The position numbers and the translations under genes were made by a program. 64,000 nt of DNA from Siphonodentalium dalli (Eukaryota > Mollusca > Scaphopoda > Gadilida > Siphonodentaliidae). Where the stretch lies: positions 90,727,319 to 90,791,318 of the forward strand of contig CP136066.1 in NCBI GenBank assembly GCA_032622095.1. The letters run 5' to 3'. Below are positions 1-64,000 of the stretch, piece by piece (the first letter of the stretch is position 1; every line of letters begins with the position of its first letter). Below the pieces are notes generated by a model that saw nothing but the letters and a program-made list of their open reading frames with translations, was not told the origin of the DNA and searched no databases.

Positions 1-884
1 GTCAACTGCATTGTAAGATGTTCTAACATATAGAGGAGAACGTGGAGTGACAGCAGTGGAACCGAAATAGTTAGGCAGACCAACGAGTTGATGGCTTCAT
101 CCAATAGTACAGAGGCCAAAACCACAAAAAAACCTCTCAGTAGAAGTCATTTTTGTCGACATATGAATGTATATAACTGAAACCTTTTCTAATGTATAAA
201 GGGACACATCAGGGTCACTCCACGCCCAGTAGTCAAACCGTACAGGTGTGCGAGGCCATACAAGGGGCATAACTCTTTCGCCCATAGAAAAAAAATTCTA
301 AAAATACATAATTGGTCTCTCTATCCATTGACAACACTTTTTAAAGATGATATTTTTTAGCTGATTTCTTCTAAATAGATAGACGTAAAGATGTACTAAT
401 ATGTATTGAGCTGTAAAATTATATAATTTTAAACATTAATGTCATTTTCAGACATTTTAATAGGAAAAATTGTCATTTTTTAGTCATTTTCTACTGTATA
501 TTCCTTTAAAATTATGTATTTTTGTCTGCAGGACATATTATAAAGCAACATGTATTCCATAAAAATACTATTAGCCTTTGGTATGTCAGATAAGGCCAAC
601 TTTTTTATTTTTCTGCTTTACGGATTTTTTTAAACATTGTTTTGGTAGGGTCGGTCGGGAAAAAAAATAAAAATTAAAATGCTTGAATAAATTTTTTGAC
701 ATTTGCTAAGGTGGTAATTGTGTCTTCATAATTCTCCGTCAGTCACTTACAGAGAACAGTTTTCGGACGTATATCACAAAATTCAAATCCAGTACTATTA
801 TTTGAAACATAGCTCAGATTATAGAATAATATTGAATAAATCCAGAAATAAAGAGTTTGTTTTTGTTCAACATTTCAATTATTA
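1..884. other. AT-rich non-coding stretch
   Basis: No coding signal is seen; open frames are short and lack recognisable motifs. The sequence is AT-rich with A and T runs (for example around 290-480 and 600-690). No repeat shared with the rest of the window was recognised. Confidence 0.6.
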
Positions 885-3800
885 AATAAGTGGACTCCAC
901 CATTCAGTTATAATGTATACATTGAAAAAGTCCATTATTCATCTGGATGGATGTCATGGAAAAATAAGTAACCGACAGATAATATATAGTACTCTATTAT
1001 CCACAGAAGAAAATGAATCAGTGATGGCTTCGGATATTTCTGCCTTGAATAATCTCATCAGTCTGGTCGATTTTGGCTTTCAGCAAGAACATGTGTTTCA
1101 AATGGATGCAGTCGTACACAAATATGAAGAGCTCATATCTAAGAACTGTCCAACAAGTGCCAACAATATTCGCTCAAGTACACTGAAACTCATACTCCAA
1201 GCACACTATGGCCCAGAAATTATATTTCGCAGACAGAGAAATAAGACAGTCCCAAGCTTGGTGTTTTCTTCATGCACAAACGATAATAGTATCGAGGAGC
1301 AGAAGAATTTGTTTGAATCAACAGACAATGAACTTCTATGTAATTTTCAATCTGATGCATCGGTGGATCAAGATAGTGATACTAGTATTATGAAAGAATT
1401 CTACCATGTAGCATTGAGAGTTCACTCCGATATGAAATCATCGTCAAACACATATGTTACTCTATTTCTACAAAGGCAGCTGAGGACTGTATTCCTGATA
1501 GCTTGTATATTCTTCTTAGCTTAATCTTGGATCCAAATCAAGATGAGTTGACTCTTAGTCGCAAGAAGAAGTCTGATACTCATCAAAAGATTCTAAATCT
1601 TGGCCAAGATATTGTATATGCTATGTTCAATGGAAATCGGAATACTCCAAAGCATATAGCTACTGGATTAGTTGTTCACCATATATCTAGGTCAAAGTTT
1701 CTTGTGAACTTTCTACATGCTGGTGGTCATAGCATTTCTTATGAAACTGTTCAGCGAATTGACACTACGGAAGCAAATGCTCAGATATAGAGAGATTCCA
1801 TTTAAACAATTCAACTTTCATTCCCAACTATTTACAGAAAGGTCAATTTATTCAATTTGCTGCAGATAACCTGGACATCATTGGGGAGACTTTAGATGGA
1901 AAAGGAACCTTCCATGTTACACAAACGGCAGCTTTTCAGAGAGCCGTAGACAATTAAACCGGATAACAGCACTGCTTCATGCAAAATACAGAGGAGTGAT
2001 AGAATACAACGGGCTAAAGTTCTTAAATCTGTCCCACCAGCATTTAATAGTGTCGAGTCTGTAAATGTTTCAGGCCATGTTTCACCACGAGGGCTTGGCA
2101 GGATTGATGTTAAACCAAATGATGACCTGCAATCAGAAAGCAAATACAAGGATTTAGTCAACTTAATATCACGGAATCATGGTGATCAACAGTATGTTCC
2201 TTCTTGGACAGGCTACAACCAGAAAATGTCCACTGTACAATCAGAGAAATCAGTTATCGGGTACTTACCAATCATACCTGCCCCAGCCAATGATTTGGAC
2301 ACAATTCTTACCGTTCTTCTACGATGCTGCCATACTTCTAAATATTTCTCACAACCAAATACTGTTATTACATTTGACCAGACACTTTATTGCAAGGCAA
2401 AGGAAATTGTTTGGTTGTTGCCAAAAAAATTCTCAAATGTCGTTATCAGGATGGGAAGTTTTCATATATCTCTAAATTTCCTTCGAGTAATTGGGCAACA
2501 TTTTGCTTTTTCTGGCTTGACTGAGTGAATGTACATCTGACAAGATAGATAATGAAGGGAAAGTTGTGGAACAGGTCTGTTCATGCACACAAGCTAACGT
2601 TCGAGGCGATGTATAGAATATTGTTCCAGGAATATCAGAGCTGGCTTCGAGAGCATGAGGATACAAGATTTGATGTATTGGATAATGAGGGAAAGAAGTT
2701 ATCTACATATTTTGAGGTAGGGAAGGACATCGACAGCTGTAGACAGGTATCAGAAACAATGATGATGAAGGTGGGGAAATTATCTAACAAGCTTGATTTA
2801 TTGTGTGAATTAAATTCCGAGAACAGCACATTTCAATACTGCATGGTTGCAGTGCATAAATTTTGTTCAAATTTTAGTGTGCCTTATTCGAGCTGAGAGA
2901 GAAGGGCAATGGAATCTACATCTAGATATGTTTAGGAGAATGCTGCCGCTGATGGCTGTGTATGATCATGTTAACTACACAAGATGGGGAATTGTATATC
3001 TGCATGAGATGAAGAACCTGGATTCCAACTTTCCTACAGTTCATGCAGAAGTTAAGAATGGTAACTTCGTCATAAAAGAAACAAGCGAGAAGTTTAACCA
3101 GGTGTCGGTTGATATAGCACTAGAACACATTACACGGAAATGCAAGACATCAGGCGGTTTAGTTGGTATAACTAGGAACAGGACTGCTTTGGTCCACTGG
3201 ATGCTAACATGTGGTGAAAGGACCAAGAACGTTGAAGATGGATGTTCCTTGATCGGAATGAAGACTGGTGCAACTATCAATATGTCAACATATATAGGTA
3301 CTCTCCAAAGATCAAGAAAGATGAAGAAGATGTACAGAAGGTGAAATCAAAGGTAGAACAATTCAACCCATTTTGTCGAAGAGACAACAACCTTATGTGC
3401 ATTTCAACTAATGATTTGGCTACCGAGGACATTAAAGATGATTTGCTTTCTGTCGTTGAAACCGGGATGTCAATTGTAGAGAAGTTTGTGAGTTCAAGAC
3501 TAGATGATGGCCATAACGTTGATTTTTACAGTCCTATTACTCTCAACAAGAGCAAAACATTTACAACACTGTCTATAAAGGTGAAAAAGAACAAGTACAC
3601 CAAGATTGAGACTGCTAAGAGTGAGTGTCATCTTGTCCGACGGTTACTAAGTGCTGTAGATAGTGGAAGGGATATTGATATTCCATCCATCCTTCAATTC
3701 GAACTCAACAAGACACCAATGTCACTCGCTTCACTAGATGGACAGCTCCATTCCACAAATAAAGCTGCATTACTTCACATTCTATCCGACCAATACTCAT

Positions 3801-4420
3801 TGAAGAAACTTCCAGATTCTCCTAAGACAACATGCTATGTAATCGAGGGGGTATGGCATTTGTTCAAGCTATTGGTAAACCAAACCACTCTGAAACATTT
3901 GGAGATCTTGCAGATGCCTTCACAAATATAGCGTTGAAATACTTCAGGACAAATGGATGTAATCGAGTCGATATTGTCTTCGATAATTATTCAGCAGCCT
4001 CCACAAAATTTGGGACACGCCAAAAGAGAAATCAGTCAACCAGATACATACACAAACTTGTTGATAGAAGAGATCTTCCACTGCCACATTCCTGGGTAAC
4101 GTTTATTGGATCATCAGAAAATAAGAAAAGCATTCTGCAGTTCCTGACCAGTGAATTACTCAAGAAAGGTGTTGATCTACCAATCGGAAATACTGTTATT
4201 GTAGCTGGTGGCTGTGTTGACTATCAGATAGCTATCTCTGGACATCAACTGGATTCCCCATTAGATCATCTAAAATCATCTCACGAAGAAGCTGATACCA
4301 GAATGCTATTACATGTTCAAGATGCTGCAACAAAAGTTAGAGCACAATCCCATTGTTGCAATCGTTCCCTGATTTTTGGTAAAGCACACCGATTCCCAAG
4401 GCTGGCGAATGAATAGTTCA
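885..4420 (+). pseudogene. Frameshifted copy of a multicopy invertebrate protein family (HEEADTR-type)
   Basis: A long coding relic is readable in pieces: frame 1 at 913-1450, frame 3 at 1440-1789, another frame to about 1950, frame 3 at about 1960-2528, frame 2 at 2552-2890, frame 3 to about 3250, frame 2 to about 3860 and frame 1 to 4416. The pieces join in order, so this is one gene with about seven frame breaks. Recognisable segments are a TLDGKGTFH stretch near 1880-1910, a VPSWTGYN stretch near 2200, an ITFDQTLYCKAKEIVW stretch near 2370-2415, a DHVNYTRWG stretch near 2970 and SHEEADTRM near 4280. From memory, proteins with these blocks are repeated many times in cnidarian, echinoderm, mollusc and fish assemblies and are mostly called uncharacterised; the copy number suggests a mobile or transposon-linked origin. 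The biochemical function is unknown to me. The acidic HEEADTR motif could be metal-binding, but that is a guess. A 5' fragment of a second copy lies at 44728. Confidence 0.7.
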
Positions 4421-4765
4421 ATGATTACCCCGTTGTTATGCACACGCAACTCACAACAGACAAATCGCACGGGCGCTTCGAGGTACCAGAGGCCACAGGG
4501 ACACGAACAGCGCTCTGCTTCCCCCAAACACACTGCCATTATACGCCGTTAATATTTATGCACCTCTAATGTACTAAGCAGGCACATATATATGGACGGC
4601 GTATAAGGGGAGTGTGGGTGGGTGCATGTCCTCTTGTATAATAACTGAAGCTACATTGAAACGACCGCGCGATTTGTTTGTTAAGAGTGGCGCGTGTCTA
4701 ACAATGGGATATCACTGAAATATTAGTTTGCCAGCCTTGGGAATTGGGTGTGATTTACCAAAATT

Positions 4766-4768
<3 letters not shown>
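4421..4768. other. Non-coding flank of the pseudogene
   Basis: No motif-bearing reading frame and no shared repeat was recognised between the pseudogene end and the AT microsatellite. Confidence 0.5.

Positions 4769-4825
<57 letters not shown>
4769..4825. repeat. (AT)n microsatellite
   Basis: An uninterrupted run of about 28 AT dinucleotides is read directly from the sequence. A G-run follows at about 4851. Confidence 0.95.
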
Positions 4826-4830
<5 letters not shown>

Positions 4831-5596
4831 ATACATCAACAGGACGAACGGGGGGGGGTGGCAATAGCAACACATGCATTGGTTGAATTATTTATTAACT
4901 AGTATAGCATAATTACATTTATTATAATTATTCCACAAAACTAATCCAGTTCCGAAAATATTCTCAGGACCACTAATCCAACGATGAAACTAAACGAATT
5001 AACATTTACATTTAGAACCACTAAATATATTGATAGATCCAATGATCCAACAGAATCACCAATTCACAATATAGCGCTCCACATATCCGTTATAACTAAC
5101 AACAGAACTTGTATCTGGAGAATCTGGAGGAACCAATGGACTATTATGGTTGTAATTTCGAAACAGTTTCTTGAAAAGGCGACACGTTTATCACATAATA
5201 ATGATGTGCAGCAAAAGTAGTTGGTTGTTGGTTACATGTCAAATTCCATGTCATCATTCTGGCAGACAGACTTCTTCGGAATTCATGATCCACTTATACA
5301 ATGTATATAATAATAGTAAGACACAATCATGCGTCTTCCACATTTGACTTTCCAAACACATCTGCGAGTGACTTGGTTTGTGAAAACGGGTCACACGTTA
5401 ATCCGTGTCGTTTCGGACATATTTATTCACATTCAACGGCGATCACTGCATGGGTAATCACGATTATTGGTGTGGCTAACGGGTCATTGTGTTCATCTCG
5501 GCCCGCGCACGGATTGTACGTAGTGTTCAACGCACGATCAAATGCGTATTTCGAGATAATCGCATTATGTGCGGTCAATTGTGCTCTAAGTCGGCC
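4826..5596. other. Non-coding, no recognisable gene
   Basis: Open frames at 4984-5220 and 5301-5732 show no recognisable domain, and the latter runs straight through the hairpin at 5597-5677, so I do not call them genes. Confidence 0.5.
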
Positions 5597-5677
5597 AGAG
5601 CACGCGAATAGTTCTTTACCAGAATCAATCTCGTCTCCGACTCGATTTATTCTGGTAAAGAACTATTCGCGTGCTCT
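5597..5677. repeat. 29-bp perfect inverted repeat (hairpin)
   Basis: Left arm 5597-5625 and right arm 5649-5677 are exact reverse complements, separated by 23 bases. It looks like a short foldback insertion. No target duplication is evident. Confidence 0.9.
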
Positions 5678-6794
5678 AACCATTACGAAATGCTTGAGTA
5701 ATAGTCCAAAGCACTGTCGGATACCCGTTTAGGTTCGGACATTCCAAGATGGCTGCGCCCACTAAAGCAGATAATGTTCTTACTAATATCCATGGCTCTC
5801 AATTTTAAGGACATTTTCAACCTAACGCCCCATTATTGAAAATATTCCAACCCATGACCATTTTAAATCTATATTTGTTCAAAACAAAAACAATATATTT
5901 TACTCTAAATAGTGGTTGGGAAATTAAAGACGTATTATGGACTTGTTCGAGTGCGTGAAACTGATAAGTTAGTACGCAGGCGCTATGCCAACCTGGAGAA
6001 TGCAGCATTCTACTAACATCGCCGAGAAAATACAAAGGAATCGACCATACCATTCCATTGAAAACATCGTCTGGACTACGCTAAAATGTAAATATTTACA
6101 TATCGATTCGGGACGCAACTATCGGCGATAAACTAACACAAATTATTTCGCCATCGAGAGTCATTACATTTAATTAATATATACGAATGGCGGTGTGTCT
6201 TGAACAATTTGAATTAACATTCGTCAAAATAACAACTTTGAGCAAGATTATTCTCCATTTATATTTGATCATCCTACCGGAATATTTCACATCACTTTAA
6301 GCTATCGAAACGATATAAAAGATTTGCATAAAATACTCAACTTATGTTATTTAAAATTCCAAATATTGAAAAGTTTTACCAAATAGGGGGCGGGGGATGG
6401 GTATACATCCCAACACCATGTCAGCACATCCCTATTATGCACATAATTTTGTTCCATATCACATTGTTTCGGGTTTGAAGATCCTTTCTACCAGGGACAT
6501 GACGAAAAGGGGGGGTCGTTCGGGTATCCCATAACATTGACAAACATTTACGCAAACGAGTTTCATAAAGTCTTATGTCCCAACATAACGAGTTGAAGAT
6601 CTTGTATATCACAAGAAAAATCTAGATCTTAATGCCTTTTTGACAAATCAAAATCATTAAAATAAGCTGCAAAATGCACACTTTTACAGCGTTGGCGGAG
6701 ACGCTTCAGAACCGGATACGACAGTCTTGCGCTCTGGGGCTGGCGAAGGAAAATATAGTCCCTTAATTTTCCTCTTTGTTTTTATGTCTATTTT
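5678..6794. other. Non-coding, no recognisable feature
   Basis: Only short frames without motifs are present. A G-run occurs at about 6386. No repeat shared with the rest of the window is obvious. Confidence 0.5.
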
Positions 6795-7262
6795 TGGTTA
6801 TTGCAATGAACAAAGCAATCATTTTACATCTGGTGTTTGTGTCATACGCGGCTTTTCGAAATAGTATTAATCGGCCTGAATGTAAAGACGCGGCGCGGTA
6901 ATTTTGTTGGCGCGATGTCAAATAATATGTAGCACGCGCCTATTCAGCACTAGTGAGAGATAAGGATATATGTAATGGCTTTTTAATTATATAATAGGGG
7001 TTTCATGTGATACATATATCACACAAAACCCCCGTTATATCATTAAAAAGCCATTGCATATCTTATCTCTCACTAGTTACATGTCTCTTGGCATCGCTCC
7101 AACAAAATGACCGTGCGTCTTTCCATTGATTCAGGCGGATTAATAATATTTCGAACAGCCGCGCAAGGCACAAACACCAGACAATGTAAAATGATTGTTT
7201 TGTTCATTAAAGTTAAACTGTTGTCCAACTTCGTTGCACTAACGAAGATAGACACAAATCGA
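6795..7262. mobile_element. Long imperfect inverted-repeat element (foldback/MITE-like)
   Basis: The segment folds on itself around about 7015. The inner arms (about 6951-7010 and 7020-7077, ending ACTAGT) match closely. Outer arms continue to about 6795 and 7262 with small indels, including one of about 27 bases. The whole looks like a non-autonomous foldback element of about 470 bp. Termini and target duplication are not clear. It lies just outside the left LTR of the Gypsy element. Confidence 0.65.
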
Positions 7263-7429
7263 GACACCCCTTTTAATTAATTAGTTGTGTCATCTATCAA
7301 GTATAACATGCTGCCAGCAAAATTGCATCTGGATTGTATTGGGTTTTTACTAATTATATATAGTTGAACTTGAAGTATGCAAACGCAGCTTGAATATAAT
7401 ACACAATAGTGTCACATTTACTGCACATC

Positions 7430-7927
7430 TGTGAAGGAATAAGACTGTTCTCTGTATAAATTTTATTCATCTGTAACATCATGTATAGTAAGCAGCTTGT
7501 GATGGTAAATGATACATAATTGTGAATCAATCATAGATGTCATAGAACGACCGAAAGCGTCGCTTATTAATTAGCGATGCCATGTTGGCAGATGTCAGGT
7601 ATGTCTGAATAGCCAGGACTAATTGAAGAGTAGATTAATGTCTGGTTTATATATCGCTAATGACTGGTAGCAGTCATTAGTGCATCTCTTTGTCTGTACT
7701 GACCCATGGGTGAACTGGGAATTATTACCTAAGACTATCCTTCCTTTGTGGTTAGACTTGCATAACCCATAGGTCGCGGCCTCTTCGAGTATGACCTTGG
7801 TAATTTGGTTGGGGTCACTTATAGTTCGATTATATTCCTGTCTCCCCCATCGGTTAAGATAGATATGTTTAGTATGTACCTTAACGTCCCTTGCATAAGA
7901 TAAGGGATAAGGGAGCATTACTCTACA
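7430..7927 (-). repeat. 3' LTR of the Gypsy element
   Basis: Direct repeat of 19377-19875 with about three substitutions and one single-base indel by eye (about 99% identity). It is bounded by TG and CA. On the minus strand an AATAAA polyadenylation signal lies near its 3' end (about 7465); the matching site in the 5' LTR reads AATACA. The sequence just inside (7928-7945) is only weakly purine-rich on the minus strand, so the polypurine tract is uncertain. Confidence 0.93.
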
Positions 7928-8136
7928 TAGGGTCGCCCTTATTTTCAGATTTTGACTACTAGTGTTAAAATCTAGGGGTTTCGTACTTCGGTATGCTTGG
8001 ACAATGAGTAGAGTTGATTCAAGGGTTGCCTGTGCATATAATTTACGACGTGTTGTCGTCATAAAAAAATTGTATAAATTGAATATATATATCTATGTAC
8101 ATCACCTACCCGTGACATGTTCCATTTTGTTCCCTC

Positions 8137-10842
8137 AAGAAATAGACTTGTTTATGCCGGATTCCAATAGAAAACGTTACGCATGGGAACGAGCAAACAT
8201 TGTATTATATAAACAGTTCTTTGATATGTTGTGTCCACACAGAAGTGACATTGATTCGAAAGACTCAATTGCCAATTACTACTCAGATATTGTGAGTGCT
8301 CTTCTCGCGGCTTCTGATACTGCAGTCCCAGTGAAAAGGTACCGTTCTCGTTTAAAGCCATATTGGAACTCTGATCTGAGTAGTCTTAAACGTGAACTTA
8401 AACATCTGCATAAACTGTGGGTAAATGCGGGTCGACCTAGACGTGAGTCATCCTGTTTCGACGACTACCGGAACGCCAAAAGGGCATTCCGCCGAGCACA
8501 CCGCTCAGCTTTACGCATATTTCAATTGAACCAGTGCTATGAACTTGAACGATGGGCCAAGGTCAACCATACTAAATTCTGGCGCTCAATAAAAAGAAAA
8601 TATACTCCTGTGAAAAAACTCGGTTCTGTGATGGAATTCCAAGGAAACACTCTGCGTGACCAGAAACTGATCTATCTGGTTGGCGTTCCTATTTTTGTGA
8701 GCTGTACTCACCAGATAAGCATGGTCTTCCACAATTTGATCGTAAAGTGTGCAATGAGGTAAAGGAGTTCATTCTCTCAGTTGATGATAGTATAGCCGAG
8801 TGCCCACAATGCAAACCCGTGTCCATAACGGAAATAACGGACGCAATTAGAAACATGAAACCGAATAAAGCACCTGGACATGACTTAATAGTGGGCGAAC
8901 ATCTTAAAAATAATTCTGATGGTCTCATTCATTGTCTCCGCATCCTGTTTGATGCTATTATTAAGCTCGAGTGGATTCCTCCGAAGATGAAACTCGGTAT
9001 GATTGTTCCTCTCTACAAAGGACATCCAAAGCCGCCAACATCACCGGACAGTTACAGGGCGATCACACTTTTACCTGTAATTTACAAACTATTTGAGACA
9101 ATCCTTCTACATCGAATCCTTGCTAGCAAAAACGTTCAAAATTTTCCTCACGCACTTCAGTGCGGTTTTCAAAAAGGATTGGGGTGTAACATGACATCAT
9201 TTATTGTACAAGAAGCGGTTTCGTATGCGAAGGACCATAACTATCGTGTGTTCGCGGCTTTCCTCGATTCCAATAAAGCATTCGATCGTGTGTGGCATCA
9301 AGGACTGCTATATAAGTTCAAGAAACTAGGTTTCTCAAATCAATTCGTGAAACTATTGTCTAACATGCACGAGGACATTACCAGCGTCATTTTATATGAC
9401 GGTAATGTCTCCGAAGAGTTTAGCATCAGCCAAGGAACAAGGCAGGCGGTGTGTTATCACCTTTTTGCTACCTTGTCTACATCAACGACCTATTGATCGA
9501 CCTGAACAAGTCGCAGCTCGGTCTCAATGTCAGCTCCTTCCATTGTGCCGCACCAACGACAGCCGATGATATTGCCATTCTCGCTCTTACCAAACAAGGG
9601 CTGGACAATCTCATAAATATATGCTATGACTACAGCGTTCGTTGGAGATTCGGATTTTCCTGTACAAAAAGCAAGATTGTCGTCTTCAATGAACCCAGAC
9701 ACGTACATGATCGACAATACAGACACTGGCAGCTCGGATCTGATACTTTAAAAGAAGACAAGGATTGCCTTCACCTTGGTTTGCTTCAGGACAAATTTTC
9801 CAGCAGTTCATCACACTCTTCTGATGTGGCAACAAAATTTCGAAAAACGTTTTTCTCTACGATAGGCAATGATTCTCTCAAATGTGTTACTCCTCTGACT
9901 ATGGGCCATCTCCTGCGAACAGTTGTTTTACCATAGGCACTATATGGCACTGAAATTATTTCACTGCAATCTCAATCATCCGCCAATGTGATAGAACGTT
10001 CTCTGCGCACGTGTGTGAAGTACGCGCAGAAATTGCCGAAGCGCACAAGTACGTGTCTTGCGCTAGGATTAATAGGTCAACTTCCCGCTCAGAGAGAAAT
10101 GCATATACGGAAACTATGCTTCCTCGGACATTTGATTCACCTTCCTCTTGAACACCAAACTCCACTTGAACTCTTCATCTTCAAAGCACACCTCTATCGT
10201 CTGTTTCACCGTCCAGTGTCCGGATTCGTCTCTGAAGTCTTTCCCTTACTTGAGCAGTATAGTCTTTTAAATCATGTAGATAATTTTCTAATCCACGGCG
10301 ACTTCCCCGATAAAAACTCATGGAAGACAATTGTGAAAAGTGTCGTGAAGATCACCTACATGTCACAATGGAATCAATCCATGTCCAGTGATAAGAAATT
10401 TTCTGTTGCTACCAAAGTTCTTCGAGACCCTCTCTCTGGGTGGAAAATTTGGAGGCTTCTTCAGTCTCGCCCGAATGCAGCTGACAAATTCTTCAATTTG
10501 GCGAAACTATTGAACAAAACAACTTTCCAAAATAACCTGACGTGCCACCAATGCTACAAAACATACGATAACGAACTCTATCACTTAATGTTGGCTTGTA
10601 TAGGTCTGTCAATTCTACAGCTGAGGAACCGTCTATGGGAGACATTATTAAACCACCACGGCGTTGGCGTCTTCCTCTACCTGGATGGTCTATCAAGAGA
10701 TGACTTTTTTGCGATAGTACTCGGCTCAGAGGACCCAACCTTAACTTCACCCATCCAGAGATGCCACAATTTGATAATTGATGTAGCATCATCGTATTTC
10801 GTGGCTATGTGTAGACTAATAACAAATAAACAACATATCTAG
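8137..10842 (+). pseudogene. LINE reverse transcriptase ORF (CR1/L2/jockey-like), broken
   Basis: The protein relic runs in frame 3 to about 8670, shifts to frame 2 (to about 9450), then frame 1 to 10842 with a nonsense codon at about 9934. It contains a WxxA-type linker, the NKAPGHD motif near 8865, a YRAITLLP block near 9055, the RT motif A FLDSNKAFDRVWH near 9263-9300, and an SQGTRQ block at the second shift. The normal YADD catalytic box reads TADD (9559-9570). The C-terminal part has an LPxRT...GLIGQLPA region and a cysteine cluster near 10540-10560, like the zinc-knuckle tail of CR1-group LINEs. Two frameshifts, one stop and the altered catalytic box make it non-functional. Confidence 0.85.
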
Positions 10843-11221
10843 CATTCACACGGTAGGCGTTCTCAATAATAGAGAATTCTGCCTCACATCCTCGCGCGTG
10901 TGAGATATTCTATTGTGTATGTAGCTCGCAACGAGCATACGGATGCGATATTTAGTTGTACATATAGGTATAAAACATTATGTAGGATATATGTGTTAGT
11001 TATCAATGTATTTCAATAACTCAATGTAATCAAGAAACCGCAGTTTTTTACCCTTTCATTTCCTTAATTTGTTTCTATTTTCAACGAATATAATATCACA
11101 TTGGTGTAATTTGTTCAGCCATATGCTTGTGACATTTATGAGTATCTGTGTCTCAGTAAAATGATTGTTTTTATTAATTTTTTTTTTATTTGATTTTTTT
11201 TTTTATTATTTTGATTTTGAT

Positions 11222-11246
11222 ACCCCCCCCCCCCCCCCACCCCCCT
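11222..11246. repeat. Poly-C tract
   Basis: A C homopolymer interrupted once by A lies in the LINE 3' UTR between its two duplicated 3' segments. It is read directly. Confidence 0.9.
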
Positions 11247-11432
11247 ATTTTTCCCTTTTTATTTAAATTTGATTGTTTTTTTTATTTTTTGTTTGTAAAT
11301 AATAATATCACATATTGGTATAATTTGTCCAACCACATGCTTGTGACATTCATGTTATCTGTGTTTGTAAATAATGTTGTATATAATATACTCTCCCCAG
11401 ATGGAGGCAATAAAGAAATATATGAACAATAA

Positions 11433-13527
11433 GTGGGTGAACGATACTTCGTTCAAAAGTTCATGGATGTGCTCGATTGATTAATTTTGGCGAGCGCTAA
11501 TGTCCACTTCCGGCTCCTGTGTCACGAGGTTTGGGTGATGTGACTTTAGTCGTTTCATCGTCTTGGTAAGGTCTTTTCCTTGTGACGTCGTGACGTCGAG
11601 CATTTTGTAGGTGTCTGGCTTGTGGACAAAATGTTTCATTATTGCGATAAGATGTGCGTTTGCAAAGCTTGTATTTTTGGAGGCATTCGGTTGTGATGAC
11701 CTGGAAATGGGGTTGGATAATAATGATTAACATTGTATGATAATACAAAAATCGGGAGAACTGTTTCATCATTGAAATGATTCGGGTAGGACTCAATTGG
11801 TTTAAAAATTGAGGGAGGGGTGTAGGCTCTGTTGGTAGTCGTGCTTTGTGTATAAAAATATTGGGATTCGTGTGATTGCTTCAAACATGGGCTGCCATTT
11901 GCATTCATGTGATATTTATTTGTGGTTGAGATAGAAATAAATCTGTTTTCACATAATGTCATATGATTTATACTGGAGTACGATATCAACTGGGTACTTG
12001 GGTTTGAAGTTATACCATCGCGCGCGTACGGTTAAAATATTGATTGATTCGGTCATCATTGATGCTTGGCATTGCTACATCACAATTAAAGTTATATACT
12101 GAGATATATGCGCTTGTGTCTTAATGTAGGCCATCATTTCAGCCTATGTTATTGTCATACCCCGCCATGTGACAATTGTATTTGTCGATGTAGCGTGGGG
12201 CGATTTTGACACTTGAGATTAAGATATTTTACAAGCGGTATATAATTGTGATTATTTGGATAACTTGAACCGGTAAGCTATATCGGGGATATATACTGAA
12301 TAATGATATGTTAATATGAAGAGTAGTTACGCGTATAAGCTATATCGGGGAATATACTGAATAATGATATGTTAATATGAAGAGTAGTTACGCGTATGTG
12401 TTGAGATGCGTTTCCTGGCCTCTATACTAGTTCATTTGATATATGTGGAATCAAGGTTGATCAGACATTTGATTGCACTTCTGTACAGGATCCATATTAT
12501 GATCCGCATTTTACCCGGCCAGATTAGCGATGATTTTGCGCATGAATCGTCGCTATTGCATTGGATTGAACACAGGGTGGTAACTACGCGTGATTAAGTG
12601 TATGATATCAAATTATGGGTTTACCGTTGGGGTGATTAACACGATTCATTATGACGTAATTGCTTATTCGGTGTCTGTGATAATTATTCCGAAGATGGGG
12701 CGTGAATACTTTAATTAGTATATGTGTCCGTCATGACACATGCTATTATCTGAGTGCTAATGAGGCAAAACTGTCTGACAATTATGAACTTGGCATCTAA
12801 ACTTGTATGAGTGGAAATGCTTCATGTTTCTTGCCTTGATTTAGCATTTAAATTAATGCATGCGATTCGCCTGAAATTTGAAGAGGCCGAAGTTATTCGC
12901 GTCTCCCGAATTGTTGATTGAGGCGATAATAAAGCGTGTTGGCCGCCAGGTGATAACTTCCTGGAGATGAAATATTGCCTTGCTGTGAGGGGGCCATGTG
13001 CGTGATATATACGGGTACATGGCGTTAAATTTCTGTATTATTGGCCAACCCACTTTGTATAGTTCAGATCGGTTTCTTTGATTAATTAAGCCTCGATTTT
13101 GTGCATCTGGGCGGGTTGGTGAAAAGAAATATGTCACCCACTTGGTGCGTGTGTGATTGCCATATCGTGTTACATGCACTGCACATGGTCTGGCAGTCCT
13201 GGTTTTGCGCGATGACAATTCTCTCTTTGTATTGTGTCTTTTTACGACAGGGTGCTATTTATTTATGATAGGTCGAGATTGTCCAATAATATTCGTTGCA
13301 TTTCGCGCGGTATAGATCTGGTCGTCTTTGTTAGAAATTGGTAATTTTTACTTTGTCAGTTTGTTTCCTGGAGTTAAGTTGTTGAGTTTTATTCAGTTAA
13401 AGTTTATACATGTGTGAGCTGTTTTCTTTTCGTGCTTTTGGATATAGAGTTGAGTTTTATGAGGTTAGTTGCTTTTATGATTATGTATGTTATCTAATTA
13501 TGGTAGTTGTTTAAATATTTAATTTTC
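11433..13527 (-). other. Gypsy 3' internal region without recognised domains
   Basis: About 2.1 kb between the integrase tail and the nested LINE. Minus-strand frames at 12853-13218 (121 codons) and 11497-11989 (two overlapping frames) have no recognisable domain, signal peptide or membrane segment that would prove an envelope gene. They may be remnants of a third ORF. The region also carries the 61/62-bp tandem duplication at 12274-12396. Confidence 0.5.
12274..12396. repeat. Tandem duplication, 61-62 bp x 2
   Basis: 12274-12335 and 12336-12396 are nearly identical, both starting TAAGCTATATCGGGG and ending TTACGCGTA. They differ by one small indel. It lies inside the Gypsy internal region. 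Confidence 0.9.
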
Positions 13528-13790
13528 CTATATCGACATGCTCTGTTCGTCTGTGCTATTTTTGTCGGTTTGAGTGGTTATATCGAAAGGATCATAATTT
13601 TCGGTTGACATGTTATATGTATCGCAACTGGACTTGCTTTTGCGCTTGTTTTGTTGTACTAATTGTTGGGTTGACATGTCATACGGATTGTATGGCTCGG
13701 TTGATGAACTTGCATTGTACATTTTTGCTTCATCGTTTTGAGTTAGCATATCATAAGGGTTGTATGGTTCGGTTGATGAAAATTATTGTT
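13528..13790 (-). repeat. Coding minisatellite after the integrase tail
   Basis: On the minus strand the peptide SSTEPYNPYDM is repeated (13598-13790) with a degenerate third unit, in an Asn/Ser/Thr/Gln-rich context. It directly follows the integrase C-terminal frame and could be its disordered tail in another frame. Confidence 0.6.
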
Positions 13791-14595
13791 TTTCATGATC
13801 GCGTTTTGATGCTATTAACTTATGTGCCATCTCTGGTAGGAGCACTGGTTCATTTGAATCCGATCCGTCCCGGATGACGCGGTTTTGTCGTATTAACTGT
13901 GTTAAGGGGGCTGTCTCATGGTTCTCATTTTCGGTGTCCGAATTGTTACTATTCCTTGATATATCAGCATCTGAGCTTTGTGTTGATGAATTATGTGGGA
14001 ATACAAATCTGCTTTTCCGAACTTTCTGGTTCTCTTGTAATTGTGGTGTATGCCATTTAGTCGTCGCTAATTTTAAATGTTTGGCATGACTTTTAGATAA
14101 ACTGCCTGTAATTTGATTACGAATTACATACGAAACTGGTCCTGTTTGTTTAATTATCACCCAAAATGGATCATATTTCATACCTAGTTTATGGGTTTGT
14201 CTGTGATTCTTAACATAGACCTGGGAACCTATGGGAAATTCCGGTATTTTACCTTTACTGTTTTCGTTTCGTTTCGTCTTGACTTGTTTCATATTTTGTT
14301 TAACTAATTGAAATGCGAAGTGCTGCTTCTCTAGTAACTGTTGGATGAGGCATTCACCCGTGTATTTCTGTCGCGGTGTCAGTATCTTGTCAATATTTAT
14401 TTGGGGGTGTCTGCAGAAAGTTAAAAAATATGGAGAAAATTGAGTCGTTGCTGAGACATGAAAATTCATGGCTTCTGATGCAAAATTGAGAAATAGGTCC
14501 CATGATGTTGGATTTCCTTCAGTTAATTTGGCTAATATTCCATTGTAGTCGCGATAAGATCGTTCACTTGATCCATTACTGAATGGGCTATAATA
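13783..14595 (-). pseudogene. Gypsy integrase C-terminal remnant
   Basis: The frame is the same as pol and is separated from it only by the TAG at 14596-14598. It starts with a block (YYSPFSNGSSERSYRD) that corresponds to the region of the third catalytic residue (the E of D,D,E) in Gypsy integrases. It continues through the SxxxPxxLxxxRxPxxN-like part and the basic C-terminal domain with a GSQVYVKN stretch and a WVIIKQTGPVSYVIRN stretch typical of the GPY/F-type module. The HHCC zinc finger and the two catalytic aspartates are absent. An internal deletion of very roughly 200 codons at about 14590 explains this. The remnant cannot be a working integrase. Confidence 0.85.
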
Positions 14596-17500
14596 CTAGG
14601 TCTTGCGATGCTGAATAACATAGTAGTTAGATATTATTTTCAATATATATTGCTTTGTTATCTTTTCGGGTGGTTTATCGGATTTTAATTTGCGAATTAT
14701 GTCTGAAATAATATGGTCCTCTTTTTGCATTTCTTCGATATTGGTAGGTACATTTAGTTGTTCATTTTCGGAAATTAATATAGTGTCGGGCAACGTATGC
14801 ACTTTTTGTTTACCTATTGTCTTGACGTAATTTTTTATTTTCTGTGAATCTAATATGTTTAGTGATCCGTCATTGATCGCTATGTCATATGGCGTTTTCT
14901 CTTCGCTCTCCACTGAACATTCTGACATACTCTGTTGGTTTGTCGGGTCCACCCGAGAACAAAAGTCAGCGGCGATATTTTCAGACCCTTGTATATAAGT
15001 AATTTTTGGATTGTATGCGGAAATTTCAATAAACCATTTTTGAATACGTTTATTAGCCATCTGAGTATTTTGAAACATAGAAACTAGGGGTAAATGATCT
15101 GTTCGTATTTCTACGTCTGATCCTTCTAGATAGAAATTGAGTTTCTTTAGACATACATATATGGCGAGTGCTTCGCGCTCTGTAGTACTGTAATTTCGTT
15201 GAGAGTGATTCAACTTTTTGCTAACAAAGCAAATTGGAAATTCCGGGGTTTTGCTATCAGTTTCTAATTTGTTTTCTGGGTATGGCTGGACTAATGATCC
15301 CCCCACTGAATGCATTGATGCATCGCAATATAAGATCATTTTCCTGTTCCTATCAGGGTAGGCCAGAGTAGGTACTTTAAGCAAATTTTGTTTTAGTGTA
15401 TCAAAAGCATTTTGACATTCTTCGGACCATGCAAATTTTGCGTAACGAGCAGTCAATTTAATTAATGATGCAGCAGTGTCGGAGAAATCTTTACAATAGT
15501 TCCGATAAAAATTGAAAATCCCTAATACTCTACGGACTTCTTTCACTGATGTTGGGGCTGGCACATCTTGTATGGCTTTAACTTTGGCGGGATCTGGGCG
15601 CGTTCCATTTTGTGATACGATATGCCCTAAAAATTTTACTTCTTTCATATAAAATTGGGACTTTGTTAATCGTGCTACTAATCCATACTCTCTGAGTCGT
15701 TCGAATACTATTTTGAGGTGCTGTTTATGGAGGGCCTCCGTTTCGCTGTGACAAATTAAATCGTCGACGAAGCTGTCAACAAAACATAACCCTTCCAATG
15801 CTTTATGGATTAATGTCAAAAACGTCGCGCTCGAGTTGCAATATCCAAATGGGGCCCTTGTGAAAGAAAACAATCCGAAATCTGTGTTCATAGTTAACTT
15901 TTCTTGATGTTCTTTGATAACACCGATAACATGATAAGCTTGGCTAATGTCGATTGTGGAAAAAACTTTGGATTTTTGGAGGCGGCTGGAAACTTCGGTA
16001 AAAGAGGGGAGGTACCATCGTAATGGGACGGTGATTTTATTTAGCTTTCTCAGGTCTATACATAGTCTATAATTTTGATTTCCATTAGGATCTACGATTC
16101 CTTTACGAATCAATAAGGCAGGGAATGACCAACTCGCGTTTGTAGTTTTCTTTATAATACCAGCATCTAATAATTTTTGAACTACTTTTTCCATGTGTTC
16201 GCGTCTATGTAATGGAGTAGGATACGCGCGACAAAAGATAGGTTCTGCATCTGGTTTGGTATCAACACGCATGACTATTTTATCGCAAAATCCTACCTTA
16301 TTTGGATCGTTTGTAAACACATCTTGATATTGGGAGACCAGTTCAAGTAGTTCAATTTTGTGGTGGTCGGGGGCACTTATATCGTCCAATTTGAAAGGTT
16401 TCTGGCCAGCCTCAGATATTTTTGTTTGATTTTCTATACTAAATACTTCTTGAGAATCATTCATTTTATTTGTGGTGGGTACCTTAGCCTTTGTTTGACA
16501 GATCTGGTCTGAACTTAGGCCATGTGTTTTCGCAACTATATTACCTTTAAATATAGACATATACGAGTCTGAATTATTCATGGTCATGACCGGTATATCT
16601 CGTTTTGATGCAGAAACTATCCCGTCCATAATGGACACATTAGGTTCATCCTTAAATATGCCGATATCGGCGTGACTTACTCCAAGATATGGTGTCTCAT
16701 ACATGTCTGGTGTACCAATTATTTTTGTGTTCACCAATGCACATGAATAGGGTGGTAATTTGATATCTTGCCGCGAACGTAGCAATGATGCTATATGTAA
16801 ATCCTGTAACATGGGAAATGTTTTGTTGCCTACTCTAAATGCATTCAAATCGAAATAGAGTCTTACATGTTTGTCTGTTAAAAAATCGCGACCAAAAATC
16901 GCTGATCTTGCTAGGTTGGGTAATATAAAGAATTTATGTACTAATGACATTGATCCAATTTTGAAGGGCAAATGTATACTGCCGTATACTTGCATATTTT
17001 GGCCTGTTGCTGAGGTCAGAATTATTTTTTCGTTTATTAACGGGGGCTTATTTGGAAGGGAGCGATATACGTCATATTTTAAGCAACTTGTACTTGCTCC
17101 AGAGTCAAGTAATGCCCTAATGCGTTGGTTACCAATTTTAATAATTGTTGAACAAGACGTTTGCTGTTGCAGTCCTTTTGCAATCTCTGCATGGTATTTG
17201 AGTTTAGGTAATGTATGCAATTGCATCTGTTCAGTCTGGTTATTTATACTTTGACAGTTTTTACTTGGCTCATTATTATTATTATTTTGGTAAACCGTTG
17301 CAATTCGATTAGCTTGTCGTTGGTTTCGAGTTTTAGTGTTTACTTCACTATTAATGTCCTTTTGTTTGGGAACGATCTTATGTAATCGTTTATTCATATC
17401 TGTTCTAACGTGACCAGCGGAATTTCTATTTGTAATTGGAGAATGCACGTGTTTGTTCGTGCTCGTATCAGCATGATAAGATGTATTAGGTTTCAATTTA

Positions 17501-17634
17501 TTGGCCTGGTCTGAACGATGTCTCTGTTCTTTTATAGTAACACGTGCTGCTCTGGTGTTTAGGGTACCAGTCGCTGGTTTAGTTGCATAACTATTTTGCT
17601 TTGGGTAATTAGGTGCACATTTATTTATGGTCAT
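14596..17634 (-). CDS. pol: Gypsy pol: protease - reverse transcriptase - RNase H
   Basis: Open frame of 1,012 codons from ATG 17634-17632. The first 140 residues are basic and Asn/Gln-rich. A retropepsin follows with the DSGAS active site at about residue 177. RT spans about 470-670, with motif A TIDISQAYHV (Asp at about 562), an APFGYCNSSATF block and the catalytic box FVDD (about 622-625). RNase H spans about 765-895, with its acidic residues in YCDAS, TEREAL, RTDH and AADFCSR all present. The frame ends in the linker that would lead to the integrase zinc finger and meets a TAG exactly at the integrase deletion. The ATG overlaps the gag stop as ATGA (17634-17631), in the -1 frame relative to gag. 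No canonical slippery heptamer is seen in the 16-nt overlap, so termination-reinitiation is a possible route. Confidence 0.93.
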   Translation of the reverse strand: MTINKCAPNYPKQNSYATKPATGTLNTRAARVTIKEQRHRSDQANKLKPNTSYHADTSTNKHVHSPITNRNSAGHVRTDMNKRLHKIVPKQKDINSEVNTKTRNQRQANRIATVYQNNNNNEPSKNCQSINNQTEQMQLHTLPKLKYHAEIAKGLQQQTSCSTIIKIGNQRIRALLDSGASTSCLKYDVYRSLPNKPPLINEKIILTSATGQNMQVYGSIHLPFKIGSMSLVHKFFILPNLARSAIFGRDFLTDKHVRLYFDLNAFRVGNKTFPMLQDLHIASLLRSRQDIKLPPYSCALVNTKIIGTPDMYETPYLGVSHADIGIFKDEPNVSIMDGIVSASKRDIPVMTMNNSDSYMSIFKGNIVAKTHGLSSDQICQTKAKVPTTNKMNDSQEVFSIENQTKISEAGQKPFKLDDISAPDHHKIELLELVSQYQDVFTNDPNKVGFCDKIVMRVDTKPDAEPIFCRAYPTPLHRREHMEKVVQKLLDAGIIKKTTNASWSFPALLIRKGIVDPNGNQNYRLCIDLRKLNKITVPLRWYLPSFTEVSSRLQKSKVFSTIDISQAYHVIGVIKEHQEKLTMNTDFGLFSFTRAPFGYCNSSATFLTLIHKALEGLCFVDSFVDDLICHSETEALHKQHLKIVFERLREYGLVARLTKSQFYMKEVKFLGHIVSQNGTRPDPAKVKAIQDVPAPTSVKEVRRVLGIFNFYRNYCKDFSDTAASLIKLTARYAKFAWSEECQNAFDTLKQNLLKVPTLAYPDRNRKMILYCDASMHSVGGSLVQPYPENKLETDSKTPEFPICFVSKKLNHSQRNYSTTEREALAIYVCLKKLNFYLEGSDVEIRTDHLPLVSMFQNTQMANKRIQKWFIEISAYNPKITYIQGSENIAADFCSRVDPTNQQSMSECSVESEEKTPYDIAINDGSLNILDSQKIKNYVKTIGKQKVHTLPDTILISENEQLNVPTNIEEMQKEDHIISDIIRKLKSDKPPEKITKQYILKIISNYYVIQHRKT

Positions 17635-18806
17635 ATGTTTTGACAATTACGGATATCGTGGTTGTTCATCTTACATAGTGTGCAAAACTGGAGTTTAATT
17701 TTATTTGGGAAGTTTGGCCGGTTTGAGTTGTAGTCTATATTGTTTACTCGATCCTGACGGATATAATTGTTTTGTCTATTAAAGTTAGCGTTTTGATATT
17801 TTGCTGGCATTCGGAATGGTGGGTTTGAGTGATGATTTGCGCGGTGCACTGGTTTGTTAGTTGCATAGCTATTAGATATATTATTGCGCGGTCTCCATAG
17901 TATGGGACGCCGCCTAAAATGATCAACTTCCATGGGTTGTGGGAAGGAGTCGTGCATTTGGTGTTGTTCATTTGACCTAGATGTTCTATCACCATAGCGA
18001 AGTTTGAACCTCTGTTTAACGTTCATTTCTTTCATTGCGATCTCTGTGGCACGGTCGAGCGACGTTGGGTCATCTTTAATTAAGGTATATTTTATGTGGT
18101 CATCACGTATTCCATCCGCGAAAAATGTTACCAGTTGTGTTTGTACCGCGCGTGTATTTATTTCGTCAATAAAGGCGGTGTTTGCTAGTGATCGAATTCT
18201 CTCTGCGAACATAGGTATTGTTTCCTGGTGTGTTTGTTTTAATGTTCTCAACATGGCCAAGGCCTGTGGTGCGTCACTGATTGCGCTAAAACGAGATCGC
18301 AACTGCGCTTTTAAATCAGGCCATGTGACCGTTAGTGTGCCGTTAACCGTATTTTCATTGATGTATCGCTGCACGAATTCGGAAACAGATGAACGACTTG
18401 TCTGGGCCGCTATTTTAATTATTGTTTCATCCTCTGCACCAAGTGTCGAAGAATATTTCTCTATTTCGTGCATCCAATTGGAAAATTCTGATGGTTTACC
18501 ATCAAATGATCTAACCATTGCGTTCATACCTATAATAGCAGATACTGTTGCCTGTGAATGGGTGGCGGCGGAAGTCTCACGCATTGTCATGTTAAATTGA
18601 CCAATTTCTCGCGTTAGTTGAGAGATGAGGGTATTCTGGGTGTCCTGCGCGCTCGGAATTTGAAAGGATGGATTTGGTATATTTATGTCTTGCATGTTTG
18701 AATTACTGGCCGCGTGTAGGTGGCATTCTCGTTCCATATTGAAAGTTCGACTAAATAAGCTATCTTGATTAGAATATTCTACGGATTCGGGTGGTGGTGG
18801 TTGCAT
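17631..18806 (-). CDS. gag: Gypsy gag polyprotein with CCHC zinc knuckle
   Basis: Intact frame of 391 codons. The central part (about 100-260) resembles the retrotransposon gag/capsid domain: it has a FDGKPSEFSNWMHEIEKY stretch, a WPDLKAQLRSRFS stretch and a MFAERIRSLA stretch, all in the usual order. An Arg/Asn-rich nucleocapsid-like segment follows. One zinc knuckle, CTLCKMNNHDIRNC (C-x2-C-x4-H-x4-C), lies at the extreme C-terminus. The protein should form the particle and bind the element RNA. The stop codon overlaps the pol start. The ATG is the first in a long open frame after about 570 bp of leader. Confidence 0.92.
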   Translation of the reverse strand: MQPPPPESVEYSNQDSLFSRTFNMERECHLHAASNSNMQDINIPNPSFQIPSAQDTQNTLISQLTREIGQFNMTMRETSAATHSQATVSAIIGMNAMVRSFDGKPSEFSNWMHEIEKYSSTLGAEDETIIKIAAQTSRSSVSEFVQRYINENTVNGTLTVTWPDLKAQLRSRFSAISDAPQALAMLRTLKQTHQETIPMFAERIRSLANTAFIDEINTRAVQTQLVTFFADGIRDDHIKYTLIKDDPTSLDRATEIAMKEMNVKQRFKLRYGDRTSRSNEQHQMHDSFPQPMEVDHFRRRPILWRPRNNISNSYATNKPVHRANHHSNPPFRMPAKYQNANFNRQNNYIRQDRVNNIDYNSNRPNFPNKIKLQFCTLCKMNNHDIRNCQNI

Positions 18807-19103
18807 GAAAGTTAATTAAATGTGTTTGATTTGAAAATTGTTTGGGGCAAGGGCCATACCACGCGAAAATTTTAGGGTGGAATTGGGTGTTAATAATCAA
18901 GCCTCTAACAAGGTGTGAAAATGCACATCTGGCAAAAATGAAAAAGTTTGACTCACCAAATCCTATGAATAAACTGTCACAACTGTCGAGTTCAAATTGT
19001 CTATTTGTTCTTTTCTTTGGATTATGCTGGAAATGTTTATGTCGTCTGGTGTCTTTCTTCTTTTTCTTCTTCTTTCTCTTCTGTCTCTTCTGGTCTTCAA
19101 TAA
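18807..19103 (-). other. Gypsy 5' leader, proximal part
   Basis: Untranslated leader between the gag ATG and the 44-bp tandem repeats. On the minus strand it includes an A/G-rich Lys/Arg-coding stretch (about 19050-19090), which explains the spurious frames there. Confidence 0.7.
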
Positions 19104-19322
19104 GCAATTTATAAAGTTTCTCTTTGTTTTGGCTGCGATCTTCTGTAGCAATTTATAAAGTTTATCTTTGTTTTGGCTGCGATCTTCTATAGCAATTTAT
19201 AAAGTTTCTCTTTGTTTTGGCTGCGATCTTCTTTAGCAATTTATAAGGTTTTTCTATGTTTTGGCTGCAATCTTCTGTAGCAATTTATACATGCTTCTGT
19301 TCTTTGTTTGGCTGTGATCGTT
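19104..19322. repeat. 44-bp tandem repeat x 5 in the Gypsy 5' leader
   Basis: Units begin GCAATTTATAAAG at 19104, 19148, 19192, 19236 and 19280, an exact 44-base spacing; the last unit is degenerate. Each carries TCTTTGTTTTGGCTGCGATC. It lies between the 5' LTR and gag, a position where some Gypsy elements carry arrays of protein-binding sites. Confidence 0.95.
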
Positions 19323-19351
19323 AGGACTTCGTTGTGTCGTGCTTAGCAGAA

Positions 19352-19367
19352 CTGCATCACGGTACCA
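19352..19367 (-). promoter_or_regulatory. Candidate tRNA primer-binding site
   Basis: On the minus strand, nine bases after the 5' LTR, the sequence TGGTACCGTGATGCAG begins with the TGG expected of a site complementary to a tRNA CCA end. The nine-base gap is longer than usual, and I could not assign the tRNA. Confidence 0.35.
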
Positions 19368-19376
19368 TTTCATCTA

Positions 19377-19875
19377 TGTGAAGGAATAAGACTGTTCTCT
19401 GTATAAATTGTATTCATCTGTAACATCATGTATAGTAAGCAGCTTGTGATGGTAAATGATATATAATTGTGAATCAATCATAGATGTCATAGAACGACCG
19501 AAAGCGTCGCTTATTAATTAGCGATGCCATGTTGGCAGATGTCAGGTATGTCTGAATAGCCAGGACTAATTGAAGAGTAGATTAATGTCTGGTTTATATA
19601 TCGCTAATGACTGGTAGCAGTCATTATTGCATCTCTTTGTCTGTACTGACCCATGGGTGAACTGGGAATTATTACCTAAGACTATCCTTCCTTTGTGGTT
19701 AGACTTGCATAACCCATAGGTCGCGGCCTCTTCGAGTATGACCTTGGTAATTTGGTTGGGGTCACTTATAGTTCGATTATATTCCTGTCTCCCCCCATCG
19801 GTTAAGATAGATATGTTTAGTATGTACCTTAACGTCCCTTGCATAAGATAAGGGATAAGGGAGCATTACTCTACA
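19377..19875 (-). repeat. 5' LTR of the Gypsy element
   Basis: Partner of 7430-7927. The single length difference is in a C-run (six instead of five C) at about 19793-19798. Outer flank is CATC, matching the other side. Confidence 0.93.
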
Positions 19876-19879
19876 CATC

Positions 19880-20358
19880 TCTATAAAGATCCTACCTTGG
19901 AGAAAGGTCGTTTATATTATCATCGAATACATAGCCAACGGGGTGTTATATATTGGCCTTGCGTTGGGTTTTACTTTTGTTCCCATCGGCTTTTTCGTCG
20001 CATATGGCTACTGCACATGTGTCCCACAATGGAACATCACAGTTGGCAGTTATACATTTACAAACATGTGACACTCCCTGCATGGTCACCATCATTCGCC
20101 AGACATAAACAACACGTTCAATCGCCAGGGATGCATGCTGCTATATACCTCCATGAAATCTCAATTTTGTGAAGTCTGTTTATCGAATGCACACCAGCAT
20201 TCGATTTGTTCTAACTGTATTTTTTTTCAAAAGTAAGGTTATGAAAACCGAGCGTTGGTGTAAGGGCGGCCATTTGGTCGGAAATTACATGAAATAAAAG
20301 TTAATGGTGGTTTGTTTAAATAATTACATGCACCACACGTTCAATATAAGTCAATTCC
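19880..20358. other. Non-coding flank of the Gypsy insertion
   Basis: The frame at 19897-20172 starts at the insertion flank and has no recognisable motif. No repeat was identified. Confidence 0.5.
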
Positions 20359-20605
20359 GTTTTAATAGCAATCTTTTTCAAACCAATGCTGTATTAGAAT
20401 GTATAATTGCTATATTAGAATTTGTTTTTTACATATTGGTTGCAATATGAGTACTATTGAATTGAAATAGAACATTAATTGTGCGTCGATCTACATTGAT
20501 TGTCGATCAACATTGATTATATAGAACACGAAACATATTAAAATTGAATTGTCTCTTATTGAATATAAGAACGACTATTGGTTTGAAAAAGATTGCTATT
20601 AAAAC
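20359..20605. mobile_element. MITE-like element with 30-bp inverted repeats
   Basis: Arms 20359-20388 and 20576-20605 match at 29 of 30 positions, starting GTTTTAATAGCAATC, with an AT-rich interior of 187 bp. Total is 247 bp. No clear target duplication. Confidence 0.7.
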
Positions 20606-20734
20606 ACTGCCCATACTGGTGACTATAGTATATATAATACATTTATAAAGTAAAGACTTAATAAAGACATATTGTGGACTTATTTCATTAAATAAAACGA
20701 ATCATTTAGTATCCAAACTTCAAACACTATCCCC

Positions 20735-21180
20735 ATTGGAAGAATATAGCAATGACCTAAGATTATTGAATATTCCAACGAACATGACATTTTGAACTTA
20801 TTCCCTATTCCTTATTCGTTAAATATCTCTGTCGATCAATTTGACGGCATGGGTGTGTGGCCCGCCCCAAATATCCCTAGAAACACCCCTACCCCCCCCC
20901 CCCCCCCCCAAGCACCCCGATACCACCCTGAGGGGTGAAAATGGGGTATGGACCATTTTCGAGAACGGTAAGGATTTCGACCAATTTTACGACAATTGAT
21001 TGCCCTCCCCAAATACCCGGGTGCAGGACGTTTCAGCACCTGGTCGTTTCGGCACCTGGTTTTCTGGACGTTTCGGCACCAGGGTTTTCGAAACTTGGTT
21101 GTTTCGGCCCAGGTTCTTGGACGTTTCGGCACTTCATCGAATAGGAATACCGACAGGCCATGCAACACACGCTAATCAAC
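20735..21180. repeat. Dispersed repeat with GTTTCGGCACC units (copy 1)
   Basis: The segment from about 20754 (ATTCCAACGAACATGACAT) through CCCGCCCCAAATATCCC to ACCATTTTCGAGAACG recurs inverted at 27420-27660 and in part direct at 27160-27216. It includes a poly-C tract at about 20884-20900. Between 21020 and 21135 a 20-25 bp unit with GGACGTTTCGGCACC is repeated about five times. No terminal structure was resolved. Confidence 0.7.
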
Positions 21181-22130
21181 TTTACTTGTTCGTCGTGCCC
21201 CAACCTGCCCTGGTGCCTATACTATAGAATACAATTTTTGTAATATCAGCGTTAATTTGTTATTTACTAATTTTGAAATACATATTTTGTGTTCTATAGT
21301 ATTCGACTGTATTTCTATCAGTGTATTTCTTTTATTGTAGATTGAAACTAAACATATGCCCAAAACTCTTTATATGCCAAATATATTGACATGTAATGAC
21401 TTATATGATCTTTTTTGGCGAACCATCTATATACCGGGATTCACTTGACCGGAAAATCTTTGCATTTGGTGGAGAAAAAGGGGGCCTGGAAGTTTCATCT
21501 TTGCATGTTTCCATAGTACTCGAACGCTAGAGCTTTGTAATATGTAAAAAATCGCAATACGGAATGATAAAGTACTGACTACGGGTTCTATAGTACAGAA
21601 ATAATACCATTTTTGTAAAAAAAAAAATCATTATTAGATTACAACTGCATAGGCTACATTATTGATTGTCCGTGCGGATAATGGTGAGTGCGATTAGCTG
21701 GGTACATGTTCTTTGTAATGCGGTCGCCGAATCTCAATTGTTAACCCATTGAGATGGTTTGCGCTCAATGGAGTTGAAAGGAGATAGCCATGTCAGCGGC
21801 CTAGATTTTAATTATGAATGGAATTAAAGAGTCACAGTAAATTGTCGGGCTTGGACTCTTTGTGAGAAGATACACGGATACGCGGTGAATCGGGGGTGGT
21901 GGCATTTCGTGTTGAAACAGTCACTGATCATTTTTCAGGCTAAGTTGCGTTAAGAATCAGTAGACCCCAAATATTACCATGACATTATGCAACCTATTTG
22001 AACCGCATGGCATTTGTGTGCTCAAAAAGTTTGCGTTCACCTTGTGGTCTAAACAATTTAATTTGGCCAATAGTGCCGCACATAATATTCCATGAGTGAA
22101 TTCTTAGAAAAAATTGGGGTCCCCTGATCC

Positions 22131-22547
22131 TTAAAGGCCCACTTAATTTCACATTATACACAACATATTCCATATTATATACCATTGGAAAGAGGAAGCT
22201 TCAACACATTGTATTATTAACAGATCCGGTCAAATAAACTGGGAACATGTTGTTTCTGTTGAGGTACCAAGGTGTGTCCTGTATTTAATTTTGATCCGGA
22301 CTGTTCTATAAAGTCTATTCTACTCAATGGAAGTGGAATAACTCTATCTCTTAGTTTGAATTCTGATGAATTCTGGGTTGACAAGGGGGGGGGGGTCTTG
22401 GAATGAATCTATATTACCTGGTGGACAGTCGTATGCCGCAGCTGCTTCTTATCATGGTGGAATATATCTTTTTTTGGTTCCTCTTCCAAATGGTATATAA
22501 TATGGAATAATGTTATCTGGATATTCGAAAATTAAGTGGGCCTTTAA
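22131..22547. mobile_element. TTAA-flanked MITE (AGGCCCACTTAATTT ends)
   Basis: Left TTAA 22131-22134 and right TTAA 22544-22547. Inverted arms of about 75 bp share TTAAAGGCCCACTTAATTT and ATTCCATATTATATACCATT with a few mismatches. The interior has a G-run at about 22386. TTAA duplication is the signature of piggyBac-type transposition. Confidence 0.85.
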
Positions 22548-22859
22548 CTTACCAATGTAGTAGTGCGTGTTGGTTATAAACCAGATGTCATATGTTTACC
22601 TAAATTCAGCCGCTTCGTTGGGTATAATTTAAGTATAGGTATAGTTTAAGTAGATGGTGCTATATATAGGCCTATGTTTTAAAATCGAGGTTGGATTTCC
22701 CCGGATACCCTGGACGAGGGAGTGTTGATCCACATTGGAATTTGCAAATGAACACCCATCCTTGACACAGGTCGAAAATACCAAGTCCGAGAACAGCCAT
22801 CGCACCCCCACCACGGGTTGAATTTTTCCAGCTGCATGGTACCTCAAACTTTTCAACTA

Positions 22860-23345
22860 TTAAAGGTACTCAATCCGATAAAACTCCTCTCAATTACTAT
22901 TTCAATGGCTTCGGGGTCAAAAATATTTTATTCGAGTCGAGGAAGTCACCCATCAAAGCTCAGATTTGTTAGATATCGATTTTAGAAATCTATTATTTTT
23001 CATTATCGGGAATTCTTTCTGGCCCAGAAGACAGTCAAAATTTCGTTATTATTACCACTTGATTATAGAGTTATCCATCCTTGTCTGTTTGAATAGAGTT
23101 TTGGCGTAAAATCTCGAGCAGGTTACCAAATTGACGGCAGTTATTAGTACTCATCTCGAGCAATTAACAAATTTCAAAAATCAATATCTAATAACTCTGA
23201 GCTTTGTTAGATGGGTTCCTCGACTCGAATCAAATATTTTTTACCCCCAAAGCCAAAGAAATAGTAACATAGGACCCTCTGATCGGATTGTTGTTGTTGG
23301 AATCTGTTGAGATGGGGACCCTCTTTACGGATTGAGTACCTTTAA
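22860..23345. mobile_element. MITE family A (TTAAAGGTACTCAAYCCG), copy 1
   Basis: TTAA at both ends (22860-22863 and 23342-23345), inverted termini GGTACTCAATCCG, near-palindromic overall because both halves carry GATTCGAGTCGAGGAA-type and TATCTAATAACTCTGAGC-type blocks. Other copies are at 30718, 38570 and 55852, and diverged relatives at 49075 and 37984. Confidence 0.9.
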
Positions 23346-24104
23346 GGTCTAGATGTTCCAACTATATTTCAGCCGCTGTCCCTGCCAAACGCTTGCTAGA
23401 CAAATCAGGTTCCACCCGTGGTAATATTGCTATATAAAGTTGATGTGGCCATTTGAAGGGCAACCGATATGTGTGTTTTCCGACCATTTTCGACAAACCG
23501 CTAAGAAACATGTAACATAAAACATCTGAAAATGGTAAGTATATATTCCACATGATACCGAAGGAATTACATTTCACCATGCGCAATTGTGGTCAAAACA
23601 ACCCAAGTATCGGAAACTAGTCACACATAATGTACCTTTATTCATCAACTAAATCACTCACCAACCGACACAAATAGGCATTGCCATATCATTCACATAT
23701 ATCATTAAGAGTAATTTCCCTTGACAAAATCACAAATGTTCAGATGTGCGTTTAACGAACGGTGGTTGATAGTACTCGATTTGCCGTCTTTTTGTGATTT
23801 ACAAGAAATCGCTTCGCTGTTAGATTACAGTGGTCTATAGTACTCGACACCTTCTGGGGTCAATACTATGAAACTTTTTCTTTGTAAGAATCTACAATTG
23901 TTTGTAAGAAATAACAATTTATCATTCCGCCAATACTATGAACCTACGATTACAAACATAAATCACAAATAGTACGTGTTCTTTGTATTTACAAATATCG
24001 CCAATCACAAAGAATGTTCGAGTACTATGAAACCTAATTTTTCAGTTTTCACACCCTTAACCCGGATAATATATCTATCTATGATACGCAGGGACGTGGG
24101 AACA
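23346..24104. other. Interior of the hAT-like element, no gene
   Basis: Non-coding. It contains a dense group of TAGTACTCGA and CAATACTATGAA motifs between 23765 and 24030, described under the host element. Confidence 0.5.
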
Positions 24105-25400
24105 AGGGGTCGATTCACCCCCTCGTGAAAATATTTTGTCAGCTGGAAATCTCAAGTACAACCCACAGGGACGTCCCGACAAGGGGGTTGGGTTATGTTT
24201 CTTTCCCCAAACATTTTATCAACACGTTCAACAGTTGGAAATTTGATACCTGGAACAACATGAATTGTTAATTTTACAACAACAATAGGTTGAACTTGTT
24301 CTGTTATTCAGTTTTTCCAACAATTTATTAGGGGTATGTGTTTGTTTTAGACCAACATTTGCATATTTACCACCTTTGGTCAAACGTTGGGATTGAAATG
24401 GCCTATATTTAGAATTTGTCAAACCTTAGGGGGTGTCAGCTTGGACGTGAGGTAGCAGTATGTGTTCCTTGTAACTACTGAAATTACCCAATTTATTGAA
24501 AGATACAACGCTAAGGAACTTGTCTAGAATGTCTATATAGGGTGTCAAACATAAATTGTCGCTTTTCACATCCTTAAACCGGAGCATATAACCATCTGAT
24601 TCGTAGGGATGTAGCGCCCCCTTATGAAAATGTGTTATCAATGGAAATCTCATAAACAGGGACATGGCGATAGTGGTCTTGGGAACACGATGACTGGTGA
24701 GTAGTCTGGTGAGTAGTCGCCAAATCGTATGAGTCACAACGTCTCTGACAAAAGTTAGTGATTGATACAAATAGTGAGTGATACTTGCAGTGACGTGACA
24801 ATATGCTCTCTTCGATGCGTCAACGTCGATATCCAACTGTATCCCCCACCCCTCGTGAAATGTAATTGTTTACCCCGGTTGGCTTCTGATTTTCAAGCTG
24901 TAACAGTAAGTTTTCCACCCCCCCCCCCCCGGGTTGGACATACTGACTAACTTAGTGTTAGTCGCAAACATTTTGAGTAACTTTGGTTAAGTATTGGAAT
25001 TATTTGCACATAATTCAGCAACTTTAAGTTTCGCCTTCCAATTGACTAAGAAAAGTTATGACTAAATCCTGGCAATTTTGACTAATTAGTCGTCTTGAAT
25101 CCCCATTTCTTAGTCGTTATGACTAACACCACCCTAGTAATTTTGATTAATGTTATGCCTCAGTCATGTTGGCTGAACTAAGTCAGTTATCCCGAGGAAA
25201 AACGTTTGACTAACATATGTTAGTCATATTGACTAACTTCTGTTATCAGCGTAGAAAAATTAAAATACTTTCCTCTTGATATACGATTCCATCGCTATGT
25301 GGAATTTATAGGCATTTTTTGTATTCAAAGGGTGCATATGGAAATTATAGGATGGACACCCCATCGCCAAACTGATCCCATATAGCCACGTCCCTATCTA
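24105..25400. repeat. CAGGGACGT-ended repeat family, copy nested in the hAT-like element
   Basis: Starts CAGGGACGTGGGAAC at about 24108 and ends about 25400 with the inverted TATAGCCACGTCCCTATC. It shares AACGTTCAACAGTTGGAAATTT and TTTTAGACCAACATTTGCAT with the copy at 42252. There are no coding motifs; the frame at 24426-24836 is unrecognised. A poly-C tract lies at about 24918-24931. Confidence 0.6.
24941..25250. repeat. Cluster of TGACTAA / TTAGTCA motifs
   Basis: About 300 bp with many copies of TGACTAA or its complement, often paired as a short palindrome (TTAGTCATATTGACTAA near 25220). Spacing is irregular. It may be a decayed satellite or a set of protein-binding sites. Confidence 0.7.
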
Positions 25401-25453
25401 GATTATAAGATATCGGAGCAGTTGGAAATTATTAAATGACCACCACTCCTATT

Positions 25454-25738
25454 GGTTTGGTTTGGTTTATTAGGGTTTATCGTCGTTCTAGCCGCTAGGC
25501 GTTGTCGTTGTCAAATTTACGGGTGGAGGAAAGACCAGCAGACTTGATTTCACCGAGAAATCGTCGCACTGCGTGTAGAAACCACCGACCCCGGAAATCA
25601 ACTGACAAACTTGCCCAGATACACGATTCCGGTCACCCTCCCTATGACGGGGTTCGAACCAGCTTCGTCAGCGCTGGACGGCCTGTGACGGTGTAATGCA
25701 CCTAACACTCTACCGACTGGACCACCGGGGGTCCACAT
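25454..25738 (-). mobile_element. tRNA-derived SINE with 9-bp target duplication
   Basis: On the minus strand the head (from about 25735) carries a pol III A-box-like TGGTCCAGTCGG and a perfect B box GGTTCGAACCC, about 60 bases apart. A tRNA-unrelated body follows and ends in an AAACCAAACCAAACC-type tail. CACTCCTAT flanks both sides (25445-25453 and 25739-25747). The head does not fold as a functional tRNA. It should be transcribed by pol III and mobilised by a LINE partner. Confidence 0.88.
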
Positions 25739-25747
25739 CACTCCTAT

Positions 25748-26665
25748 AACCGAGACCATTAGCACGCCCCTGCTTCGATACACACCCCCCCCCCGATAAA
25801 ATGGAGCCACGTTACTGCCTCGATGTGTTATGATAAGAGTAGCGGATCAGTTTGAAATCATAGTATGGTCACAATATATATAATGCTATACCATCAAAAT
25901 AATATTTTATTTTCACAAACTGAATGGTTGTAAATTTGTAATTTGTAAAAACAATGATACCAAATTGGTTGTAGTACTCGTTATTACACTGACTTGTACT
26001 TACATACACACACTGCAAACGAACAGTTTATTTGTTTATTTTGCGCAGAGAAGTGGTCATCAACTTAGCAATCCGTGAACCGATTGGACAGCTCTGATAA
26101 GCGATCACCTCTCAACTAATGATTGGTTATTTCTTTTGTAACTTTGGCTTGCCGTGATTCAATATAATGTGAATCACTCACAGGCAAATGTTTGTCCGTA
26201 AGCAATCTACAATAATCAACAGTAGATCTTTGTGAAATTTGCGAGATTTTGTTAGCTCATCGTTTCATAGTACCGGCGTTATCACTAATCACAAAATAAT
26301 AGCACGCATTGTAACTTCCCCAAATCAATTGTTGTCAGTTATTTTAGCTCTATATACATGTCCGTCTAATTTGAACTGGTATTCAGATAACACTGATAAC
26401 GGGTGCATGGGAGCAGAGTGGTGAGTTAGTTTTTTTCCAAGTTTTACAGCTGCGTTTTCGGGGTTTCACCTCTAAGGTATTACAATAATATGGCTAAATT
26501 GTCCCCGTACTATGAATCCACTGTGATAGTTAACACAAATTTGTAATTACAAATTAATAAATACAATTTGTATTTACAGGTATAAAATTGTTCATAGTAT
26601 TGACCCCTGTACGGCTCAAATAAGCCTGCTATTACAAAAATTGTATTCTATAGTATAGGCCCCTG
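25748..26665. other. Right part of the hAT-like element, no gene
   Basis: Non-coding. It contains a poly-C tract (about 25788-25794) and scattered TAGTACT motifs, ending in the right inverted terminus. Confidence 0.5.
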
Positions 26666-26999
26666 GAGAACAGACAGTTGAATACTTTTGATAAAAACGT
26701 ACAGGTTTTCCTCATAGTAGCTAGACGGTCAGGACGTGCTCAATAGCAAATTCAATTTATGTAGCTGGTAATCGCTTCTATTGTAAATAGGGAATAAGTT
26801 ATCTCGTTCTGATTTAAAATATTGGCAGTCTATTTTAGTAGTGGAGTTCATCGGCAATAGAGTCATTATGACATAATGAGCAAATACCGTCATTTCTGGG
26901 GATATTATTCCAGCCTCCACCGGTAATGCATGATTGTGTTCCATTATAACATTTCATTGAAATAAAGAATTAATTTATCTTCATCACCGGTAGTTTCGA
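26666..26999. other. Non-coding spacer
   Basis: No repeat or coding motif was recognised. Confidence 0.4.
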
Positions 27000-27240
27000 A
27001 AATTATCAGGTGTCGAAATGTCCGAAGTGCCGAACAATCATGTGCCGAAACGTCCAGGTGCCGAACCACAATCACGGGTGCCGAAATGTCCAGGTGCCGA
27101 AACGTCCAGCATTCAAATACTCCCTAGAAAAACCCTACCCCTCCCCACACATCACCCGAGGGGTGAAAATGGGGTGTGGACCATTTTCGAGAACGTTAAG
27201 GATTTCGACCAATTTGGCGCGCCCAAATACCCCATATAAA
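27000..27240. repeat. Dispersed repeat with GTGCCGAAACGTCC units (copy 2)
   Basis: 27010-27110 has about five units of GTGCCGAAAYGTCC, the reverse complement of the units at 21020-21135. 27162-27216 repeats 20932-20986 directly (GGGTGAAAATGGGG, ACCATTTTCGAGAACG, AAGGATTTCGACCAATTT). Mixed orientation suggests rearrangement. Confidence 0.7.
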
Positions 27241-27379
27241 AGTACCGAGGTAACTCTTTATAATCGGCCACAAATTTGGCGTAAGTAGAGTCTGGCGTCA
27301 AAATGGACCCTAAAATGCAGATAGTGTTGCTAAATTGCAGGTTGTGGGAGACGCATTGGTACCGCCCCCCCCCCCGGTG

Positions 27380-27660
27380 ATGGTGGGGTAGAGGTGTTTA
27401 TAGGCGGTATTTGGGGCGGGTTCACACATATACCGTCAAATTGACCGAAATCCTTACCTTTCTAGATGGGCAGTACCCCCAGAGGGTGATGGTGGGGTAG
27501 GGGTGTTTCTGTGGGATATTTGGGGCGGGCCACCCACCCATGGCATAAAATTGACCGAAAGCACCCACCCATGCCATAAAATTGACCGAAACAGACATTT
27601 TTGAGAATAAGGAATAAGGAATAAGTTCCAAATGTCATGTTCGTAAATTCCAACAACATC
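27380..27660. repeat. Dispersed repeat, inverted copy of 20754-20990
   Basis: Reverse complement of the 20754-20990 segment: it shares GGGATATTTGGGGCGGGCCA, ATAAAATTGACCGAAA (twice in tandem) and ATGTCATGTTCGT. With 20735-21180 it forms an inverted pair about 6.5 kb apart that encloses the hAT-like element. Confidence 0.75.
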
Positions 27661-27830
27661 GACTTATTTCAGAGAACACACCGGATAGAATTACGAACAA
27701 CTGTACATATTTACTACTTTCTTCGGGGCGATTTATTGTCCATAAACATAACGGAAATGATTACGCCAAAATAGCAACTGAGAGTAATTCGTTTATAAAT
27801 AACAATGACGCTGTTTTCGACTATATATTT

Positions 27831-28286
27831 GACCCGCCATATCAAATCCAGTCGGAAGTCTGGATTTTTTTTTTTACCCTGTGCCAATGCATTCTCTTAT
27901 ATATGCGAGTCGACTATAGGTCGCCTCGCATATATAAGAGAATGCATTGGCCTAACAATTTTTTATCATTTTTTTAAAATAAATGTTTCTGACAATTTTT
28001 AGGACATAAAATAAAAAAACATCCATTACCCTGCAGGGAGCCCCACACATATATAGAAGCATATAGAAGAGTGTCGTCTGCTCATGTTTGTCTGGGGCTC
28101 TGTATGGGTGAAATTATAAAATTGTTAAAGAATACAAGAAAAAATTATTAAAATTGTAAAAAATTGTTAGGCTAATGCATTCTCTTATATATGCGAGGCG
28201 ACCTATGGTCGACTCGCATATATAAGAGAATGCATTGGCACAGGGTAAAAAATCCCGACTTCCGACTGGATTTGATATGGCGGGTC
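27831..28286. mobile_element. MITE with long inverted arms carrying the 67-bp hairpin module
   Basis: Arms of about 120 bp start GACCCGCCATATCAAATCC and converge on a non-palindromic core. Each arm contains one near-perfect 67-bp palindrome (27884-27950 and 28172-28238) with halves CCAATGCATTCTCTTATATA. Flanks are ATATTT-rich, but no exact duplication abuts the ends. Confidence 0.85.
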
Positions 28287-28384
28287 ACATATTTGGATGT
28301 CAAATTTAAGAAAATTATAACTTATTTTGGCATGAGAATTCTTTATTCCGTTCCGAATACATTAGCGGACTGTTTCACATCACT

Positions 28385-28773
28385 TTAACCCTTTACCCAA
28401 CAAACCTGCCAAAACCGGCCAAATAAAGCTTCAACAGCCTAAAATATCTTCGGTCTGTCTCAATAGAACCATACAAATATGGATATCATTGGAACCGGCT
28501 CCTTGACCACATTGTGATAGTTACAGTTATGCCCTGTGCCAATGCATTCTCTTATATATGCGAGTCGACCATAGGTCGCCTCGCATATATAAGAGAATGC
28601 ATTAACCTAAAAAAAATCTTTTTTACCATTTTTTCTTACATTCTTTAACAATTTTATAATTTTTAATTTGTTAAGCCAATGCATTCTCTTATATATGCGA
28701 GGCGACCTATGGTCGACTCGCATATATAAGAGAATGCATTGGCACAGGGCCCTTCTGTTGGGTAAAGGGTTAA
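28385..28773. mobile_element. TTAA MITE (TTAACCCTTTACCCAACA ends) with two hairpin modules
   Basis: TTAA at 28385-28388 and 28770-28773, with termini CCCTTTACCCAACA in inverted orientation. It contains two copies of the 67-bp palindrome (28539-28605 and 28676-28742). CCCTTT ends next to TTAA fit piggyBac-type elements. Confidence 0.88.
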
Positions 28774-29381
28774 GTGACAAACTTCTATATTGAAGATATC
28801 TCGTTATTTGAGGATTAGTTTTTTTACAATTGAAATAAGAATTAAGAACATGCATATCGATTTGTTCACGTATACTTCTTGATAATGATTATTTTAGAGA
28901 TATGTATATTGATTTGAATATATGCACTCATTACGTACGCCTTGCTTTTTATCACATATTCTAAAGATCCCTCCTCGTGGAACTAACAGGGATGTCGATT
29001 GTCATTTCTTGGGATATAGCTATAACAGAGGGGATGAGATCGATTTCTTTGAATTTATGCGTGGTATGGCGAAAATTAACTTTTATAATCCGGCAGTGAT
29101 GGTTTAAACATATTTATTCCACACCCATTGACGTGAGTCACATGTATTCAACGGAATCCCAGCCATTGAATACATATTAGTGTATACCTCTAGTGGAATA
29201 CAAGCCGGAACTATTATTGTTGACGTTGTCGCCAAGAAAGATGACGTACATTACGTCGATCATTCGCTTCCGGTGATCCCCCCATAATTACTGGTTATTT
29301 GTCAGAATTAAATAACAATAAATGTAGCTATAGTAACAATGAAGGTGACATTCATTGATTGAACTTATATGACCGAACAGT
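28774..29381. other. Non-coding, AT-rich
   Basis: The frame at 28922-29107 has no recognisable domain. A short imperfect inverted pair around ATGTATTCAA and TTGAATACAT occurs near 29141-29170. Confidence 0.4.
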
Positions 29382-29567
29382 GTAGAATAAATACAGAACA
29401 CAACTTGCATCATAATCTCGAATCTTTTAACGAACTCGTTGCGGACAGCGCAAAGTTATATTTCGCTCGAGCTACGCTCTCGCGAAATATATCCTTGCGC
29501 CATCTGCAACTCATTCGATAAAAGATTCTCGATTAAGATGCGCGTTGTGTTCTGTCTATTTATTTTA
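29382..29567. mobile_element. Foldback/MITE-like inverted repeat, about 186 bp
   Basis: The two halves are imperfect reverse complements centred near 29475: TAGAATAAATACAGAACACA at the left faces TGTTCTGTCTATTTATTTTA at the right, and inner arms share TATATTTCGC and GCGAAATATA. No target duplication was resolved. Confidence 0.7.
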
Positions 29568-30289
29568 CCAAATGAACATGGTAGCGGGATTGGAGGACAT
29601 GTACAAGCCACTTAGATAGACTTCATCTCACGAATACCTCAACACTAAATACAATAGCAGCATGGTAAATGTGCATATATAAATATAGAAGAAAATACAC
29701 AACAAATGTGATAATGTTGTATTATATTAGTGCTGTCATGTTTAATGAGAGACTTATGCCAATTTCAATAAATTCCAGGTAATAACTACGATCTAATATA
29801 GATCTAATAACGATAATAATGAATGTAAGTCGAAAATATCTTTTGCTAACGTTCATATTAACATATTAACGCGTGGCACATGCAAATCGTGTAAAAATAA
29901 TATGTTGCAACGGAACGTGAACTGAAGCCACTCACTGACTATAACAAAAATTAATGATAATCTTGGACTAGTATGCTTAAAAACAAACATTCAACAAATC
30001 TGAGTTTGAAAAGAAACATGTTTGAATGAATTCAATACTTCCAAACCCGGCCAATCAGTGAAACAGGCGGAAAGAGACAATATAATACTATTTTTTTTTA
30101 TAAACGGCCATGCTTAAGGTATGTTTACATTTGATGTAGATCTGTATACAGTTCTACACGCATACTTTTGTGTAAACGAGTTGATATAGAAATGCACACA
30201 GAAAGAAAACGGTATTGGTTCGTGTGAGCAAAAATCGTGTCCGTTATTATATAGTCACGGTCAACACCGAGGAATTGCAACAGGCAAAA
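29568..30289. other. Non-coding; diverged relative of the 55.5-kb MITE
   Basis: 29755-29880 (TTTCAATAAATTCC, AACTACGATCTA, AACGTTCATATTAA) resembles 55518-55615, and 29935-29950 (GCCACTCACTGACTA) resembles 55821-55835. This suggests a decayed copy of the TTAAAGGGGTACTG family. No coding signal. Confidence 0.5.
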
Positions 30290-30393
30290 CTAATTAACAC
30301 GTTTTGGGCAATTTTATACTATAGTTGACTGTGGTTAGCATTATTTTTTGGGCAAGTAATCGATTCTGATAATTGAAGTGGCATTGCAAACAA

Positions 30394-30428
<35 letters not shown>

Positions 30429-30474
30429 GGAGCTGTTGATATTGGGACCATATAATCGGATTGAGTACCTTTAA
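30290..30474. mobile_element. MITE family A-related fragment with (TTG)n
   Basis: Ends at TTAA 30471-30474 with the inverted terminus CGGATTGAGTACC. A (TTG)n tract occupies 30395-30427. The segment is the inverted counterpart of 31557-31725 (shared ACTATAGTTGACTGTGG-type and ATCGATTCTGATAATTG-type blocks). Confidence 0.75.
30395..30427. repeat. (TTG)n microsatellite
   Basis: Eleven consecutive TTG units. All family A copies have a short TTGTTGTTG-type tract at this place, expanded here. Confidence 0.95.
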
Positions 30475-30717
30475 ATATAGGTCACATGGACAATGGACAG
30501 TGGACTATACTTGACTTATCCAAAGGCGTTCCATTCAATACCAGTTGGACATAATTTAAGGTCACTTCGGTTCTTTTACTTCCGCGTTTTATCGGGACAT
30601 ATCAGATGCGTTACTTAGATCATTGTAACGCCTTTTGCTGAACGTAAGTGGAATGAGCTCAACGAGATAATTATAGGCCTTTTTATTAATAATATATTAT
30701 GGAATATCGACCTTCGT

Positions 30718-31198
30718 TTAAAGGTACTCAATCCGTAAAGAGGGTCCCCATCTCAACAGATTCCAACAACAACAATCCGATCAGAGGGTCCTATATTACT
30801 ATTTCTTTGGCTTTGGGGGTAAAAAATATTTGATTCGAGTCGAGGAACCCATCAAACAAAGCTCAGAGTTATTAGATATTGATTTTTCAAATTTGTTATT
30901 AACTCGAGATGAGTATATACTAATAACTGCCGTAATCTGCTCTGGGTGTGTACTCCACATCTATTCAAACAGACAAGGATGGATAACTCTAAAATCGAGT
31001 GGTAATTTTAACGCAATTTTGACTGAGTTCTGGGCCAGATAGTATTCCCGATAATGAAAAATAATAGATTTCTAAAATCGATATCTGACAAATCTGAGCT
31101 TTGATGGGTGACTTCCTCGACTCGAATAAAATATTTTTGACCCCCGAAGCCATTGAAATAGTAATTGAGAGGAGTTTTATCGGATTGAGTACCTTTAA
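30718..31198. mobile_element. MITE family A, copy 2
   Basis: TTAA 30718-30721 and 31195-31198, inverted GGTACTCAATCCG ends, opposite orientation to copy 1. Same internal blocks as 22860-23345. Confidence 0.9.
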
Positions 31199-31556
31199 AA
31201 TATCTTCAATTTTCTATATACTCTCAGCCAAGTTCGACATCGTTGTGGACGACTGAGTACACACGGTAACTATTGTGGCTGCCTCGAATTGAACATCATC
31301 TCATTTATTTAGCAAATAAGCAGGTGCCGCGAACCATACTACCACACTCCATTGTATAGGGAGTGCACATATGATAAATATAAAGTGTCAAGAGTTCCAC
31401 GGTTGAGTGTAATGTATATTTGATTTTTCGGATATGAGACAATCTGGCATAAGCCTTCTGAGACATATCCGTATCTGTGCACATGCAGGTTCCCAGAACA
31501 AATATTGACCTCGCCCCAATAATACTTAATCCTATGGAAAGGTATATCTATCTATC

Positions 31557-31913
31557 TTAAAGGTACTCAATCCGATTCGAAGGTCCCCATATAATAAGAT
31601 GCCAACAACAACAATTTTTTTTTTAGAAATACCGCTTCAGTTATCAGAATCGATTAATTGCCTAAAAATAATGCTATCCACTGTCAACTATAGTATAAAA
31701 TCACCCGAAACGTGTTATTTATCAACATGTTGTTCGACGAAATTTTGCCTTATTATCGACAGAAAGCCTCTTTATTTTAGAGTTATCCATCTTCATCCGC
31801 AATTTGATCCGAGACCGTCGGCTCGTAAACTGTCTGCTGGGGCACTAATAATATATTTTCAAAAATCGATATCTAATAACTCTGAGTTTCAATTCAATCC
31901 GAATCAAAACTAG
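31557..31913. mobile_element. MITE family A-related fragment, second half-element
   Basis: Begins TTAA 31557-31560 then GGTACTCAATCCG. The first 170 bp are the inverted counterpart of 30290-30474. Further right it has an ATCGATATCTAATAACTCTGAG block as in family A, but no matching right terminus. Confidence 0.7.
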
Positions 31914-31959
31914 AGGTCAGATTCCATGGAATCAGATATAATTCCATGGTATTCCATCC

Positions 31960-32226
31960 CATCCCATCCCGACCTGACCTTGGTCTTCAAAATGTTCAAT
32001 CGAAGGTCAAATCGGGTAAAACAGACGGATTTCCACGAAATTTGATACCTAGGGGTTCTTTTGTCCGGGGAGTCTTTTGGGCGGGTCAAGTCGTGACCCC
32101 GACCTGACATTGACCTTCGAAATAATCAGTTCAAGGTCAAATCGGGTAAAACGAACGGATTTCGACGAAATTTGATACCAAGGAAAACTTTTGTCCGGGG
32201 AGTGTTTTGGACAGGTCAAATCGTGA
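31960..32226. repeat. Tandem repeat (about 123 bp x 2) with AGGTCAAATCGGG
   Basis: Two diverged units share AAGGTCAAATCGGGTAAAAC, TTTGATACC and TTTTGTCCGGGGAGT, followed by GGTCAA(A/G)TCGTGAC. The reverse complement of the same unit lies at about 57735-57889 beside the Penelope-like element. Confidence 0.85.
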
Positions 32227-33060
32227 CAATAGGTTACTTTTATAGTAGAGCGGACATACCTATATAGTATATCGGTGAGCATATTCATGCATTTGCCTTG
32301 CTTCTTGATAAGTCCGTTTGAATTTGCGTCTTGAAGAGAGGGTTTGAATTTGAGTAATATATATCACCCGTTACAACGTTATACTCTACCAGGGTTAAAC
32401 CGTCCAATCTAAATCATTAAAAAGTGTACTAATCTTGCGTTTAAATACTACTTATCACATCCAGTCGTCGAAAAGTTTTTATCTCAATATCAGATTTTCG
32501 GAGTAATTTTCCCCATGTGATCTTCGGTGGAATTTGCCAAATCTGAACCCACCCGACACAAACACTCCCGTGAGCAGGTTGCGTTTATAGTAGAGCGGTC
32601 AAATTTTGGAGGCATACCGATAGTATACCGGCTTACATGCTCCTGCGTGAAACTCGCTCCTACATTAGCCCGTTTGGATTTGGGGCTAAAAACTCGGCTA
32701 GTGATAGACTACATAAGTATACATTTTTATGATATATAGCGTTGTCACGAGTAAACCGTTCCATCTGAAAATTAGAAAATCGCCCTCTGGATGCGCGTTA
32801 ATACTAGCCATCAGATGTACGCGTCAAAAAAAATTATCTCAATGTTTGAATTTTCACCCCTTTGCAATTTTCGTGGAATTTTCCTAAAGTCTCAACCCAC
32901 ACTGACACACATTCTCCGTTGGGCATGTTACATTTATAGGATAGCCGTCAAACTTCTGGGACGTACATAAACTATGTCAATGTACATTCTACGACATTAT
33001 CTTGCTCTTTAACCAGCCGGTTTGGATTTGGCGGGAAAAATAGTTGCAATATTTCCGTAC
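32227..33060. repeat. Diverged tandem repeat, about 345-350 bp x about 2.5
   Basis: Segments beginning near 32232, 32580 and 32926 share TTTATAGTAGAGCGG or a variant, and then the GTTTGRATTTG block. They are visibly diverged, so old. Confidence 0.65.
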
Positions 33061-34019
33061 CCCGTAACACGGAAAGCCCTGGGTAAAAACATTTTTAAGC
33101 AGTATATTCGAGTCCTAATCTCTAGTCCAATTCGGAATATGCAATAAAAAAATTAGAGCTCTGTAAAAAAAAAACCTTGGTTTATTCATCCTGGTGTATA
33201 GTGTGCCCCTATTTATGGGCGGTAACTCCTCAGGAAAAGCGCGGACACAAGTTTTGATGCCCGTGGGCATATCGAGGTGTGCATACAGTCCAATTTTCGA
33301 TGCTCTGCTCCTTATAATTTCCGAGATAATAAAATCACATTTTTGTATATAAAGGGAGATAACTCCGTGGGATAAATGCGGACAATATTCGTTATAAGCC
33401 AAAGGCATAAAACTCATTTACCCCAATATACTTACCAATCTTGAGTTTTCTAATCCTAATACTTTCAGATATTAGGGCGTTGAAAAATACTGTAGTATAA
33501 TAATAATAATAATGAAAAATAATCGAAAAAGGGCAATAACTCTGTTAAAAGATATTGCACCAACATGCGGATACCTTTATTTTTAGTAGACCTTGAATGC
33601 CTACAATCGCTAGAGATTTCACGTTCCTACTGCCATTAGTTTCTGAGTATTTCCAAATAAACGGAAAACGGCACGAGTACAAAAACAATATACTTCCTTG
33701 GTTACACCATGGAAGTATAATAATAGGGAAAATCATGAGTGGAAAGAATCGCAGTTTAGGGACGGAAAATATGAAGTATGGTGAGTATATGTTGTCCTAA
33801 CATGTGTAGGTTGATCTCAAGTGTGTGGACGTGACCCCACCCCTGCCTCGAAATTGGGTGACGGGATTGGGAAAACATCAACCCTGGCATAAAATGCGAA
33901 GTTTGAGGGCCCGTAACTCCCTTAGTTTCCAACAGTTTTGCGATCTGCCGCTAACATAGATTGCATAGTATAAATTTCATCTGATTTGGAGACGGATAAC
34001 ACTTTGATTATTGGAAAGC

Positions 34020-34930
34020 ATATGGGCCCAAATTCAAAATTGGACGGCCAAAATCTCCGCCATTTCCCAACGTATTTACGATCTGTTTTCAGCTTCGAGA
34101 TCGGCTGATGTTGCAGATGTTATATTCTAAGTTTCATCTGATTCGGAAAATAATTAAAAATTAGTACCACTGACCACCCCTCCCCAGACCCACAATACCG
34201 AACCGACACTGGCAAAATTTGGCCCACCGCGTGCCGTCTTCAGTCCGTACGCATTTTCGTATCAGATGACATCCTATGTTCGATATCTTCGGAGGAGATG
34301 TGTTATCAAGCACATGGGCCCAAAATTGCAAAGTTTGAGGGCCCGCGATTCTTTTAGTTTTCGAAATTCTTCAAGTTTCTAGATCGGCTGATGTTGCAGA
34401 TGTTATATTCCAAGTTTCATCTGATTCCGAGAAGAATTAAAAATTGGTACCACGGACCACCCCTCCCCAGACCCACAATACTGAACCGACACTGGCAAAA
34501 TTTGGCCCACCGCGTGCCCTCATCAGTCCGTACGTATTTTCGTATCAGATGACATCCTATGTTCGATATCTTCGGAGGAGATGTGTTATCAAGCGCATGG
34601 GCCCAAAATTGCAAAGTTTGAGGGCCCGCAATTCTTTCAGTTTTCGATGGATTTTCGAAATTCTTTCAGTTTCTAGATCGGCTGATGTTGCAGATGTTAT
34701 ATTCCAAGTTTCATCTGATTCGGAAAAGAATTAAAAATTGGTACCACGGACCACCCCTCCCCATACCCACAATAAAGAACAGACACTGGCAAAATTTGGC
34801 CCACCGCGTGCCCTCTTTCGTCCGCGCACGTTGGCGTATCAGATGACATCCAAACTTCGACATCTTCGGAGGAGATGTGTTATCAAGCACATGGGCCCAA
34901 ATTTCAAACTTTGAGGGCCTGTAACTCTTG
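34020..34930. repeat. About 290-bp subrepeats in unit A (about 3 copies)
   Basis: TCGGCTGATGTTGCAGATG recurs at about 34103, 34387 and 34678. Each unit carries ACCACGGACCACCCCTCCCC or a variant and TTCGGAGGAGATGTGTTATC. Confidence 0.92.
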
Positions 34931-36003
34931 CATTTCTTCTCGGATTTCCAAAATCCTTTCCGGTGTGGGTTTGTTTTCGTGCAGGGAATCCACATACTTA
35001 AATAGATGAATGTCGATCAAAATTTTTGTTTTCGAAAATTTTGCCCCCATCCCAGCATCAAAATATATGGCCGACCCTGTCCAATTTTGTTTCTCGGACT
35101 AAACTGACAACGATCAACACGACTGTGAAAACTAAATTCAGTTATCTGGAATGCTACGAGAGTACAGCATAGTAAATCAAATAGAGGTTTGCCTATTTAT
35201 GGGCGGTAACTCCTCAGGAAAAGCGCGGACACAAGTTTTGATGCCCGTGGGCATATCGAGTTGTGCATACAGTCCAATTTTCGATGCTCTGCTCCTTATA
35301 ATTTCCGAGATAATAAAATCACATTTTTGTATATAAAGGGAGATAACTCCGTGGGATAAATGCGGACAATATTCGTTATAAGCCAAAGGCATAAAACTCA
35401 TTTACCCCAATATACTTACCAATCTTGAGTTTTCTAATCCTAATACTTTCAGATATTAGGGCGTTGAAAAATACTGTAGTATAATAATAATAATAATGAA
35501 AAATAATCGAAAAAGGGCAATAACTCTGTTAAAAGATATTGGACCAACATGCGGATACCTTTATTTTTAGTAGACCTTGAATGCCTACAATCGCTAGAGA
35601 TTTCACGTTCCTACTGCCATTAGTTTCTGAGTATTTCCAAATAAACGGAAAACGGCACGAGTACAAAAACAATATACTTCCTTGGTTACACCATGGAAGT
35701 ATAATAATAGGGAAAATCATGAGTGGAAAGAATCGCAGTTTAGGGACGGAAAATATGAAGTATGGTGAGTATATGTTGTCCTAACATGTGTAGGTTGATC
35801 TCAAGTGTGTGGACGTGACCCCACCCCTGCCTCGAAATTGGGTGACGGGATTGGGAAAACATCAACCCTGGCATAAAATGCGAAGTTTGAGGGCCCGTAA
35901 CTCCCTTAGTTTCCAACAGTTTTGCGATCTGCCGCTAACATAGATTGCATAGTATAAATTTCATCTGATTTGGAGACGGATAACACTTTGATTATTGGAA
36001 AGC

Positions 36004-37200
36004 ATATGGGCCCAAATTCAAAATTGGACGGCCAAAATCTCCGCCATTTCCCAACGTATTTACGATCTGTTTTCAGCTTCGAGATCGGCTGATGTTGCAG
36101 ATGTTATATTCTAAGTTTCATCTGATTCGGAAAATAATTAAAAATTAGTACCACTGACCACCCCTCCCCAGACCCACAATACCGAACCGACACTGGCAAA
36201 ATTTGGCCCACCGCGTGCCGTCTTCAGTCCGTACGCATTTTCGTATCAGATGACATCCTATGTTCGATATCTTCGGAGGAGATGTGTTATCAAGCACATG
36301 GGCCCAAAATTGCAAAGTTTGAGGGCCCGCGATTCTTTTAGTTTTCGAAATTCTTCAAGTTTCTAGATCGGCTGATGTTGCAGATGTTATATTCCAAGTT
36401 TCATCTGATTCCGAGAATAATTAAAAATTGGTACCACGGACCACCCCTCCCCAGACCCACAATAATGAACCGACACTGGCAAAATTTGGCCAGCCGCGTG
36501 CCCTCTTCAGTCTGCACACATTGGCGTATCAGATGACATCCTATGTTCGATATCTTCGGAGGAGATGTGTTATCAAGCACATGGGCCCAAAATTGCAAAG
36601 TTTGAGGGCCCGCAATTTTTTCATTTTTCGATGGATTTTCGAAACGTTTTCAGTTTCTAGATCGGCTGATGTTGCAGATGTTATATTCCAAGTTTCATCT
36701 GATTCCGAGAAGAATTAAAAATTGGTACCACGGACCACCCCTCCCCAGACCCACAATACTGAACCGACACAGGCAAAATTTGGCCCACCGCGTGCCCTCT
36801 TCAGTCCGTACGTATTTTCTTATCAGATGACATCCTATGTTCGATATCTTCGGAGGAGATGTGTTATCAAGCGCATGGGCCCAAAATTGCAAAGTTTGAG
36901 GGCCCGCAATTCTTTCAGTTTTCGATGGATTTTCGAAATTCTGTTAGTTTCTAGATCGGCTGATGTTGCAGATGTTATATTCCAAGTTTCATCTGATTCG
37001 GAGAAGAATTAAAAATTGGTACCACGGACCACCCCTCCCCATACCCACAATAAAGAACAGACACTGGCAAAATTTGGCCCACCGCGTACCCTCTTTCGTC
37101 CGCACACGTTGGCGTATCAGATGACATCCAAACTTCGACATCTTCGGAGGAGATGTGTTATCAAGCACATGGGCCCAAATTTCAAACTTTGAGGGCCCGT
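36004..37200. repeat. About 290-bp subrepeats in unit B (about 4 copies)
   Basis: Same subrepeat as in unit A with one extra copy (period 294 bp between 36428 and 36722). The extra copy explains the length difference between units A and B. Confidence 0.92.
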
Positions 37201-37983
37201 AACTCTTGCATTTCTTCTCGGATTTCCAAAATCCTTTCCGGTGTGGGTTTGTTTTCGTGCAGGGAATCCACATACTTAAATAGATGAATGTCGATCAAAA
37301 TTTTTGTTTTCGAAAATTTTGCCCCCATCCCAGCATCAAAATATATGGCCGACCCTGTCCAATTTTGTTTCTCGGACTAAACTGACAACGATCAACACGA
37401 CTGTGAAAAATAAATTCAGTTATCTGGAATGCTACGAGAGTACAGCATAGTAAATCAAATAGAGGTTTGCCTATTTATGGGCGGTAACTCCTCAGGAAAA
37501 GCGCGGACACAAGTTTTGATGCCCGTGGGCATATCGAGGTGTGCATACAGTCCAATTTTCGATGCTCTGCTCCTTATAATTTCCGAGATAATAAAATCAC
37601 ATTTTTGTATATAAAGGGAGATAACTCCGTGGGATAAATGCGGACAATATTCGTTATAAGCCAAAGGCATAAAACTCATTTACCCCAATATACTTACCAA
37701 TCTTGAGTTTTCTAATCCTAATACTTTCAGATATTAGGGCGTTGAAAAATACTGTAGTATAATAATAATAATAATGAAAAATAATCGAAAAGGGCAATAA
37801 CTCTGTTAAAAGATATTGGACCAACATGCGGATACCTTTATTTTTAGTAGACCTTGAATGCCTACAATCGCTAGAGATTTCACGTTCCTACTGCCATTAG
37901 TTTCTGAGTATTTCCAAATAAACGGAAAACGGCACGAGTACAAAAACAATATACTTCCTTGGTTACACCATGGAAGTATAATA

Positions 37984-38023
37984 AATAGTAATTGAGGGGC
38001 GCTTGGTCGGATTATGCATCTTT
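37984..38023. mobile_element. Orphan right end of a family A-related MITE
   Basis: The sequence reads, on the minus strand, TTAAAGATGCATAATCCG then GCGCCCCTCAATTACTAT, the same terminus as the element at 49075. It abuts the truncated unit C exactly, so the array may have been captured in, or broken by, such an element. Confidence 0.75.
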
Positions 38024-38569
38024 AATTCTTCGGGGCTATCATTTTATCACAAACTGATTCAAAATACAAAACAAAATATTTCTTACATAAACGCTTCATA
38101 TATAGGTTAAATAATATAGTATTACTCTTCAATTTGATATATCCAGAGTAGAAATTTGTTCAGAAGAACTCCGGCTATGGGCGCAGTTCTGGCGCAGTTC
38201 TGGCGCAGACCAGCTGTTATTTTTTACTCGTTCGACATGATGTCCGCTCCAGCTCCAACGAGAACTCTGTTTTATACAGACTTTCGCATCAAAGACACTC
38301 AACGGTACGTATCATATAAATATTATACATCATTAGAAGCGGATTTCTTTACTGACCCACCCGAACCAACCAGCTGGAGACTACATGGCTTAGGTGATTT
38401 TTGTGAGCCGATTTAGTGATATCTTTGAATTCATTCAGCTCGGAAACAACGCAAATCGAAATCGGTTCATAAAAAGTCATGGAGTCAGTGACGAGGACAA
38501 GCTGTCCGCGCAGGCAATCCCATAATTCCACTGCTGCACAGTGCTGTTCACCAAAAATCTATGACATCG
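38024..38569. other. Non-coding, no recognised feature
   Basis: A frame of 86 codons at 38156-38416 has no motif I recognise. Nothing else was identified. Confidence 0.4.
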
Positions 38570-39046
38570 TTAAAGGTACTCAACCCGATAAAACTCCTCT
38601 CAATTACTATTTCAATGGCTTCGGGGGTCAAAAATATTTGATTCGAGTCGAGGAAGTCACCCATCAAAGCTCAGATTTGTTAGATATCGATTTTAGAAAT
38701 CTATTATTTTTCATTATCGGGAATACTATCTGGCCCAGTACTCAATCAAAATTGCGTTAAAATTACCACTTGATTTTAGAGTTATTCATCCTTGTCTGTT
38801 TGAATAGATTTGGAGTACACATCCAGAGCAGATTACGGCAGTTATTGGTACTCATCTCGAGAACATAACAAATTTGAAAAATCAATATCTAATAACTCTG
38901 AGCTTTGTTTGATGGGTTCATCGACTCGAATCAAATATTTTTTACCCCCAAAGCCAAAGAAATAGTAATATAGGACCCTCTGATCGGATTGTTGTTGTTG
39001 GAATCTGTTGAGATGGGGACCCTCTTTACGGGTTGAGTACCTTTAA
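38570..39046. mobile_element. MITE family A, copy 3
   Basis: TTAA 38570-38573 and 39043-39046, termini GGTACTCAACCCG, intact internal blocks. It shares the CCCG end variant with the copy at 55852. Confidence 0.92.
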
Positions 39047-39547
39047 TTTGTTTAAAATCGAATCCGGAAAAAAAATTGTTTTATCAAATAAGTTACCAAA
39101 ATCGTTTTGAATACCCAGAAGTTTGATCTAATTTAATTTGTCGTTAAATTATAAGGCATCGTGGTATGCATGGTCTTATTGTATGGCTCTGTCCTAAATT
39201 TCGAAAAAATATCATACCGCATTACCTGGTACTCAAAAGATATTGGTAACCTCATTTGCATGCAATTTTATCACCGAATCACTGCTAAAAATTGTTTGTT
39301 AGTCGACGTTTTCCGATGAGGGTGTTTTCATGAGAGATATATGCGAAGGATCAAGCTGTTTGTGGGGAATACATCAGGGAATCTAATATTGATTTTTTTC
39401 CGATTTCGTGATTTTTGTCACATAACATAACGATATTCTTCTCACAATGCAGCCATAAGATTATCCATTCGCATCAAAACACGATCCCTTTGTTTCCACG
39501 CTCACATCATTTATCACATATGGGCCGTTTCTACAACAATGTCGAGC
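39047..39547. other. Non-coding, no recognised feature
   Basis: AT-rich, no coding motif, no shared repeat recognised. Confidence 0.4.
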
Positions 39548-39707
39548 TACAGTAATGCCCTAAGTAATCGACCTCTTAACCACAACAGAATTATGGGTAA
39601 CTTTTCAGGATTTAGTCGGAAATATGGCCATATTTCCGACTAAATCCTGAAAACTTACCCATAATTCTGCTGTGGTTAAGAGGTCGATTGCTTAGGGCAT
39701 TACTGTA
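39548..39707. repeat. 160-bp spacerless palindrome
   Basis: Left arm 39548-39627 and right arm 39628-39707 meet at TATGG|CCATA with no spacer and match at nearly all of the 80 positions (for example TACAGTAATGCCCTAAG against CTTAGGGCATTACTGTA). It looks like a young foldback insertion. Confidence 0.95.
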
Positions 39708-40307
39708 TATCGCCGAGTTATTCTTTATCCAACCAATAAAGAAAACGAGGAATGCAAAATGAATTTCGCAAACTTGAGATTTGAGTCTGGTCCAAGGAGG
39801 TACTTGGAAACTCTTACCCCACCACCCCGAAACCAAAAACATCGCTACTATACTAAGACCTTATGGTATACAGGTTGGTGTGACCCCGTTGTATGGCCCG
39901 TCAACCAAGTGGTGTAATTATGCTATGTCTTCGTCAATAGCTCTGCACATGTGAGGTATGGATATGATTCCGAGGTTTAGCATAGCTTGGGTTGTCCACT
40001 GGGTTGCCTGCCACCTGCGACGGAATCCATGACAGCAAATAATCGGTCCGGTCACTCAACCCAGGGTGGTCGACCATCAGGCAGGGTGTCCCGCGGTATA
40101 CCTTTCTGATTAACAGATTCAGATGCAGATTCAGATTCATTTTATTCTGTTCATCGATATGAGGATATATACAGAAACGTTACAGAAAAGGGTATTACAG
40201 ATATTATTACATCAAGATATTCAAATATGGCATATAATAACAATAAATTTCACATGAGGAATAAATGAGTGCATTATTATATATTTGGTAAGTTCATGGA
40301 ATATCAG
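39708..40307. other. Non-coding
   Basis: The frame at 39934-40140 lacks a recognisable domain. A short AGATTCAGATGCAGATTCAG repeat lies near 40115. Confidence 0.4.
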
Positions 40308-41656
40308 TGTTTTAGCCAGGGGGGGGGTCTGGAAAAAAATTGCACATATAGGGCCCAAAAAGTTTTTTTCCAACCTCGAGGGACCCACCACCCCATTTTT
40401 GCTAAAAAAAATATTTTTTTCCTCCAAAATTTTGGGGACCCACCCCCCGTTTCCTATGTTTTTATCAAAATTTCAGAGGTTTTTTTTAGCCGTTCTTCAA
40501 TAACTGTGTTAACTGCCTTACTAATTGGTAAACACAGATCAGAAAAACGAAAAATATACTGTATTTCCATGTATTTCCTGGTGTTTTCAGTATTTAACAA
40601 CAATATTAATTAAGCATTGTGTAGGTACACTATATGTCACAAATTGCCCTAGACCCCATTATAGCCTTAATATATCGAGTGTGTTGTGTCTGACAGAGAA
40701 CACTGGCCAGTGTAAATAGTGGTAAACAGGTCAGGGGTTCCACAATTATATGTGCATGATCAAAGAACTCTTTAATCTTATCCAACGGGATTGGGTGGGG
40801 AGGGGAATTGTTTTTTGGTTATGTATACACATAGATTAGATATATGGTTATAATACTGCCCGATATTAGTCGGCGGGTATATAGTTGACGTCTCGAGCCG
40901 TCTGTCCGTACAAACATTTTGAATTTTAACTCAAGTGTCAGTTCATGTACCTTTATAGTATTTAAGTTTCGTCTTATTGAGCAGTAAAGCTCCCAGATGA
41001 AGTTCGGAAATTCAATGAGAATAACGTCGCCTTCATTTGGGATTGTCTGAGCAGTAAACAGTAATGTCATTCATCATAACCAATTCAGTTTTATTTGGAT
41101 AATTGTTGCAAATTAACATTACTTGCAATCATTCAAGATGAGAAATAACCAGAAGGAATGAATTTGATTACATGCCAGAACAAGACAGTATTTCAGACAT
41201 TAGAAATTTATGAGATACCCTTTTCAATTTCATGTTATGCAACAATCAGGTTAATGATATCTACTAGTAGTCATCATTGAGTATTCACCATGTAGTATCC
41301 AATTTGTGATAAGAGTTTTTTGGTTTTATTACTTTTATTCAGATAATACAACTGGGTAATATATTAATTTTTTTACGTTAATACGGTGGTCCACTGTGAA
41401 GTGGTCCGGGATACTGTGAAATCCAGAATGTTGCTAAATCTGAGGCTAAAGAGTCACTTTAGCTGCCTATATAGCCCTATACCAACAAGCATGGTACTAA
41501 CATGCTTACAAACAACATTACATGGTCAGTACTTGTAAATTGAAAAAAAACATTTTGGAAAAAATTTACAAGCACCATTTTTTCCGCCTCTGGACCACCC
41601 ACCCACCCCGCCCCTATATACGGATTTTTTTTGCAGACCCCCCCCCCTGTTTTAGC
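40308..41656. mobile_element. Candidate DNA element with G-run inverted ends
   Basis: The left end TTTTAGCCAGGGGGGGGGTCTG (about 40310-40331) and the right end, read on the minus strand from about 41657, share the TTTTAGCCA(G)n order in inverted orientation, followed on both sides by A-runs and an ATATAGGG block. The interior is non-coding. A similar arrangement is at 47656-48202. Confidence 0.45.
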
Positions 41657-42250
41657 CAGTAATCTGATAGCACCAATAGCACCAATAGCACCGGTGATCC
41701 AAATTACCTGCTGGTGGTCGACCCACAACAAGAGCTTAATCTGGCATGCTAACCCGGTATCAGTAACGCCAATTGGTCTGAAATTCTTCTACTACAATCG
41801 TCGACAGTCAAAATAAAGTGGGAAGCCATCAGCGTGTTCACTATGTGATGTCACTGTTAGGGCGCCAAACGTCACCTCCTCTGGTACGCCAACTATCTTG
41901 GGACCCATTGGTCATCCAACCAACAAAGCAGTAGTGGACAGCCAGCCACCTCTTCATTCACAATGCCAAAGGCTCGATCCAGACCTAATTTACTGGACTC
42001 GTTTATAAATTCTGGTATAAACTGGGGACTCGTTGTAGATCCTCTATATTTTATCCCCACTACAATATACACCAGACTTGGGGTGAAAATGCGCCATATC
42101 CGTTCAAATGGTAAACACACGTTTCTATTAAATTGAGAAACCAAACTCCAACCACATACGATAAAATAACTAAACGGTTGTATTCAAAAGTGTAACGCAT
42201 GTATAATTCCACGATATGCTTATGCCCATGTTATGTACAAAGAGTCGATA
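41657..42250. repeat. Non-coding, with one terminus like the 47.0-47.3 kb inverted repeat
   Basis: 41985-42060 (TTACTGGACTCG, GGGACTCGTTGTAGATCC) matches the right arm of the inverted repeat at 47265-47345. The remainder has no recognised feature. Confidence 0.55.
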
Positions 42251-42251
42251 C

Positions 42252-43026
42252 AGGGACGTGGCGAGAGGGGGTTGGGGTGTCTCACCACAACTTTTGTCAA
42301 AACGTTCAACAGTTGGAAATTCCATAAACCTGACTCGGACACAACATTAGTTGGAAATTTCACACCAACGATGTTGAAATTATTCTCGTAGTTTTATTTT
42401 CTAAAAATATATTAATGGGGAGTTTGTTGTTTTAGACCAACATTTGCATATTTTCCTACTTTTGGTAAAAATAATTCGGACTGCACTGGCCATCAGTCAA
42501 CCTTAGGTTGGAAATATCCAACAAATGGAAAGCTTGAGGCCAGTCTAGATGCTAGGATTGATCTAATTTCATATTCAGATTTCAAAACGTTCTCACACAG
42601 ACCGTAGTATTGTCGACCAGGTGAGTCCTGGTCTTTCCCCAATGGCTGGTCAAAAAGTGATAATTAATTTAACAAAAACAGTTCGGGTGTGAATTTGCCT
42701 GGCGTTATATATACACCACAATATGTTATGATTTGACATTATCAGTTCAGATCTACACATTTTATCGTACTGATCGGCCCAGTGGAGACCCCCATGCTGC
42801 TGGTAACAAGACTACTTATCCATTTAGAACAGGCTACAATTCAGGCCTGTGAAGGAACAGTTGGGGAAAATCAAAGCCAAAACGGGGTGAATAAATAGAA
42901 TTACACACACGAGGGTGTGTGTGAGGGGGTGTGTGTGTGTGTGTGTGTGTTCGGTGTAGTTCAAGGGGTGTATAATTTGGAATTTGAAGATGGAAATCCC
43001 CTCCCAACACGGAGACCCTCTATATT
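42252..43026. repeat. CAGGGACGT-ended repeat family, copy 2
   Basis: Starts ACAGGGACGTGGCGAGAGGG and ends near GGAGACCCTCTATATT. 42297-42440 matches 24220-24350, and 42510-42660 (AGCTTGAGGCCAGTCTAGATG, TCCTGGTCTTTCCCC) matches 50265-50400 and 50505-50600. It contains a (GT)n tract. Confidence 0.65.
42905..42950. repeat. (AC)n/(GT)n microsatellite
   Basis: Imperfect AC then GT dinucleotide runs, read directly. Confidence 0.9.
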
Positions 43027-43500
43027 ATAATCACATCATCATCGTCACCATTTTCATCATCATCACCATCACCATCTTCATCATCAGCATCATCAGCATC
43101 ATCGTCATTCTTCTCAGTCCCTCTTCTTCGCATCATTCATTTATCATCAACATCATCATCATCGTCGTCGCCACCATCGTCATGTCCTGATCATCATCGT
43201 CAACATCATCGTCGTCGCCACCATCGCCGTCGCCGGGTATCATCATCTTCGTCCTCTTCCTCGTACAAACATCACCATCATCGCCGTTATCATCATCATC
43301 GCCACCGTCATCGCCTGTCGTCGTCGATCTCGTAATCGTCATCAGCATAACATTCATCATCGTCGTCGCGCGTCCTCGTGCGGGATCACCATCGTATTCG
43401 TCGTCATAGCATAATAATCATCACCACATGATGATGATGGCAATGATGATAACGATCATCATCATACTCATCGTCATCATCATAACGATCAACATCACCA
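43027..43500. repeat. (ATC)n/(CGT)n imperfect trinucleotide repeat
   Basis: About 470 bp of CAT/ATC/CGT triplets with interruptions, opening long low-complexity Asp- or Ile-rich frames in several phases. These frames are not genes. Confidence 0.95.
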
Positions 43501-43831
43501 AGTATTCTTAATGATCTGATTAAGAATTTGAAATAAAAGCACATAATCTATACGCAACACAGCCAACTCTGGCATGTTCAATATATTATTCATAACCATT
43601 GTCTTCGATCGATACAAATACATCCTTAGCAAATAACCTATTCGTAACTCGCTAAAATTCTTGCATTCAAGCAAACAATGAAATTCATCGCCAACTTTGT
43701 TATTGTCACACTATGGTACATGTGTTATCGTCTTCAACATCGCTTGACAATCGGCTGGTTTCAATCTGCAAGTTAATTGCTTGTTCAAAATATATACATA
43801 AGGTAGTTCAATTTCTGTCGTCAATGATTTT
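43501..43831. other. Non-coding spacer
   Basis: No repeat or coding motif was recognised. Confidence 0.4.
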
Positions 43832-44066
43832 TTAACCCTTTGAGTGCCAGGGGCCGATCTCATCGGCCCTAAACCTACAAAATAAGTATGTTAAAGAATA
43901 TAAGAATAAATTATTAAAATTGTAAAAAAAATTTAAAAATAAATAAATAAATTGTTAGGCCAATGCATTCTCTTATATATGTGAGGCGACTCGCATATAT
44001 AAGAGAATGCATTGGCACAGGGTATATGGGTTGATACAAAAATCGATCTGGCACTCAAAGGGTTAA
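43832..44066. mobile_element. TTAA MITE (TTAACCCTTTGAGTGCCAG ends) with hairpin module
   Basis: TTAA 43832-43835 and 44063-44066; inverted ends CCCTTTGAGTGCCAG. It contains one shortened copy (56 bp, 43960-44015) of the palindromic module found in the 28-kb MITEs, with the same GGCACAGGGTA exit sequence. Confidence 0.9.
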
Positions 44067-44355
44067 GTATTCTTCGAAATTAATTTAAGATCATACTGTT
44101 TGAAGATTCGGTATAAAGTTTGGCTAAGTGAACGAACGGACGACAGAAAAAATATTTCCACATTTATCTGATAGGTTAGAATGATAGGGTCTTGTTATAT
44201 TTATGAATTGGACGACGGTTCCCAGGTTTTGAACGGGTGGAATAAGGCCTCTGCTAGCGTAGCCAGCGTATAGCTATTCGTGATATGGTCTAGGGAAATA
44301 CCAATATATTATTCGAATAACTGTCTTGGCAACTAGCAGACTGATGTAAATAACG
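44067..44355. other. Non-coding spacer
   Basis: No feature recognised. Confidence 0.4.
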
Positions 44356-44705
44356 CTGAAGGGGTCACTCTCACACAAACAGTGCTGAAGGGTACACAGG
44401 GAGTGAAAATGTGCTGAAGGGTACACAGGGAGTGAAAATGTGCTGAAGGGTACACAGGTTTTGAAATCTCGTTCTAATGACTTTTAGATTTCGTGTCTGC
44501 CATGATTTCTGTTCGAGAATAATTGTATATGTTCCAAGGAAAATTAAACTGAACTGAAAACGAACTGCTGATGATCGCCAGACTTTCAGAAACACAGTTA
44601 AAGTAACTGTATTAGTGCCCATCACAAACCCTGTGTACCCTTCAGCACATTTTCAAAACCTGTGTACCCTGCGGTACTTTTTTTTGGTGAGAGTGACCCC
44701 TTCAG
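44356..44705. mobile_element. MITE with CTGAAGGGGTCACTCTCAC ends and subterminal repeats
   Basis: Inverted termini CTGAAGGGGTCACTCTCAC at 44356 and 44705. Just inside the left end the unit GTGCTGAAGGGTACACAGG occurs three times, and it recurs inverted near 44630-44680. Such subterminal repeats usually bind the transposase. No clear target duplication. Confidence 0.85.
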
Positions 44706-44727
44706 GGTAAGTAACCCTTACTATACT

Positions 44728-44820
44728 AAATGGATTCCACCAATCAGTTAATAAGTTATACCTGTAGTATTCATCTAGATGGGTGTTCGGGACGAATAAG
44801 CAGACGACAGGTAATAGAAG
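44728..44820 (+). pseudogene. 5' fragment of the HEEADTR-type family
   Basis: Matches 885-985 at the 5' end of the pseudogene: GGATTCCACCAATCAGTTA-type leader, then ATTCATCTAGATGGGTGTTC and CGACAGGTAATA-type blocks. It starts right after the CTGAAGGGG MITE and is soon replaced by a hairpin at 44853-44907 (TTCAGATAATAAGTTCAACA and its complement). Confidence 0.75.
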
Positions 44821-45239
44821 TGCAGACTGAGTCCCATATATATGAAAAGAAATGTTCAGATAATAAGTTCAACAAACGACCTATATTTTGTTGAACTTAT
44901 TACCTGAACAGTGTCGATGGGAACTACTCATCAATGATGATTTAGACAATTTAGTAAAGAAAGGGTTGAAGATGCATTAAATTTTGAACCACCTCTGCTT
45001 CTATCGTTTTTCAACAATTAATTTTAGTAACGTTACACACAAATTCTAGCAATACAAATATGACTCAAATGCTAACAGAACTTACCAATTTGTAAAGCAG
45101 AAATGTTTCTATTCGCACATATTGAACAAAACACAAGAAATCGTAATCCATTCGCAATAAGTGACATCGTTAAACAGTCGACAAATGTTTCTGTCTAGTG
45201 TCTGAACAACTGAAGTTATCTGACATCAATATAGCCTCG

Positions 45240-45905
45240 CCCAGGTACAGGTGGAGGCATTTAACAATCAGCCTAATTGAGACACGTATTTGCCGCTTCG
45301 CGATCTCCGTGCGTGCACTCAGACTATTCCGGTCGATGCCATCCGCAGCCTTTATACGGCTTTAAGTGACTAGCACTTATATGGTCCGCTTGGAGACCAT
45401 ACAATTCAATTCAGTTCATTAATTTACCATTCCATTGAAAGGCTTCCTGACATTACTAAAACAACAACTATAAATTTTGTATGAAGCTCGTATCATCGCA
45501 AAAAACACAATAGAAATGTCTGTTGCTGCAAATACTTCACCTAGAAGCTCTATAATCATGTTGACAGGTCTCTTTGGCTTGAAATTAGTTATACGCCTGA
45601 ATATATGTATAGACACTAGTTATACACCTGAATATATGTATAGAAACTAGTTATACACCTGAATATGAATATATGTATAGAAATTAGTTATACACCTGAA
45701 TATGAATATATGTATAGAAACTAGTTATACTCCTGAATATATGTATAGAAATTAGTTATATTCACCTGAATATATGTATATATAGAAAGTAGTTATACAC
45801 CTGAATATGAATATATGTATACAAAACGACTTGGGATTTAACGAGGGTGGTTGGCGCGTGGGGCATCTGACTCTAAACCGCTATAACTAAGCCGTTTTTT
45901 TTTTT
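45240..45905. repeat. Segmental tandem duplication, unit 1
   Basis: Diverged direct copy of 45915-47010: shared AGGTGGAGGCATTTAACAA, TTGCCGCTTCGCGATCT, GCTTGGAGACCAT, CAGTTCATTAATTTA and, at the end, GATTTAACGAGGGTG and GCCGTTTTTT. It contains the minisatellite at 45585-45825. Confidence 0.88.
45585..45825. repeat. Minisatellite, 32-42 bp units x about 6
   Basis: Units of TAGTTATACACCTGAATATA with ATGTATAGAAA, some with an extra GAATATAT insertion. Present in unit 1 only. Confidence 0.92.
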
Positions 45906-45914
45906 AAATTGGAA

Positions 45915-47010
45915 GTCCAGAAGCAGGTGGAGGCATTTAACAAACAATCCTAATTGTGACACGTACTTGCCGCTTCGCGATCTTCACAAATGCACTTTGC
46001 ACGGTCGATGTAATCCGCAGCTCATACATTTTTAAGTGACTACCACTTATAGTATCAGCTTGGAGACCATGCATGCAATTAAAATCAGTTCATTAATTTA
46101 ACTTTCCACTGAAAGGATTCCTGGAACTACTTTCAATGACAACAGTATTTTTTTCTAAAGCTCGTATCGTCGCAAACAAACCCAATAGTATGGAATCCTA
46201 TTAGGGCCACTTGCTAATGGCGCTTTCGGCGCACTTTTTGTCGCTTTCGACGCGCGCCGATACATACCCTAATGGCGCACTTTTTGTCGCTTCCGGCGCG
46301 CGCCATTAGGGAGTGGACCTAATAGTATGCCTAATGGCGCTTTCGGCGCGCGCCGAAAGCGACAAAAAGTGCGCCATTAGTAACGCGCCGAAAGCGCCGA
46401 AAGCGACAAAAAGTGCGCCGAAAGCGACAAATAGTGCGCCGTAACGGCGCATATTTTGTCGCTTTCGGCGCGTTACTAATGGCGCACTTTTTGTCGCTTT
46501 CGGCGCATCGCGCCGAAAGCGCCATTAGCAAGTGGCCCTAATAGGATTCCATACAATAGAAATCTCTGGTGCTGCATGTACTTCACCTAAAAGTGACAGA
46601 AGCTCTATAATCATGTTGGAAACGAGCCAGCTCGTCCCAGGGCCAACTCGGTCAAATCGACCTGGGCCAGCTCGCCCCGGGCTAGCTCGGCCCAAGAGAT
46701 TTGAGAATAAAGTTATTTTTCTTTGGTGTCTCTTTGCTCTTTTTTTCTCTATAACAACATACAAGGATAAAGACAGTGAACACCTGAGGGGTGGAGAGAA
46801 ACAGAGAAAGAGTTCTCAATTGGCACTATCTACAACCACTCTTTACTGGCGAGTTGATGACTCAAAAAGATGCATATGCTTTTCATTTTGTAAAGGCTTT
46901 GCTGACATCGCATTTTTTTTATAAATCGACTTGTGATTTAACGAGGGTGATTGGCGTTCGCTGGCGTATGTGTGGGTTGCATTAGTCCGCTATAACTTAG
47001 CCGTTTTTTA
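45915..47010. repeat. Segmental tandem duplication, unit 2, carrying a MITE
   Basis: Second copy of the 45.2-kb unit. It is interrupted by the 367-bp MITE at 46188-46554; unit 1 preserves the empty site at the same position (about 45510). The stretch 46620-46690 has GCTCGGCCCAG-type degenerate repeats. Confidence 0.88.
46188..46554. mobile_element. GC-rich MITE with exact ends defined by an empty site
   Basis: Ends are GTATGGAATCCTATTAGG and its reverse complement. The tetramer AATA flanks both sides (46184-46187 and 46555-46558) and occurs once at the empty site in unit 1. The interior is built from inverted and tandem GCGCCGAAAGCGACAAAAAG blocks, far more GC-rich and CpG-rich than its surroundings. 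Confidence 0.93.
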
Positions 47011-47345
47011 TGGAATTTGACCATTTTTGATCTGTTATATAGAGGATCTACGAGTCCCGAGTTTATATCGAAATTTGCTAAACGATTCTGGTCATTCTGA
47101 TTAGTCCAAGTCCTGCCACGTGCCGGGCGACAGATAATACTGTCTCCCGATGACCGGGGGGCATTGTTTGTGTCGCCCGCCTGACGTTATCATGCAATAA
47201 TGTCTCTGAGCACACACAGTACAGTAACTCAGCTACTTCACATACGTCCCAAATTTACTGGACGAGTTATGCAAATTTCGCTATAAACCGGGGACGAGTT
47301 GTAGATCCCTTTTATAACATATAAAAAGTTGTCAAAATCCATCAA
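47002..47345. mobile_element. MITE-like inverted repeat
   Basis: Left arm about 47002-47078 and right arm about 47265-47345 are imperfect complements (GAGGATCTACGAGTCCCGAG against CGGGGACGAGTTGTAGATCC). A related end occurs at 41985-42060. Confidence 0.75.
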
Positions 47346-47655
47346 AAACTGTCAAGATAGCGTATTATATAGGGCCACTTTATTACTTGATCCAAAAAAC
47401 TCCATAAAACATACTTAAGTCAATAAATGCGACGTGAAACTAACAGCAACTTATATAGGGTCTGCGAAACGTAACGTTTCAAGTAAATGGACGTTGTTTA
47501 ATTGCCCGTGTAAAGAAATAGTCCCAGATAAATATGACTCTTTGACGTATTTAATGGCATAAATTTAATGAAATATTTATTCAAACTAAACCATAGTCAC
47601 AAACATCGATATAGCGTACGGAATATAGACAGACCACAATTTTTTTTTTCCTGTG

Positions 47656-48202
47656 TTATCAGGGGGGGGGGGGTCGGAAAAATATATCAGGCACGTATGG
47701 CATTTTTTCCCTTTCGATAATTTTTTGTACCCACCCACCCCCACCACCACCGGGGGTTTACGGCAGTTTTTTCCGACCATTTTTTGACACCCACCCCCCT
47801 TTTAACACTAAAACAGAGATTTGCGGGGGGAAATTCACTGTAAACAGCTGTATATGAATTTCTGTGCATACTATTTATCATGGATGTTAACATGGACATG
47901 TAAATAGGAATGAGTCATTTTGAGGTCATTCGGCCAAAAAAAAGATGGCTGCCAGCGGCCATCTTGGATTTCAAAATTTGCAACAAAATACAACACGATA
48001 ACTGCCTGCAGTCAGTTTACCAGTTAGAATTACATTATTTCTCTCATTCAAAGTGGTTTTGAAGCCCAACTCATTGCCAAAACACTTAAAAAACAAGCAG
48101 AATTTTTTTTTTTAGTTGCGGAAAAATTGCTTGTTGGTGGCTTTGACCACCCACCCACCCCGGCATACGTTTTTTTTCATACCCCCCCCCCCCCCTCTGG
48201 TG
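47656..48202. mobile_element. Candidate DNA element with G-run inverted ends, second example
   Basis: Left TGTTATCAGGGGGGGGGG and right CCCCCCCTCTGGTGTTATG are inverted around a non-coding interior, with CACCCACCCCC tracts. It resembles 40308-41656 in layout, not in detailed sequence. Confidence 0.4.
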
Positions 48203-49074
48203 TTATGCCCCTTCGTTTGTCTATTTTATAAAGAGCACAATTTCAACAAACGTCAACCGATTTCTCTTTCACAATAATATCTCGAAACACATGCCAACTA
48301 ATTGTTTTAATTATTTTCTGACAAATTCAATTTGTTAAAAACAAAATTGACTAAAGCTATCTTAGGTGCGCAACCCTTGTTTTTAATATTTTTTTTGGAA
48401 TAGAAAATGAACCAGATGGACGCGTAGCTGATTACGCGTTATGTGCATGCCCAGTTATGCCTACATTGTGTTCGGGGATAACAGTTGTAATGGTAAATAA
48501 TGGGTAAATATTATAGATGAGTAAAAACTTGGATTAAAATATTTGACTGATTTAGGTCCGCTGACATTAAATCTATCAATACGCACTTAAAAATAACTTC
48601 TTCCGTTAAAAAACCCTCTTTAAAAAAAACTTTCTTTAAACTTTTTTTTCTTCAAAAACCACATCTTCGGATAAAAAAGAACACTCTTTACAAAAGAATT
48701 ATTTAAATTCAAATTTTATTTTATTTTTTTATTGAACTCTGATCTGCTGTTGAATTTTTGTTTTTAATTTAAATTTATTATACATTATGTACAAATAACA
48801 TCATTTATTATTCTCTTACAATTGTTGACTCGATTTTGAGTTTCAGAGTTTTATTTTCACTCAAAATCATTTGCTGGAGTTCGAAGTTTGATTTTTTTTC
48901 ACGAATTCTTTCCTGATCAAGGCGTCGATTGAGCACAATAATAGCACCAATCGTCGTTTGATGCCAAATGAACGACATTGTGCTTGCTACAAACTTATTC
49001 CACAAGGAATTTAAAGAACAATTAAGAAGATCGCACTAATAATTAGCACTTTTCACGATGTTCCAGTTGTTTTC
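48203..49074. other. Very AT-rich non-coding stretch
   Basis: Long A and T runs at 48560-48780. A 65-codon minus-strand frame at 48808-49005 has a Lys/Glu-rich coiled-coil-like tail but no recognised family; not called as a gene. Confidence 0.45.
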
Positions 49075-49432
49075 TTAAAGATGCATAATCCGATTAAGCG
49101 CCCCTCAATTACTATTTATTTGGTTTCGGAGGTAAAAAATATTTGATTCGAGTCGAGGAACCCACCTATCAAAGCTCAAAGTTATTAGATATCGATTTTT
49201 GAAATCTATTATTTTTCAACATATATATATTTATTCCCTCATCCAACATATATGGTACAGAGACAGAACATATTGCAATAACAATACCTATCCCCTGTCA
49301 TGTGCGGATAACAATTTATGTTAAATGGTAAAGCATATTTACTTAAAATGTACGTTAATTTTAGATCATTCGTTGCATGTACTCCATAATATATGGGGAC
49401 CATCGAATCGGACTGAGTACCGGTACCTTTAA
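49075..49432. mobile_element. MITE family A relative (TTAAAGATGCATAATCCG left end)
   Basis: TTAA 49075-49078 and 49429-49432. The left terminus matches the orphan end at 37984-38023; the right has CGGACTGAGTACCGGTACC. Internal GATTCGAGTCGAGGAACCCA block as in family A. Confidence 0.8.
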
Positions 49433-49910
49433 TATAGTGTCAAATCGGACAATTCTAAAGGAGAATGTACCTTTAATCGTGTTACTCTATGGGGGGTCGA
49501 TTTGTCGAATAGATCAAGGTTAGAAAGTATACGCTTAATTATTTTTTGTTCAATAATTCATTAATAAGGCTGTGTAAGCTGTGATGTTTAATTTGTCGAA
49601 GATCAATGCATATAAACAGATAGTTCAGCCAATTAATGGTGAAATGGGGTTGTCATCACTAGTCTTGTCAAGGATATATGCGTGTAGATAGGTCATTCAA
49701 TGGTGGAATGGAGTCGTACGAAATATCCTATCCGATGTTTTTGAACCGTGACGTCGCCGATATAAGATATAACTCATATTGATGCATGAATCGATGTCTT
49801 CCTATACACCAAGCTTGAGATCGATTCATCGATCAAATTTAATGTTACATTGCGACTCATATATACCTTCCGTGACTGGAGCTTCCTGAAATTTTGCGAA
49901 AACCCTGTGT
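49433..49910. other. Non-coding spacer
   Basis: No recognised feature. Confidence 0.4.
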
Positions 49911-49942
49911 CAACGCATTCTGTTATATATATGCGAGTCTCC

Positions 49943-49985
<43 letters not shown>

Positions 49986-50065
49986 AGACTCGATCGCATA
50001 TATAAGAGAATGCATTGGCGTAATAATATTTACCTTGTAAGCCAGTGCATTCTCTTAAATATACC
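49911..50065. repeat. Hairpin module copy with (TA)n expansion, plus partial copy
   Basis: 49911-50018 is a diverged copy of the 67-bp palindrome in which the centre is replaced by GTCTCCC, a (TA)n run and GGGAGAC. A further half-copy (GCATTCTCTTAAATATA) is at 50041-50065. Confidence 0.85.
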
Positions 50066-50100
50066 AGCTCAGCTCCCGTCCTGAATGGTATCTACATTGT

Positions 50101-50860
50101 ACCATGCACTAAGTCTATATAGGGATGTGTCTAGAGGGTCAAACCATAACAGAAAAAGTTAAACCAAGTTTCCAATTATAATGTTGTGTCAGGCATGAAA
50201 TTACCATAATATTTGTAAACATTTTGGCCTATATAAGTTTAGTGCATGGTTTGAAATTTCCAACTCTATAGGAAGGCTTGAGGCTAGTCTAGATGCTAGG
50301 ATTTTGCGAGTTTCTTGTTCAGATTTCAAAGTTTTCCATCCCCGGCTAAACCATGGTCGGTCTGGTGTGTCCTGGTCCCTCCCCGTGGCCAATAAAAAAA
50401 ACTGCTAATTACTTTAAGAAAACGATATCTTACTATACATTTGGTCAAAATTGTGGAAATTTTCCAACCTAAGGGTGAGTATGAGGTTTGAAATTTCCAA
50501 CACTAGGAAAGCTTGAGGCCAGTCCAGATGCTAGGTTTTTGCGATTTTCTTGTTTAGTTTTCAAAATTTTCTCACACCGGGCCGAACCATGCATGGTCTC
50601 TTCCCCATATCCGCGTGTGCATTTGTCTGGAGATAGACCACTTGCTGTTAGGATTTATGCAATTTTCAGGTTCAAATATCTCAATGTTCTCATACCAGGT
50701 ATATAGAACCTTAATTGGTTCATGAATATGCTATTAGGCCTGAGCACTGAGGTGCAAGGGATGCAAACGGAATTATGCAAAACTGGTGCTTGCATGGTCT
50801 GATTAAAGGGGGTGCAGTTGGAATTCCCAAGGTGGACACCCCAGCGTAGACCCTCTAGCT
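50101..50860. repeat. CAGGGACGTAGCTAGAGGGTC-type element, left part, split by a LINE
   Basis: Starts AGGGATGTGTCTAGAGGGTC; the matching inverted right end (GACCCTCTAGCTACGTCCCT) is at 54701-54720 beyond the LINE. The interior contains two partial tandem copies of a CTTGAGGCYAGTCYAGATGC segment (50265 and 50510) shared with 42510-42660. Confidence 0.75.
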
Positions 50861-53800
50861 TTTTTTTTTTTTCTTAAACATATTTTATTGTAATATAATA
50901 TTACACAAGGGATCGGGGCACAAGTTTTAACAACTTAAATCCGCCCCTCTCCCATTAACATTTTAACAAATACAAAGTAGATGACGAACATAACATATAT
51001 ACAGGATGATGTATGGTGTGGTTGTGATTGCTGTCAGTCCTATCCTGCTTTTGAAATTTCATCTGAGGTAGTCAACATCTGTAACGCAAAGGAGGATCTC
51101 GCCTATATTTGTTAGCGGAGGGGGCCTAATTAAAGCGTTTCGTTGATGAAATGTATGAATAAACAAAATGGAAAAGAATTTCATTGCGTCGATTCGATTC
51201 TGATGATATCCCTGTGAGTAAGGAGGAAATGTTAGATATTATACATTGGTGGGCTGCAATCTTATTGAAGAGTTCGCATCTTTCGGTAGCATACAGGGGG
51301 CACTCAAAGAAATAATGAAAGGCATCTTCGACTTCGTATCCACATGTGCATTCAGAGGTATCAGAGATAAAATTGTTGCACATATCTGATTTTAATTCAC
51401 TACAATAGTTGCGAATTCTGCAGTGTAAAATGCTTAGTTTTCTTGGACCATTAATAAAGAATTGGGGAGGTTTCGTGGGCGGGTCAATTAATTTCAAATT
51501 CATCTTAAATTCAGGAAGAGTACTTACATTTGTAATAGGCTTTGGTAGTTTATTCCAAGATAACGTACTTTTAGGTAAATAAGAGTTTCTGAAATGTTCT
51601 GTATGCGAACGGTATGAATAGAATTTGTCAGGTTCGCGCATATCATATCGATTACTGGCAACTTGTCTTGATCGGGGTGGCAACATGAGCGTGAGGTAAT
51701 TGGGGGACTTGGTTGTTTATTATTTTTAACATGGTGTGCAACTCGTGGAGTTCTCGTCGAATTTCAAGCCTTGACCATCCTACTTCGTCAAACAAGCGAT
51801 TTATATCTACGGAACGCGTTAATCCTGTTACTATTCTTGCAGCATCCTTGTGTATGTCATCGAACTTTTTTAATAAGTAATCTGTTGCTGTGCCCCACAC
51901 TACATCGGCATAGTCTATAATTGGTAATATATATGCTGTGTATATTTTTTCAAGCGACTTTCGGTCTAGGTCGTACTTCAGTCTTCTTAATTGTGAGAGA
52001 CGAGATGTTGCTTTGTTTGCTATTGTATTTATATGAGTGTTCCAGTTTAGATTCGATTGTATTTCAAGTCCAAGATGTTTGTGTGAGTTTGTGAATAATA
52101 CATTTTCTTGTTCGAATTTTAAATTCGGGGTCACGTTGTTATTTGTAAGGGAAAAGGAAATTGCCCTAGTTTTCGTTGGGTTAAATTTAACTAGCCATTT
52201 ATTTGCCCAGTCTGCGACTCTTTCAAGGTCATCGTTCATGTTCTTGGTTAGGATATCGATGTCATAATGGGTAGTAATAAGGCAAGTATCGTCCGCGTAC
52301 ATTCTTGTGGTTGCATTAATGTGATCAGGGAGGTCGTTTATGTAAACTAAAAATAGGAAAGGGCCAATAATTTAGCCTTGAGGGACACACGCTGGGATAA
52401 CTTCAAAATTTGAGAAGGAGTTGTTCACTGAGACCCTTTGTTTGCGATTGAACAGATATTCTTTTAGCCATTCTAAGAGATTTCCAGAGACTCCATATTG
52501 TTCCAATTTATATAGCAGCCCCCTGTGCCATACTCTCTCGAATGCCTTTGATATATCAAAAAATACTGCACATGTATAGAGGCTGTTGTCGAGACTATGG
52601 CACAGGTTGTGATATAGTTCTATTAACTGGTACGTTGTACTATGGCCAGGGAGGAAGCCAGACTGGTGATTATATAACAAATTATTTTCCGTGAAGTATG
52701 TCGTAATATGTTGTATGACCACTTTTTCGAAGATTTTGCCTAATGTCGGAAGGAGAGATATTGGACGGTAATTTGCGGAATCGGCTGGGTCGCCTTTTTT
52801 GAAGATAGGGATGACGTTTGCCTTTTTCCAGGTCATTGGAAACTTACCAAGATCCAATGATTTTTTATAAATTATTAATAGGGGATTGCGATATTTTCGG
52901 CAGTACTATGCAACATTTTTGGGCTGATGCTATCGTGACCATACGCCTTATTTAAATTTAATGAATTTATAGCGCACACGATACTTTGATATGTGATTGG
53001 GATTTCGGATAGTATGTTATTGGATCTACGAGGGAAATAAGGGAGATTTTTGGCATCGTCTTGTATAGTGGCATTAGAAATGAATCTTGCGTTGAGACAC
53101 CTAGCTTTTTCATAATCATCGGTTGCATATGATTTCCCGTCCATTGATACGTTGCCATTGGGGCTATACAGAGGTGGGGTATTTCTTTTTGTTACGTAGA
53201 TAATTCATAATATGCCAGAAATCGCGGGGAGTGGGGGTTTCATTTATTTTCTCCTCAAGTTTAGTTTCGAATTGCGATTTTGCATACTTTTTCATGTTGT
53301 TAACTTTATTTCTAATATCCTTGTATTTTCTCCAAGTGTGCTCTGAATTTCGTTTGAGTGCTATTGATCTGAGTCTATCGCGACGTCGTATTTCTCTCCG
53401 TATGTCGGAATTAAACCAGAATTTGTCCTTTGTCCTTATCGTCACTGTCATTTTGGGGATTGATTGTTCCATTATTTTAATAAATCTCTCGGTAAATAAG
53501 CTTACTGCATCGTTTATGTCATTTACTGGTTGCAGCAATTCATGCCATTTGCTCTCATTTATTAAGATATTCGCTTTTTGAAAATCTGCATTTTTATAGT
53601 TCCAGATAGTTCGTGTGAAAGAGGTCGCATGCAATTGATCATATGAAATTGTCGCGTAAACAGCGTAATGATCAATGATCAGACAATTCAAGATTTAGAA
53701 CGTCAGCGTCCCGGACACTCAAGTTATTACTCACGATTATAGGATCGAGTAGGGTGCTGGTTCTAGTGGTAACTCTAGTTGGGGTTTTTATTACGTCCTT

Positions 53801-54699
53801 AAGTGTATAGAAATCAATAATATTTTTGAGTTTGGAAGTGGGGCATAGTAGATTGGAGTTAAAATCTCCAAGTAGAATTATATTTTGGGAGACATCTAGT
53901 GCCTTAGATATGGACAAATCTAGCAGATCCCAATAGTTCGATCGGCAATATTGATCTGATCGATACGATAAGCATAGCAAAATATGTTGTGATTTTGAGA
54001 CAATGTCAAACCATAGCATTGAAGAAGTATCGGTTTCTAAATCGTTTCTCCTTTTAAAGACCAGATGAGAGGAGACGTATACGCATAGTCCACCGCCGTA
54101 GGAATCTCGATCAAGTCGGATAGGGGGACTGAAATTATCAATCTCTAGTCTATCGGAGGGATAAGAGGGGTCAAGGTGAGTTTCGGTGAAACATAGGATA
54201 TCGAAGTCATTTATCATATCGGCTATCTTTTCCAGTTTATGTCTTATGTCTTATAATGGAATACTGTTAATGTGTTGCCTTCGTGTACAGTTTTATGGCT
54301 TGGGCTGGGCCCTGGGTTGCTGTGTACCGACCCGGAGCGTAACAAAAGCATTGATATGACCAGAAGAATTAGAGGGAGATTTATTCTTAATCCTTGAGGT
54401 ATCTTATAAATTCTATGGGTTTTCGTACTTAATGGTGAGTGGCGAGTAGAAAGCCTCCCTGGATTGAATACGCCAGTCGCGATGCGGTGCTGCAGTGGCG
54501 ATATTCCCATTTAGGTTGGAAAAAGGAACAGTTTCGGCGGCACCGGAGCGAGACTGGCGTACATTGGATACAAATATTTAAATATGTCGTGTTGGAGCGG
54601 ATAGGAGGATGACAGCGCAAAGTGGAAAATGTGATTGTCGAATATCAGTATCGGCCTATTGTTGATAGAAAACATGATGAAAACATGAACAAACATGAG
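50861..54699 (-). mobile_element. Near full-length LINE with poly(A) tail and 13-bp target duplication
   Basis: AGACCCTCTAGCT flanks both ends (50848-50860 and 54700-54712). A T12 tract at 50861-50872 is the poly(A) tail of the minus-strand element. About 3.84 kb long. It sits inside the right end of a CAGGGACGT-type repeat, which it splits. Confidence 0.93.
51126..54510 (-). pseudogene. LINE polyprotein: 2A-like leader, APE endonuclease, reverse transcriptase
   Basis: The coding relic reads 54510-54244, then 54217-53672, 53691-53164, 53144-52875, 52857-52372 with 52302-51652 in the same frame, and 51686-51126. The N-terminal piece has a hydrophobic stretch and then LLLRSGSVHSNPGP (54307-54348). 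The apurinic-type endonuclease has FTETHLD, GDFNSN and a terminal SDH. The linker has FWFNSDIRREIRRRD. RT has ANYRPISLLP, FFDISKAFERVWHRG and MYADD (52302-52288). The CVPQG motif is followed directly by TAA (52374-52372), a nonsense change. The tail has an ECTCGYEVEDAFHYFFECP cysteine-histidine cluster. About five frameshifts and one stop inactivate it. The clade is CR1/L2/jockey-like; I cannot choose. Confidence 0.9.
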
Positions 54700-54722
54700 A
54701 GACCCTCTAGCTACGTCCCTGA

Positions 54723-55494
54723 TGGCAGTGGTTGTCTTCGTACATGCAGAATTTACTAATGTTTTGTCCATGTATGCGTCCACATGTAGTTTCGGCTCCA
54801 TAATAAAATAAATCATAAAATCCAACCATCCCCATGCATGCAAATATAATCCGCTTATTATATCCCTTTGCGATCGTATATAATTATGTATACACTGAAA
54901 TTTGTTATCTTGTTGGCTGAAGTGGGGTATATACTATATTGAAGAGAAACCGACAGTCGGTCACCCATTATCGTCAGATCCATATACACGTAGATAATGG
55001 TATCTAAAGCTTGGAATGTCCTGCATGCATATTCATTTTATTACTGTATAATATACAGGTACATCGACAAACCACAGGGGCGGGAATATTTTATTATGAT
55101 GGATAATTATATAATTCTTGGGAAAGGGACACAGCTTCTAAAAATGATAGCTTCAGGATTAAAATTACCTTTAAAAAAAATATGATTAACTACATTGTAT
55201 TTGTCATCATCCATCAAACCTAATTAGAACATGTCAGTCATTGCCAAAGCACAGACGTGATTCAACCAATATTAGATCTTAGTAAACGAAACGGTGTGTT
55301 GAAAAGTTGTTTTAATCGTAGCGGAATAGCGTTTTTTTTTAAATCAAATTTCGTCTACCTTATACTCGTATGTAAATCCGCGCAGTAAAACTGAGAGAAA
55401 AATAATACGACTCATAAGTTTATACCAAAGGAATATAAGAGGGTTATTTTAGATAGAAAATATACAATTATATCTACATGTGGGGAAACGAATC
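54723..55494. other. Non-coding
   Basis: The frame at 54997-55185 has no recognised domain. No shared repeat was seen. Confidence 0.4.
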
Positions 55495-56577
55495 TTAAAG
55501 GGGTACTGTACGCCATTTTCAATAAATTTCCGGTGATAACAACGATCTATTATCGATACTATATAGAAACATAAGTAATTTGAGTCGAAGATGTATTCTG
55601 TAACGCTCAGGTTAATAGGCTATCTTAAAATTTAATAATTTAAAAGTTAATAATTTAATATAAATTGACTTTATGGCTGGAGCCATAAAATGGCGTAAAT
55701 TAAAATACGAATTTCCGTGTACAAAACGTAATCAAATTATAATTGAGGGATATTGGATTAGTAAACCCATTGCACACACGGTCGTTTGAAACATTATGCT
55801 TATACGGGGAGAAAACTCAAGCCACTCATTGACTAGTGACGATACAATAACTTAAAGGTACTCAACCCGATAAAACTCCTCTCAATTACTATTTCAATGG
55901 CTTCGGGGGTCAAAAATATTTGATTCGAGTCGAGCAAGTCACCCATCAAAGCTCAGATTTATTAGATATCGATTTTAGAAATCTATTTTTTTTCATTATC
56001 GGGAATTCTTACTGGCACAGAAGATAGTCAAAAATTCGTTATTATTACCCACTTGATTATAGAGTTATCCATCCTTGTCTGTTTGAATAGAATTTTGGCG
56101 TAATATCTCGAGCAGGTTACCAAATTGACGGCAGTTATAAGTACTCATCTCGAGAACATAAGAATTTTCAAAAATCAATATCTAATAACTCTGAGCTTTG
56201 TTTGATGGGTTCCTCGACTCGAATCAAATATTTTTTACCCCCAAAGCCAAAGAAATAGTAATATAGGACCCTCTGATCGGATTGTTGTTGTTGGAATCTG
56301 TTGAGATGGGGACCCTCTTTACGGGTTGAGTACCTTTAAATTAGTATATGGGACAACTATGCATATAATATAATTTTTATTTGATTCATTTGGTTGAAAA
56401 CTGTACAAAAATTACTCGACAACGACAATTTGTATTTTTGCATTCCGGTAAATTTGCCATCCGTAACACTACTTCGTACTCAACAGACTTTCAAAGAATG
56501 GAAAAGTTGTTACCTTATTCTCCGACTCGGGGATTATAGAAACCAACAACAACATCTTGGGTACAGTACCCCTTTAA
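55495..56577. mobile_element. TTAA MITE (TTAAAGGGGTACTGTAC ends) hosting a nested MITE
   Basis: TTAA 55495-55498 and 56574-56577, inverted ends AAAGGGGTACTGTAC. The interior includes a complete family A MITE at 55852-56339, so the host is about 595 bp without it. A decayed relative is at about 29755-29950. Confidence 0.88.
55852..56339. mobile_element. MITE family A, copy 4 (nested)
   Basis: TTAA 55852-55855 and 56336-56339, CCCG end variant as at 38570. It must be younger than its host element. Confidence 0.92.
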
Positions 56578-56817
56578 CGACATTATCTATATGTATAGGC
56601 TACACGTAAAGCATTTAATCATGGTTCGATCTTTCGTGTTGAAATGCTTCTAAGAAATACAAATAATGTAGCCTGGAGGTGCACGAAAGCACTCTTTCAC
56701 AACCCTGCATGGGGTGACACTGTGGTCAAACAATCTGAATTAGTTATGCATTCAAAACACGCAACCAATTTAGAGTTGATTCTTTCTGAAGTCAGCAAGT
56801 CACGTCAAGTTCAGTTC
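56578..56817. other. Short non-coding spacer
   Basis: The frame 56644-56895 runs into the hAT-like element and has no recognised domain. Confidence 0.4.
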
Positions 56818-57581
56818 CAGGGCCCTATACTATGGACCATAATAATTGTAATCACAAGGTTATGTGAGGTACACAGGAGGCGTCAAGTGCAATAGACCAC
56901 TGTATTGTAATAGTGTAGATTATACCCGTGTGCTCGATCGTGGGCGCATTGCCGATGGGTGATTGGGTTTGATTAGAATGGAATTCACACTGCGGCAAAC
57001 AAGCGGTTGTCTCGTGGCAAACAACCTAAAGTATGTATTGGAGTATTGACCAATTATGACATTCGTGCAGGGACGTTGTTAGAGGGTCTCCTTTGGGGGT
57101 ATACAACTTGGAGTTTAAAAATGCACCTGAGACCCTCTAGCTACTTCTCGTGTACATATTATCAATAGAATACTCCAGCGATTCTGAATGACAACCCAAC
57201 TAGAAATTGAAATACATCGTTGTTGGAACAGACGATAACCATTGACGAAATATAACACAATGCACGAACGGTTGCGGTGTACTCACTGAGCGATTATTTA
57301 AAGGATACCGATTACCACTAATCAAATTGAACACGGGTCACCCATGCACTAGCGATAACATATCAATGAGTGTCTCCGAGGAATCATTTTTTTTCATTGG
57401 TCAATCAAGTCACATGTGGAAAACCTATTATTTTATTGGTCACCATGCATGTGAACGCGGCATTAAGAAGTCGCCAATACACTGTTGGAATAAGAGTGGA
57501 GGTGTATGGTAATCGACACCTTTTGTGTGCCCCACAGAAGCTTGTGATTACAATAATTGTGTTCTATAATATAGGGCCCTG
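56818..57581. mobile_element. hAT-like non-autonomous element, 764 bp
   Basis: Inverted ends of about 40 bp: CAGGGCCCTATACTATGG at the left and CAGGGCCCTATATTATAG (minus strand) at the right, both followed by an AATAATTGTAATCACAAG block. Same terminal design as 21210-26665. There is no coding capacity and no clear 8-bp duplication. It contains the small insertion at 57068-57149. Confidence 0.8.
57068..57149. mobile_element. Miniature CAGGGACGT-ended element, about 82 bp
   Basis: CAGGGACGTTGTTAGAGGGTC at the left and GACCCTCTAGCTACTTCTC at the right are inverted. This is essentially two termini of the 42.2/50.1-kb family joined, nested in the hAT-like element. Confidence 0.7.
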
Positions 57582-57719
57582 GATGTCCATAAATATTTAG
57601 TAAATACCAGCATGATAAATTGAACCATGCAAGCATATAAGCACGCATCTTCATAATGAAATGATGATGCAGTTGTGTTATATTTGATGTATATTTTCTT
57701 CGAGGTTGTCTTTATATAT
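57582..57719. other. Non-coding spacer
   Basis: Nothing recognised. Confidence 0.4.
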
Positions 57720-57889
57720 ACACACTAGAAGGTGACCCGACTTCGTCCGGGCTTTGACCTTGAATTGTCCATTTTGAAGGTCAAGGTCAAGTGGGGTCAC
57801 GATTTGACCAGTCCAAAACACTGCCCGGACAAAAGTACCCCTTTGTATAAAATTTCGTCGAAATCCCATCAAAATTGGCGATTTGACCT
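57720..57889. repeat. Inverted copy of the 31.96-32.23 kb repeat, Penelope insertion flank
   Basis: On the minus strand it shares TTTCGACGAAATTT, TACTTTTGTCCGGGCAGTG and GGTCAAATCGTGACC with 32140-32228. The homology to the Penelope-like element begins at 57890, directly next to it. Confidence 0.8.
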
Positions 57890-57961
57890 GGTCTAACCTT
57901 TGTTCCTACCCCACCCGATCTCAAAGAAACACCACATGTTGTTGAGACGGAGGATGGAACA

Positions 57962-60127
57962 TTGGTTTTACCAGACTCTATGTATGCCATGGAAATGAAC
58001 GGCGGTCCAGCAAGCATGCAATTTAGGGAAGTAACAGCTATGGCTGATTTCTTTCGCAATTCGACAGGTTTAAAAGATCAATTTAAAGAACCTTCGATAT
58101 GGACCCCCTCTGATCGCCAGATTGACCACTCCATTCCCGAGGTCGCTGGCTTAGTCAAAACCGACATCACAAATTTACCAAAATTTCACAACGAGGATAA
58201 CCTCACTAAAGTTGAAAGAACTGCACTAAAAACTCTTCGCAGCAATACAAACATTGTAATCAAACCTTGTGACAAAGGCAGCTCGCTCGTCATCATGTCT
58301 AAAGAAAATTACATTCTAGAAGCGACGCGCCAATTAAGCAACACTAAATATTACAAACCATTGGATGAGCCAATTTGGAAATCCAATGTTTTAAAATTCA
58401 ATCTCATTCTCAAAAGCTTGCTGGACCAGGACGTTTTAAAGAAAAAACATGTTCAGTATCTAATTGCAAAACCTGAATCCAATAATAGGACATTTTATTT
58501 GCTACCTAAAATACACAAACCTTTGAGCTGTTGGACTAATCCATACACACCACCCGGTCGCCCCATCATCAGCGACGTGGCTTCGGAGTCGTACCACATT
58601 TCGGAGTTTATTGATTTCTATTTGAAACCAATTGCTACCCGCCATCCGAGCTATCTAAAAGACACGGAGGACTTCCTCATTAAATTGTCGAAAATTGAAG
58701 TTCCATCTTCTGCTTACCTAATTAGTCTCGACGTGGAATCTATGTATACAAATATTGGAATCGATGCCGGATTAAAGTCAATTAAGAATGCATTTGATTT
58801 CCACCATGATCCTCATAGACCTGGAGATGAACTACTTCAATTATTAGAACTTTCTCTTAAAGGGAATGACTTTGAATTTAATGGACGATATTATTTACAG
58901 GTCTCCGGCTGCAGTATGGGCAAGAAGTTTAGTCCTAATTTTGCCTCAATTTTTGTTGCAGAGTGGGAGAAAGGCGCCTTAGCCAAATCTGATAAACAAC
59001 CATTAGCCTATTACAGATTCTTGGACGACATATTTATCATTTGGACTCATGGTCTGGATGAGTTTAGGGTGTTCTTGGACATCTTGAACAGTCATGACGA
59101 ATCAATCAAACTCAAAGAATCAATATCGCAAACCAGCATTGATTTCCTTGATTTAACAATATTTAAGGGCCCACAATTTACATCATGCAACATTTTAGAT
59201 ACAAAACTTTTTACGAAACCAACGGACTCTCACCAGCTTCTTCATCGTAAATCTTTCCATCCGCCAAAACTGTTCAATGGATTGATTAAATCTCAAATCA
59301 TTCGATACCACCGGAACTGCACGAACAGAAGCGACCTAAATCAAGCTTGTTCAGTGCTGTTCCAGGCTTTACGACCGCGCGGCTACTCTAGTAGATTACT
59401 GCGCCAAGTAAAGTCCGAAACTCTCAGAGAATTGGAATCGTTACGCCATGACCCAACATCGACTGAGCCAACAAGGATACGGCACAATCGACCGGTGTTG
59501 GGTAATGGTTCAGCCTCATTTTGTCACAAAAAACGATGTTACATCGATACAATAGGATATATCAATACTAGTAACACTTTCACCAGCGAACAAACACGCA
59601 TATCGTATCAAATGCATAGCGAACTTAATTGTGATTCTAAAAATGTAATTTACTTAATCACATGCAAAAGATGCCGTATACAATATGTTGGACAAACAAA
59701 AACCTCTCTCAAAGTTAGAATGTCTAATCATCTTTCCAGTGTTCGCAAAAAACTCGACATGCAAATTTCCGATCATTTCAACTCATCTAATCATGACATT
59801 AAATCCCATTTCAGCTTTCAGCCAATAGAACAGACACCAATTCTAGCCGACGAAGACCAAACCGATTCAATACGCCTAGAACGCGAAAATCATTGGATGG
59901 GCGTACTTAAAACATATCTTCCGTTCGGACTTAACATTGACTACAAAGGTGTTTCTCGAAATTTCTTGTGCTTTCCTCTGATCTACAATCGTAGAAATGT
60001 TGAAATCGCAAACATTTTCAGAAAAAACTTTGCATTATTAAACACTAAATTGACCGAGCCTCTCGACAAACGGGTTATTATTGCCTACAGGAAAAATCCC
60101 AGTTTGAGATATGCTCGTTCGATCTAG
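57962..60127 (+). CDS. PLE ORF2, copy 1: reverse transcriptase + GIY-YIG endonuclease (5'-truncated)
   Basis: Intact 721-codon frame; the homologous frame begins at 57890 but has an in-frame TGA at 57884 just upstream, so the N-terminus is cut by insertion truncation. RT: an FYLLPKIHK block (about 178-186), GRPIISDV (199-206), motif A LISLDVESMYTNI with Asp 257, the GCSMGKKFSPNFASIFVAEWE block (about 316-336) and catalytic YRFLDDIF (Asp 355-356). A Cys-rich linker (C521, C526, C557) precedes the GIY-YIG nuclease: NVIYLITCKRC (561-571), YVGQT (575-579), Arg 586 and the likely catalytic Glu in RLERENHW (about 640). This domain order identifies an endonuclease-positive Penelope-like element. No disabling change is visible in the part present. 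Confidence 0.95.
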   Translation: MVLPDSMYAMEMNGGPASMQFREVTAMADFFRNSTGLKDQFKEPSIWTPSDRQIDHSIPEVAGLVKTDITNLPKFHNEDNLTKVERTALKTLRSNTNIVIKPCDKGSSLVIMSKENYILEATRQLSNTKYYKPLDEPIWKSNVLKFNLILKSLLDQDVLKKKHVQYLIAKPESNNRTFYLLPKIHKPLSCWTNPYTPPGRPIISDVASESYHISEFIDFYLKPIATRHPSYLKDTEDFLIKLSKIEVPSSAYLISLDVESMYTNIGIDAGLKSIKNAFDFHHDPHRPGDELLQLLELSLKGNDFEFNGRYYLQVSGCSMGKKFSPNFASIFVAEWEKGALAKSDKQPLAYYRFLDDIFIIWTHGLDEFRVFLDILNSHDESIKLKESISQTSIDFLDLTIFKGPQFTSCNILDTKLFTKPTDSHQLLHRKSFHPPKLFNGLIKSQIIRYHRNCTNRSDLNQACSVLFQALRPRGYSSRLLRQVKSETLRELESLRHDPTSTEPTRIRHNRPVLGNGSASFCHKKRCYIDTIGYINTSNTFTSEQTRISYQMHSELNCDSKNVIYLITCKRCRIQYVGQTKTSLKVRMSNHLSSVRKKLDMQISDHFNSSNHDIKSHFSFQPIEQTPILADEDQTDSIRLERENHWMGVLKTYLPFGLNIDYKGVSRNFLCFPLIYNRRNVEIANIFRKNFALLNTKLTEPLDKRVIIAYRKNPSLRYARSI

Positions 60128-60797
60128 ACTCAGACCTTGATTAACACGCAGTTCAATTAGCTTTTTAGCAATTTCAACATCATTATCCTTTGTTTGTGCT
60201 CAACACAATATTTTATGTCAATTTCCGACACAACCTAACAAAATTTAGCTAGTTCCATAGAAATAATTACATAAGAAATCGGATAACCGACCTGTGCCAG
60301 CGCCCTCCACACTTTCCAAATATATATTACGCCTGTGCCAGGGATATGATTTGTTTCTATTTACTTAACACATATGTATTACTGTCTAATTGCGCGCTGT
60401 CACTAGGATTTGGATTAGGGGCTTCCGGTAGCCATTACACAACCCATTAAGAACGCGCGATCTTGAGGAAACATGAGCCTCGTGTCGGCGCCAAACATTT
60501 TGTAAGCATTGTTTCACTGTGTGCGTTACACACGAACATAGCTGTTGACACGTCTCTCGAAACCCTGAAGCACAATGTGAGCTTATCTCACACGGGTATA
60601 TAAGATCCTCGGAAAAACCTAAACATTCGAACCTAGCTTGCTTCCTGAAGAAGGTAATTCTACCGAAAAGTTGAGGCAACTTGACAGTGCGCTCCTAAGT
60701 ACTTTTTTATTTTATATCTTCGCGTTCCGTTCTTTGTGTATTATATGTTACTAATCATTACCTTTATTCACAGCCAAAATTCAAGTCCTGGATCAAA
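60128..60797 (+). other. PLE untranslated junction: 3' UTR of copy 1 and 5' UTR of copy 2
   Basis: About 670 bp between ORF2 of copy 1 and ORF1 of copy 2, the pseudo-LTR region of the tandem. It contains a twice-occurring CCTGTGCCAG (60291 and 60332), a hammerhead-like core at 60645-60682, and a TACTAAT (60749-60755) with TTTATTCACAG (60763-60773) that resembles an intron branch point and 3' splice site. Confidence 0.8.
60645..60682 (+). ncRNA. Hammerhead-ribozyme-like motif (possibly degenerate)
   Basis: CTGAAGA (fits CUGANGA), a stem GGTA/TACC with loop ATTC, then GAAA, then a 6-bp stem AAGTTG/CAACTT with loop AGG. The order equals hammerhead stems II and III around the conserved core. The base after stem III is G, not the C, A or U needed for cleavage, and stem I is weak. 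Hammerheads are known in Penelope-like elements, so a relic or variant is plausible. Confidence 0.35.
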
Positions 60798-62249
60798 ATG
60801 ACTCAACCAAAACAACCTAAACGTGGAAAAACTAACCGCCCAGAGCGGCAAAAAGACCAGGCTTATTTAGACCATTCAAATCTAGTAAAGTTGCTATACA
60901 AAATTCTACAACTTTGGCACCATATTAATTTTTTACAGGACCGTTTGGAGAAGAAGGTCCTTCCGAAAGGCTTTTCGGCCATCGTTGAGTCAGGGCGAAA
61001 GAAGACATTCCGACCAGTGCTCCCCTGTGAGGATGTCTTCAATTCGCTTAAAGCGGACGCTTTTCAGTGGGGTTTAAACTCCATGAAAACTTTGGTCAAT
61101 TATTATCGGAAAACGGAATCAGAAATTGAAGTCAAGGTTCTTTCGGCTCTTTCTTCTAAAACCCTTGACTTCGACCGATCACGTGATACGGCATTAAAAT
61201 GGGGACTGAAGAATTTTGGCACCAAATTAACTAATGAGACAAAATCAAAGTTCTTGAGCATCTGTGGTAATCTTCAGTCCTCGATAGGTACACGAGTTGG
61301 CGTCCAAACTCATACAAACAAACGTGGTCGGTCACCCTCCCCTCCCCCACTAATCGCTCGCCAGCTTCAATTTCAGGATAGTCCAGCCAGGGATCAGACA
61401 ACGTCGTCGTCTGTGAGATCCACACCAAAACGCGTCAAAGCCACACCACAGCCACAGAGACCTGCACCAAAACCACGGACGTCACGCATATCCACTCCAC
61501 CAAATACATCACTTCAAAATTCACCAGCCAAGAAAACAACACCACCAAAGCACATCTCTTCCAGCCCTCCTTCGCCTGTTGGTTCCATTGCTTCGATGAC
61601 ATCGCCAGCGATTTCAACATCATCACCATCGTATGCCGAGGTATTATCAACATCACCTAAGGTATCCAAATTTTATAAATTTCGTCAACCTGGCCCTAAG
61701 AAGGATTGGTCCTTCCCTAAACAGATAAAAAACCCTGTTGTTATTTTAGGCTCTTCTAATGTGTCCCGGATCGATGTCGATCCTCCCAAAAATGTTTGTA
61801 TTGCTTCTTACCCAGGTGGCAATTTAGGTCATTTCTGCAACATGGCCCACAAACTGAAATCGAAGCCAGAAAAGACACCTCGACACGTCATCATCAACAT
61901 TGGCATCAACAACCGAGAGGACTGGAAGACAGACAACGACAAAGGCAAAACAGCAGGCACCACAGCTAAAAGCAGGGTAACTAACATGGTTAGTAATTTC
62001 CGAAAAGTTTTTCCTAATGCGACACTTCATTTTCAGGAAATAAATATCTCATTCAGTTTAGATTCTAGGGACCAGGATGTTCTGCGTGCCATTAACAGCC
62101 AAGCTCGTCAGACACAGAACCTCAAGGTCATACAGGCAATACCCCCCCGCGACTTTCACGTGGAGAATGACAACATCCACTGGACATCACAGACGGCGGC
62201 GAAAATCTACCAAGGCTGGACCAACATCTTTAAAGGTCATTTAAACTAA
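60798..62249 (+). CDS. PLE ORF1: SGNH/GDSL-hydrolase-like protein
   Basis: Intact 483-codon frame. Residues 1-175 are basic and probably helical. 176-300 are Ser/Pro/Thr/Lys-rich and probably disordered. 305-480 form an SGNH-like domain: block I VVILGSSNVSR (nucleophile probably Ser 320), block II YPGGNLGH (Gly 340-341), block III IINIGINNRED (Asn 371 or 372) and block V DNIHWT (Asp 458, His 461). All four catalytic blocks are present, so it may be an active esterase. An esterase-type ORF1 is known in CR1 LINEs, and GDSL genes occur in some rotifer PLE-derived elements; its job there is unclear. The ATG at 60798 follows a possible 3' splice site. The stop TAA (62247-62249) follows directly after a slippery heptamer that leads into ORF2. 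Confidence 0.9.
   Translation: MTQPKQPKRGKTNRPERQKDQAYLDHSNLVKLLYKILQLWHHINFLQDRLEKKVLPKGFSAIVESGRKKTFRPVLPCEDVFNSLKADAFQWGLNSMKTLVNYYRKTESEIEVKVLSALSSKTLDFDRSRDTALKWGLKNFGTKLTNETKSKFLSICGNLQSSIGTRVGVQTHTNKRGRSPSPPPLIARQLQFQDSPARDQTTSSSVRSTPKRVKATPQPQRPAPKPRTSRISTPPNTSLQNSPAKKTTPPKHISSSPPSPVGSIASMTSPAISTSSPSYAEVLSTSPKVSKFYKFRQPGPKKDWSFPKQIKNPVVILGSSNVSRIDVDPPKNVCIASYPGGNLGHFCNMAHKLKSKPEKTPRHVIINIGINNREDWKTDNDKGKTAGTTAKSRVTNMVSNFRKVFPNATLHFQEINISFSLDSRDQDVLRAINSQARQTQNLKVIQAIPPRDFHVENDNIHWTSQTAAKIYQGWTNIFKGHLN
62240..62246 (+). promoter_or_regulatory. -1 ribosomal frameshift slippery site TTTAAAC
   Basis: In the ORF1 frame the heptamer reads T_TTA_AAC, the canonical X_XXY_YYZ form, and the next codon is the ORF1 stop TAA. 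After a -1 slip the frame runs open without a stop through the RT to the window end. A possible weak stem (TTCC with GGAA, inner GCAT/ATGC) starts a few bases downstream, but I could not test folding. Confidence 0.85.
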
Positions 62250-64000
62250 TTCCTCAGAAGGGCATCAGCCATGCGGAAAGAGTCGGTCTCGGCACCGAGA
62301 TAGTCAATCTTGTACCCGACCTTTCCCTGAGCGCTGGTGAGAAATCAATACTTAGGTATGGTCTAACCTTTGTTCCTACCCCACCCGATCTCAAAGAAAC
62401 ACCACATGTTGTTGAGACGGAGGATGGAACATTGGTTTTACCAGACTCTATGTATGCCATGGAAATGAACGGCGGTCCAGCAAGCATGCAATTTAGGGAA
62501 GTAACAGCTATGGCTGATTTCTTTCGCAATTCGACAGGTTTAAAAGATCAATTTAAAGAACCTTCGATATGGACCCCCTCTGATCGCCAGATTGACCACT
62601 CCATTCCCGAGGTCGCTGGCTTAGTCAACACCGACATCACAAATTTACCAAAATTTCACAACGAGGATAACCTCACTAAAGTTGAAAGAACTGCACTAAA
62701 AACTCTTCGCAGCAATACAAACATTGTAATCAAACCTTGTGAGAAAGGCAGCTCGCTCGTCATCATGTCTAAAGAAAATTACATTCTAGAAGCGACGCGC
62801 CAATTAAGCAACACTAAATATTACAAACCATTGGATGAGCCAATTTGGAAATCCAATGTTTTAAAATTCAATCTCATTCTCAAAAGCTTGCTGGACCAGG
62901 ACGTTTTAAAGAAAAAACATGTTCAGTATCTAATTGCAAAACCTGAATCCAATAATAGGACATTTTATTTGCTACCTAAAATACACAAACCTTTGAGCTG
63001 TTGGACTAATCCATACACACCACCCGGTCGCCCCATCATCAGCGACGTGGCTTCGGAGTCGTACCACATTTCGGAGTTTATTGATTTCTATTTGAAACCA
63101 ATTGCTACCCGCCATCCGAGCTATCTAAAAGACACGGAGGACTTCCTCATTAAATTGTCGAAAATTGAAGTTCCATCTTCTGCTTACCTAATTAGTCTCG
63201 ACGTGGAATCTATGTATACAAATATTGGAATCGATGCCGGATTAAAGTCAATTAAGAATGCATTTGATTTCCACCATGATCCTCATAGACCTGGAGATGA
63301 ACTACTTCAATTATTAGAACTTTCTCTTAAAGGGAATGACTTTGAATTTAATGGACGATATTATTTACAGGTCTCCGGCTGCAGTATGGGCAAGAAGTTT
63401 AGTCCTAATTTTGCCTCAATTTTTGTTGCAGAGTGGGAGAAAGGCGCCTTAGCCAAATCTGATAAACAACCATTAGCCTATTACAGATTCTTGGACGACA
63501 TATTTATCATTTGGACTCATGGTCTGGATGAGTTTAGGGTGTTCTTGGACATCTTGAACAGTCATGACGAATCAATCAAACTCAAAGAATCAATATCGCA
63601 AACCAGCATTGATTTCCTTGATTTAACAATATTTAAGGGCCCACAATTTACATCATGCAACATTTTAGATACAAAACTTTTTACGAAACCAACGGACTCT
63701 CACCAGCTTCTTCATCGTAAATCTTTCCATCCGCCAAAACTGTTCAATGGATTGATTAAATCTCAAATCATTCGATACCACCGGAACTGCACGAACAGAA
63801 GCGACCTAAATCAAGCTTGTTCAGTGCTGTTCCAGGCTTTACGACCGCGCGGCTACTCTAGTAGATTACTGCGCCAAGTAAAGTCCGAAACTCTCAGAGA
63901 ATTGGAATCGTTACGCCATGACCCAACATCGACTGAGCCAACAAGGATACGGCACAATCGACCGGTGTTGGGTAATGGTTCAGCCTCATTTTGTCACAAA
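62240..64000 (+). CDS. PLE ORF2, copy 2 (RT; continues beyond window), read by -1 frameshift
   Basis: From the slippery site the frame encodes an N-terminal extension that includes HAERVGLGTEIVNL, LSLSAGEKSILRYGLTFVP and PTPPDLKETP, a block typical of Penelope RT N-termini (L-S-x-x-E-x-x-L-x-x-G-L-x-F). It then matches copy 1 codon for codon. No ATG precedes this extension in frame, which supports synthesis as an ORF1 fusion; internal initiation at the ATG matching 57962 (62432) would lose it. By comparison with copy 1 it should end at about 64,597, giving about 785 residues after the slip, with the GIY-YIG domain outside the window. Confidence 0.92.

Follow-up and report, generated by a model that had tools for sequence, protein, structure and literature searches.

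Organization of the Penelope-like element

The 3' end of the window, a stretch of 64,000 nucleotides from the 2.2 Gb genome of the scaphopod Siphonodentalium dalli, harbors a young Penelope-like retrotransposon that encodes an endonuclease and consists of two genes. The element is cut by the window edge, and its second gene, ORF2, was followed to position 64612 with an extended sequence (L049). The following features are found in this region:

57889-60327, + strand: 5'-truncated upstream copy in partial tandem, source of the GIY-YIG domain within the window (about 59642-59905)
60328-60797, + strand: leader (pseudo-LTR-like) region 5' of ORF1, start approximate
60798-62249, + strand: ORF1, 483 aa, 0 frame, with a predicted SGNH/GDSL-like C-terminal domain (ORF calls, weak Pfam match, Foldseek)
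61689-62246, + strand: predicted SGNH-like domain of ORF1 with the blocks GSSN, YPGGN, GINN, and DNIHW (AlphaFold2 and Foldseek)
62231-62233, + strand: final -1-frame stop codon (TAA) upstream of the joint, boundary of the overlap
62234-62246, + strand: sole overlap of ORF1 and the -1 frame usable for a shift, 13 nt (from the ORFs of both frames)
62240-62246, + strand: slippery heptamer T_TTA_AAC in -1 phase, common to families A, D, E, and F
62246-64000 (to 64612), + strand: ORF2 in the -1 frame, start-less N-terminus followed by the reverse transcriptase (RT), C-terminal GIY-YIG domain beyond the window (translation, RVT_1)
62247-62249, + strand: ORF1 stop codon TAA, adjoining the heptamer
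62253-62339, + strand: candidate stimulatory RNA structure with a 5-bp stem 6 nt past the heptamer, a second stem (possible pseudoknot), and an inner hairpin

The partial tandem has a pseudo-LTR arrangement, in which the 5'-truncated copy is followed by the fuller one at a spacing of 4470; Penelope-like arrays elsewhere in the host genome are spaced by about 4604-4613. The element shares the RT with C-terminal GIY-YIG domain, the partial tandem copies, and the length of about 4.5 kb with canonical Penelope/Poseidon elements. In contrast to these, an SGNH-type ORF1 precedes the RT in another frame, and the RT has no start codon of its own. Endonuclease-bearing Penelope-like elements are termed single-ORF elements in three articles (PMC11167929, PMC6431247, PMC6515669), and hammerhead ribozymes have been reported from the terminal repeats of Penelope elements (PMC6431247). 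Here, Rfam gave no match of any kind, hammerhead ribozymes included, at E 1 in 57500-64000, and there was no Rfam match at gathering score across the window. A hammerhead ribozyme is not known from every Penelope element. The same window also contains a gypsy-like gag-pol pair with an ATGA stop-start overlap.

Family A is present in many near-identical copies in the host genome, alongside no fewer than three other families (D, E, and F). Copy numbers are lower bounds because scoring covered 40 of 279 and 136 of 1178 first-look candidates; in a further listing, the first 100 of 157 places were taken and 30 of these examined. Family B (L050), which is related, has an ATG of its own, and gave no endonuclease match, was used for contrast only. 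No relatives outside the host were found in scans of viral_contigs and genome_contigs (prokaryote) or by tblastn of phage records.

Proteins encoded by ORF1 and ORF2

The four blocks of ORF1 listed above are read as SGNH motifs. The Pfam profile Lipase_GDSL_2 matches ORF1 with an E-value of 0.012 and 16.6 bits, which is below the gathering score of 32.9. In a Foldseek search with a low-confidence AlphaFold2 single-sequence model (pLDDT 54.6), the best matches of the domain were SGNH esterases (E 1.3e-4 to 1e-3, TM about 0.5), headed by the sialate O-acetylesterase 6xpg (E 1.3e-4). A comparison of the ORF1 sequence with solved structures returned only two weak matches (E 0.02), both to viral phosphoproteins. 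These data weakly suggest an SGNH/GDSL-like C-terminus. Codon variation among young A copies was evaluated in 26 of 32 aligned loci, after removal of L013, L019, L027, L028, L044, and L045 because their flanks were diverged or the copies decayed. Variable codons of ORF1 comprised 6 synonymous and 27 non-synonymous ones, which is similar to the shifted frames and gives no purifying signal, unlike ORF2 with 19 synonymous and 20 non-synonymous codons.

The RT of the window copy matches RVT_1 with an E-value of 8.1e-7 and a score of 29.4, just below the cut-off of 29.6, and the upstream truncated copy passes it with 29.9 bits (E 5.5e-7). Family D has no RVT_1 match at E 1, yet it can be aligned to A. 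A GIY-YIG domain lies C-terminal to the RT in families A (E 1.9e-8) and D (E 3.2e-7).

The junction of ORF1 and ORF2

From the ATG at 60798, the end of ORF1 reads CAT TTA AAC TAA, so that the heptamer TTTAAAC has the phase X_XXY_YYZ and is directly followed by the stop codon, as described in the first-pass annotation. The usable overlap is restricted to 62234-62246 because the last stop codon of the -1 frame is located at 62231-62233. Across the joint, the -1 frame translates as R-S-F-K-L-I-P-Q-K-G...GLGTEIVNL...GLTFVPTP and is open into the conserved RT N-terminus. Its first in-frame ATG lies at 62450, downstream of the conserved FVPTP block; the ATG at 62271 belongs to the ORF1 frame, and near-cognate codons occur near the joint, e.g., CTG at 62327 and ATT at 62249. 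The proposal of an RT without its own start codon thus holds for the window element. Regarding a start codon upstream of the RT block, there is none in A, but D has one in-frame ATG (LGMGT) that is absent from A, E, and F. None of the copies examined has ORF1 and ORF2 in one frame, and two copies with long open frames (2020 and 9701 aa) have an ordinary junction.

The start-less stretch behind the heptamer bears the mark of a protein-coding sequence. Upstream of any ATG common to the families, the changes in the -1 frame are synonymous only in 17 of 31 cases for A-E, 18 of 39 for A-D, and 21 of 44 for A-F, and the shifted frames of the same stretch show 3 or 4 synonymous-only changes per comparison. 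This substitution pattern indicates that selection acts on the protein read from the stretch in the -1 frame.

An in-phase heptamer alone is not rare, as such sites occur at 5 of 481 ORF1 positions, including a second TTTAAAC at 61073; about 1.2% of randomly drawn 19-nt stretches with matching composition contain one. As judged from the sequences, it is the place of the heptamer in the sole usable overlap combined with its conservation between diverged families that is above chance.

Conservation of the junction across families

The sequence TTTAAACTAA is found at the same joint in all four families, namely in 42/44 (A), 9/9 (D), 11/13 (E), and 3/8 (F) distinct copies with the joint read, family F being decayed. 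For these tallies, rows representing the same places were merged (L002/L033, L003/L031, L004/L030, L009/L049, L058/L093, L079/L094, and L054/L082), and two copies missed by the first anchors were included, namely L080 of family E with an intact heptamer and L056 of family F with TTTGAACTAA. The misses include two A copies, the decayed L085 with its joint deleted and the 5'-truncated L107, as well as the F copy L087, which has lost the joint. The tallies cover stretches that include the joint, which excludes the D loci L053, L055, L061, L062, L066, L068, L069, L070, L077, and L078 and the E locus L063; three E places (C5:66871864, 66876297, and 66880730) lie outside the sample.

Among the copies read, loss of the heptamer was seen in L094/L079, which has a stop codon in the RT, in five of the eight decayed F copies, and in the A copies L085 and L107. 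L103 carries TTTAAAA, which is still a slippery form, and two F copies (L056 and L092) share the altered, non-canonical TTTGAAC. The alignment of related copies that had been suggested at the outset revealed that all four diverged families, which come from one genome, share the heptamer at this position.

The RTs of A, D, and E are 48-66% identical, and 56-76% of fourfold sites differ. For ORF2, identities (differing fourfold sites in parentheses) are 65.8% for A-E (62/110), 51.4% for A-D (93/123), and 48.4% for E-D (53/76); ORF1 of A and E is 50.3% identical (58/103). Within the 1317 nt codon alignment of A, E, and D, the 10-nt run at the joint is the longest three-way identity. The codon 5' of TTA varies (CAT, TCT, CCT) with its final T constant, and triples with the same residue use identical codons in 39 of 178 cases overall, in 1 of 21 for Leu, and in 2 of 11 for Asn.

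Downstream RNA structure

Folding of the sequence downstream of the heptamer, which had been proposed as a check for a stem or pseudoknot, did not establish a pseudoknot. With a spacer of 4-10 nt, there was no clear excess of stems or pseudoknots, as 6 to 48 of 100 synonymous recodings per family were equally good. The stability excess over 100 nt is moderate (z of -1.8 in A, -3.4 in E, -2.5 in D, and -0.9 in F) and weaker over 130 nt; equally stable windows occur elsewhere in ORF2 (5/37 in A, 3/38 in D, and 0/20 in E). RNAalifold yielded a weak consensus and no conserved structure for A, E, F, and D, for A, E, and F, or for A and E. The evidence for an RNA stimulator downstream of the heptamer is suggestive only.

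Alternative explanations for the junction

The RT could be made from a spliced message in which the -1 frame is attached to an exon further upstream, with an acceptor at or just past the joint (e.g., CTAATTCCTCAG/AAG), in which case the heptamer would be incidental. A Penelope ORF interrupted by an intron has been described in Adineta (PMC3846280). In A and E, CTAATTCCTCAG lies 3' of the stop codon and slightly resembles a branch point with acceptor, but the AG shifts its place between families, with CTAAATCAG at about 5 nt in D and no AG for about 20 nt in F. The distance of about 8 nt in A and E is also short for a branch site. Furthermore, there is no AG between the -1-frame stop and the heptamer in D, so the residues FK of the -1 frame cannot be exon sequence there. 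Splicing also leaves unexplained why T_TTA_AAC is kept while the preceding codon changes, and this reading is very unlikely.

Even less likely is that the RT is translated independently, whether through re-initiation after termination, by leaky scanning, by internal entry, or from a non-AUG codon. Other retroelements are known to couple stop and start, and the gypsy-like gag-pol pair mentioned above has a stop-start overlap. However, the RT frame has no ATG near the stop codon, its first one (62450) is preceded by conserved sequence of the RT N-terminus, and the conservation of the heptamer would be left unexplained.

The least probable reading is chance or simple dual coding, in which the ten bases are kept merely by the overlap of LN-stop with FKL: selection on the amino acids of both frames would fix most of the heptamer, and in-phase heptamers do occur at other positions of ORF1, but the -1 frame closes two (A) and four (D) codons upstream of the heptamer, so that F and K are untranslated there unless a shift takes place upstream, where the overlap has no slippery site, and the chance that A, E, and D all have identical T, TTA, and AAC at the site is about 0.001 (product of 19/45, 26/71, 1/21, and 2/11 from the same alignment).

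Readthrough of the TAA was also considered and rejected, as the 0 frame closes again 17 codons on.

Proposed expression strategy and relation to known systems

Programmed -1 frameshifting at the joint very probably generates a fusion of ORF1 (SGNH), RT, and endonuclease. The Gag-Pol-like fusion suggested by the first-pass annotation is supported, and we infer frameshifting itself from the sequence. In the simplest reading, ORF1 and ORF2 would be read from one transcript. Most ribosomes would stop at the TAA of ORF1 and release the 483-aa SGNH-type protein. A minority would slip back by one base, moving the Leu-tRNA from UUA to UUU and the Asn-tRNA from AAC to AAA, and would resume at CUA. The resulting protein of about 1271 aa (483 + 788 codons) would unite ORF1, RT, and GIY-YIG. 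Such a scheme would yield a Gag/Gag-Pol-like ratio and bring the parts of ORF1 onto the polymerase. U_UUA_AAC is described as one of the most shift-prone heptamers on mammalian ribosomes (PMC5009743).

The same article names Rous sarcoma virus as the first retroviral case of -1 frameshifting and gives U_UUA_AAC as the heptamer of the coronavirus IBV, which is identical to the one found here (PMC5009743). The canonical heptamer, the overlap, and the enzyme in the -1 frame are shared with gag-pol of retroviruses and LTR retrotransposons; here, in contrast, the upstream protein is an SGNH ORF1 instead of Gag, the enzyme is a Penelope-kind RT, and the stimulator is putative. In Rous sarcoma virus, the stop codon directly follows the heptamer as well.

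SGNH-esterase ORF1 proteins have been described for CR1/L2 LINEs and some RepBase Penelope elements in 2013 by Schneider et al. (PMC3905857), and in these, too, the first ORF bears an SGNH-type domain. That article lists chordates, cnidarians, and sponges as sources of transposon esterases, and the word "frameshift" does not occur in its main text. The Athena/Terminon elements of rotifers combine a Penelope-kind RT with extra ORFs, some of them GDSL, but they are endonuclease-deficient and telomere-attached with accessory ORFs, and the parts of PMC5408684 and PMC6431247 at hand note no frameshift fusion. A literature search, with incomplete coverage of key papers, found no report of frameshifting in Penelope-like elements. 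The initial impression of an undescribed design does not extend to the SGNH ORF1, which was already known from Penelope elements, but may hold for the predicted ORF1-RT-endonuclease fusion made by frameshifting.

With a slight preference, we consider that a whole lineage of endonuclease-bearing Penelope-like elements may operate with a Gag/Gag-Pol-like economy, in which the SGNH ORF1 is made in excess and the frameshift-made fusion is built in with it; retroviral-type recoding would then be old and stable in the third class of eukaryotic retroelements. A fusion made by frameshifting would determine how much ORF1 is produced relative to polymerase and would attach the SGNH protein directly to the RT. 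It would also account for the lack of a start codon in the RT of such elements, whose coding region gene prediction would otherwise begin wrongly at an internal ATG, and would provide a direct handle on the role of ORF1 in these poorly understood eukaryotic retroelements.

The ORF1/ORF2 joint

The Penelope-like element and the copy lying upstream of it comprise the following features.

60798 (ATG) to 62247-62249 (TAA), plus strand: ORF1, 483 aa, with the final codons CAT TTA AAC TAA
To 64612, beyond the end of the window, plus strand: ORF2, read in the host-genome locus L049
57889-60327, plus strand: upstream 5'-truncated copy with a complete C-terminus carrying GIY-YIG (E 1.9e-8)

The first-pass annotation had proposed a -1 frameshift signal that fuses ORF1 to the RT, and its description of the joint proved accurate. 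The heptamer T_TTA_AAC (62240-62246) is exactly -1 phased relative to the ORF1 codons CAT TTA AAC, and the stop codon TAA (62247-62249) follows directly in the ORF1 frame. After a TAA at 62231-62233, the -1 frame is open and continues into FKLIPQKGISHAERVGLGTEIVNLVPDLSLSAGEKSILRYGLTFVPTP; the RT lacks a start codon of its own at this place, the earliest ATG of the -1 frame being located at 62450. According to the frames of the window copy, a shift is possible only within 62234-62246. A hammerhead-core-like stretch (CTGAAGA...GAAA) just 5' of ORF1 (60640-60700) gave no Rfam match.

ORF2 matches RVT_1 in the window copy (E 8.1e-7) and in the upstream copy (E 5.5e-7), the latter of which also provides the GIY-YIG match. 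For the ORF1 C-terminus, a GDSL match remained below threshold (E 0.012). Foldseek with a low-confidence model of this region (pLDDT 54.6) yielded nine matches with E <= 0.001, the best being SGNH esterases (6xpg, E 1.3e-4). The ORF1 blocks GSSN, YPGGN, GINN, and DNIHW agree with SGNH blocks.

Copies and diverged families

In the host genome (2.23 Gb, nine contigs), the 301-nt joint region was found with 100% identity in 40 of 40 places scored, out of 279 candidates. The ORF2 N-terminus was found with 97-100% identity in all 136 places scored, out of 1178 candidates, and 135 of these matches start at residue 1. Family A, to which the window copy belongs, is young and tandem-forming. Selection is barely readable from young copies alone, and therefore diverged families were searched for and found with degenerate patterns. 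In family D (RYLDDIFLVW; L054, L059, and other loci), ORF1 ends with ...CCT TTA AAC TAA and the RT frame opens 12 nt 5' of the heptamer. ORF1 of family E (L081; 475 aa) ends with ...TCT TTA AAC TAA. Family F is decayed: L088-L090 carry CAT or CCT followed by TTA AAC TAA, L083 has TTTTAAC, and the joint is absent from L087 and L091. L056 and L092, located on different chromosomes, have the non-canonical TTTGAAC, TTTGAACTAA, in common at their joints, which either goes back to a common ancestor copy or is an identical change that arose twice.

Conservation of the heptamer

Alignment of related copies, suggested as a check in the first-pass annotation, bears out the conservation of the joint: TTTAAACTAA is present in 42/44 copies of family A, 9/9 of D, 11/13 of E, and 3/8 of F, counted as distinct copies of one host genome in which the place of the joint was read. 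Ten more D loci and one more E locus, for which the fetched stretch does not contain the joint, are outside these counts. The A copies deviating from this are L107 (5'-truncated) and L085 (decayed, joint deleted); the E copies are L094 (stop in RT; L079) and L103, whose TTTAAAATAA is a slippery form even so.

The distance between the heptamer and the PTP block is equal in all four families, so that the joint aligns without gaps. Families A and E have 50.3% identity in ORF1 (58/103 fourfold sites differing) and 65.8% in ORF2 (62/110), and ORF2 identity is 51.4% for A and D (93/123) and 48.4% for E and D (53/76). In the codon alignment of A, E, and D (1317 nt), TTTAAACTAA is the longest identical run with 10 nt, followed by runs of 9, 8, and 8. 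Triples with the same residue have the same codon in 39/178 cases overall, in 1/21 for Leu, and in 2/11 for Asn. The base just 5' of TTA is T throughout; the residue encoded there varies (His, Ser, Pro). For identity of T, TTA, and AAC together, the product of the rates from this alignment is ~0.001, with ORF2 rates applied to the ORF1 end and with the stop codon and family F left out.

Dual coding as the cause of this conservation was rejected: the -1 frame is shut just upstream in A and D, and the F and K encoded by the heptamer in the -1 frame would therefore need an earlier shift. A second slippery site was not found in the overlap of A and D.

In L106 (C5:98261440-98261740), the -1-frame stop 5' of the heptamer is altered, resulting in a longer overlap; a C run in ORF1 is longer, and heptamer and ORF1 stop are as in other copies. 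Two near-identical copies (G000 C8:189334229-189335089 and C8:189364767-189365627) have RT frames reported as open for 2020 and 9701 codons. As the joint is ordinary in both, the long frame must come from the 3' side, perhaps from N runs or satellite.

Coding in the start-less stretch and in ORF1

Synonymous-only and non-synonymous changed codons were counted over 47 -1-frame codons 3' of the joint.

Synonymous-only : non-synonymous changed codons in the start-less stretch
Families; -1 frame; shifted frames
A-E; 17:14; 4:28, 3:30
A-D; 18:21; 3:39, 3:38
A-F; 21:23; 3:41, 4:38
E-D; 12:25; 4:35, 2:37

Because the synonymous excess is confined to the -1 frame, the stretch is read as translated in this frame, 5' of any ATG common to the families; an in-frame ATG within it is found in family D only (LGMGT). 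Among 26 young A copies, the synonymous : non-synonymous ratio of variable codons is 19:20 in ORF2, vs 9:30 and 5:34 in the shifted frames. In ORF1 of the same copies it is 6:27, no better than in shifted frames; this speaks against the frameshift reading, as do the TTTGAAC form of two F copies and the origin of all four families from a single host. Short-term constraint on ORF1 may be loose, although between A and E it has kept 50% identity while 56% of fourfold sites differ, which points to selection over the long term.

RNA downstream of the heptamer

Folding of the 100 nt downstream, suggested in the first-pass annotation as a check for a stem or pseudoknot, gave negative z values against dinucleotide shuffles in all four families. 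The stems show no clear excess over synonymous recodings.

Stability downstream of the heptamer
Family; z vs dinucleotide shuffles (100 nt); z vs synonymous recodings (100 nt); z vs synonymous recodings (130 nt); other ORF2 windows equally stable
A; -2.45; -1.8; -1.6; 5/37
E; -2.72; -3.4; -1.9; 0/20
D; -1.17; -2.5; -2.0; 3/38
F; -3.06 (98 nt); -0.9; -0.5; no entry

At a spacer of 6-7, a 5-bp stem is present in each family, with 4 bp for the best stem of D. A crossing second stem is common to A and E (CAUCAGC/GCUGGUG and CACCAG/CUGGUG); base pairs in families D and F fall in different alignment columns. A putative stimulator downstream of the heptamer is likely. The lowest shuffle z along ORF1-ORF2 (-5.1; 100-nt windows, n=153) is located at 62358-62457, ~110 nt past the heptamer.

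Other elements

The window also contains a gypsy-like element with a different gag/pol arrangement.

13783-18806, minus strand: gypsy-like LTR element
17631-18806, minus strand: its gag
14596-17646, minus strand: its protease/RT/RNase H

Relative to gag, pol occupies the -1 frame; the two overlap by 16 nt, no canonical heptamer was found there, and an in-frame pol ATG overlaps the gag TGA (ATGA). This arrangement suggests stop-start coupling, in contrast to the Penelope-like joint with its T_TTA_AAC.

A second Penelope-like kind in the genome (L050:1844-4739; also L039-L043, L046, and L047) has a 603-aa RT ORF with its own ATG. In L050, this ORF has ~31% identity to the RT of the window over the alignment and is without a GIY-YIG match; a 193-aa charged ORF is located ~500 nt 5' of it.

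Proposed mechanism

In the portions covered of the respective papers, endonuclease-bearing Penelope-like elements are called single-ORF (PMC11167929, PMC6431247, PMC6515669), SGNH ORF1s have already been noted for RepBase Penelope elements (PMC3905857), and GDSL ORFs for rotifer Athena/Terminon elements (PMC5408684, PMC6431247). Penelope is absent from the portion covered of a 2016 recoding review, and no report of frameshifting in Penelope elements was found among the literature listings and passages searched. According to the part covered of PMC5009743, U_UUA_AAC is among the most shift-prone heptamers with mammalian ribosomes and is also the heptamer of the coronavirus IBV, the same as at the joint described here. 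In the proposed mechanism, the majority of ribosomes would terminate at TAA and release the ORF1 protein. A minority would re-pair on UUU and AAA, resume at CUA, and append 788 codons, and the predicted ORF1-ORF2 product would be alike in logic to Gag-Pol.
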